A DNA stretch of 34,826 nucleotides from Minisyncoccota bacterium (GTDB lineage Bacteria > Patescibacteriota > Minisyncoccia > Phycocordibacterales > UBA9973). Under the pieces are notes generated by a model. The model was not told the origin of the DNA. It searched no databases and was given only the letters and a program-made list of their open reading frames with translations. Numbering within the stretch: the first letter of the stretch is position 1; every line of letters begins with the position of its first letter. Both the position numbers and the translations under genes were made by a program. The stretch spans positions 1 through 34,826 of the forward strand of contig JAGOTH010000008.1 in the NCBI GenBank assembly GCA_018061865.1, written 5' to 3'. Of the stretch, positions 1 to 34,826 are shown piece after piece.

Positions 1-125
1 TTATTGTCTATGTAAAAACATCGTGGACATTCTTTAAACAAATCAATTTTAGAACGAGAAAGTTTCCAGTTCTTTCCACCGTAATTCCACGATTCCATTC
101 TGTTTGGATTGTAATATTCAGACAT
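1..125 (-). CDS. PD-(D/E)XK (RecB/Cas4-like) nuclease-like protein, N-terminal part only
   Basis: The reading frame starts at an ATG at 125 and runs off the left edge, so only about 41 residues are visible. They include LSRSKIDLFKECPRCFYID. The S-x4-F-x2-CPxxF pattern is the N-terminal motif of RecB/AddB/Cas4-type nucleases, in which the Cys can be part of an iron-sulfur or structural site. The catalytic D-ExK part would lie outside the window. I recall similar proteins as widespread in CPR genomes, where their role is unknown. The start lies 2 bases beyond the stop of the upstream HARE-HTH nuclease gene, so it may be the last visible cistron of the restriction-modification operon, or a core gene that the operon was inserted beside. 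Family assignment is moderate and function is unknown. Confidence 0.55.
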   Translation of the reverse strand, partial: MSEYYNPNRMESWNYGGKNWKLSRSKIDLFKECPRCFYIDN

Positions 126-127
126 AA

Positions 128-865
128 TTATTTAATCAAAGCCCAATTATCCAAAAAATATCCCATTTCGTGATCCATGTTTCCTAGATATACCTTGTCA
201 TTTCTAAACTTTATATTCACACGATACCGTTTGCCATGACCAACTTCCAAAATTGCTTTTTCGTGTACTTTCTTTTCAACTTCGTGAAATGGTAAAATCA
301 AAAAATTGTTTTTCTTCTCGCCGTGCAAAACAAAAATATAATAAATATTTCCATTACTGTGGCGTTCAAATGACACTTTGCGAATATCAAAAACATAAGT
401 GTCAAAACTATTCAAATTCGATGTCTTTACTTGGATTCCAAATAATTGATTATCCTTGACTGCCACAATGTCCATTCCCACGTCTACGCTCATTATGCTG
501 GCGTTGAAACCACGAAAAAGCAGTTCACTACAAACTAAATGTTCTCCTGCTTTGCCGGTAAATCCTCCGGCAATAACGATTTTTTCTTCTTCCTCTTTTT
601 CTGCCTCAATAATTTTAGGCGTTTCTTTTATCTCCTTCTTATTAGCATTAAGAGCAAAGATTCCTGGGGCTGTTTTTATAAAGTCGGAGCCGTCTCCCTT
701 ATTTTTAATATCAACAGTCAGCTGAGCATTCATTGAAGCTTCTGGAGTTGCTCCCTCCGTTTCTAAAATACCAGACTCCAAAGCTAGCCGCGTAATTTCA
801 GTATAGTGCAAGGGAGTTCCTGCCTTTTTTAATATTTCAATTGCTGATTGTTTAAAGGTATTCAT
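128..865 (-). CDS. HARE-HTH domain fused to a PD-(D/E)XK restriction-endonuclease-like domain
   Basis: A 245-residue protein. Residues 1-75 match the HARE-HTH winged helix (AIEILKKAGTPLHYTEIT, then GIF at 68-70), a fold shared with RNA polymerase delta and found fused to restriction endonucleases and DNA-modification proteins. Residues 80-97 form a charged Lys/Glu linker. Residues 100-200 look like a PD-(D/E)XK nuclease: GxxGE with E108, D132 in GMDIVAV, and GIQVKTS with Q145 and K147, the arrangement of Mrr/VSR-like and archaeal-resolvase-like enzymes. It starts 3 bases after the hsdR stop, so it is cotranscribed with the type I system. It may be an accessory restriction nuclease whose winged helix senses modified or distorted DNA; that role is inferred. 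It has no transmembrane segment or signal peptide. Confidence 0.75.
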   Translation of the reverse strand: MNTFKQSAIEILKKAGTPLHYTEITRLALESGILETEGATPEASMNAQLTVDIKNKGDGSDFIKTAPGIFALNANKKEIKETPKIIEAEKEEEEKIVIAGGFTGKAGEHLVCSELLFRGFNASIMSVDVGMDIVAVKDNQLFGIQVKTSNLNSFDTYVFDIRKVSFERHSNGNIYYIFVLHGEKKNNFLILPFHEVEKKVHEKAILEVGHGKRYRVNIKFRNDKVYLGNMDHEMGYFLDNWALIK

Positions 866-868
866 GTT

Positions 869-3829
869 TTATTCCTCTCTTAGAGCCAAGACTTTATCAA
901 CTACGTATCTCAACATTTTCTTTTCGATGTACTCATTTAACTCCTTATTATTTGCTAGTGTCTCATAAAGTTTTTTATCAGAGTCATATTTATCAAAAAC
1001 TTTATTTTCGAATGGTTTATGGAACCAGCGGCCAACCGCTTGCATAGAAGAATTATTATAAACAACATTTTTTGCCTCTTCGTCTCTTATTAATTCTTCC
1101 CCGATAGAATCCAGTGTTTTTTGCTGTTCTTCTCCAAAATCTACACCCCAGCGTTTGTTTACATCACCAATTATTAAAGACAATAAATCCTCTTTTTCCT
1201 CAAAGGGTACTCCGGGAACTATTTCTTCCTGATGGATGTCTCCGGTTTCCGGAGAGAGTGTGATACTTGTGTTAATTTTTCGAACAACTCTCACTGAATC
1301 CATATCCACATACTTTAATATTTCGATTAGAGGTTTCTTGGGATCCTTAGGAAGTTTTTTAAGTAAATATTTAAGTAACAAATATAATTTTTCATGAGAT
1401 ACATCAGAGTAGCCAAGTACCTGAGCAAGATATGGGTAACGTTTAATGTAGACATTTGCAATTGAAAGAAACTCTCCGTATTTGTCATCAGCGATAACAT
1501 CACCTTCACTTCCGTGTGGTAATTCATCAACAATCTGTTTTGCAATTTTATCTAAATACGAATTAGTTTGCTCATGTATTTCTTCTGCATCTGGATCTAT
1601 CAATTTAACGAATCCGTCCAGTAAGTCGTCGTTCAAAGTATAAACAGCAAACAACGCTTGTCTTAAGTCATTAATGGCATTTATGTCAGTACCTTCTGAA
1701 ATAATTGTACTTGTGTAATATGGTGCAAATGCAGTTTTTATATCATCAATTTCATTAACAAAATCTAGAATATAAACTTGTTCTTTATCTCTTGTTGTTC
1801 TATTCAGTCTTGATAGTGTTTGTACAGCTTGAACCCCTGAAAGTCTTTTATCGACATACATTGCACAAAGAAAAGGCTCATCAAAACCAGTTTGATATTT
1901 TTCTGCCACAATAAGAAATCTATACTCAGCTTTTTTGAACTCTTTTGCTGTATTATCCTCTGGAATTCCATTATTTATTGATGTTTCAGTATATGAATTT
2001 CCGTCAATCTCAATCGAGTCAGTAAAAGCGGCAAGGGTCTTATACGGATAATTATTTTTCTGTAAATAAGAATCTAAGACAAGCTTATATCTAACGGCCG
2101 CCTCTCTAGATGAAGTCACAATCATTGCCTTAGATTCACCTCGTAGTAAATCTTTGATAGTTTTTTCAAAATGAGCCATTACAACCTCAATTTTCTGCTC
2201 AAGAGTTGTTTCGTGTAAATTCACATGCCGGAGGATGGCTGAAAGGGCTCTAGAACGTGGAACTGTTGGGTCTTCCTCTGCCTTCTTTAATAATTTAAAG
2301 TAGGTTTTGTAAGTAGTGTAATTTGTCAAAACGTCCAATATAAATTTTTCCTCCGTAGCTTGTTTCATTGAATACAAACTAAACGGCTTAAATGATCCGT
2401 CTAATTGCTTCTCGCCAAACCTCTCAAGAGTTTCGTGTTTTGGAGTAGCGGTAAAAGCAAAATAGCTTATATTTTTTGGTTGCGTTCTACTGTTTGCTTG
2501 TGCAAGCAGCCAATCTTCAATATCTATTGAAAGCGTATCTTGAACAGATCGGGTCAATTCTCCTGACTGTGACGAATGTGCTTCATCAATAACCAAAGCA
2601 AATTTTTTACCAGATAACTCCTTAATTAAACCATCAACAAATGGAAACTTATGAATAGTGGTAGTTATAATTTGAGCATTGCCCAATAGCGCATCTTTAA
2701 GACGAACACCGTCTTCTCCAGCTGGTACAAAAATACCCGGCATAGGCGATAACGCTCTAATAATTTCTCGCAACATTTTATCCAAAACACGTCGATCTGT
2801 TATTACTATTACAGCGTCATAAACTCTTTTGTTTTCTTTATCAAATAAATTAACTAACCTGTGTGCTAGCCAAGCGATTGTTAAGCTTTTTCCACTACCC
2901 GCACTGTGTTGAATGAGATAATTTTTACCTGCGCCACTGATTTCAGAGGCAGAAAGTAAATCTAGTACAGTTCGCCATTGCTGATATCTAGGAAATAACT
3001 GAACCGGTTGTTTATACTCTTTTCCCAAACGATCCTCACGAACTTCTTCGTATGCATGCACAAAATAATGTAATAAATCAGCAATAGAATCTGGTGCCCA
3101 TAAATTTTCCCAAACATAATGTGTTTTATGCTTTCCGTTTACTGGTGGATTTCCGGCTCCCATTTCAAAACCTTTATTAAAAGGTAAAAAGAACGTTCTT
3201 TCCTCCTTTAATTCTGTTGTTACAAAAGCTTCGCTCGTGTCCATAGCAAAATGTGAGACGCAACGCTTAAAAGAGAATATCTTTTCCTGTGGATTTCTAT
3301 CATTTCTATACTGCTTCATCGCGTGATGAACATTTTGACCAGTAAGTTCGTTTTTTAATTCAGCCGTGAAAATAGGGATTCCATTTATGAAAATTACAGT
3401 GTCAATCGACTGTTCAGTTGTTTGTGAAAATTTAACTTGGCGAATAATTGAGAAAATATTGCTCTTATACATTCTTTCAACGTCTTCATTTTCTGAATTT
3501 ACAGGCCTAAAATACATCAAATCAAGCCTAACTGGTCCTTCTTCAATTCCTTTTCTTAGACAATCTATAATTCCTCGTTTCGTTATTTCGTCATCGATTC
3601 TTTTTATTATTCTTGTTTCAAAAGCATCTCCTGATAATTCTCGAATTTTTGTAATTTTTACAGCTTGAGTATTATTAAAAAATTCAAACATTACTTCTTT
3701 ATCAAAAGTAGTTTGCTTATCGTAATCAGTTTCAGAATCTCGTTTTCTAAAACCGTGCATCTTAACAAGCTCTTTCTCAATATGAGCTTCAAATTCTATC
3801 TCTTTTAAATTTTGATGTATATTGGGCAT
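869..3829 (-). CDS. hsdR: Type I restriction endonuclease, HsdR subunit
   Basis: A 986-residue motor and nuclease subunit of a type I restriction enzyme. With HsdM2S it translocates unmodified DNA using ATP and cuts at a distance. The N-terminal nuclease shows D143 (SIDTVIF) and ExK at 157-159 (AELK). The SF2 helicase has Walker A AGSGKS near 310-315, DEAH at 415-418, a TATP motif (FAFTATPKHE) and a motif VI-like stretch (QTLSRLNRTTRD). Length is normal for the family (about 950-1100). All key residues seen are intact, so it should be active. The ATG at 3829 lies 3 bases after the hsdS stop, and the next gene follows after 3 bases, so it is translated within one operon. Confidence 0.95.
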   Translation of the reverse strand: MPNIHQNLKEIEFEAHIEKELVKMHGFRKRDSETDYDKQTTFDKEVMFEFFNNTQAVKITKIRELSGDAFETRIIKRIDDEITKRGIIDCLRKGIEEGPVRLDLMYFRPVNSENEDVERMYKSNIFSIIRQVKFSQTTEQSIDTVIFINGIPIFTAELKNELTGQNVHHAMKQYRNDRNPQEKIFSFKRCVSHFAMDTSEAFVTTELKEERTFFLPFNKGFEMGAGNPPVNGKHKTHYVWENLWAPDSIADLLHYFVHAYEEVREDRLGKEYKQPVQLFPRYQQWRTVLDLLSASEISGAGKNYLIQHSAGSGKSLTIAWLAHRLVNLFDKENKRVYDAVIVITDRRVLDKMLREIIRALSPMPGIFVPAGEDGVRLKDALLGNAQIITTTIHKFPFVDGLIKELSGKKFALVIDEAHSSQSGELTRSVQDTLSIDIEDWLLAQANSRTQPKNISYFAFTATPKHETLERFGEKQLDGSFKPFSLYSMKQATEEKFILDVLTNYTTYKTYFKLLKKAEEDPTVPRSRALSAILRHVNLHETTLEQKIEVVMAHFEKTIKDLLRGESKAMIVTSSREAAVRYKLVLDSYLQKNNYPYKTLAAFTDSIEIDGNSYTETSINNGIPEDNTAKEFKKAEYRFLIVAEKYQTGFDEPFLCAMYVDKRLSGVQAVQTLSRLNRTTRDKEQVYILDFVNEIDDIKTAFAPYYTSTIISEGTDINAINDLRQALFAVYTLNDDLLDGFVKLIDPDAEEIHEQTNSYLDKIAKQIVDELPHGSEGDVIADDKYGEFLSIANVYIKRYPYLAQVLGYSDVSHEKLYLLLKYLLKKLPKDPKKPLIEILKYVDMDSVRVVRKINTSITLSPETGDIHQEEIVPGVPFEEKEDLLSLIIGDVNKRWGVDFGEEQQKTLDSIGEELIRDEEAKNVVYNNSSMQAVGRWFHKPFENKVFDKYDSDKKLYETLANNKELNEYIEKKMLRYVVDKVLALREE

Positions 3830-3832
3830 AAA

Positions 3833-4456
3833 TTAATTTTTCGTGGTGATTGCAGAATATATAATTGAGGATATACACTCTCTAATAATCTCTTTTGGTA
3901 AGATTTTTGCCAAGTCCTCAATCATCGACATTTTTTGTTTTAAAGTATTTGCAATCTTGACTTGTTCTTCATACGGAGGAAAAACAATTGGAAAGTTTAA
4001 AAGAATTCTGTCCTTTAATGTCCACCTATGTTCGGGAGAGACACCTTGTCCAAAAGGAAAAAGTATTTCCTGTAGATAGTGCCATTGAAAATAATAAGTA
4101 TAGAATTCAGAGGAAATTTTCTTATTATTCAACGGCCTTAATGTTGTATAAGCTAAACTAATTACTCCATCATATTTTGAACAATCAACATACCCAGTAA
4201 CTAGATCCATAGGATTAAAAACAAAATCGCCCGGACGCACCCGCGTGTAGTTCTCATACGAACTTGCAATTTGACCTTCGTTGTTTGAAATATCTCTCAA
4301 AACTATTCCTCTTTGAGTTAAAGATAAAACATCTAAAGCTTGGCCTTCATTTTTTTCCTTTGAAATACTAAATAAATGTTTTATACGAACAATATCCCAA
4401 TGCTTTGGCACTTCATCTAACCAAGGTATTTTATTTTTTATTTCCCAGTTAATCAT
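3833..4456 (-). CDS. hsdS: Type I restriction-modification specificity subunit HsdS, half-length (single target-recognition domain)
   Basis: A 207-residue protein with a single HsdS repeat unit: WLDEVPKHWDIVRIKHLF at the start (the usual 'W..(I/V)P..W' entry of a TRD), a TRD of about 150 residues, FPIVFPPYEEQVKIANTLKQKM (the family's conserved P-x-x-EQ-x-x-I linker) and a short coiled coil to the end. Full-size HsdS is about 400 residues with two TRDs, so the second half is missing. The stop is clean and hsdR starts 3 bases later, so this looks like a designed end rather than a frameshift. Half-HsdS proteins can dimerise to read a palindromic bipartite site; whether this one does is inferred. 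Its start overlaps the hsdM stop by 4 bases (ATGA), suggesting translational coupling. Confidence 0.9.
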   Translation of the reverse strand: MINWEIKNKIPWLDEVPKHWDIVRIKHLFSISKEKNEGQALDVLSLTQRGIVLRDISNNEGQIASSYENYTRVRPGDFVFNPMDLVTGYVDCSKYDGVISLAYTTLRPLNNKKISSEFYTYYFQWHYLQEILFPFGQGVSPEHRWTLKDRILLNFPIVFPPYEEQVKIANTLKQKMSMIEDLAKILPKEIIRECISSIIYSAITTKN

Positions 4457-6492
4457 AGTTTTTTTGATAGATCTAATATTTTACCAGCTATAATAGCTAT
4501 GTCTTTTTTAAGATCAGCGGTATCTTTTGGTTTTTTGTATTCAGAAAAATATCTTGGGAAAAGAATTTCATAACCAACTAGCCCAATTTTATTATCAGTA
4601 TCATCTTTTATGCTTTCATCGATCCAAGCATCGTGGAAAAACGGCTTCACTTCTTTTTCAAAGTATTCTTTTACATCAACACTCCACGGGACTTTTTCAT
4701 AGTCTTTTAACTCCTTATCTTCTTCCATATTTCCTCTCTCATCTATGCAAATTTCTGCTTTCTCGTCTCTTTCACCTAGTATTTGCCAAATAGTTTTTAT
4801 GGTTTTTTTACTTGCTTTTAAATTGTTCTTCGTTAACCCTGATTCTAGTTTTTTTAGAAATTCTGCACGAGACATTATTATTTCTCCGCGCATATTTTCT
4901 AGAACTTCGTAAATACACGATCGCAACTCCTGCCATTTTCTGTTCTCCTCATCTCCTTTTTCTCCTCTTTTCTTGCTTGGAACGTCATTCAAAAAGTCTT
5001 TGTGGTTTTTTAAATTTAATAAAGATTCCTCTGTAATTTTAAATTTGAGCTTCAATGGCCTCTGAATAACTATTTCACGAAAACAAAAATCGTGAATTGA
5101 AAATATCTTACTATTTTTGTTATTTTTATTGTCTTTGTATAAATCAAAAATTTTACTTATATCTTCATCGTTAATTTCAAAACGTTTATATCCCAATCTC
5201 TTTTTTAAAAACCTTTTTATATTTTGCGCGTTTATTAATTGTACTTTTCCTTTACGGCCTGAATCTTTCTTATTTGATAATATCCAAATAAAAGTTGGTA
5301 TATCTGTGTTGAAAAAGATGGAATCAGGTAAAGCAATTATAGCGTCAAGTAAATCATTTTCTAAGATAAATCGCCTAATTTTATTTTCTCCACTACCCAC
5401 CTCACCAGTATACATAGGTGAACTATTGAAAATAACTGCGGCCTCACCGCCACCATCTTCCTTTCTTTTTAACTTACTCACAATATGTTGCATGAATAAA
5501 AATTGAGCATCTGAAATCTTTGGTAATCCTGCACCAAATCGTCCAGATAGACCTCTCTCAAATTCATTTTCAACAGCAGTACCATCCTTCTCCCAACTTA
5601 CTCCGAATGGTGGATTTGAAAGTATATAATCAAACCTTTTATCGTGGTGTTGATCGTTGGACAGTGTACTTGCCTTATGGTGTTCTTTGTCTCCTCCTTT
5701 TATATAATCAATGTCTTCACCCTTAAGAAGCATATCCGCTTTACAGATAGCGTAAGTTGAAGAATTTAATTCTTGCCCATATAGAAAGATATTCGCGTTT
5801 TTATTAAAATTAGTTTGAATATAATCCTTACTTACAGTTAGCATTCCTCCTGTTCCGCAAGCTGGATCGTAAATTTCTTTAATTACTCCAGGTTTTGCTA
5901 ATTCTTTTTCTTCGCCTGTAAAAAGTATTGAGGTCATTAAACGAACAACATCTCTCGGAGTATAGTGTTCTCCAGCGGTTTCGTTTGATTGTTCAGCAAA
6001 CCTACGAATCAGATCTTCAAAAGCTAGTCCAATAATATGATTCTCTACCTTATCCGGATGTAGGTCGATTTTATTAAATTCTTTCAAAGCCAAATAAAGT
6101 AATTCTGATTCATGTAATTTGTCTAAAATTCTATCAAATTCAAACTTTGAAAAAATTTCTTTTACATTATCAGAAAATCCATCAATATATTTTCTTAAGT
6201 TTGGTGCTGCTTGAGTTGGAGCCTCAAGAAGCTTTCTAAAAGTATATGGTGAAGTATTGTAAAAATTATAACCAGTTGTCCTATATAAAATATTTAAATT
6301 CGCAACACGACCGTCTAGTTCATTGAAACGTTCAAGGGTTTTTTGTTTTGTTGGCTCAAGAGCATCATCAAGTCTTTTTAAAACTGTTAGAGGAAGAATG
6401 ACATCCTGATACTCATGGGCTTTGAAGGTGCCGTGCAAATGCCCAGCGATATTCCAAATTGTATTTGATATTTCTCTATAATTTGTGGACAT
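4453..6492 (-). CDS. hsdM: Type I restriction-modification N6-adenine methyltransferase HsdM
   Basis: A 679-residue S-adenosylmethionine-dependent adenine methyltransferase of the HsdM family. It has the N-terminal HsdM helical domain (residues 5-140), AdoMet-binding motif I DPACGTGG at 209-216, catalytic motif IV NPPF at 293-296 and a C-terminal region from about 440 onward. That C-terminal region is longer than in classical HsdM (about 500-530 residues) and rich in Lys/Glu, with an N-6 methylase-like end (LVGYEILFPRYF...). It modifies the site chosen by HsdS and protects the host. The ATG at 6492 is 4 bases after the stop of the XRE regulator, and its end overlaps hsdS by 4 bases. Confidence 0.95.
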   Translation of the reverse strand: MSTNYREISNTIWNIAGHLHGTFKAHEYQDVILPLTVLKRLDDALEPTKQKTLERFNELDGRVANLNILYRTTGYNFYNTSPYTFRKLLEAPTQAAPNLRKYIDGFSDNVKEIFSKFEFDRILDKLHESELLYLALKEFNKIDLHPDKVENHIIGLAFEDLIRRFAEQSNETAGEHYTPRDVVRLMTSILFTGEEKELAKPGVIKEIYDPACGTGGMLTVSKDYIQTNFNKNANIFLYGQELNSSTYAICKADMLLKGEDIDYIKGGDKEHHKASTLSNDQHHDKRFDYILSNPPFGVSWEKDGTAVENEFERGLSGRFGAGLPKISDAQFLFMQHIVSKLKRKEDGGGEAAVIFNSSPMYTGEVGSGENKIRRFILENDLLDAIIALPDSIFFNTDIPTFIWILSNKKDSGRKGKVQLINAQNIKRFLKKRLGYKRFEINDEDISKIFDLYKDNKNNKNSKIFSIHDFCFREIVIQRPLKLKFKITEESLLNLKNHKDFLNDVPSKKRGEKGDEENRKWQELRSCIYEVLENMRGEIIMSRAEFLKKLESGLTKNNLKASKKTIKTIWQILGERDEKAEICIDERGNMEEDKELKDYEKVPWSVDVKEYFEKEVKPFFHDAWIDESIKDDTDNKIGLVGYEILFPRYFSEYKKPKDTADLKKDIAIIAGKILDLSKKL

Positions 6493-6496
6493 ATAA

Positions 6497-6700
6497 TTAT
6501 TTCAAAAGTTCGCTACTGGAAATTCCCAAAGCTCCGGCGATCTTTTCCAAAGTCGAAAGAGTAGGATTCATACGACCATTTTCAATGTTGCTGATATATG
6601 CTCTATCAACACTCAAAGCGTTCGCAAGGTCTACTTGCGACATGTTTTTTTTCAAACGCCATTTTCTTAGGTTTTCCCCAAGTTTCTTTCCGGATGACAT
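6497..6700 (-). CDS. XRE-family helix-turn-helix regulator (controller of the RM operon)
   Basis: A 67-residue single-domain DNA-binding protein of the Cro/C1 type. It has the HTH pattern MSQVDLANALSVDRAYISNIENGRMNPTL broken as helix (MSQVDLANALS), turn and recognition helix (RAYISNIENG). I use the ATG at 6700; an upstream in-frame TTG at 6718 would add six residues but lies inside the promoter. The gene heads the operon and sits 4 bases before hsdM, as C-protein regulators of RM systems do. A palindrome overlapping the promoter -35 suggests that it controls its own transcription and that of hsdMSR, delaying restriction after entry into a new host. The autoregulation is inferred from position. 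Confidence 0.88.
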   Translation of the reverse strand: MSSGKKLGENLRKWRLKKNMSQVDLANALSVDRAYISNIENGRMNPTLSTLEKIAGALGISSSELLK

Positions 6701-6706
6701 AAATAA

Positions 6707-6735
6707 AGTATATTCCAAGTTGCATCACATTACAA
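6707..6735 (-). promoter_or_regulatory. Promoter of the XRE-hsdMSR operon
   Basis: On the minus strand, -35 TTGTAA (6730-6735), a 17-base spacer and -10 TATACT (6707-6712). The -10 ends 6 bases before the ATG at 6700, so transcription would start at or next to the start codon and give a leaderless mRNA. There is no Shine-Dalgarno sequence. Confidence 0.6.
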
Positions 6736-6743
6736 CGTGTAAT
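6729..6743. promoter_or_regulatory. Candidate operator of the XRE regulator
   Basis: Inverted repeat ATTACA-acg-TGTAAT with perfect 6-base arms. It covers the -35 element of the XRE promoter, the usual place for a repressor or controller-protein site. The regulator that binds it is inferred, not shown. Confidence 0.5.
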
Positions 6744-6797
6744 ATAATTCACATGGGTGATGTCCGCCCCGAATTTCGCCAAAAGAAAACGGATGGA

Positions 6798-6840
6798 GCA
6801 AGCGGAGGATTCCTCCCCAGACCCCTCCTCCTCCGCTTGC
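6798..6840. repeat. Inverted repeat, 12-bp perfect arms
   Basis: Arms GCAAGCGGAGGA (6798-6809) and TCCTCCGCTTGC (6829-6840) around a 19-base C-rich loop. It is GC-rich within an AT-rich genome and has no T-run, so it is unlikely to be a simple terminator. Confidence 0.75.
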
Positions 6841-6859
6841 GAAATCCGAAATTAGCCGA

Positions 6860-6904
6860 GGTTTTGCGGAAACCATATTCCCAGAAAATTGCTTCCGCAA
6901 AACC
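6860..6904. repeat. Inverted repeat, 12-bp perfect arms
   Basis: Arms GGTTTTGCGGAA (6860-6871) and TTCCGCAAAACC (6893-6904). It lies 20 bases from the preceding inverted repeat. Paired inverted repeats of this kind next to a recombinase may be protein-binding arms or remnants of palindromic elements. Confidence 0.7.
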
Positions 6905-6969
6905 GAGTCCTTTTGTTAGTCCGCATCAGGATTTTGTTCGTAATAGGTTCGGACTTTGTTAATGACACA

Positions 6970-7093
6970 CCACCCGATTGAATTTCCCCGCGAAAATGCG
7001 TCCGCGCTCCGCGCGGTAAGTGGAAGTTCGGCAAGAAAAGAAAAGGGCGTTTTGAAATCCACGGAGAGCGCGCTTGCGCGCAAATGGCGGTTC
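6970..7093 (+). repeat. Left copy of 124-bp inverted repeat flanking the recombinase
   Basis: The reverse complement of this stretch matches 8591-8714 at 122 of 124 positions; the two differences lie at the CCCGTTACC/CCACTTACC site. It starts with CCACCCGATTG, which in the right copy abuts the tRNA-Ala 3' end. Read in the recombinase frame it keeps the same codons with one Val-to-Leu change, so it looks like a copy of the 3' end of a recombinase gene in opposite orientation. Just beyond, the resemblance continues for GGCTC after a 3-base gap that carries an in-frame TAG. Confidence 0.92.
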
Positions 7094-7211
7094 TATGAGC
7101 CAAAATAAATTTTGCCTCATTCTCGGGAATACCCGAGGAGCCGATGGGAAGCGAGATTTAGAAATTGTCGGTGTAATGCAAAACCTTTTATCAATTTAAT
7201 TCCCAAAGCTC

Positions 7212-8738
7212 ATGATTAAATATTTTATATATTGTAGAAAATCAAGTGAGGATGAAGAACGCCAAGTTTTGAGTATTGAGGCGCAACTTCATGAGCTTCG
7301 GGAATACGCCAAGCAAAATGGGTTATTTGTTGTTCGTGAGTATTATGAAAGTAAAACGGCGAAAGAGCCTGGTCGTGAAGTATTTAATGAAATGCTTGGC
7401 GAAATTGAAAAAGGTTTTGCATCGGGAATTTTAGCGTGGAATCCAGACCGTTTAGCGAGAAATAGTATTGATGGTGGCAAGGTCATATATTTTGTGGACA
7501 CATTAAAAATTGTTGCGCTAAAATTCCCGACATTTTGGTTCGAAGCGACACCCCAAGGAAAATTTATGTTGAGTGTCGCTTTCGGACAAGCAAAATATTA
7601 CACCGACAATTTAAGAGAAAACATTTTGCGTGGAATACGGCAAAAGATACGCCGTGGTGAATTATCGGCAAAAGCTCCAATCGGTTATTTTAACGAACCG
7701 AGACTTCGCACGATTGAACCTGACAAAAAGACATTTCGTAAAATAAAAGAAGTATTGGAGCTTTTTAGTACAGGCGAATATACACTCACGGCTATTCAAT
7801 GCAAAATGTTTTCTCTTGGCTTGGTTGGCGCACGATCTGGCAAACCTTTCGCACTCGCCTCGGTAGAACATATTTTGAAAAATCCTTTTTACTATGGATA
7901 TTTTTCTTACCGAGGCGAAGTGCATCAAGGTTCGCATAAGCCAATGATTTCAAAGAAAACTTTTGACAAGATACAGGAAGCACTTGTCGCAAATGGAAAA
8001 CCCCGCAAAAATCAAAAGAAAAAGAATTTTCAGTTTCTAAATTTTGCTACTTGTGGGGAATGTGGCTATGCGATAACTGCTGAACGACATATCAAGAAAA
8101 GCGGTCTGCAGTTTATTTATTATCGTTGCACCCACAAGAGCAAAATTACTAAATGTTCTGAAAATAAATTTTTGCGGGAAGAAGAATTTGAACGACAAGT
8201 GCAGGAACTTTGTCAAAAGGTTTCTTTACCCGATGAATGGCGGGATAAGTATCTCGGTAAGCTCGCCGAGTGGGAACAAGAGAACCGCCAATCATCGGGA
8301 GTTTTCGCTCAAAATCTGCGTGTTTCTATTTCTGACATCAAAGCAAAGATTGACCGCCTTATGGACGGCTATCTCGACGGAGGTTTTGAGTTGTCGGAAT
8401 TTCAACAGAAAAAGAATGTTTTGATGTCTGAAAAGAAAACGCTTGAGGAAAAATTATCTGATTTTGAGCGAAAAGGAAATCATTGGCTCGAACTCGTGCG
8501 AAACTGGATTTTACAAGCCAACCAAGCACAAAATCTCGCTTCTTCAAAAAAGTTTGAGGAAATGAAAACTTTTTTGAAAACCATCGGCTCGAACCGCCAT
8601 TTGCGCGCAAGCGCGCTCTCCGTGGATTTCAAAACGCCCTTTTCTTTTCTTGCCGAACTTCCCGTTACCGCGCGGAGCGCGGACGCATTTTCGCGGGGAA
8701 ATTCAATCGGGTGGACCCTAGGAGATTCGAACTCCTGA
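7212..8738 (+). CDS. Large serine recombinase (site-specific integrase)
   Basis: A 508-residue recombinase. The N-terminal resolvase domain (1-140) has YCRKS with the likely nucleophile S11, SIEAQ at 21-25, and WNPDRLARN with R80 and R83. A 'Recombinase' domain follows (150-260), then a zinc ribbon with C281, C284, C306 and C315, a coiled-coil region (365-425) and a C-terminal tail. It cuts and rejoins DNA at attachment sites to integrate, excise or invert a segment. Residues 461-501 are encoded in the right 124-bp inverted repeat, and residues 501-508 (WTLGDSNS) with the TGA stop are encoded by the opposite strand of tRNA-Ala. The protein end is therefore set by the integration target. The ATG at 7212 has no evident Shine-Dalgarno sequence. 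All catalytic residues are intact. Confidence 0.92.
   Translation: MIKYFIYCRKSSEDEERQVLSIEAQLHELREYAKQNGLFVVREYYESKTAKEPGREVFNEMLGEIEKGFASGILAWNPDRLARNSIDGGKVIYFVDTLKIVALKFPTFWFEATPQGKFMLSVAFGQAKYYTDNLRENILRGIRQKIRRGELSAKAPIGYFNEPRLRTIEPDKKTFRKIKEVLELFSTGEYTLTAIQCKMFSLGLVGARSGKPFALASVEHILKNPFYYGYFSYRGEVHQGSHKPMISKKTFDKIQEALVANGKPRKNQKKKNFQFLNFATCGECGYAITAERHIKKSGLQFIYYRCTHKSKITKCSENKFLREEEFERQVQELCQKVSLPDEWRDKYLGKLAEWEQENRQSSGVFAQNLRVSISDIKAKIDRLMDGYLDGGFELSEFQQKKNVLMSEKKTLEEKLSDFERKGNHWLELVRNWILQANQAQNLASSKKFEEMKTFLKTIGSNRHLRASALSVDFKTPFSFLAELPVTARSADAFSRGNSIGWTLGDSNS
8591..8714 (-). repeat. Right copy of 124-bp inverted repeat
   Basis: Inverted match to 6970-7093 (122/124). It covers recombinase codons 461-501 and stops at position 8714, three bases inside the tRNA-Ala 3' end. 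It contains smaller GC-rich palindromes such as CCGCGC-gga-GCGCGG. The 1.5 kb between the copies contains the rest of the recombinase gene and its upstream region. Confidence 0.92.
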
Positions 8739-8784
8739 CCTCCTCATTGCAAATGAGGCGCTCTACCAACTAAGCTAAGGGCCC
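8712..8784 (-). tRNA. tRNA-Ala (anticodon UGC)
   Basis: On the minus strand it folds as a full cloverleaf: acceptor GGGCCCT/AGGGTCC (with one G-U pair), D-arm GCTTAGTTGGTAGAGC, anticodon stem CCTCA/TGAGG with loop TTTGCAA (anticodon TGC) and T-arm with GTTCGAAT. The discriminator is A and CCA is not encoded. The 3' half overlaps the last 27 bases of the recombinase gene on the other strand, as expected when an integrating element uses this tRNA as its attachment site. Confidence 0.95.
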
Positions 8785-8827
8785 AATATTTAAACTTTAA
8801 AACAAGGGCAAAAGCCCAAGTTCCTCT

Positions 8828-8855
8828 ATATTAGCAAAGTATAAGAAAAACTCAA
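8828..8855 (-). promoter_or_regulatory. Probable promoter of tRNA-Ala
   Basis: On the minus strand, TTGAGT (8850-8855), a 16-base spacer and TAATAT (8828-8833), about 44 bases before the tRNA. A small GGGC-tttt-GCCC hairpin (8806-8817) lies in the precursor leader. Confidence 0.45.
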
Positions 8856-8872
8856 TAGCTGAAAAGCCCAAA

Positions 8873-8896
8873 TAAAAAACCCGACTTTAGGCCGGG
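8873..8896 (-). terminator. Intrinsic terminator of the 267-aa gene
   Basis: On the minus strand, CCCGGC-ctaaa-GTCGGG with one G-U pair, followed by a run of T. It overlaps the last codons and the TAA stop of the gene at 8887-9690. Confidence 0.75.
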
Positions 8897-9690
8897 GTAT
8901 GTTCTGCAATCCAAGTATTCATGGCTACTATGGCGCAGAACAATTTTAATTGATCAATTCTGTGGTCAATATTGTGAGAAGAAAATTCTCCTATTTTTTC
9001 AGGGTTGATTCCCTTATCTGAATTGGCCCATTTTCCTCCACTGTCGCACTGAATATACCAAGAGTTGTCTTGAATGTGAATCTGTTCGTATGTTAGCTCT
9101 TGTCCTGAAAAATAAAAACAGCATCTTTTCATTTCTTCATGAACATAGGTTTCTAACATTTTTCTTCTTTCCTCATCCAGAGATTTATATTTTCTATTGA
9201 AATTTTGATAAAGCTTGCCGGCAATGGAATAACCTGCACCACTATGGTTATCATGAAGATTAAAAGTGATCTTTTGATCTTCCCACATCATTTTTGTTTG
9301 AAGGACATTCTTTTCCTCAAAATACATACTTTCTGCCACATAGTATCCACAAACATGCACGGTCAACATAAACCGTCGCATTTCCAAACGTTCATCTCCA
9401 TTAACAGACATAACTTCTATTTTTTGGAAATCTAAAAAGTTAACAGACTGTTTTGGAAAAGGAAATTCATAATAAAAATATCCATCTTCTTGTTCGTCTG
9501 TATGGAACTTTTTTAAACACCCACCGAAACCAAATTCTTTCTCAGAATTTACAAATACTCCAAGATAAGAAAGAAGACCCTCAGTAAGCTTATTTCCTTT
9601 TTCGAAAGATTTAAGAATTTCGTTTTCGAAAAATTTCTTATGAATTGTGACGATAAAAGTGTTACTTTTTAATTTAATATCAAGGATCAT
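8887..9690 (-). CDS. Hypothetical protein, 267 aa
   Basis: I do not recognise this protein. It has no signal peptide or transmembrane segment. The first 60 residues look like an alpha/beta start (ILDIKLKSNTFIVTIHKKFF). The middle is rich in Tyr, Phe and Glu (EDGYFYYEFPFP), and the end has a Cys/His/Trp-rich stretch (RCCFYF, WYIQCDSGGKW, HNIDHRIDQ). It is probably a soluble cytoplasmic protein of a lineage-specific family. It has its own terminator and stands alone, upstream of tRNA-Ala and next to the island boundary. A stable frame of this length, a clear ATG and a terminator at the stop argue that it is real. Confidence 0.75.
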   Translation of the reverse strand: MILDIKLKSNTFIVTIHKKFFENEILKSFEKGNKLTEGLLSYLGVFVNSEKEFGFGGCLKKFHTDEQEDGYFYYEFPFPKQSVNFLDFQKIEVMSVNGDERLEMRRFMLTVHVCGYYVAESMYFEEKNVLQTKMMWEDQKITFNLHDNHSGAGYSIAGKLYQNFNRKYKSLDEERRKMLETYVHEEMKRCCFYFSGQELTYEQIHIQDNSWYIQCDSGGKWANSDKGINPEKIGEFSSHNIDHRIDQLKLFCAIVAMNTWIAEHTPA

Positions 9691-9730
9691 AACTAAAGAT
9701 TTTCCTCACTCTAGCACAAACTAAGAAAAT

Positions 9731-9753
9731 AAAAAGCCCTCAATATATGAGGG
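9731..9753 (-). terminator. Intrinsic terminator of the GHKL ATPase gene
   Basis: CCCTCA-atata-TGAGGG hairpin followed on the minus strand by CTTTTTATTTT. The hairpin includes the last codons and the TGA stop. Confidence 0.8.
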
Positions 9754-10153
9754 GGAATTTACCGCTATAAGAGAAGCCTTTTTCTGTATTTATTTTTATC
9801 TCAACACCCGACATCTCATTCATTGACTCAACGCTCGTGAGGCCGACCCCAAAATTATTGCCACTTTCTGGCTTGCTTGTGCCTCTGCTTTTCAGCTCCT
9901 GAAAATCATATTTACCTTCCCCATAATCTTTTACTTCAAACAAAACAAAGTTTTCTGATTTTTCAAAAGTGCACTCACCTCTACCGCCTGCATGGTCAAA
10001 AATGTTTTTTATCATCTCTTTTGAAAACATATAAACCCGCACTCCATCTTCCATTCCAAAAAATCTCAGAACTTTGTCCCTAAAATGTTCTAGAAACAAA
10101 ACTCTATCTATATTATTTCCCTCGAAAATAATATTTATTTTTTTAGATTCCAC
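9740..10153 (-). CDS. Orphan GHKL (HATPase_c) ATP-binding protein
   Basis: A protein of about 137 residues made of a single histidine-kinase-type ATPase fold. It has the N-box EMIKNIFDHA, G1-like DYGEG and G2-like NNFGVGLTSVESMNEMSG. It lacks a dimerisation and phosphoacceptor domain and any sensor, so it is not a complete histidine kinase; it resembles stand-alone HATPase/anti-sigma-like proteins. I place the start at the GTG at 10153. The longer frame starts at a TTG at 10198 that is the first triplet of a consensus -35 box, so those 15 residues are unlikely to be translated. Partner and signal are unknown, and no sigma factor or response regulator is nearby. Confidence 0.8.
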   Translation of the reverse strand: MESKKINIIFEGNNIDRVLFLEHFRDKVLRFFGMEDGVRVYMFSKEMIKNIFDHAGGRGECTFEKSENFVLFEVKDYGEGKYDFQELKSRGTSKPESGNNFGVGLTSVESMNEMSGVEIKINTEKGFSYSGKFPLIY

Positions 10154-10169
10154 TATAAAATTTTTCTTA

Positions 10170-10198
10170 ATCCTACGCCAAAAGAGTAAAGGTGTCAA
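10170..10198 (-). promoter_or_regulatory. Promoter of the GHKL ATPase gene
   Basis: Minus strand TTGACA (10193-10198), 17-base spacer ending in GGCG, then TAGGAT (10170-10175). Start of transcription near 10163 would leave about 10 bases before the GTG at 10153. The same GGCG-TAGGAT with TTGACA at 17 bases is found before the gene at 13676. Confidence 0.65.
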
Positions 10199-10219
10199 AA
10201 AAACCCCCGAGGATACGGG
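10196..10219 (-). terminator. Intrinsic terminator of the ATP-grasp/PH operon
   Basis: CCCCG-tatcct-CGGGG on the minus strand followed by GTTTTTTT. It overlaps the -35 box of the next gene's promoter, so the two transcription units are packed without spare DNA. Confidence 0.8.
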
Positions 10220-10228
10220 GCTTTTGTG

Positions 10229-10735
10229 CTAGTTCAAACTCTCTTTATCTTTCAGATATGCTCCGCTTATTAACTCCTTTATCCTATTTGGGCTTTGGAC
10301 ATCTGGGATAATGAAGACATCATCGCTTCCAGCTGTTTGGACTTTCACATCTCCAATTCCAAGAAGTGTCCAAAGAACTCCCTTAATCTCCACAGAAACA
10401 TCTTGAACTTTATCAATATGCAAAGCTGAGACCTGTCGAGAAAAAAGTCCGTTTTGATTTATGTCTATTATTCTCTTGTCTGTGATTGTCCAAGTATCGA
10501 GATAATAGTCAGTCCAAGAAACATACATAACAGTCCAGATTACTAGAACCCAAAGGTAGTAAAGAATTTTCAAAAAATAAATAAACTGCTGTCCTTCAAT
10601 GTTTACAATTCCCGAAAAGAAGTAGTAGAAAATGATTGGAAAAACAATCGCTCCGACAAATCCCAAGATACTAAAAACGAAAACAATCGGATGACGATGG
10701 ATTACTTTTATTATTTTTTCATCTGTATCTAACAT
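10229..10735 (-). CDS. Membrane protein with bacterial PH domain (bPH2/YdbS-like)
   Basis: A 168-residue protein with two transmembrane helices (about residues 17-40 and 56-78) followed by a bacterial PH-like domain (about 85-160: ITDKRIIDINQNGLFSR, VSALHIDKVQDVSVE, LLGIGDVKVQTAG, IPDVQSPNRIKELI). The family is common in bacterial membranes and of unclear function. The start is the ATG at 10735; an upstream in-frame TTG would overlap the previous gene. It is the last of three closely spaced genes (ATP-grasp, two-helix membrane protein, this one), 8 bases after the previous stop, and ends in a terminator. Confidence 0.85.
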   Translation of the reverse strand: MLDTDEKIIKVIHRHPIVFVFSILGFVGAIVFPIIFYYFFSGIVNIEGQQFIYFLKILYYLWVLVIWTVMYVSWTDYYLDTWTITDKRIIDINQNGLFSRQVSALHIDKVQDVSVEIKGVLWTLLGIGDVKVQTAGSDDVFIIPDVQSPNRIKELISGAYLKDKESLN

Positions 10736-10743
10736 ATTTTTAT

Positions 10744-11052
10744 TTACCAATTTCTAATTTGCAAAAATATCATTGCAAGCACCTGAACAAAAATAAGAGC
10801 AAACACAATAGCAGAAGCAATTCCCACTACTCTCGCCTTCCCGTACCACATCCAATGCAAGAATGCGACAATCGAAACAATCAGACACAGCGCAACAATC
10901 AACAAAACTCCAATTGTTAAATGATTCTTCGAAATAAGGCCCAAAAAACCAGAAACAGGTCCTGATAGATTGAGCGCAGAAGAAGAAACGAAGCCGAAAG
11001 AGCTAGTAGAGATATCTTGAATTCCAGAACTAAAATCTAGGTAGTCTCCCAT
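10744..11052 (-). CDS. Small membrane protein, 102 aa
   Basis: A Ser-rich N-terminus (MGDYLDFSSGIQDISTSSFG) is followed by a weakly hydrophobic stretch and two clear transmembrane helices (about residues 45-67 and 75-98), with a short charged turn (WYGKARVVG) between. It is not recognised. The ATG at 11052 is 2 bases after the stop of the ATP-grasp gene, so the two are translationally coupled. The longer TTG start would overlap that stop. Confidence 0.7.
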   Translation of the reverse strand: MGDYLDFSSGIQDISTSSFGFVSSSALNLSGPVSGFLGLISKNHLTIGVLLIVALCLIVSIVAFLHWMWYGKARVVGIASAIVFALIFVQVLAMIFLQIRNW

Positions 11053-11054
11053 AA

Positions 11055-11999
11055 TTATCTTCGGCAAATATTATTAATAATATGACTAACTAGCTCCTTT
11101 TCACCAACCCCAACAGAAGACATCGCTTGAACCAAGTGACTCTCCTCATCAAGGGACAAACCAGTATCAACTCTATCAAAAAATACTCCTCTTTTTGGGT
11201 GAAGCTTCAGATCAAAGAATGCATGACCTTTGATTCCCAAAGACTTAAAAATATTTTTAACTTTCTCCTTTATCTCTTCTGAAGTTTCTCTGTCTAGAAC
11301 ATGTGGACATCTTTTAAGATTTCCAGATTCATCTTCACAAAGCATGATAGGCAGAGTATAGAGATTTTCACCTCTGAAATTCTCGAAAACACCCACCCTG
11401 ATTCTGTCTCCACTTTGCCACTCTTCAATAATCCCTTCATTATAAATATTAAAGAATTCTTCCAAAACTTCGATTAACTGAGGAAAGCTCTTCGCCCTCC
11501 ACTCTTCTCTATCAAAAGAATTAACTGGCTTAATTATCCAAGGTGGTGAATATTTGAGAGATATGAATCTTGCCATTTCCAAAAATTTATTTTCAGAATC
11601 ATAATCAGCGAGAGATATCTTTTCGCGATTTACAGATTTTTTACCCATTGATTTTATATAATCATCAAAAATAGTAACGTTATTTGCAATTGCACTTGAA
11701 ACCTTATCAGAACCATTTATTTTTATACCAAATTCTCTTAGTGTGTCTGTCAGGTGTCCAGAATGTGCCAATTCCCCTTTCAGAGAATTAAAGACAACAT
11801 CTACTTCATGAGATAGATTTCTCGGATCAATAGCAAAACCTTTACGAAGCCATTCACCTTCTTTGGTTAAAAGGATATCAACCACTTCCACTTCTTCTCC
11901 GAGACTCCTTTTCAGTGCATCAATAAAAAAAGCTCCATCCTTCATAGATTTTTCAAAACCTTTTTCTATTCCACCACGAAGTACGCCAACTTTTAACAT
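11055..11999 (-). CDS. Divergent D-alanine-D-alanine ligase-like ATP-grasp protein
   Basis: A 314-residue protein with the three-part Ddl layout: KVGVLRGGIEKGFEKSMKDG at the N-terminus, the FNSLKGELAHSGHLTDTLREFGIKINGSDK stretch (family GEDG...LE..GIPYTGS, visible as two shorter blocks), and an ATP-grasp core with WIIKPVN at 154-160, EEWQSGDRIRVGVF at 192-205 and FFDLKLHPKRGVFF at 261-274. It departs from Ddl at key points. The glycine-rich GSS-G loop after VKP is replaced by SFDREEW, and the metal-binding E-x-N near the end is RVDT (R276, D278). It may therefore have lost or changed its ligase activity. It heads a three-gene membrane operon, not a murein cluster. Confidence 0.75.
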   Translation of the reverse strand: MLKVGVLRGGIEKGFEKSMKDGAFFIDALKRSLGEEVEVVDILLTKEGEWLRKGFAIDPRNLSHEVDVVFNSLKGELAHSGHLTDTLREFGIKINGSDKVSSAIANNVTIFDDYIKSMGKKSVNREKISLADYDSENKFLEMARFISLKYSPPWIIKPVNSFDREEWRAKSFPQLIEVLEEFFNIYNEGIIEEWQSGDRIRVGVFENFRGENLYTLPIMLCEDESGNLKRCPHVLDRETSEEIKEKVKNIFKSLGIKGHAFFDLKLHPKRGVFFDRVDTGLSLDEESHLVQAMSSVGVGEKELVSHIINNICRR

Positions 12000-12031
12000 A
12001 CTTGTATTTTACAATCTTTAGAGTCTGTTTG

Positions 12032-13285
12032 CTAGCCAAGAAATGCGCGACTTCTCTTTTCTCGATGATAACGAACAGCGAAACGATGCGCTTCAGCGTT
12101 TATATTTATAATTTCCAGAGAATATTTATCTATAATATTTTTGTTTCCAATTATAGCCTTAGCTTTGTGACGATCGTCTTTTACAACACTGACAACATCA
12201 ATCTTGAGATCTTTTTCTTTCAAAACACTTAAAGCAACTTTTCTATTTGTTTCGTTTCCATCAACCACAATCAAATTCGGCAGTGGCCATTCTGGGTGAT
12301 TTAATCTTCTAGATAAAACTTCAGACAAACTGGCCTGATCGTTTGAACTTGAAACACTTTTTATAATAAATTTCCTATGTTCACTATTTTGTATCTTGCC
12401 CCCGAGCGAAGCGACCATAACTCCCACCATATTCTTTCCTGACATATGTGCGATATCATAAGCCTCAATTCGGAACATATTGGAGACGGTGTTTTCATTC
12501 CAATCATCTCGACGTAAAAGAGAAACATCGCGGATGTGTTCTAGGGCAAAAATTTTGTCCCGCAAAATTTTTGCCTCCTCAAACTTCTCCCGCTTGGCCA
12601 AAGTGTCCATTTCCTTTTTCAAAGAGGAAATAAGACTTCGCATCTTCCCGCCCAAAATCATTTCTATATTTTTTATATTCTTAGAATATATTTTCACCGC
12701 ATTTTCTGAAGTTGTGTCTGGTGCAAGCCCAATCTGTCGCCAAAAAACTGCTTGAGAAGAAATCCTAGAGGACCTATCATCAAATGGAAAGATTCTTCTT
12801 ATTATTTTCAGAACCTCTCGCAGAGATCCACTGCTTGGATATGGACCATAAACCGCACTGAACTCCTGATCTTTTATTTTGTATTTTGAAAAGCTAAAAG
12901 TTTTGTTCTTTATATCCAAGTCTTTTTGACGAATAGTCAGAACCCGTGGAAACTTTTCTTTGGTTATGACAATTGTATTGAAACTCTTATCGTCTTTTTC
13001 TTTGGTGTTGTAATAAGGTTTCCATTTCTTGATTGCATTAACTTCTAGAATTATTGCCTCCAGAACACCACCAGTTTCTTCCCACGCAATCTTCTCAGAC
13101 CTGGTTACCATATCTAGAATGTGAACTCCACGAGTATTTATTATATCTTTACCAAAATATGAAGTAACCCGATCTTTCAGATTGGTTGCTTTCCCTATAT
13201 AAAGGATTTTTCCTTTACCATCTTTGAAAAAATAAACCCCCGGCGCCTCTGGGAGCTTGAAGTTTTTTAGATCAGTCTTTTTCAC
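12032..13285 (-). CDS. uvrC: UvrABC endonuclease subunit C, short form
   Basis: The 417-residue nuclease subunit of nucleotide excision repair makes the two cuts around a lesion held by UvrB. It shows the GIY-YIG domain (GVYFF at 16-20, ILYIGKA at 27-33), a UVR motif that binds UvrB (SLKKEMDTLAKREKFEEAK, about 221-240) and the RNase H-like domain with the D-D-H triad: D277 (EAYDIAH), D342 (VVDGN) and H400 (EAHRF). It ends right after this domain, so the C-terminal helix-hairpin-helix part of about 600-residue UvrC is absent. The four Cys that bind an iron-sulfur cluster in E. coli UvrC are also absent; I see no Cys at all. The start is the GTG at 13285; the longer frame overlaps the divergent gene and is not UvrC-like. 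A TATATT box ends 6 bases before the GTG. Confidence 0.93.
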   Translation of the reverse strand: MKKTDLKNFKLPEAPGVYFFKDGKGKILYIGKATNLKDRVTSYFGKDIINTRGVHILDMVTRSEKIAWEETGGVLEAIILEVNAIKKWKPYYNTKEKDDKSFNTIVITKEKFPRVLTIRQKDLDIKNKTFSFSKYKIKDQEFSAVYGPYPSSGSLREVLKIIRRIFPFDDRSSRISSQAVFWRQIGLAPDTTSENAVKIYSKNIKNIEMILGGKMRSLISSLKKEMDTLAKREKFEEAKILRDKIFALEHIRDVSLLRRDDWNENTVSNMFRIEAYDIAHMSGKNMVGVMVASLGGKIQNSEHRKFIIKSVSSSNDQASLSEVLSRRLNHPEWPLPNLIVVDGNETNRKVALSVLKEKDLKIDVVSVVKDDRHKAKAIIGNKNIIDKYSLEIININAEAHRFAVRYHREKRSRAFLG

Positions 13286-13303
13286 ATCATCAATATAACA
13301 TAA

Positions 13304-13331
13304 TTGACTAAAAATATAAAAGTGGTATAGT
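13304..13331 (+). promoter_or_regulatory. Promoter of the 83-aa gene
   Basis: TTGACT (13304-13309), 16-base spacer, TATAGT (13326-13331). Transcription would start about 11 bases before the ATG at 13349. It is divergent from uvrC. Confidence 0.6.
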
Positions 13332-13348
13332 GACAAAAAACAGCAACG

Positions 13349-13600
13349 ATGCATCAAATAAAAAATACGTCCGAGAACGCAAAAATTCTTGTTGAATATG
13401 CCGGAAAAAGATTTCAAATCGGAGACGGGGAAATGCCCTACCAATATAAGGTAGGACTCCAAAATGCACTAAGTGCATTGGAAGAAATTGAAAGAAAATA
13501 TCCAGCAGACCAACGCTACAAATTACGGTGTACCTGCACTGACACCAAAGAATGCTTTATGGTGACAAGTGCCGGAGAAATTGAAAAACACGAATGCTAA
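13349..13600 (+). CDS. Hypothetical protein, 83 aa
   Basis: A small soluble protein with an alpha/beta look: AKILVEYAGKRFQIGDGEMPYQ, an amphipathic helix VGLQNALSALEEIERKYPAD, and a Cys-containing end (LRCTCTDTKECF...KHEC) with four Cys that could bind a metal. It is not recognised. A good promoter upstream and a strong terminator directly after the TAA support it as a real single-gene unit. It is divergent from uvrC. Confidence 0.7.
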   Translation: MHQIKNTSENAKILVEYAGKRFQIGDGEMPYQYKVGLQNALSALEEIERKYPADQRYKLRCTCTDTKECFMVTSAGEIEKHEC

Positions 13601-13603
13601 CCC

Positions 13604-13625
13604 CCGCCCAAAAGGCGGTTTTTGT
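13604..13625 (+). terminator. Intrinsic terminator of the 83-aa gene
   Basis: CCGCC-caaaa-GGCGG followed by TTTTTGTTTT, starting 4 bases after the stop. Confidence 0.85.
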
Positions 13626-13630
13626 TTTGT

Positions 13631-13659
13631 TTGACAAAACTAATAAATAGGCGTAGGAT
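13631..13659 (+). promoter_or_regulatory. Promoter of the 216-aa secreted protein gene
   Basis: TTGACA (13631-13636), 17-base spacer ending in GGCG, TAGGAT (13654-13659). The expected start near 13666 leaves about 10 bases to the ATG. It shares the GGCGTAGGAT decamer with the promoter at 10170-10198. Confidence 0.65.
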
Positions 13660-13675
13660 GAAAAAAAATTGATCT

Positions 13676-14326
13676 ATGAAAAATTTAATTTTTCTTTTTA
13701 TCCTGTTCTTTTGTTTAAAAACAAAGGCTCAAAACTATACATCCTTCCAATTAAAAGGAGACACTCTTTACCTTGAATACCACGACGCCTATGGTTTCAT
13801 TAAAGACACCAGTGATCAAAAATCTTTTTCAAGATACAAAGACTCTATCTGGCGTCTTTATAATGAAATTGAATTAGAAAAAGACGCTATTATAGAACAA
13901 TATAGAGAACTGCGAATGACACTTCCGACATATGAAGAACTTTATGAAATTTTAGATAAAAGTTGGAATAAAAACAAGAAAGCAGAAGAGATTTCAAGAT
14001 TACAGGAATACACTCAATATTTATTAAATGAAAAAGAAAAGAGGTTTGATTATCTGATACAAGAACAAAGAACATGTGCTGAAAAGGTAAACAGAGAACT
14101 GAATAGATTAGCAAAAAAAGCAATAAAGCCAAATACTATCAACGGTGTAGATATTTCTGTTTTAATCGCTAAAGTATTTGTAGACGAAGAAATTTGGGAA
14201 TTTAAATTTGAAGGAATTGTAAAAAGAGAATATTATAATATTGTTCTTATAAAAAAACCCTATCTTTTTATTAAAGAAATATTAAAATTTAAAAATGGAG
14301 TTGAAATATACTTAAGATACCACTAA
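13676..14326 (+). CDS. Secreted hypothetical protein, 216 aa
   Basis: A typical signal peptide (MKNLIFLFILFFCLKTKAQ, cleavage expected after KAQ) is followed by an 'NYTSFQLKGDTLYLEYHD' beta-rich start. A long charged helical stretch (about 45-155, rich in Glu/Lys/Arg, coiled-coil-like) and a beta-rich end (VFVDEEIWEFKFEGIV, IEIYLRYH-like) complete it. It is not recognised. The signal peptide ending in KAQ and the very AT-rich codons resemble Bacteroidota secreted proteins, so acquisition by transfer is possible; this is a weak inference. It has its own promoter and terminator. Confidence 0.7.
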   Translation: MKNLIFLFILFFCLKTKAQNYTSFQLKGDTLYLEYHDAYGFIKDTSDQKSFSRYKDSIWRLYNEIELEKDAIIEQYRELRMTLPTYEELYEILDKSWNKNKKAEEISRLQEYTQYLLNEKEKRFDYLIQEQRTCAEKVNRELNRLAKKAIKPNTINGVDISVLIAKVFVDEEIWEFKFEGIVKREYYNIVLIKKPYLFIKEILKFKNGVEIYLRYH

Positions 14327-14339
14327 ATACCCCCCCCCG

Positions 14340-14363
14340 CCGCCTTTCTTGGCGGGTTTTTTT
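14340..14363 (+). terminator. Terminator between the 216-aa gene and uvrA
   Basis: CCGCC-tttctt-GGCGG followed by GTTTTTTTA. It is preceded by a run of nine C (14330-14338). It overlaps the uvrA stop (TAA at 14362-14364 on the minus strand). Confidence 0.85.
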
Positions 14364-17067
14364 ATTTCTTCTTTCTAGTTTTTAAAACCTTTTTTAGATA
14401 TTGCCCAGTATAGCTTCCAGCAACATTTGCCACTTGTTCAGGTGTTCCCTTTGCCACAATTTTTCCTCCTTTGTCTCCCCCATCCGGACCAAAGTCGATA
14501 ACCCAGTCAGCGCATTTAATCAAATCCATTGAGTGTTCAATCACAACCACAGTATTTCCTTTAGCAACAAGACGATTCAAAACTCCAATCAAATTCTTCA
14601 CATCATCATAATGAAGTCCAACTGTTGGTTCATCCAGAAGATAAATTGTTTTTTCTAGATATGGACGATAAAGCTCAGAAGCAATCTTTACTCTTTGAGC
14701 TTCTCCACCAGAAAGAGTTGTTGCACTTTGTCCAAGTTTTACATATTGAAGTCCTACATCAACTAGTGTTTGAAGTCTATCTGAAATTACTGGAATATCT
14801 TTGAAAAACTCTAATCCTTCCTCAACTGTCATTTCAAGAACTTCAAAAATATTTTTTCCTGCACCCTTACCTGCTCCGCGAAACTTTATAGACAAAGTGT
14901 CCTTATCGAATCTCTTTCCACCACAAACATCACACGTAACATAAACTGTCGGCAAAAAGTGCATCTCAACTGCCACTTCTCCATTTCCTTCACAAGCTTC
15001 ACATCTTCCGCCTTTTACATTAAAAGAAAATCTATTTGCTTTCCAGCCACGAAGTTTCGCTTCTTCTGTCAGGGCAAACAAATCTCGAATATGCGTAAAT
15101 GTTCCAGTGTATGTCGCAATATTACTTCTCGGAGTTCTACCAATCGGAGACTGGTCAATCATGATCGCTCTTTGTATATATTCACTACCAAGAAACTGCG
15201 CCGCGTGGTGAGTCTTTGCACTTCGATACTTCCTTTCGTATTTTGTCTGGAGATTTCTATGTAGAATGTCATACAGGAATGTACTCTTTCCACTTCCTGA
15301 AACTCCAGTGATCGCCACCATTCTTCCAAGAGGAATTTCGATATTTTGATTTTTTATATTATGCAGATTTGCCCCAACAATTTTGATTGCTCCTTTTTCC
15401 GCTTCTCTTCTTTTTTCTGGAACTTCTATTTCTTCTTCACCGCGGAGATACATAAGAGTTCGAGATTTCCCACCTTCACTTGGTGTTAACTTCTTTGCGG
15501 AAAGCAATTCATGAAGCCAACCGTCAGCCACAACATTTCCTCCATGAATTCCAGCTCCAGGACCAATATCAATAATGTAGTCAGAAGCATAAATTGTATC
15601 TTCATCGTGCTCTACTACAATGATAGTGTTTCCAAGATCTCGAAGATTCTCAAGTGTCTTAATCAATCTTTCGTTATCACGCTGATGAAGTCCAATTGTT
15701 GGTTCATCTAGAACATACATTGCCCCAACAAGCCGACTTCCTAGTTGGCTTGCCAAACGAATTCTTTGCGCTTCTCCACCAGAGAGGGTATTTGCAGTTC
15801 GAGACAGCGCCAAATATTCAAGCCCCACATCAAGCATAAAAGTAAGTCTGTCAGATATTTCACGAATGACAGCTTTGGAAATTTCTTTTTCTTTAGCGGA
15901 AAGTTTGAGCCCACCAAAAAATTCATATGCATCCTCAATTGTAAGATTTCCGAGATCAACAATATTCATCTTATTTTTGGCATCCATCAAGAAAACATTC
16001 AAAGCTTCAGGGCGAAGTCTCTTTCCTCCACAAGTCTCACATTCTTCTTCTCCCATAAAATACTTTGTTCCGAGCCCATTACAAGTAGGACAAGCTCCGT
16101 ACGGAGAATTGAAAGAAAATAGTCGTGGCTCAATTTCTGGGAAAGAAAATCCGTCGTTTGGACAAGAGAACTTGGCAGACATTAAGAATTCTTCTTCACC
16201 AAGCTTAATCACCACAACTCCTTCACTCTCAAGAAGAGCTCTCTCAACTGATTCCGAAAGACGCATCTCGGCATCTTTCGGAGAGTCTTTGAACTCGTGG
16301 ACCGCAATTTCATCAACAAGCACCTCAATTGTGTGTTTTACATTTTTTGATAACTCAACTCTCTCTCGAAGAGAATAATATTTTCCATTTATTCTTACAC
16401 GAGAAAAACCTTTTCCAAGTAGATCATAAAGAAGTTGGTAGTATTCCCCTTTTCTTCCTCGAACAAGTGGAGAAAAAATTTCTAACTTGCTGTCGTTCCA
16501 AGCAACACCCATAACTTCCTTCGTTGGTTTACCAGTTAGAGTTTTTACTTTTCCCAGAACGAAACTATTTATTTCTTCATTAGAAAGCTTTTTTATTTCT
16601 TCTCCACAGAGAGGACAATGCGGTCGGCCGATTCTAGCATACAAAACACGCAGATAGTCATAGATTTCTGTGATAGTGGCAACAGTAGAACGTGGGTTAT
16701 TTGAACGAGACTTTTGGTCAATGGAAATTGCCGGAGAGAGTCCAGAGATCTCATCAACATCGGGTTTACTCATCTGACGGAGGAATTGTCTTGCGTATGA
16801 AGAAAGACTCTCAACATACCGGCGTTGTCCTTCGGCAAAAATAGTATCGAAAGCCAAAGAGCTCTTTCCGCTTCCCGAAAGACCAGTTATTGCAATCATC
16901 TTGTTGCGAGGCATTGTAACCGAAATATTCTTCAAATTATGAGTTCTTGCACCCTTAATCACTATTTCATCACTACTTGCCCCGTAGGATCCGGTTTTAC
17001 GGATTCCTTCGGGGTGTGTTCGAGCACCCTTTATTATTATTTTGTCTTCTTTTTGGTCTTTTTTCAT
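14362..17067 (-). CDS. uvrA: UvrABC excinuclease ATPase subunit A
   Basis: A 901-residue damage-sensing ABC ATPase that loads UvrB. It has a first nucleotide-binding site GLSGSGKSSLAFDTI, zinc modules (CPLCGEE; CPTCNGLG with CETCGGKR; CEACEGNG with CDVCGGKR), signature motifs LSGGEAQRIRLASQL and LSGGEAQRVKIASEL, and Walker B regions VLDEPTIGLH and LLDEPTVGLH. I use the ATG at 17067. The longer frame to 17214 has unrelated sequence. Odd feature: the first motif, IIIKGARTH (10-18), is repeated as IVIKGARTHN (35-44), with a hairpin-forming insert between. A GTG at 16962 (V36) could be the ancestral start. Confidence 0.96.
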   Translation of the reverse strand: MKKDQKEDKIIIKGARTHPEGIRKTGSYGASSDEIVIKGARTHNLKNISVTMPRNKMIAITGLSGSGKSSLAFDTIFAEGQRRYVESLSSYARQFLRQMSKPDVDEISGLSPAISIDQKSRSNNPRSTVATITEIYDYLRVLYARIGRPHCPLCGEEIKKLSNEEINSFVLGKVKTLTGKPTKEVMGVAWNDSKLEIFSPLVRGRKGEYYQLLYDLLGKGFSRVRINGKYYSLRERVELSKNVKHTIEVLVDEIAVHEFKDSPKDAEMRLSESVERALLESEGVVVIKLGEEEFLMSAKFSCPNDGFSFPEIEPRLFSFNSPYGACPTCNGLGTKYFMGEEECETCGGKRLRPEALNVFLMDAKNKMNIVDLGNLTIEDAYEFFGGLKLSAKEKEISKAVIREISDRLTFMLDVGLEYLALSRTANTLSGGEAQRIRLASQLGSRLVGAMYVLDEPTIGLHQRDNERLIKTLENLRDLGNTIIVVEHDEDTIYASDYIIDIGPGAGIHGGNVVADGWLHELLSAKKLTPSEGGKSRTLMYLRGEEEIEVPEKRREAEKGAIKIVGANLHNIKNQNIEIPLGRMVAITGVSGSGKSTFLYDILHRNLQTKYERKYRSAKTHHAAQFLGSEYIQRAIMIDQSPIGRTPRSNIATYTGTFTHIRDLFALTEEAKLRGWKANRFSFNVKGGRCEACEGNGEVAVEMHFLPTVYVTCDVCGGKRFDKDTLSIKFRGAGKGAGKNIFEVLEMTVEEGLEFFKDIPVISDRLQTLVDVGLQYVKLGQSATTLSGGEAQRVKIASELYRPYLEKTIYLLDEPTVGLHYDDVKNLIGVLNRLVAKGNTVVVIEHSMDLIKCADWVIDFGPDGGDKGGKIVAKGTPEQVANVAGSYTGQYLKKVLKTRKKK
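16939..17040 (-). repeat. In-frame palindromic insertion with duplicated KGARTH segment in uvrA
   Basis: Codons for I(I/V)IKGARTH occur twice, 75 bases apart (17040-17014 and 16965-16939). Between them, 16980-17014 forms a hairpin: CCCCG/CGGGG outer arms, and GGATCCG against CGGATTCC with one bulge. The reading frame is kept. Confidence 0.75.
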
Positions 17068-17078
17068 AAACAAGTTTG

Positions 17079-17103
17079 AGCCCCTAGGAAACTCCTGGGG
17101 GCT
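17079..17103 (-). promoter_or_regulatory. Hairpin in the uvrA leader
   Basis: An 11-bp stem with a 3-base loop, AGCCCCCAGGA against TCCTAGGGGCT on the minus strand with one G-T pair, 11 bases before the uvrA ATG. There is no T-run, so it may protect or modulate the leader rather than terminate. TATATA just upstream may be the -10. Confidence 0.55.
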
Positions 17104-17133
17104 ATATAAGAACAAAGCTAGTATATTCGATTT

Positions 17134-17162
17134 TTGACATAAATCAAACAAGAGTATAGATT
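17134..17162 (+). promoter_or_regulatory. Promoter of the 173-aa membrane protein gene
   Basis: TTGACA (17134-17139) with TAGATT at 17 bases (17157-17162), or TATAGA at 15 bases. The ATG follows at 17181. It is divergent from uvrA. Confidence 0.5.
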
Positions 17163-17180
17163 TAACCAAAATGTTTTTTA

Positions 17181-17702
17181 ATGGATAAATGGTTAATAGC
17201 ACTCGGTGTCGCATTCGGGGTTATAAACTTCTGGATGCAAGCTTCCTATACATTCCCAAATAGAGGGAAAAAGTTAGGTAAAGTTCTGGCAATGCCCTTA
17301 TTTCTAAAGTTAAATCTACTTTCCGTTTTTGGCGTTACGAAATCGTTTGAGGGAGAATTTGGAGAGGCAACATTTACGGGCTTATTTTTTTCTGCAATAT
17401 TCTGTATAACAACCGGAGTTGCGGGATACTATAATTCCATAAAATATCTAGAGGGTTATCGTGGAGGAGAAGTGAGCAAATTTCTTTTTTATACAATGAT
17501 AATAATTATTTTCCTCGCGGGGATAATCCCTGCACACCAAGAAATCTACAAGTCTCTAACCATCGGATTTCTGGTTGGAGGAACAATATTTCTTCTAATT
17601 GGATTTTTCTCTAATAAGTTTGGATTCCGAGATATCTGGCGAGCAATAAAGAAATTGGGCGTAATAATAATTCGCGCCTTCAAAAAAACAATGCGACCTT
17701 AG
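17181..17702 (+). CDS. Multi-pass membrane protein, 173 aa
   Basis: Four likely transmembrane helices (about residues 5-20, 62-82, 99-117, 125-145) and a basic C-terminal tail (IWRAIKKLGVIIIRAFKKTMRP). It is not recognised. The start is the ATG at 17181, because the ATG 11 bases upstream is closed by a stop within five codons. It is flanked by a promoter and by a terminator that includes its stop codon. It is next to a DoxX-like membrane protein, but on its own transcript. Confidence 0.75.
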   Translation: MDKWLIALGVAFGVINFWMQASYTFPNRGKKLGKVLAMPLFLKLNLLSVFGVTKSFEGEFGEATFTGLFFSAIFCITTGVAGYYNSIKYLEGYRGGEVSKFLFYTMIIIIFLAGIIPAHQEIYKSLTIGFLVGGTIFLLIGFFSNKFGFRDIWRAIKKLGVIIIRAFKKTMRP

Positions 17703-17715
17703 GGTCGTTTTTTTA
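17694..17715 (+). terminator. Intrinsic terminator of the 173-aa gene
   Basis: CGACC-ttag-GGTCG followed by T8. The loop contains the TAG stop codon. Confidence 0.8.
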
Positions 17716-17727
17716 TTTTTAGAGGAG

Positions 17728-17733
17728 TATAAT
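17728..17733 (+). promoter_or_regulatory. -10 box of the doxX-like gene
   Basis: Perfect TATAAT ending 8 bases before the ATG at 17742; a -35 is weak. An AGAGGAG purine run (17721-17727) lies too far from the ATG (14 bases) to be a good ribosome-binding site, so a leaderless transcript is plausible. Confidence 0.4.
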
Positions 17734-17741
17734 TATTTCAT

Positions 17742-18728
17742 ATGAAAAAAATATTGTTTGCGTTTTTATTATTACTATTACCAGTCATCTCTTTTGCCCA
17801 TGTTGGTTACGTTGTAGATCAAAAAAGTTTTGATGAAGCCAAAGGAACAGATTTCCAATTCCTAGCTTCCGCCATGGAAGACCCTCTGAACGTTCAATTG
17901 ATATTGATAACAATCTTGGGTGTGTTGGTTGTCTACTACTTAGGACACAAAAACTTTTTTATAAAAAAAGAATTGGACCACATAAAAAAATATGCTTCTT
18001 CTTATGAAGACTTGGTTCCTTGGATCCTAAGACTCTCTCTTGGAATAGCCTTAATTGGGGCAAGTTCCGCCAATATGCTTGTTTCCCCCCTTTTGGAGAC
18101 GAATGCCACAATCGCTATAGTGGAGCTGATCTTGGGCTTTTTAATGCTTTTTGGAGCCTTTATAGAGGTCACAGCCCTCATCACAGTCCTCCTGTTTATC
18201 GTTGGGATATTCGCTGAGCCATACCTATTCGGAAACCTTGAATTCTTTGGTGCAGCTCTCGCTTTAATGCTTATTGGAAACCCTCGTCCAGGGTTCGATC
18301 ATATTGTTGGAATAAAAATGGTTGTCTCTGAAAAGTTAAGAAAACTTTATGTTCCGATTCTAAGAATTTCAATCGGTTTGGCTCTTACTTTTCTTGCAGT
18401 TTATGAAAAAATATTAAACCCTCACGCTTCAGAGTTAGTCGTTGCAAAATACAATCTAACATCTGCCATCGCGGTCTCTCCAGAAATGTGGGTGTTCTCT
18501 GTTGGAGTAATTGAACTAGTCGTTGGGCTATTCCTTCTTATTGGTTTCAAGACAAGACTTACTTCAGCTATAGCATTTGCGGTTTTAGTTGTAACATTCT
18601 TTTATTTCAAAGAAGATATTTTCTCTCATGTGACACTCTTCGGATCTCTCTCGGTTCTATTTATAACAGGAGGTGGAATTTGGAGTATTGATAAATATTT
18701 GGAAAAAAGAAATATTGCAAATATATAA
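17742..18728 (+). CDS. DoxX-like family membrane protein with signal peptide
   Basis: A 328-residue protein. A signal peptide (LFAFLLLLLPVISFAHVG) is followed by an exported stretch, a membrane helix near 52-67 and two DoxX-type four-helix units: about residues 90-180 (ILRLSLGIALIGASSANMLV ... GNPRPGFDHIVG) and 200-320 (ILRISIGLALTFLAVYEKIL ... VGLFLLIGFKTRL). DoxX proteins are integral membrane proteins linked to redox or lipid metabolism, with poorly defined biochemistry; a tandem arrangement is less usual than a single unit. It stands alone, followed by the structured non-coding region. The ATG is directly preceded by TATAAT. Confidence 0.82.
   Translation: MKKILFAFLLLLLPVISFAHVGYVVDQKSFDEAKGTDFQFLASAMEDPLNVQLILITILGVLVVYYLGHKNFFIKKELDHIKKYASSYEDLVPWILRLSLGIALIGASSANMLVSPLLETNATIAIVELILGFLMLFGAFIEVTALITVLLFIVGIFAEPYLFGNLEFFGAALALMLIGNPRPGFDHIVGIKMVVSEKLRKLYVPILRISIGLALTFLAVYEKILNPHASELVVAKYNLTSAIAVSPEMWVFSVGVIELVVGLFLLIGFKTRLTSAIAFAVLVVTFFYFKEDIFSHVTLFGSLSVLFITGGGIWSIDKYLEKRNIANI
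18699..18727 (+). promoter_or_regulatory. Candidate promoter for the structured RNA
   Basis: TTGGAA (18699-18704), 17-base spacer, TATATA (18722-18727), inside the last codons of the doxX-like gene. It would start transcription near 18735, just before the first hairpin. Confidence 0.4.
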
Positions 18729-18734
18729 CAATTA

Positions 18735-18999
18735 ACCTAGACTACCACCGAGGGTGCTCTTATTATTTGTGGTTCTCCAATCAAAGTTAATCATTGGGGA
18801 TGGTCGAAAATCTGATGTGTTTCGACTTAAAAATTAATGTCAGTTTTTATGCCTGCAGATACGGCAAACAAGGCATATTGGAAAATAACGTAAGCAGTAT
18901 TGCGAACGGTTATGTTCTTACTGGTTCTTCTCTTATAATTAAATGACGAAGAATCTTTTGCACCCTCAAAATACCGGCAGAATTTATGTCGGTTTTTTT
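18735..18999 (+). ncRNA. Candidate structured non-coding RNA
   Basis: No ORF is convincing here. A row of stem-loops runs with almost no gaps: ACCAC/GTGGT (18744-18773), TCTCCAAT/ATTGGGGA (18774-18800), GTCGAAA/TTTCGAC (18803-18826), TATGCCT/AGGCATA (18848-18877), GTAA...TTAC with inner GAAC/GTTC (18890-18921). An intrinsic terminator at 18973-18999 closes it. It could be an independent small RNA or the 3' UTR of the doxX-like gene. I compared it by eye with tmRNA, RNase P RNA, SRP RNA and 6S RNA and saw none of their signatures. Confidence 0.45.
18973..18999 (+). terminator. Intrinsic terminator facing uvrB
   Basis: ACCGGCA-gaattta-TGTCGGT (one G-U pair) followed by T7 on the plus strand. 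It touches the uvrB stop (TAA at 18998-19000, minus strand), so it may also end uvrB mRNA. Confidence 0.75.
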
Positions 19000-21064
19000 A
19001 TTCCTGTTTCAAATACCTCTCCGCCAAAACTTTTATTTCGTCTCGCAATATTGCCGCTGTCTCAAAGTCCAAACTCTTCACAGCTTCTCTCATCTGAGCG
19101 TCTTTTAATTTTATAAGTTTATCAATTGGTGAACGCTTTCCACCCTTTCCTTTCTTTTTGAGACTTTCCATATCTTCCAGAACCTTCAAATCAATTTCCA
19201 ACTCAGAAGAAACAGCTAGGTCGTGAACATTTTCCATTTCTTCTGTAATGTCTTGAATCTTCTTTTGAATAGTCTTCGGAGTAATATTATTTTTCTTGTT
19301 GTAATCGAGCTGAATTTTTCTTCGTCTTTCTGTTTCTCCCATCGCGCGTTCCATAGAGCCGGTTATATGATCAGCATAAAGGATAACTCGTCCATTTATA
19401 TTTCTCGCCGCTCTTCCGATAGTTTGAATCAACGCAACTTCACTTCGCAGAAATCCTTCTTTGTCAGCATCAAGTATTCCAATCAAAGAAACTTCTGGAA
19501 GGTCTAGCCCTTCTCTGAGCAAGTTAACTCCGACCAAACAATCAAACTCCCCTTTTCTAAGTCTCGTTAGAATTCTTATTCGGTCGAGCGTCTGAACATC
19601 ACTATGTAAATATTCACTTTTAATTCCCTTGTCTTTCAAATAAGAAGAGAGCTCTTCCGCCATTTTCTTGGTTAGTGTTGTCGCAAGAACTCTTCTTCCT
19701 TTTTTAATTTCAGAAACAGCTTCATTTATGAAATGTTGAATTTGCCCTGGATATTTTCCATTTTCAAGTATAGGCAAAACGCTGACTTCTGGATCAATAA
19801 GTCCAGTAGGACGAATAATCTGCTCAACCACCTGAGCGGAATTTTCTTTTTCGAAAACAGCCGGAGTCGCTGAAGTGAATATCACCTGACCCACTCGTTC
19901 TTTAAATTCTTCAAATCGAAGAGGGCGATTGTCTTTTGCACTTGGAAGACGGAAACCGAATTCTACAAGATTATTTTTTCGACTCGCATCTCCTCCATAC
20001 ATTCCACCGATCTGAGGAATGGTCACGTGAGATTCATCAATAACAGTCAGGAATTCTGGAGATCCGTCTTTGGCATGAGGAAAGTAAGACAGGAGTGTGT
20101 CTGGTGGTTCACCTGCAGTTTTTCCCGACAAATGTCGAGAGTAGTTTTCTATTCCAGAACAATAACCAACTTCACGAATCATTGCCAAATCATAGTTAGT
20201 TCTTCTTTTTATTCTTTCAGCCTCAAGAAGCTTCCCTTCTTTTTCAAACTTCTTCAACTGTTGTTTTAACTCTTCTTTTATTAACTTAACTGCTCGGTCT
20301 TTTGATTCCCCAGGGGTTATGAAATGCTTTGCCGGAAAAAGAAAAATATTTTTTTCCTCACTTATTATTTTTGAAGAAACTGGATCTACTTTTCTTATAC
20401 TTTCCACGACTCCTCCTGTTATCACAATCGAAAACATAAAACTCTCAGATATCGGCATTATCTCTACTTTGTTTCCAATTGATCTGAACTGCCCAGGTGA
20501 AAGGTCAGCGTTTGTTCTTTCAAAATAAATCTTTATCAACTTTTGCATCAACACAGTTCTTTCCACCTTTTCACCCACGGAAATTTTCAAATTTACTTTT
20601 TCGTATTCATCCGGATTTCCAAGTCCATAAATACAAGAAACTGAGGCCACAATGATTACATCCTTGCGAGTGAGGAGGGACTGAGTTGTTGCGTGACGAA
20701 GTCTATCTATTTCTTTGTTTATTTGCGCATCTTTTTCAATATAAGTATCACTAGTAGGAAGATATGCTTCTGGTTGATAGAAGTCGTAATAGGAAACGAA
20801 ATAATGGACCGCGTGTTCAGGAAAAAATTCCTTGAACTCACTGGCAAGCTGAGCGGCCAGAGTTTTGTTGTGGGCAATAACCAGAGTCGGCTTGTTGTGC
20901 TCGGCTATAACATTGGCCACAGTAAAGGTCTTACCCGTTCCAGTAGCCCCAAGAAGGGTCTGGAATCTGTGACCCTTATCTAGTCCTTTTACCAGTTCCT
21001 TTATCGCCTTCGGCTGGTCTCCGGCAGGTTTGAAGTGTCCTTTGATTTTAAAAATTTTAGACAT
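18998..21064 (-). CDS. uvrB: UvrABC helicase subunit B
   Basis: The 688-residue DNA-damage verification subunit of nucleotide excision repair. Walker A GATGTGKTFTVANVI, the beta-hairpin region around YYDFYQPEAYLPTSDTYIEK, IDESHVTIPQIGGMYGG, motif VI QTIGRAARNINGRVILYAD, and a C-terminal UVR motif (LIKLKDAQMREAVKSLDFET) that meets UvrC. The length is normal. The start is the ATG at 21064 (MSKIFKIKGHF); the upstream 27 codons are not UvrB-like and overlap a terminator. With uvrC and uvrA it forms a loose cluster of all three subunits within 9 kb on the same strand, each on its own transcript. Confidence 0.97.
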   Translation of the reverse strand: MSKIFKIKGHFKPAGDQPKAIKELVKGLDKGHRFQTLLGATGTGKTFTVANVIAEHNKPTLVIAHNKTLAAQLASEFKEFFPEHAVHYFVSYYDFYQPEAYLPTSDTYIEKDAQINKEIDRLRHATTQSLLTRKDVIIVASVSCIYGLGNPDEYEKVNLKISVGEKVERTVLMQKLIKIYFERTNADLSPGQFRSIGNKVEIMPISESFMFSIVITGGVVESIRKVDPVSSKIISEEKNIFLFPAKHFITPGESKDRAVKLIKEELKQQLKKFEKEGKLLEAERIKRRTNYDLAMIREVGYCSGIENYSRHLSGKTAGEPPDTLLSYFPHAKDGSPEFLTVIDESHVTIPQIGGMYGGDASRKNNLVEFGFRLPSAKDNRPLRFEEFKERVGQVIFTSATPAVFEKENSAQVVEQIIRPTGLIDPEVSVLPILENGKYPGQIQHFINEAVSEIKKGRRVLATTLTKKMAEELSSYLKDKGIKSEYLHSDVQTLDRIRILTRLRKGEFDCLVGVNLLREGLDLPEVSLIGILDADKEGFLRSEVALIQTIGRAARNINGRVILYADHITGSMERAMGETERRRKIQLDYNKKNNITPKTIQKKIQDITEEMENVHDLAVSSELEIDLKVLEDMESLKKKGKGGKRSPIDKLIKLKDAQMREAVKSLDFETAAILRDEIKVLAERYLKQE

Positions 21065-21097
21065 TTTATAGAAAGACTTTAACAGAATAAAGGGAAA

Positions 21098-21121
21098 TAA
21101 AAAAGCCCCATTAAAGGGGTT
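21098..21121 (-). terminator. Intrinsic terminator of the 223-aa gene
   Basis: ACCCC-tttaat-GGGGCT hairpin on the minus strand followed by TTTTTTATTT. It touches the TAA stop at 21120-21122 and separates this gene from uvrB. Confidence 0.8.
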
Positions 21122-21791
21122 ATAAATTTGAAAGCAAACGAACACAATGCGAAAACCTTTCGGTTCTCATGATGCACTCGCTTGACTCAAGCAGAGCTTC
21201 AAACATTTGAGGAAATCCGTTTGGAACCATTTCCAGATCCCGATAGTGTCTATAGCCGTAAACAGTACCCGGGAAAGGTTTTAGGTTCTTTAAAAAGAGT
21301 AACTCTAACATTTCCTCCACCTTAGAGATTATTATCATGGTGGAGAGGTTCCCGTTATTTTTCTTGCAGGATTCAGCTCCTACAACTGCTTTTTTAAAAG
21401 ATTCTTGAATTTTTTCGATTCTCTGTTTTGGAGGTTGAAAATCACAGATGTCTCTGAAAGCTATTTTCTTTATCTCTCTAAAAAGACCTTCTTCGTCCAC
21501 TGCGATTTCCATCATTGCCATCTCAAACAAAAGAGTGTGATCATTCTTCATTCGTTGTTCAAAGAATAAACGGTTTCTTGTGACAAGATGAAAATGCCAG
21601 CCATCTTTAATTTCTTCTTGGTCCCCGACAATCTCTTGATTGTCAGAAATAAAAAATGCTTTGATCCGCTTTGACTCATCGTCTTTTATAAAAGCCGAGG
21701 CAAGCCAACCTTGCCTATGGAGACTTCCTAAAAAATCATCCAAAGAATTTTGCTTGCCTACTTCAACAAGCTCTTGTGTAGCTGTATTCAT
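21120..21791 (-). CDS. Hypothetical protein, 223 aa
   Basis: Soluble, without signal peptide or membrane segment. Start taken at the ATG at 21791 (MNTATQELVEVG); the longer frame adds ten unlikely residues. It has mixed alpha/beta sequence, a conserved-looking GWHFHLVTRNRLFF core near 75-90, a helical Lys/Glu-rich middle (QRIEKIQESFKKAVVG), and an end with GYRHYRDLEMVPNGFPQMFEALLES. I do not recognise it. It lies 42 bases after tgt on the same strand and may be the tail of the proS-mreBC-tgt transcript, ending in a terminator. Confidence 0.72.
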   Translation of the reverse strand: MNTATQELVEVGKQNSLDDFLGSLHRQGWLASAFIKDDESKRIKAFFISDNQEIVGDQEEIKDGWHFHLVTRNRLFFEQRMKNDHTLLFEMAMMEIAVDEEGLFREIKKIAFRDICDFQPPKQRIEKIQESFKKAVVGAESCKKNNGNLSTMIIISKVEEMLELLFLKNLKPFPGTVYGYRHYRDLEMVPNGFPQMFEALLESSECIMRTERFSHCVRLLSNL

Positions 21792-21833
21792 TTTTGAAAA
21801 GTTTTCTAAACTATAACACAAAAATCAAATATT

Positions 21834-23054
21834 TCAACTTTTTGAAAAATCCCGTTTAAAGTCGGCGATAAACTGCTCCAGAGTATCGTTCAAAATCGCT
21901 TCTCTTGCTTCCTCTACCAAACGAATAGTAAAACGAAGATTGTGCAGACTTGCTAGCGTTGAAGCAAGTATTTCTTTTGATCTGAATAGATGTGCCAAGT
22001 ATGCACGAGTAAAATTCTTGCAAACATAACAGTCACAAGTCTCATCTACCCTGTCGTGACTTTCTTTGTATTCGGCATTTAAAATATTTATCTCTCCTCT
22101 TCTTGTATAGAGTCTTCCGTTTCGTGCTTTGCGTGTTGGAGAAACGCAATCGAAAGTATCACATCCAACTAAAATCGCATCGAGAATATCGAGAGGTTCT
22201 CCAATCCCAAGCAGGTGTCTTGGTTTTTCTTCTGGCAAAATCTTATTAACCCAACCTACCGCACTCCCGATATCTTCTTTGTCGAAACTTCCACCAATTC
22301 CATATCCATCAAAGCCCATCTCTCCAAGAGTCTTGGCAGATTCTTCTCGAAGATCTTGATGTCGGCCACCTTGTACAACAGCAAAAAGAAATCTCGGATA
22401 TTCTTTTGGAACACTTGGAGAATCTTTTCTTAATTCATTAACGCGATTAAGTGAGCGAAGTGCCCAGCGATGAGTTCTGTCCATTGCACTTTTTTGATAA
22501 TCATAATCAGCTGCTGGGCTCGTGCATTCATCAAAAGCAAAAAACATATCTGCTCCTAGATTCCATTGAATATCCATTGAAATTTCTGGTGTAAATCGAT
22601 GAGCGCTTCCGTCTTTGTATGATTTGAAATTTACCCCCTCTTCATCAATTTTTGCGAGTGGTGCTTCCCTTTCAGTTTCTGGATCAGTGTTTGATTCATC
22701 TTCAATTTTGGCGATCTTAGAAATCTTCTGGCCAAAAGCAACCCCGAGAGAAAAAGCTTGGAACCCTCCAGAGTCAGTAAAAGTCGGACCAGAATAACCC
22801 ATAAACTCACCGAGGCCCCCAAAGTCTCTAACAATCTTGTCTCCCGGTTCAAGATATAAGTGATAAGTGTTCGCTAAAACTGCTTGAGCTAAAAGATCTT
22901 CTTTTATTTCTTTTGGAGTAAGACTCTTAACTGTCGCTTTTGTTCCAACGGGAATAAAAGCCGGAGTTAGTATATCTCCGTGAGCTGTTGAGATTTTTCC
23001 CGCTCGAGAAAGTCCCGGACCTTTCTTTTCTATTTTAAAAAAATCACTATTCAT
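21834..23054 (-). CDS. tgt: tRNA-guanine transglycosylase
   Basis: A 406-residue enzyme that swaps guanine 34 in GUN-anticodon tRNAs for a 7-deazaguanine (queuosine pathway). Acid/base Asp D94 in TDSGGFQ, FDECTSP, VVQGG (227-230), GIGE at 284-287, nucleophile D302 in CDTFDCVSPTR, and zinc ligands C340, C342, C345 and H371. A Glu-rich insert (about 105-140) follows the GGFQAFSLG segment, where Tgt has a shorter loop. No preQ1 synthesis genes are visible, so the base may be salvaged; that is inference. Its start lies 5 bases after the mreC stop. Confidence 0.95.
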   Translation of the reverse strand: MNSDFFKIEKKGPGLSRAGKISTAHGDILTPAFIPVGTKATVKSLTPKEIKEDLLAQAVLANTYHLYLEPGDKIVRDFGGLGEFMGYSGPTFTDSGGFQAFSLGVAFGQKISKIAKIEDESNTDPETEREAPLAKIDEEGVNFKSYKDGSAHRFTPEISMDIQWNLGADMFFAFDECTSPAADYDYQKSAMDRTHRWALRSLNRVNELRKDSPSVPKEYPRFLFAVVQGGRHQDLREESAKTLGEMGFDGYGIGGSFDKEDIGSAVGWVNKILPEEKPRHLLGIGEPLDILDAILVGCDTFDCVSPTRKARNGRLYTRRGEINILNAEYKESHDRVDETCDCYVCKNFTRAYLAHLFRSKEILASTLASLHNLRFTIRLVEEAREAILNDTLEQFIADFKRDFSKS

Positions 23055-23059
23055 AAAAA

Positions 23060-23812
23060 TTATTTTTTGATTGTAACAAAACGCAAAGATTCTATGTTAA
23101 CAATTGGCTTCGCATAAATTATCTGAGTTGGGTCTCTCGGATCAAAAGAGATGTGAACGACTTCAGCCACAGGATACAGCTCATCGCTTGCTTTAAATAT
23201 TTTCATTTCAGGATAAGCAGTTACAGATCTTGGTACTTCAATAAAAAATCCATTATTTCCTCTTCCCTCCAAGTTAACTGGAGTTCCATCTTCAAGTTTA
23301 GCCTCAAAATTAGAAGAGGGAGAAGTATATAAAACTACTTCAGAAATACTCTTGTCAACAAAAGAAACTTTTCCAATTGGAGAAAACCCGCCAAAAACCT
23401 CTTCTCCCACAAAAACTCCGTCCTCTTCTCCAACACTAATTATTATTGTTCCAAATGGACTAGCAGAACTTCTGGTTAGAACTTCCGCCGAAATACCAGA
23501 AACTGAATTGCCTTCATAATTTTCAACATCAAGCTCTTCTTCAAGAACTGCAACTTTGGATTTCAATAATTCATTTTCAGATTTTAATTCTTTATTCTCA
23601 TCAAAAATAGATTTTTTAGAATTGAAAAAAATTACAATGTTTTCAAAACTTCCTCGAATCCCCTGGCCTAAGGATGAGAATATTGGAATTGAACGAAAGA
23701 AAGGAATTCGTAGAGAAGACAAGATTAGGATTAGTATAAAAAAAAGAACAACCTTGTAGAAGATTGAATTCTTATCTCTCTTTTTTCCAAAACTAATAAT
23801 TGTCCTTGCCAT
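23060..23812 (-). CDS. mreC: Rod shape-determining protein MreC
   Basis: A 250-residue MreC: short cytoplasmic N-terminus, one transmembrane helix (about 20-40, VVLFFILILILSSL), a coiled coil (about 65-95, ENKELKSENELLKSKVAVLEEE) and the two beta-barrel periplasmic region with the family's typical GTIIISVGEEDGVFVGEEV and IGKVSFVDKS. It links MreB filaments to the wall synthesis machinery. The start is the ATG at 23812, since the longer frame uses a TTG. It overlaps the end of mreB by 20 bases, suggesting coupled translation. No mreD or rodA follows; tgt does. Confidence 0.93.
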   Translation of the reverse strand: MARTIISFGKKRDKNSIFYKVVLFFILILILSSLRIPFFRSIPIFSSLGQGIRGSFENIVIFFNSKKSIFDENKELKSENELLKSKVAVLEEELDVENYEGNSVSGISAEVLTRSSASPFGTIIISVGEEDGVFVGEEVFGGFSPIGKVSFVDKSISEVVLYTSPSSNFEAKLEDGTPVNLEGRGNNGFFIEVPRSVTAYPEMKIFKASDELYPVAEVVHISFDPRDPTQIIYAKPIVNIESLRFVTIKK

Positions 23813-24836
23813 CTTCAAAAATTAAAACCTCCTTGTAATACTCAACATCATCCAGAATTATTCCTGTTCCCCGAGCCACAGCTGTAAGAGGATCTTCGGC
23901 AACAAAAACTGGAACTTGAATTATTTCAGACAAAAGAGAATCTATTCCTCTCAAAAGTGCCCCTCCTCCAACAAGGACAATTCCGCGCTTCATAACATCA
24001 GAAAGGATCTCTGGTGGAGTTGTTTCAATCACTTCTTTTATTCCATCAATCAAGTTTCCAATAGACGGAGCGATTGCTTCTTTTATATCAGCATCTGTAA
24101 TTAGAACTTCTCGAGGCAGTCCACTAATTAAGTCTCTTCCTCTAACTGGCAATTCTGAAGATTCATTTTCTGTTACAGTTGCGAGAGCAAGTTTTACCGC
24201 TTCGGCTGTTTTTTCTCCAATCAAAAGTTTGAACTCTTCTTTCAAATAAGAAATGATATCTGAATTAAGTTTGTCTCCAGCAATTTTCAGACTCTTTGAA
24301 CGAACAATTCCTCCGAGTGAAATAACCGCAATGTCAGTTGTTCCTCCTCCAATATCAATCACCATTGATCCAACTGGATCTTTTATTGGCATTCGAATTC
24401 CAATAGCGGAAGCCATCGGTTCTTCAACGATATAAACTTCTCTTGCCCCAGCACTTCTAGCTGCGTCATAAACTGCACGAGTTTCAACATTTGTAATTCC
24501 AGTCGGAACTCCCACGACAACTCTCGGACGAAGAAGTTTCTTTGAAATTTTTTCTGCTTTGTTGATTAGATAAGTCAGCATTTCTTCTGTAACTTCAAAA
24601 TCAGAAATAACTCCATCAACAATTGGTCTAACTGCTTTTATGTGTCCCGGAGTTCTTCCGAGCATGTCTCGTGCCTCAGTTCCCACCGCAACGATTTGGT
24701 CTGTCTTTGTATTAACGGCAACAACAGAAGGTTCGTTAATTACGATTCCATGCCCTTTCAAATAAACCAGCGTGTTTGCGGTTCCAAGATCAATACCTAT
24801 ATCGTTTGAAAATTTGTTAATTACTTTTTTGAACAT
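23793..24836 (-). CDS. mreB: Rod shape-determining protein MreB
   Basis: A 347-residue actin-like ATPase. GIDLGTANTLVYLKG (phosphate 1), VIDIGGGTTDIAVISLGG (phosphate 2) and GGGALLRGIDSLL (adenosine site) are intact. It forms membrane-associated filaments that direct lateral wall growth, so the cell is probably rod-shaped. The start is the ATG at 24836, 1 base after the proS stop; the longer frame begins in proS. It overlaps mreC at its end. Confidence 0.97.
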   Translation of the reverse strand: MFKKVINKFSNDIGIDLGTANTLVYLKGHGIVINEPSVVAVNTKTDQIVAVGTEARDMLGRTPGHIKAVRPIVDGVISDFEVTEEMLTYLINKAEKISKKLLRPRVVVGVPTGITNVETRAVYDAARSAGAREVYIVEEPMASAIGIRMPIKDPVGSMVIDIGGGTTDIAVISLGGIVRSKSLKIAGDKLNSDIISYLKEEFKLLIGEKTAEAVKLALATVTENESSELPVRGRDLISGLPREVLITDADIKEAIAPSIGNLIDGIKEVIETTPPEILSDVMKRGIVLVGGGALLRGIDSLLSEIIQVPVFVAEDPLTAVARGTGIILDDVEYYKEVLIFEDGKDNY

Positions 24837-24837
24837 A

Positions 24838-26298
24838 TTAATACGCTTTTGCAAAGATTACTCGGCCCTCTGAAGGATTTCCAGTTTTTATACAAATACC
24901 TGTTTCTTCTTCTCTGTTAAATGGAATACATCTTATTGTTGCACCTGTTTCTTCTTTTATTTTACTTTCTGTTTCTGAAGAGCCATCCCAATGAGCCAAA
25001 ACAAAATTTCCTGCTTCAATTTCTTTTGCAAAGTCATCCCAAGAATCAACAACTTTTGTTTTTTGTTTTTGGAATTCTAATGCTCGATTAAAAAGATCTG
25101 ATTGGATTGTATTAAGAAGAGTAGGAATTTCTTCAGATATCTTGTTTATCAAGACATCAAATTTCTCTCCTATGTCCCGGCGAACAACAACAATTTTTTC
25201 AGCCAACAAATCTTTTGGCCCAATTTCAATTCTAATAGGTACTCCTTTTCTTTCCCATTCATAAAATTTTTCTCCTGGACGAAGATCACGTTGATCTACT
25301 TTACAACCATAACCAAGTCCTTCTATTGTTTTTTTAATTTTTTGAGACTCTTCTATTATTTTCTCATCTCCCTCTTTTCCTAAAAGGATAGGAATAATAA
25401 CAACCGCAGTTTGAGCCATCTTAGGTGGCAGAACCAATCCCTTGTCATCACTGTGAGTCATTATGAGTCCTCCGATTGATCGAGTTGAAAGTCCCCAGCT
25501 AGTTTGCCAACCAAACTTCAACTCATTGTTTTCATCTAAATATTTAATACCAAAAGCCTTTGCAAAATGATCTCCAAGGTTATGAGAAGTTGCAAACTGC
25601 AAAGCTTTTCCATCTTGCATCATTGCTTCACAAGAATAAGTTTTCAGTGCCCCAGCAAATTTTTCAGATTCTGTTTTTTGTCCCAAAATAACAGGAATAG
25701 CCATATAGTTCTCAGAAAAATCTCTATAAACTTCTAGCATCATTCTAGCTCTATCATCCGCATCTTTTTCATCCTTGTGAACAGTGTGACCTTCTTGCCA
25801 GAGAAATTCTGTTGTTCTAAGAAACAATCTTGTTCGCATTTCCCATCTAACAACATTAGCCCATTGATTTATAAGAAGTGGCAAATCTCTATAAGAATGA
25901 ATCCATCCAGAAAAAACTTCATACATTATAGTTTCTGAAGTTGGCCTAATAACAAGACGTTCTTCGAGTTCTTTTCCACCGGCATGAGTTACAACTGCAA
26001 CCTCTGGAGCAAAACCCTCCACGTGATCAGCTTCTTTTTTTAGAAGTCTCTCCGGAATCAAAAGCGGAAAGTAAGCATTATCAACTCCAGTTTGTTTAAA
26101 TTTTTCATCTAAAACTTTTTGGATTCTTTCCCAGATTGCATAACCGTATGGCTTTATAACCATAGACCCCTTGGCAGGACCGTATTCTGCAAGTTCAGCA
26201 ACTTTAATAATATCCAGATACCACTCTGAATAATCTTCACTTCTTGGGGTTATATAGAAAGAATTCTCGCCCTTTTCTTGGTCGCTGATTTTAGACAT
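24838..26298 (-). CDS. proS: Prolyl-tRNA synthetase, archaeal/eukaryote-type (no editing insert)
   Basis: A 486-residue class II synthetase that charges tRNA-Pro. Motif 2 region RPTSETIMYEVFSGWI with VVRWEMRTRLFLRTTEF, motif 3 region GLSTRSIGGLIMTHSDDKG, an anticodon-binding domain (about 285-385) and a C-terminal zinc-type domain ending in FAKAY. It lacks the INS editing domain of the long bacterial form, and the C-terminal Tyr is the mark of the archaeal/eukaryotic type. This form is common in reduced genomes. It heads proS-mreB-mreC-tgt with 1-base spacing to mreB and is divergent from rpsB. Confidence 0.96.
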   Translation of the reverse strand: MSKISDQEKGENSFYITPRSEDYSEWYLDIIKVAELAEYGPAKGSMVIKPYGYAIWERIQKVLDEKFKQTGVDNAYFPLLIPERLLKKEADHVEGFAPEVAVVTHAGGKELEERLVIRPTSETIMYEVFSGWIHSYRDLPLLINQWANVVRWEMRTRLFLRTTEFLWQEGHTVHKDEKDADDRARMMLEVYRDFSENYMAIPVILGQKTESEKFAGALKTYSCEAMMQDGKALQFATSHNLGDHFAKAFGIKYLDENNELKFGWQTSWGLSTRSIGGLIMTHSDDKGLVLPPKMAQTAVVIIPILLGKEGDEKIIEESQKIKKTIEGLGYGCKVDQRDLRPGEKFYEWERKGVPIRIEIGPKDLLAEKIVVVRRDIGEKFDVLINKISEEIPTLLNTIQSDLFNRALEFQKQKTKVVDSWDDFAKEIEAGNFVLAHWDGSSETESKIKEETGATIRCIPFNREEETGICIKTGNPSEGRVIFAKAY

Positions 26299-26353
26299 AT
26301 ATAAGAAGATATTATCCTAAAAACCCACTATAAACAACTCATTTAATAGATAC

Positions 26354-26381
26354 TTGAATTTTTCCCTATTTCTGTTATATT
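26354..26381 (+). promoter_or_regulatory. Promoter of rpsB-tsf
   Basis: TTGAAT (26354-26359), 16-base spacer, TATATT (26376-26381). Transcription would start near 26388, leaving a leader of about 155 bases, far longer than most leaders in this window. Confidence 0.55.
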
Positions 26382-26387
26382 AAAAGC

Positions 26388-26543
26388 AGTTCCGTGGGAT
26401 GCGCTAGAGGCCCTCAATCGAGGGTATTTAATTTCTCTGGACGTCTTGTCAGGAGGCTGAAATGCTTATGAACGGGACGACTCTTCAGTCGTGAAGGGTT
26501 ATTAATTAACAAGAGCTCATTAGAGCTTAAATTTAAGTACAAT
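26388..26543 (+). promoter_or_regulatory. Structured rpsB leader (candidate autoregulatory element)
   Basis: About 155 bases with hairpins CCCTC-aatc-GAGGG (26411-26424) and ACGACT-cttc-AGTCGT (26477-26492) and a perfect AGGAGG at 26451-26456 used by a short upstream ORF. The rpsB ATG itself lacks a visible Shine-Dalgarno sequence. Control of rpsB-tsf by S2 binding to its leader is known in other bacteria; that it applies here is inferred. Confidence 0.5.
26462..26494 (+). CDS. Ten-codon upstream ORF in the rpsB leader
   Basis: MLMNGTTLQS then TGA. AGGAGG lies 5 bases before its ATG, the best ribosome-binding site in the region. The last six codons form the 26477-26492 hairpin, so ribosome passage would open it. 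It ends 49 bases before rpsB. It may be a leader peptide, or the AGGAGG may be part of a protein-binding site. Confidence 0.4.
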   Translation: MLMNGTTLQS

Positions 26544-27206
26544 ATGCAACACACAGTTGATGAATTGGTGAAGGCTGGTGCACATTTCGGGTATAACAAA
26601 TCTCGAAGACACCCATCTATCGCCCCATATGTATACTCAGTAAAAAACGGAGTAGACATAATAAACCTAGAGAAGACAATTGAATCTCTAGAAGAAATGA
26701 AGAAATTTTTAGCTGATTTCAAAGGAAAAAACGTTCTACTAGTTGGAACAAAGCCAGAAGCAATTAGAGCCATCGACAATGCGGCAATGAAAACAGGATC
26801 TGCTTTCGTTAGCCAAAGATGGGTTGGAGGACTTCTAACAAACTGGAGCGAAATGAAGAAAAGAGTTTCAAAGCTCGTAGACTTCAAAGATAAGAGAGAC
26901 AAAGGAGAACTTGGAATTTTTACAAAAAAAGAACAACTAGAAATCGTAAAAAATATTGGAAGAATGGAAGTTAACTTCATCGGAGTAGTTGGAATAGAAA
27001 AACAACCAGAAGTTCTTATCGTTATCGATCCAAAGAAAGAACATGTAGCCGTAAAAGAAGCTTTCCAACTAGGAATTCCTGTTGTGGCTCTTGCAAACAC
27101 AGACTGTAGTATCAAAGGTATAAGAGTTGCAGTTGTAGCAAACGACGCCAGTGTTCCAAGTATTGAATATTTTATGAGTGTAGTAACTGAGGCGCTTTCT
27201 CAATAA
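26544..27206 (+). CDS. rpsB: 30S ribosomal protein S2
   Basis: A 220-residue S2, slightly shorter than the usual 230-250. It has the start VDELVKAGAHFGYNKSRRHP, INLEKTIESLEEM, the coiled-coil insertion region (MKKRVSKLVDFKDKRDKGEL) and the end VVALANTDCSIKGI. S2 joins the 30S subunit late near the head-body hinge. It is the first main gene of rpsB-tsf, preceded by the structured leader; tsf follows after 15 bases. Confidence 0.97.
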   Translation: MQHTVDELVKAGAHFGYNKSRRHPSIAPYVYSVKNGVDIINLEKTIESLEEMKKFLADFKGKNVLLVGTKPEAIRAIDNAAMKTGSAFVSQRWVGGLLTNWSEMKKRVSKLVDFKDKRDKGELGIFTKKEQLEIVKNIGRMEVNFIGVVGIEKQPEVLIVIDPKKEHVAVKEAFQLGIPVVALANTDCSIKGIRVAVVANDASVPSIEYFMSVVTEALSQ

Positions 27207-27221
27207 ACGAAGCAAATAAAT

Positions 27222-27998
27222 ATGATAACAGCAGATGATGTAAAAAAGCTTAGAGATATAACAGGTGTTTCTGTTATGCAATGCCGAAAGGCTCTTGAAG
27301 AAGCTGAAGGTGACTTCGCTCAAGCTAAAAAAATCTTAGAGAGAAACCAGGGAGCTGCTGCAGCTAAAAAGGCTGACAGAATGACCAAAGACGGACTCGT
27401 TGTTGTTGTAGAGAAAGACGGAAAAGCATTGGGAGTAGAACTTCTATGTGAGACAGACTTCGTGGCAAGAAATGAAGACTTCGTAAAAGGAGCAACTGAC
27501 ATTGCAAACAAAGGACTAGAGTCTGGAGTTGATGAAGCAAAGAAATACGCTGAAGAAGTGATTCCTAGCTTAATCCAAAAGATTGGAGAAAACATTCAAC
27601 TCGGAGATGTAGTAGAAGTGTCCGCTGACCATGTTGGAGTATATGTTCATGGAGGTAAAAAAGCTTCAATCATAGGACTAAAGGGTGGAAGCAAGGAATT
27701 GGCGAAAGATATTGCGATGCACGCCACAGCAATGGGACCTCGATATATCAAAAAAGAAGATATTAGCGATGAGGACAGAACAGACATGATGAAGGTCTTT
27801 GAAAAAGAAGTAGCGGAATCTGGAAGACCAGATGACATTAAAGCAAAAATGCTTGAAGGAAAGATGAATACTCACTTTGCTTCTCTTACACTTGTAGAAC
27901 AAGACTTCATAAAAGACCCATCAAAAACTGTTAAAAAACTATTGGAAGAAAAAAGCGCAGATGTAGTATCATATACTTACCTGTCAGTAGGTTTATAA
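27222..27998 (+). CDS. tsf: Elongation factor Ts
   Basis: A 258-residue nucleotide-exchange factor for EF-Tu. The N-terminal UBA-like domain DDVKKLRDITGVSVMQCRKALEEAEGDF contains the family's KxLRxxTGxxxMxCKxAL pattern, seen here in pieces. The TDFVARNEDF box (about 80-90) and a core domain with IAMHATAMGPRYI follow. The length is slightly short, as in small genomes. The start ATG follows the rpsB stop by 15 bases, and a membrane-protein gene follows after 10. Confidence 0.97.
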   Translation: MITADDVKKLRDITGVSVMQCRKALEEAEGDFAQAKKILERNQGAAAAKKADRMTKDGLVVVVEKDGKALGVELLCETDFVARNEDFVKGATDIANKGLESGVDEAKKYAEEVIPSLIQKIGENIQLGDVVEVSADHVGVYVHGGKKASIIGLKGGSKELAKDIAMHATAMGPRYIKKEDISDEDRTDMMKVFEKEVAESGRPDDIKAKMLEGKMNTHFASLTLVEQDFIKDPSKTVKKLLEEKSADVVSYTYLSVGL

Positions 27999-28008
27999 AA
28001 TTTGTAAA

Positions 28009-28398
28009 ATGTGGGCATTTATAATAATCTTTTTAATATCTCTAATTGCTCTTGGACTCCTAATTGGGGTTCAGGCTTTAAGAATAAAAAAGGGTAAAGT
28101 TTCCACAAGATACGAATTTGATCTTTCAAAAGTTGAAGATGCTTTCTTTAAGAAAACAAAAAGGTTAGCAAAAATAACAAAGTTAATTTCAAAAGCTTTA
28201 GTTATGATGTTAATCTTCAAATTAGTAAAAACTTGGGCGAAAGTAGTTGGAAATGTAAACGCTCATGTAAGAAGAAAGTATCCTCACATTTCTTATGTTT
28301 TAGGAGAAAAACCTAAAACCGATATAGAAAAGACAGCTCCCTCTTCAGAATTTCTTTCGAGTGTAAAAGAGCACAAAGAAGAGATCCGAAGAAACTAA
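28009..28398 (+). CDS. Small membrane-anchored protein, 129 aa
   Basis: One N-terminal transmembrane helix (MWAFIIIFLISLIALGLLIG), a basic linker, an amphipathic helix region (KLISKALVMMLIFKLVKTWAKVVGNV, possibly a second membrane contact) and a charged tail (SSEFLSSVKEHKEEIRRN). I do not recognise it. It starts 10 bases after tsf and is probably cotranscribed with rpsB-tsf. Confidence 0.65.
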   Translation: MWAFIIIFLISLIALGLLIGVQALRIKKGKVSTRYEFDLSKVEDAFFKKTKRLAKITKLISKALVMMLIFKLVKTWAKVVGNVNAHVRRKYPHISYVLGEKPKTDIEKTAPSSEFLSSVKEHKEEIRRN

Positions 28399-28406
28399 AA
28401 CTTGCC

Positions 28407-28437
28407 GGAAATCGTTTTATGAAATAGAATGATTTCC
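28407..28437 (+). terminator. Inverted repeat after the rpsB-tsf operon
   Basis: GGAAATC (28407-28413) and GATTTCC (28431-28437), 9 bases after the stop. There is no strong T-run, so termination is only possible. Confidence 0.4.
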
Positions 28438-28442
28438 AGCAC

Positions 28443-28452
28443 ACGCCACTTT
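28443..28452 (+). repeat. Possible 5' fragment of tRNA-Thr
   Basis: ACGCCACTTT is identical to the first bases around the tRNA-Thr start (28603-28612) and is followed by CAG-containing sequence. Ten bases could be chance. Confidence 0.3.
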
Positions 28453-28453
28453 T

Positions 28454-28542
28454 CAGCCAGAGGCTGATCCGTCCTCCGGCGGAAGCTCAGCCCCGACGTC
28501 CCGCCTTGGCGGGAGTGCGGGGAGCCGACTGAAACGTCGGCT
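28454..28542. repeat. GC-rich cluster of hairpins
   Basis: CAGCC-aga-GGCTG (28454-28466), TCCG/CGGA (28468-28483), CCCGCC-tt-GGCGGG (28500-28513) nested in CCCC/GGGG (28491-28522), and AGCCGAC-tgaaac-GTCGGCT (28523-28542). CCGACGT (28493-28499) can also pair with ACGTCGG (28534-28540), giving alternative folds. It is unusually GC-rich for this genome and lies between rpsB-tsf and tRNA-Thr. Confidence 0.7.
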
Positions 28543-28575
28543 TTGGTATAGTAATGTTGGATTAATTTGAAACTT

Positions 28576-28601
28576 TATATTAGTATGTAAATACTAATAT
28601 A
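28576..28601. repeat. Perfect 11-bp inverted repeat before tRNA-Thr
   Basis: TATATTAGTAT-gtaa-ATACTAATATA, ending 3 bases before the tRNA. It occupies the place where a -10 region should lie, with TTGAAA (28567-28572) upstream. It may be an operator or a leader hairpin. Confidence 0.7.
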
Positions 28602-28604
28602 AAC

Positions 28605-28680
28605 GCCACTTTAGCTCAGTTGGTAGAGCAACGCTTTTGTAAAGCGAAGGTCCCCGGTTCGAGTCCGGGAAGTGGCTCCA
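28605..28680 (+). tRNA. tRNA-Thr (anticodon UGU)
   Basis: Full cloverleaf: acceptor GCCACTT/AAGTGGC, D-arm GCTCAGTTGGTAGAGC, anticodon loop TTTGTAA (TGT), T-arm CCCGG-TTCGAGT-CCGGG, discriminator T, and CCA encoded. The anticodon stem has an A-A mismatch at its base. Confidence 0.95.
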
Positions 28681-28720
28681 AGATAAAAGTAGATAAAATT
28701 TAAATCATAAAACTAATGAA

Positions 28721-28784
28721 GAGGTCCCCCCAGTTCCTTGTCCGCCAAAGCTTTAGCGACGGCGGAGAGTCCGGGAAGTGGCTC
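28721..28784 (+). repeat. tRNA-Thr 3' fragment split by a palindromic element
   Basis: GAGTCCGGGAAGTGGCTC at 28767-28784 repeats the tRNA-Thr 3' end (28661-28678) exactly, 106 bases downstream. AGGTCCCC at 28722-28729 resembles the preceding AGGTCCCCGG of the tRNA. Between them lies a palindromic insert with arms TCCGCC (28741-28746) and GGCGGA (28761-28766). Confidence 0.7.
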
Positions 28785-28790
28785 AAAATA

Positions 28791-28817
28791 AAAATCCCGA
28801 CCTAGGTCGGGATTTTT
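28791..28817. terminator. Bidirectional terminator after tRNA-Thr
   Basis: ATCCCGAC-CTAG-GTCGGGAT forms a 20-base perfect palindrome flanked by A4 and T5. Confidence 0.85.
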
Positions 28818-28825
28818 AATATAAA

Positions 28826-28846
28826 ACAAAAAAGGCCCGGAGGCCT
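28826..28846 (-). terminator. Intrinsic terminator of the 44-aa gene
   Basis: On the minus strand AGGCC-tccg-GGCCT then TTTTTTGTTTT. The hairpin starts in the TAG stop codon of the small gene. Confidence 0.8.
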
Positions 28847-28979
28847 ATTTATTATTAGTTTTTTTGGCAAAAAATCCTTTTCGGAATTTGCCATTTTGGA
28901 TATTCTTTGTGTTTTGAATACTTTTTTTACCACCTTTGTTCATGTATTTTTTCATGAACTCCTTTGTCCGTCCTCCCAT
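28845..28979 (-). CDS. Small, highly basic protein, 44 aa
   Basis: The sequence starts MGGRTKEFMKKYMNKGGKK and ends KFRKGFFAKKTNNK: Lys/Arg/Gly/Asn-rich, with very few acidic residues. It has no signal peptide or membrane segment. Charge and size would suit a nucleic-acid- or ribosome-binding protein, but no family is recognised. A terminator at its stop and its own ATG 38 bases after the M23 peptidase stop on the same strand support expression. Confidence 0.55.
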   Translation of the reverse strand: MGGRTKEFMKKYMNKGGKKSIQNTKNIQNGKFRKGFFAKKTNNK

Positions 28980-29017
28980 CTTTTTAAATTTTTCTTTAAT
29001 ATATCAGAAAATACTTT

Positions 29018-29818
29018 TTAGTCAAACATATCATTAAACATCTCCATAAAAAGGAGCGGATCTGTTTGCTCTCCCGAAATTCTGATACCGAAGTGTAAAT
29101 GAGGGCCCGTGACATTCCCAGTGTTCCCTGTTGCGCCAATAACCTGACCCGCAACTACCCTGTCCCCTTTTTTAACTGCAAAATCAGACTGGTGTAAGTA
29201 AAAAGAAATTATCCCAGCACCGTGATCGATCACGGTAGTCCCACCATAGCGGAAGAACTCTCCAACTTCGATAACTACTCCGTCGCCTATTGAATAAATT
29301 GGCGTTCCAATCGAGGCTGTAAAATCAACTCCCTTGTGCCACCAAGTCTCTCCTCCCTTTTTTCTCAGTTTGGCATATCGGGAATAAACATCCATTTGGC
29401 TGAGTGGACCAACAAATTTTCCACTAAACAACGGCTCATATTTGTGAGCCAGACAAAGGGAATCAAAATGCTTCTCAACAATTTCTGATTTGATTTCAAA
29501 CTCAGTTTTTATAGTATCTTCTTTCGTCTCCCCTGGTCTGTCTGCAACTTGGAATATCCCAAGCTCATTACCCTCTTCATCGCAAACGTCATAGCTTCCA
29601 ACCCTTGCGTCGAGGTCTGGCGACCAAAAAATATACCTTCCTCCATTTACTTCGATAATAGGCAAAAAGTCTTCTTCAATATAAACAAAACTTCCCCTGT
29701 CCCCTTTTATCTCAATAAGAAGTGGCTCTCCCTGTAAAATCTGATTTGAGGAAAAATAAATACTCCCACCAAAACAACTCAAAGGTAACAACAACCAAAA
29801 GATTATTAGATTTTTCAT
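29018..29818 (-). CDS. Secreted M23 (LytM-like) peptidase
   Basis: A 266-residue exported zinc endopeptidase that cuts peptide cross-links in peptidoglycan. A signal peptide (LIIFWLLLPLSCFGGS) is followed by a beta-rich N-terminal domain (about 18-105) that may position the enzyme, and an M23 domain (about 155-260). The domain shows WWHKGVDF (His and Asp ligands), a GxPIYSIGDGVV strand, and GPHLHFG with the HxH motif. All zinc ligands are present, so it should be active, unlike EnvC/NlpD-type activators. It ends 38 bases before the small basic peptide gene, so the two may share a transcript. Confidence 0.9.
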   Translation of the reverse strand: MKNLIIFWLLLPLSCFGGSIYFSSNQILQGEPLLIEIKGDRGSFVYIEEDFLPIIEVNGGRYIFWSPDLDARVGSYDVCDEEGNELGIFQVADRPGETKEDTIKTEFEIKSEIVEKHFDSLCLAHKYEPLFSGKFVGPLSQMDVYSRYAKLRKKGGETWWHKGVDFTASIGTPIYSIGDGVVIEVGEFFRYGGTTVIDHGAGIISFYLHQSDFAVKKGDRVVAGQVIGATGNTGNVTGPHLHFGIRISGEQTDPLLFMEMFNDMFD

Positions 29819-29846
29819 AGATCAATTTTTCTTTATTATAGCAAAT

Positions 29847-29876
29847 AAAAAAAGCCCCCGATTTTACTCGAGGGCT
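29847..29876 (-). terminator. Intrinsic terminator of the 202-aa secreted protein gene
   Basis: AGCCC/GGGCT outer and CGA/TCG inner arms, with T-run on the minus strand (AAAAAAA at 29847-29853 on plus). Confidence 0.8.
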
Positions 29877-29899
29877 TTACCTACATAAATACATTTACA

Positions 29900-30508
29900 T
29901 TACTTGTTTTGCACCCATACCCAGCCACCGAAGGCTTGAAAAACCCATTTTCCGTTTGTCTCACCTGTTGGACTTGTTCCGGCTTTAATAAATTTAACAT
30001 TGGCACCAAGATCTGTAAGTGAAGCAGTTTCCTTGTCCATCACCTCATAAGATGTCACAATTGCAACTTCATATGTTTTGAATGACTCAAAACCGTCTTC
30101 TTCAAGATACTTAGACCATTGTTTTTTAAGCTTCGAATGCCAATCAGTAAGTGGGTCAATAATAGCTCCCTTTATCATAACCACTTTTCCAGAGTCAGTT
30201 GATGACTGGATAGTGTCACGAAGCTTCTGATCGTCAAAGATGTAAATTACACCTGAAGCTCTTCCCGGAAAGCCAACCAATTGATTATCTTCCAAAACCG
30301 TGAAATATATTGGAGTAATAGAGTCTTTTCCAAAAACACGGTCTTTTATGATTTTACCAAACGGGAGTATGTTCTCCACATAACTTCCCTGTAAAACACC
30401 AGAAACCACAGTCGCCTGTTTTTTCTTAGCTGCCTGAGCTGTAGCGGGTTGAATAAATAATGTAAGCAGTGTAAACACTGCGATAATTGCAAAGATCATT
30501 TTTTTCAT
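29900..30508 (-). CDS. Secreted hypothetical protein, 202 aa
   Basis: Start at the ATG at 30508. A signal peptide (MIFAIIAVFTLLTLFIQPATAQA) is followed by a Lys-rich mature N-terminus (AKKKQATVVSGVLQGSY) and an alpha/beta domain with ITPIYFTVLEDNQLVGFPGR and IDPLTDWHSKLKKQW. It ends in GGWVWVQNK, an aromatic-rich tail. I do not recognise it. The longer frame starting at 30565 overlaps the promoter and is rejected. It is a single gene with a consensus promoter, divergent from the 145-aa gene. Confidence 0.75.
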   Translation of the reverse strand: MKKMIFAIIAVFTLLTLFIQPATAQAAKKKQATVVSGVLQGSYVENILPFGKIIKDRVFGKDSITPIYFTVLEDNQLVGFPGRASGVIYIFDDQKLRDTIQSSTDSGKVVMIKGAIIDPLTDWHSKLKKQWSKYLEEDGFESFKTYEVAIVTSYEVMDKETASLTDLGANVKFIKAGTSPTGETNGKWVFQAFGGWVWVQNK

Positions 30509-30527
30509 AATTTGTAAATTTGTATAT

Positions 30528-30556
30528 ATTATAGCGTATTTAAGTGATTTAGTCAA
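30528..30556 (-). promoter_or_regulatory. Promoter of the 202-aa secreted protein gene
   Basis: Minus strand TTGACT (30551-30556), 17-base spacer, TATAAT (30528-30533). Start near 30521 gives a leader of about 13 bases. Confidence 0.75.
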
Positions 30557-30588
30557 TAGCCCCAAATACCCTTATTTTATGGCTTTTA

Positions 30589-30617
30589 TTGACTATTTAG
30601 CCAGATTACTTTATAGT
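30589..30617 (+). promoter_or_regulatory. Promoter of the 145-aa gene
   Basis: TTGACT (30589-30594), 17-base spacer, TATAGT (30612-30617). The start near 30624 leaves about 15 bases to the ATG. Confidence 0.7.
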
Positions 30618-30638
30618 GTGGTCAAACCTTAAAAAAAT

Positions 30639-31076
30639 ATGGAAATCCGTGAAAGAATTGTAAAAGATTACGAAGAAATAAAGGCCTCCTTAGAAACTGA
30701 TTTAAGCCATTTGAAGGGGCTGCTTGTTGAAAAGTTTGTGTGGGCAATCCTTCTTCACAAGAATAAGAAGGAGAACCCAAAAATGTTAGCCCAAGAATTT
30801 CTTGCTTGGGGATATGCAAAAAATATATTTTATCCTAAGAGTTTAGGAAAAAAAATTTTGTGGCACCTCTGTGTTTTCCTTGATTGGAAAAATACTTCAG
30901 AAAAAGATCACGACATGAATAATCACATGTCCATTGCAGGGAAAAAAGAGGTTAAAAAAGAAGACATAAAGGGGGCCGAAGGACATGTCCTTGAACTACT
31001 TGGAGACCATCCAGGAGCATTAAGCTCTGAGGCTATTGAAGACATATTGGGCCCTCAGCCCAAACCGGCAACTTAA
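30639..31076 (+). CDS. Hypothetical protein, 145 aa
   Basis: A mainly helical soluble protein: EIRERIVKDYEEIKASLETD, then WAILLHKNKKENPKMLAQEF, a Trp-containing middle (KILWHLCVFLDWKNTS) and an acidic, Gly/Pro-containing tail (LELLGDHPGALSSEAIEDIL). I do not recognise it. It has a near-consensus promoter, a short leader and a terminator that begins in the last codons. Confidence 0.72.
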   Translation: MEIRERIVKDYEEIKASLETDLSHLKGLLVEKFVWAILLHKNKKENPKMLAQEFLAWGYAKNIFYPKSLGKKILWHLCVFLDWKNTSEKDHDMNNHMSIAGKKEVKKEDIKGAEGHVLELLGDHPGALSSEAIEDILGPQPKPAT

Positions 31077-31087
31077 GCCGGTTTTTT
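31063..31087 (+). terminator. Intrinsic terminator of the 145-aa gene
   Basis: AACCGGC-aacttaa-GCCGGTT followed by TTTTATT. The loop contains the TAA stop. Confidence 0.85.
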
Positions 31088-31141
31088 ATTTTCTTGCTTT
31101 ATTCTCCTAATTGTCTTAGATTAGTTTAAGTTAGTTTTAAA

Positions 31142-31183
31142 CTGTTAGCAATTTCACCACGATCGTGGTAAAATTGCTAACAG
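31142..31183. repeat. 42-bp near-perfect palindrome
   Basis: The half-site CTGTTAGCAATTTCACCACGA is mirrored to 31183 with a single mismatch (31155 against 31170) and no loop. The core ACCACGATCGTGGT is a perfect 14-bp palindrome. It lies in a gene-free 180-base stretch between two terminators. Confidence 0.9.
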
Positions 31184-31254
31184 AATTTTTGTTATATTTT
31201 CTACCGTTAACTAATCATTTTATTCTTTACCGAGAAGTTTACTTCACAAGAAAC

Positions 31255-31285
31255 AAAAAAACCAGACATTAAGTCTGGTTTTTTT
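31255..31285. terminator. Bidirectional terminator
   Basis: ACCAGAC-attaa-GTCTGGT flanked by A7 and T7. It ends the lysozyme-like gene on the minus strand. Confidence 0.85.
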
Positions 31286-31286
31286 G

Positions 31287-31892
31287 TTAAGCCTTTACTT
31301 CAAGAGAAGCAATTTGGCTTCCGATCTCGTATTCCCTCATATCATCCATAATTGTTATTACCTGATCTGAGTAATATTTAACAATATGTTCTGGGTTATA
31401 GATTTTCAAGATCTGTTCAGTTGTCTTATTTTTGTAAACTTGAAGTTTTGGGTTTTCACCTCCAATACTTTTAGCTACAACTTCGATCGCATGATCATAT
31501 GAATCGAAGTTGATTTTACAGGAACCATACCCTAAAGGACTGTATGTCGCCTTTTTACAAGCATGGATTCCTCCAGTTGACTCTCTCACCGCAATCGCCG
31601 CTATGATGTAAGGATCAAGTCCGTACTTCTTAGCTTCACTTGCCATCTTTTCTCCATATCCTTCAAGGGGCATATTTCGATCAGCAAAGTAAGCGTCAAT
31701 TTTTTGTCCCTCAATCGAGATTTCTTCCTGTTTGTTATCAAGAGAAAACGCATCAAGGGGTCTATTTTCATCAGTCGCTAGTACTACTGCAGAGGGTAGA
31801 CCCATCGGGATCATTGATCCAAATAGGTTCGTTGCTAAAATAGGAATGGCAACGAAAGACTGCAGAGATTTTTTAAATAAATTTCTATACAT
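31287..31892 (-). CDS. Secreted lysozyme-like (glucosaminidase/transglycosylase-type) protein
   Basis: A 201-residue exported protein. The N-terminus is a long signal sequence (SFVAIPILATNLFGSMIPMG) followed by a linker. The lysozyme-fold region (about 78-190) shows ASEAKKYGLDPYIIAAIAVRESTG with a candidate catalytic Glu in RES, YSPLGYGSCKI and a C-terminal helix. This is the pattern of glucosaminidase/SLT-like domains that cut glycan strands. It is short, with no cell-wall anchor visible. A promoter and a long leader with alternative folds precede it. Confidence 0.75.
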   Translation of the reverse strand: MYRNLFKKSLQSFVAIPILATNLFGSMIPMGLPSAVVLATDENRPLDAFSLDNKQEEISIEGQKIDAYFADRNMPLEGYGEKMASEAKKYGLDPYIIAAIAVRESTGGIHACKKATYSPLGYGSCKINFDSYDHAIEVVAKSIGGENPKLQVYKNKTTEQILKIYNPEHIVKYYSDQVITIMDDMREYEIGSQIASLEVKA

Positions 31893-32001
31893 ATTCGGTA
31901 GTTTTGCTCTACCAACCAGTGAAGGTATTGCTGACTTCTAGGAAGACCAGCCGAATGAAAAAGCCCATGTTATCAAGCGTTTCTGCCAAATACCATGGGA
32001 C
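31893..32001 (-). promoter_or_regulatory. Structured leader with terminator/antiterminator-like folds
   Basis: On the minus strand a CCCATG...CATGGG stem followed by CTTTTT (31994-31999 with 31964-31969) could stop transcription early. GGTATT (31989-31994) can instead pair with AATACC (31924-31929), which shares a base with the first stem. Near the start codon TTGGTAG-agcaaaa-CTACCGAA forms a hairpin, and ATTCGG (31951-31956) can pair with CCGAAT just before the ATG. This is the layout of a riboswitch or attenuator; I do not recognise the class. Confidence 0.45.
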
Positions 32002-32007
32002 TCACTT

Positions 32008-32036
32008 ATAGTAGCACGATGCGTTGGAAAAGTCAA
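32008..32036 (-). promoter_or_regulatory. Promoter of the lysozyme-like gene
   Basis: Minus strand TTGACT (32031-32036), 17-base spacer, TACTAT (32008-32013). The start near 32001 gives a leader of about 110 bases. An ATACAA/TTGTAT inverted repeat (32042-32059) lies upstream. Confidence 0.7.
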
Positions 32037-32070
32037 TAGTTATACAACATTTTTTGTATGCGTCAAATAT

Positions 32071-32100
32071 AAAAAACCCTTATTTTATAAGGGTTTTTTA
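32071..32100. terminator. Bidirectional terminator
   Basis: CCCTTAT-ttt-ATAAGGG flanked by A6 and T7. It separates the secA/ASCH unit from the lysozyme-like gene. Confidence 0.85.
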
Positions 32101-32175
32101 GGATTTAATCCTTGACTAAATAGCTTAAAAATTGTCCTATTTCGCTATATTTAAAGGGTTTTTAGAGAAAACAGA

Positions 32176-32502
32176 CTAGAGTGTGATAATTTTAAAAAAT
32201 ACTATTTTTATAGGAGTATCTACTGATAGATTGTCACCATAATAAACCTTATGTGAATCAATAACCTGCGGAATATCCTTATAATTATTCAACTTTAGGT
32301 CTTCTTGAGTTAACTCTCCTATTTTCTTTTCTTGTACTCCAATTATCTCCACATTGGCAAAGGCCTCCCCTGTTTCAGAGTTTAAAAAAGACAGAATATC
32401 TCCAAAAGACAAGTCTTTGTCATCAAAAATCCTCCAAGTTACCTTTTTACTTCCATCTAAGATCTTGGGGATAAGATTTTCTTTAAATTTTAAAGTTTTC
32501 AT
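32176..32502 (-). CDS. ASCH-domain protein
   Basis: A 108-residue protein that is one ASCH (PUA-like) domain. TLKFKENLIPKILDGSKKVT, WRIFDDKDLSFGDILSF and GEAFANVEIIGVQEKKIGEL follow the family's barrel with a conserved K-x-x-T-x-R-like cleft. ASCH proteins bind or act on RNA or nucleobases; some are amidohydrolases of N4-acetylcytidine. The start follows the secA stop by 12 bases, so it is probably cotranscribed with secA and ends towards the terminator at 32071-32100. Confidence 0.8.
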   Translation of the reverse strand: MKTLKFKENLIPKILDGSKKVTWRIFDDKDLSFGDILSFLNSETGEAFANVEIIGVQEKKIGELTQEDLKLNNYKDIPQVIDSHKVYYGDNLSVDTPIKIVFFKIITL

Positions 32503-32514
32503 ATAAAACCGAGA

Positions 32515-34826
32515 TTAGGCCCCGTGACACTTTTTATATTTCTTTCCACTTCCGCACGGGCAAGGGTCGTTTCTACCGACATTTGTCATGACTCCCCCTT
32601 CAGCTCCGGCCAAATCCTCTGGCTTTTTTACCTCAACAGGCACAACTTCTCCTTCTTTTCTGGGTTTTTCCACCTTCATTCCTTTTATTAAATCAGTAAC
32701 TTGTGAGACAAAGGCCATTTCCATGTCCTTGTAAAGTCGAAGTCCTTCTTTCTTATACTCAACCAATGGATCTTTCTGTCCATAGGCTCGAAGGTTCACT
32801 GAAGATCTCAAGTAATCCATAGTTTCAAGATGCTCCATCCATAGAAGATCTGTAACATACAAAACCACTCTTCTAAATGAATTTAGAAGTGCTGGTCGTC
32901 CAGCTTCTTTTATCTTTTCCTCAAATATCTCTTCTACTTCGGAACCATTTTTTGAAATAAAATCATTGAAAAATTCCTCTACCTCAGCTTCTTTAGCAGA
33001 AAGCATCTTTTTTCTTCGCTCATATACAGCTTTTCTTTGTTGATTTAGAACATTGTCATATTCCAGTGTGTGCTTTCTGGCATCAAAGTGAAAACCTTCG
33101 ATTCTTGCCTGCGCACCTTCCAGAGCTTTCGAGACAAAGCTGTTCTGAATAGGAACATCTTCAGGAATTCCAAATCGTCCCATCATTGTTTTTATTTTAT
33201 CTGAAGCAAAAACTCTCATAAGCTCGTCTTCAAGAGAAACAAAGAATTGAGTCTCTCCAGGATCTCCCTGTCTTCCAGATCTTCCTCGAAGCTGGTTGTC
33301 TATTCGGCGAGCTTCGTGTCTCTCAGTTCCGATAACAAACAGTCCTCCAAGATTTTTTATCTCTTCAGCCTTTTCTTTGTCTCCCTCTGGTCCTCCGAGT
33401 TTTATATCCACTCCACGACCGGCCATGTTTGTCGCCACTATAACGGAACCTTTTCTTCCGGCTTCTGCAGTTATTTCTCCTTCTCTTTCGTGATTCTTAG
33501 CATTTAGAACAATGTGTTTTATTCCGGATTTATTTAAGTGAGCAGAAAGAAGCTCACTTTTTTCAATTGAAATAGTTCCAATCAAGACAGGCTGACCTTT
33601 TTCGTTTAACTCTTTTGTCTTTCTTGCCACGGCTTCCCACTTCCCCTTTTCTGTTTGAAAAATGTAGTCAGTTCTATCTATTCTCTTTGGCGCCACATTC
33701 GTTGGGATTGGAACAACATCAAGTCCATAAACTTTATAAAATTCTTCTTTTGAAGTAAGAGCAGTTCCTGTCATTCCAGAAAGCTTATTGTATAGTTTGA
33801 AATAGTTCTGGTAAGTAATCGAAGCAACAGTCTTACTCTCTCGCTCAATAATTGCCCCTTCCTTAGCTTCAACTGCTTGATGAAGTCCTTCACTCCAGCG
33901 ACGCCCTGGCTGAAGTCTTCCCGTGAAAGTATCAACAATTATTATCTTTCCCTCCTTTACAACATAGTCTTTGTCTTTTTGGAAAAGAGCCTTTGCGCGA
34001 ACGGCGGTCTCAAGATGGTGAACATACTTTATTCCCTTTTCACTATATATGTCACTCACACCCAGGAGTTCTTCTGCTTTGTTTATTCCAGCCTCTGTTA
34101 GAGAAATAGATCGATGCTTCTCGTCCACGGTATAATCTTCTTCTTGTTTTAGAGAATTCGCAATTCGGGAAAATGTTTTATAAAAATCTCCAGACTCTTC
34201 GGCTGGCGCTGAAATAATAAGAGGAGTTCTTGCTTCATCTATCAATATAGAATCCACCTCATCCACCACGGCAAAGTTGTGTCCTCTTTGGACTGTTCTT
34301 TCTGGATCGGTTGCGAGATTGTCTCGTAGGTAATCAAAACCAAACTGACTATTTGTTCCGTAAGTTAAATCTGCCTGATATGCCTCCTTTCGGGACGCTG
34401 GACGAAGAAATTCGTAAACTACCTTGAAAGCACCGACTTGATCTTTTTCTTTGTCTTCTTCTTTGTGGGTTGGATCATACAGATAAGAGATCTGCTGATC
34501 GTTGATAATACCAACAGATAGTCCGAGTCTATTATAAATTTCTCCCATCCAGACGGCGTCACGACGAGCAAGGTAATCATTTACAGTCACAAGGTGGACT
34601 CCTTTACCTGTTAGTGCGTTTAAATAGGCAGGTAGAGTTGCAACAAGAGTTTTTCCTTCTCCAGTTCTCATCTCGGCAATTCCTCTTCGGTGCAAAACAA
34701 TTCCTCCGATTATTTGAACATCATAATGACGTTGTGAAAGAGATCGTTTTGCTGATTCACGAACATGAGCAAACGCTTCGGGTAAAACATCTTCAAGACT
34801 CTCTCCACCTATAACTCTTTCTTTAA
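32515..34826 (-). CDS. secA: Preprotein translocase ATPase SecA (N-terminus cut by window end)
   Basis: About 769 residues are visible, and the frame stays open to the right edge. The first ~44 visible residues (ending [13 protein letters not shown]) precede [19 protein letters not shown] (Walker A). [19 protein letters not shown] (DEAD-type motif), [30 protein letters not shown] and the SEC-C zinc tail [15 protein letters not shown] follow. SecA drives unfolded preproteins through SecYEG using ATP. It supports the many signal-peptide proteins here. Roughly 60-70 N-terminal residues lie beyond the window. The ASCH gene follows after 12 bases. Confidence 0.97.

What the first reader, a model, noticed from the sequence alone, without database searches (positions are those of the whole stretch)
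1..6743. Six-gene restriction operon with accessory HARE-HTH nuclease
XRE, hsdM, hsdS, hsdR, a HARE-HTH/PD-(D/E)XK fusion and a RecB/Cas4-like nuclease are spaced by -4 to +4 bases. HARE-HTH nucleases are known from comparative genomics as linked to modified DNA, but an in-operon partner of a type I system is uncommon. The fifth gene may supply a second cut mode, for example against foreign modified DNA, while the sixth could be core. This is a candidate composite defence system.
Basis: partly seen in the sequence, partly recalled or inferred. Interest (0 to 1): 0.55.

Follow-up and report, generated by a model that had tools for sequence, protein, structure and literature searches.

The report
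Swappable defence cassette in tiny bacteria
The restriction genes are real and belong to a seven-gene anti-virus cassette that sits, like many other unrelated cassettes, in one slot of an oddly symmetrical mobile element in ultra-small bacteria, which hints at how such reduced genomes swap defences.

Summary
The operon is real and tight (gaps 4, -4, 3, 3, 2 nt), and longer than reported: gene six crosses onto contig C6 (exact 127-nt end overlap) and is followed 1 nt later by a full-length Shedu gene, SduA. Order: XRE, hsdM, half-size hsdS, hsdR, HARE-HTH/PD-(D/Q)XK nuclease, Cas4-like nuclease, SduA. The HARE nuclease is a frequent RM accessory (RM-like gene within 6 kb in 21 of 28 complete loci), but with unrelated RM types. 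Gene six is widespread (129 of 379 genomes) and RM-linked in 7 of 16 tested loci. 'Composite type I system' is only partly supported.

The larger result lies outside the given coordinates. The operon is cargo of a tRNA-Ala-targeted serine-recombinase element with two modules: the recombinase between 124-nt inverted repeats, the cargo between 225-nt inverted repeats. They share a core at the centre, an attP-like junction inverted relative to the outer ends. The cargo repeat recurs in 28 of 29 testable relatives, with differing cargo; 0 of 165 control ORFs show it. A ~500-nt structured RNA, not in Rfam, recurs at cargo ends. Why the attP copy is kept, and what the HARE nuclease cuts, are inferred.

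The parts
6497..6718 (-). XRE-family regulator, first gene of the cargo
   Evidence: Pfam HTH_3 1.6e-18; PADLOC control-protein model 2.5e-17; an XRE-like ORF lies in the cargo of 16 of 34 other elements
4453..6492 (-). HsdM, type I N6-adenine methyltransferase (DPACGTG, NPPF)
   Evidence: Pfam N6_Mtase 3.1e-67 and HsdM_N 1.4e-22; PADLOC MTase_I PDLC03029, nearly full length, 4.8e-239; motifs
3833..4456 (-). half-size HsdS, one target-recognition domain
   Evidence: Pfam Methylase_S 9e-8; 207 aa against 391-446 aa in seven compared relatives; no second match to it in the genome at E<=0.1
869..3829 (-). HsdR, restriction/translocase subunit
   Evidence: Pfam HSDR_N, SWI2_SNF2, ResIII, T1R_D3-like; GSGKS and DEAH
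128..865 (-). HARE-HTH + PD-(D/Q)XK nuclease (E108, D128/D132, Q145, K147)
   Evidence: Pfam HARE-HTH 8.5e-18, PDDEXK_5 4e-4, below its cut-off; these residues invariant in 35 sequences; Foldseek matches to Hjc and I-Ssp6803I
1..125 (-). start of gene six, Cas4-like PD-(D/E)XK nuclease with paired cysteines; continues on contig C6 (L003:14840-15589). Gene seven, SduA, is L003:13633-14838, outside the window
   Evidence: 127-nt end overlap; PDDEXK_1 7e-14 and PADLOC Cas4 2e-8, SduA PDLC00391 3e-116
6761..6985 (.). inner arm A' of the cargo inverted repeat; partner L003:12858-13081
   Evidence: 225 nt, 99.6% identical, one 1-nt indel
6970..6985 (.). central core: attP-like junction A-core-B, inverted relative to the two outer cores
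   Evidence: same 16 nt at 8699-8714 and L003:12858-12873
6970..7093 (.). inner arm B' of the recombinase inverted repeat (inverted copy of the recombinase 3' end)
   Evidence: 124 nt, 98.4% identical to 8591-8714
7212..8738 (+). large serine recombinase
   Evidence: Resolvase, Recombinase, Zn_ribbon_recom; matches in 193 of 383 genomes of the class at E<=1e-40, own included
8591..8714 (.). outer arm B, ending in the tRNA 3' end (attL-like site)
8709..8785 (-). tRNA-Ala (TGC), integration target
   Evidence: ARAGORN; meeting of tRNA 3' end and repeat end recurs in relatives

Best explanation
The operon is a seven-gene anti-phage cargo: type I RM with a half-size HsdS, plus three added nucleases (HARE-HTH/PD-(D/Q)XK, Cas4-like, Shedu). 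It is carried in the cargo slot of a tRNA-targeted large-serine-recombinase element. Shown by sequence: genes, borders, repeats, three core sites, recurrence with other cargo. Inferred: the recombinase joins the attP of an excised circle to the 3' end of a tRNA gene. HsdM with two half-HsdS subunits would methylate a palindromic two-part site, and HsdR would cut unmethylated DNA. The HARE nuclease would be a second line. I infer that it does not respond to m6A in general, because the partner methylases that I detected are of the adenine/amino type (the only type my main test sees) and an m6A-triggered nuclease would cut its own host; hypermodified phage DNA, or ends made by the RM enzyme, are likelier triggers. 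The element keeps a frame (recombinase, B and A arms, often an XRE gene, sometimes a structured RNA), and the genes between are exchanged, probably by recombination in the shared arms. Because the cargo's own ends carry inverted cores, recombination between them can invert the cargo but not delete it.
For: Operon and gene seven. Joint. Repeats and cores. Recurrence: of 40 recombinase places picked by me from the list, 36 have the recombinase repeat and 28 the cargo repeat; 11 of the 12 without a cargo repeat have under 2 kb of upstream contig, so 28 of 29 testable (the 2-kb limit was set after seeing the data). In 24 of the 28 both repeats are present and meet within 40 nt. Control: 0 of 165 ORFs. 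A tRNA ends 2-9 nt inside the recombinase outer end in 27 of 40, and none lies within 900 nt on the 5' side of 44 recombinase ORFs. Two single-contig genomes carry the plan (G602/L190, G631/L171). Same frame, other cargo: L173 has recombinase 96.6% and unrelated cargo; L103 has the cargo end at 88% and a different RM system. Cargo proteins of 200 aa or more are RM-like in 14 of 75 against 4 of 214 outside, Fisher p 2.9e-6. HARE (89%, 94%) and Cas4-like (91%) genes recur as cargo in L203, L204 and L197.
Against: No activity of any part was tested. I did not find a clean empty site: the left neighbour has no match at E<=1e-30 in 10 same-family genomes, and G306 shows the tRNA-Ala empty but with another gene behind it. 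If both attP copies on a circle worked, recombinases should point either way; instead tRNAs were found only at the 3' side, and cargo faces away from the recombinase in 31 of 32 elements with oriented coding. So the central copy may not serve integration. L191, the second recombinase of L216 and the truncated L105 lack the plan; L209 and L214 lack the recombinase repeat; in L198 and L210 the two repeats do not meet. In L173 the cargo arms are only 84% alike. The HARE domain's ligand is disputed in print. In L115 an ORF near the HARE gene begins like a C5-cytosine methylase by eye, although a motif test found none in 46 loci.
Confidence: 0.7

Rival explanations
1. The seven genes act as one composite machine in which the HARE, Cas4-like and Shedu nucleases need the type I complex.
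For: Gaps of -4 to 4 nt. HARE directly behind RM genes in many relatives.
Against: HARE copies of 91-96% identity sit behind RM genes of 21-51% identity, and DNA similarity in L086-L088 stops at the HARE gene borders. SduA-like genes in 4 of 379 genomes and gene six in 129 of 379 (own included) show no matching distribution. None of the 46 HARE loci holds both a Cas4-like and an SduA match.
Confidence: 0.15
2. The repeats exist to fold single-stranded DNA: after uptake as one strand, B pairs with B' and A with A', so the two stems stack and rebuild a double-stranded attP at the core, as in folded CTX-phage or integron sites (precedents recalled).
For: Arms of one element are nearly identical (medians 99.2% and 99.3%, 30 elements, ours included) and meet at a shared core, mode 4 nt. 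This explains why both modules are bounded by inverted repeats.
Against: A serine recombinase cutting both strands of such a folded site would leave hairpin-capped chromosome ends. No ssDNA stage was seen.
Confidence: 0.12
3. The central attP copy is mainly an operator: the recombinase binds it between the divergent recombinase and cargo promoters and controls both, as Tn3 resolvase does at res (recalled).
For: Divergent arrangement in 31 of 32. A consensus motif beside the core on the A side over 27 elements, ours included.
Against: Does not explain repeats of up to 393 nt nor their near identity.
Confidence: 0.25
4. The inverted repeats are assembly or binning artefacts.
For: Many contigs end at or near the repeats beside the recombinase (11 of 40 places have under 2 kb of contig upstream), and some of the loci L166-L185 end inside a repeat.
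Against: The plan lies inside single-contig genomes (L171, L190), arms differ by substitutions or an indel, and 0 of 165 control ORFs have such repeats. Our own contig break lies in gene six, not in a repeat.
Confidence: 0.03

Closest known systems
Type I restriction-modification (HsdMSR)
   Same: HsdM with HsdM_N, HsdR with HSDR_N and SWI2/SNF2 motor, HsdS family domain, one operon
   Different: HsdS has one recognition domain; three extra nuclease genes are in the same operon
HARE-HTH + REase accessory nucleases described downstream of Dnd genes and as backup effectors in BREX (PMC10853773, PMC12839542; passages read)
   Same: HARE-HTH fused to a PD-(D/E)XK domain, placed at the end of a modification operon
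   Different: here behind ordinary RM systems of several types, exchanged between them at 91-96% identity, and in three elements of this family found as cargo (ours, L203, L204)
Shedu (SduA)
   Same: full-length match to PADLOC SduA, SduA_C domain, sequence match to solved Shedu 8ti8
   Different: last gene of an RM operon instead of standing alone
Large-serine-recombinase elements such as the staphylococcal and enterococcal cassette chromosomes (recalled; PMC6222049 seen as search listing only)
   Same: large serine recombinase, insertion at the 3' end of a conserved gene, short core, cargo that can include RM genes
   Different: tRNA targets; two abutting pairs of long inverted repeats and an inverted attP-like site inside the integrated element
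Genomic island with a full type I RM system in Patescibacteria nzgw456 (PMC12455944, passages read)
   Same: type I RM on an island, Paceibacteria class
   Different: that text has no hit for recombinase, integrase or inverted repeat

Membership tests
Type I RM | HsdM, HsdS and HsdR in one operon | tested here: met
Type I RM | HsdS with two recognition domains | tested here: not met
   207 aa, one Methylase_S domain; no second match in the genome. The function could be met by a dimer (recalled precedent NgoAV)
Type I RM | methylation and ATP-driven restriction activity | not testable with these tools
   no experiment
Shedu | DUF4263/SduA_C nuclease domain, full length | tested here: met
Modification-dependent (type IV) nuclease, for gene five | cleaves modified DNA only | not testable with these tools
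   HARE-HTH ligand disputed: adenine or cytosine modification (PMC11037411 passage)
PD-(D/E)XK nuclease of the Hjc/I-Ssp6803I kind, for gene five | core fold and catalytic residues | tested here: met
   residues invariant in 35 sequences; model pLDDT 83; Foldseek E 2.2e-4 to Hjc and 2.8e-4 to I-Ssp6803I, TM-score by target 0.51 and 0.64. By sequence profile only Hjc at E 0.86
Cas4 | Cas4 profile match and cysteines for an Fe-S cluster | tested here: inconclusive
   PADLOC Cas4 2e-8; cysteines at 33/36 and 235/238; cluster not testable
Cas4 | next to cas1/cas2 | not tested
   no cas1/cas2 search was run
Large-serine-recombinase integrative element | Resolvase + Recombinase domains; outer ends share a core in direct orientation; target is a conserved gene end | tested here: met
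Large-serine-recombinase integrative element | attP consumed on integration, none left inside | tested here: not met
   an A-core-B junction is present at the centre
Large-serine-recombinase integrative element | excised circle and directionality factor | not testable with these tools
   no reads available; no factor was sought
Integron cassette | tyrosine recombinase | tested here: not met
   serine recombinase by Pfam

The most novel reading that the evidence does not exclude
Patescibacteria carry an undescribed family of mobile elements in which the recombinase and the cargo each lie between their own long inverted repeats, sharing an inverted attP in the middle, in part with a structured RNA at the cargo's end. 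It would work as a natural cassette-exchange platform: defence and other operons are swapped while the recombinase and its tRNA seat stay, and HARE, Cas4-like and Shedu nucleases are added to whichever RM system occupies the slot.
Probability: 0.45. Interest if true: 0.82.

Novelty: new variant of a known kind. Interest (0 to 1): 0.66.

Why it matters
Bacteria with such small genomes have been hypothesised to lack most classical defences (passage in PMC12455944); how they gain and change them is open. Recombinase relatives of this element occur in 193 of 383 sampled genomes of the class, and the cargo is enriched in RM genes. A standard slot with interchangeable defence operons would help to explain patchy defence content, why the same accessory nuclease sits behind unrelated RM systems, and why assemblies often break beside the recombinase. 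The retained inverted attP is an odd feature for a serine integrase and can be tested directly. The element also offers recombinase/attachment-site pairs with natural inverted sites, and a conserved structured RNA without a known family.

Tried and rejected
Invertible promoter or phase variation of the operon: rejected as the main reading, because recombinase and cargo orientation are nearly fixed and no second hsdS piece was found in the genome. Direct proof of an empty site: failed. The left-neighbour protein has no match in 10 relatives, and uvrC-based synteny gave one empty tRNA-Ala whose other flank differs. Viral contigs with this recombinase: two partial hits close to contig ends, not informative. 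Rfam for the noncoding region: no match to it at E<=1 in our copy (four weak matches lie outside it) and none at the gathering score in three relatives' loci. PADLOC/Pfam tallies of cargo (98 proteins; PADLOC and Pfam) and outside proteins (97; PADLOC only; one of the drawn 98 dropped because it is also cargo of a tandem element) list families, not proteins, so I use the script count as the test. Recombinases below 36% identity: 0 of 12 rows have the repeats (two pairs of rows are the same record, one gene is cut at the contig edge). But L175 (35%) has 224-nt inverted repeats of 97.8% and the RNA region, farther from the recombinase than my 900-nt limit, so the plan may not stop at that identity.

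Limits: the RM-like test is crude (BLAST to our Hsd proteins or a [NDS]PP[YFW] motif in proteins of 200 aa or more) and blind to C5 methylases. The 40 recombinase places were picked by me from the capped list, avoiding those visibly at contig starts. The loci L166-L185 were chosen because they match our cargo end, so they are biased towards the plan; the 34-element counts and the 30-element medians mix both sets. For gene six I fetched 20 of the closest loci and had left out two (G175, G324) already in hand as L027 and L033, both beside RM genes; one search counted without them (5 of 14 at 6 kb), with them (7 of 16). Output was cut for L104-L110.
Full report
OBSERVATION. The window is the start of contig C5 of a 614-kb assembly with 18 contigs. 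It belongs to the Patescibacteria: a genome of the same phylum, G337, has a first contig of 1,051,512 bases, the length of the contig listed as 'Patescibacteria group bacterium BroJett019'. The six genes exist as described. Gaps are 4, -4, 3, 3 and 2 nt. Window 1-127 equals the last 127 bases of contig C6, so gene six continues there (249 aa) and is followed after 1 nt by a 401-aa SduA. The joined gene six matches homologues from end to end, which supports the joint.

WHAT THE GENES ARE. HsdM and HsdR carry the expected domains and motifs. HsdS is half-size: 207 aa with one recognition domain, against 391-446 aa in seven relatives compared. The HARE protein has an N-terminal HARE-HTH (8.5e-18) and a weak PDDEXK_5 match below its cut-off. 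In 35 aligned relatives E108, D128, D132, Q145 and K147 are invariant. A model (mean pLDDT 83, pTM 0.57) matches the Holliday-junction resolvase Hjc and the homing nuclease I-Ssp6803I by Foldseek (E 2.2e-4 and 2.8e-4). By sequence profile only Hjc appears, at E 0.86. Gene six is PDDEXK_1 (7e-14) with a Cas4 match and paired cysteines. SduA matches solved Shedu 8ti8 (8e-16).

IS GENE FIVE AN RM PARTNER? A pattern-based scan of the collection of 84,980 species' genomes found 46 loci with relatives among 132 matching stretches. Of these, 28 have at least 6 kb on both sides, and an RM-like gene lies within 3, 6 or 9 kb in 15, 21 and 22 of them. For 200-300-aa ORFs outside elements, in other genomes, the figure is 0 of 29 within 3 kb. 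The upstream gene is 14 nt away or less, or overlaps, in 23 of 42 with a value. The partners differ: hsdM and hsdR matches together in L086, L088, L089, L091, L116 and L123, and other methylase-motif ORFs in L094, L095, L100, L103 and L118. Copies 96, 96, 91 and 92% identical (L086-L089) follow RM genes only 21-51% identical to ours. In L086-L088 the DNA match stops at the HARE gene; in L089 weak patches of hsdR and hsdM also match. So the gene moves between RM systems. Seven of the 28 have no RM-like gene within 6 kb by the count (L093, L094, L095, L108, L126, L128, L129), though L094, L095 and L128 have a methylase-motif ORF that overlaps the HARE gene by a few bases and was passed over for that reason. 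In 379 sampled genomes of the phylum the gene occurs in 15 at E<=1e-5, ours included. Gene six behaves otherwise: 129 of 379 genomes, and 7 of 16 testable close loci with an RM-like gene within 6 kb, 3 of 16 within 3 kb. SduA: 4 of 379, ours included.

THE ELEMENT. Window 6761-6985 is an inverted copy (225 nt, 99.6%) of L003:12858-13081 behind SduA, so the cargo lies between inverted repeats ('A'). The serine recombinase 7212-8738 lies between 124-nt inverted repeats ('B', 98.4%). A 16-nt core is shared at three places: the outer B end in the 3' end of tRNA-Ala, the centre, and the outer A end at the chromosome. The outer cores are direct repeats, as an integrase needs; the central one is inverted and carries both arms (A-core-B), that is, the junction expected on an excised circle. 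A consensus motif adjoins the core on the A side over 27 elements, ours included.

RECURRENCE AND CONTROLS. Recombinase relatives (E<=1e-40) occur in 193 of 383 genomes of the class, ours included. I picked 40 places from that capped list. The recombinase repeat is present in 36 of 40 (absent L191, L194, L209, L214) and the cargo repeat in 28 of 40; 11 of the 12 without it have less than 2 kb of contig upstream, so 28 of 29 testable, L191 being the miss. In 24 of the 28 both repeats are present and meet within 40 nt; L198 and L210 have them apart, L209 and L214 lack the recombinase repeat. The same test on 165 other ORFs gave 0. Recombinases below 36% identity gave 0 of 12 rows; a 65% relative from outside the class (L244) has the plan; a truncated 47% relative (L105) does not. 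The second recombinase in L216 (45%) also lacks it, whereas L175 (35%) has cargo-type repeats farther away. In 30 elements with both repeats meeting, ours included, the medians are 123 nt at 99.2% and 176 nt at 99.3%, with a shared overlap of mode 4 nt, mostly at a tRNA 3' end. A tRNA ends 2-9 nt inside the recombinase outer end in 27 of 40 places (in L191 measured at the gene end, as it has no repeat); five more lie within 50 nt, three farther off, and five places have none. No tRNA lies within 900 nt on the 5' side of 44 recombinase ORFs. Our own genome has a second such recombinase with a 158-nt repeat; its upstream side is cut by the contig end. Single-contig genomes G602 and G631 show the plan.

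CARGO. Across 34 other elements with a cargo repeat, spans are 0.9-10.6 kb. RM-like proteins are 14 of 75 cargo proteins of 200 aa or more against 4 of 214 outside (Fisher p 2.9e-6). 11 of 34 elements have RM-like cargo, 16 of 34 contain an XRE-like ORF, and coding faces away from the recombinase in 31 and towards it in 1 (L224), with 2 undecided. Many elements hold about 1 kb with one gene or none, so defence is only one kind of cargo. Exchange is visible: L173 has a 96.6% recombinase and wholly different genes, with its two cargo arms of different types; L103 shares the cargo end at 88% over 646 nt and has a different RM operon plus HARE; L169 and L172 share the XRE at 86-90% before other genes.

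STRUCTURED RNA. The ~500 nt behind SduA recur in 14 distinct loci, with partial matches in a few more; the repeat bounding the cargo can be seen beside it in some but not all of these. In their alignment 48 pairs are predicted, 18 with changes on both sides. 93.5% of cells pair, against 36-49% with partners slid by 1-3 columns; no shuffle of 500 reaches the covariation score, but 159 of 500 reach the count of further pair types, and related sequences can beat shuffles without structure. No Rfam family matches it.

MECHANISM. The anatomy is shown; the working is inferred. The most likely course is excision and integration by the recombinase at tRNA 3' ends, with cargo replaced by recombination in shared arms. 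Because the cargo ends carry inverted cores, recombination between them cannot delete it. Why the central attP copy is kept is open: control of the divergent promoters, cassette exchange, or folding of single strands are rivals. The fixed orientation argues against free use of both copies. For the HARE nuclease I argue from its partners: those detected are adenine/amino methylases, so a general m6A trigger would be suicidal. The main test cannot see C5 methylases; a separate motif test found none in 46 loci, although one ORF in L115 begins like one by eye. Hypermodified phage DNA, or RM-made ends, are therefore the likelier triggers. Print is divided on the HARE ligand and proposes a discriminating or backup role.

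NOVELTY. HARE-REase and Shedu as accessories of modification systems are in print (passages), and type I RM on islands of Patescibacteria is in print (passages). For the two-module element I saw no description in the titles and abstract starts listed by my searches: 20 of 69 papers, 15 of 80, 12 of 32, 1 of 1, 7 of 7 and 5 of 5. These cover open papers only and no preprints, so the element may be described elsewhere. I rate it a new variant of a known kind.

Noticed in passing
L003:13083-13605 (contig C6, behind SduA); also L103:5452-5963, L173:14682-15187 and 11 more loci: A ~500-nt conserved structured RNA at or near the distal end of the cargo, with a 20-bp long-range stem and covariation, not matched in Rfam.
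   Followed up: partly
L183:5807-11820: Two cargo-like repeat-bounded modules next to one recombinase, suggesting that modules can be stacked.
   Followed up: no
L202:2955-14930: Two complete elements side by side, each at its own tRNA (Ala, Ser).
   Followed up: no
window 6730-6742: Near-palindrome TTACAACGTGTAA between the A' arm and the XRE gene, a possible operator (read, untested).
   Followed up: no
L245 (contig C9 of the same genome), 10758-12639: A second recombinase of this kind with 158-nt inverted repeats, its upstream side cut off by the contig end.
   Followed up: partly
L128:10001-12301: HARE-HTH domain joined to a much longer protein (766 aa) directly behind a methylase-motif gene.
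   Followed up: no
L120, L117, L119: Relatives of the HARE nuclease (52-55%) in contigs named as Micrarchaeota and Woesearchaeota, also beside methylase-motif genes.
   Followed up: no
L175:2568-10075: A recombinase only 35% identical to ours next to 224-nt, 97.8% inverted repeats and the RNA region, so the plan may reach more distant recombinases.
   Followed up: no
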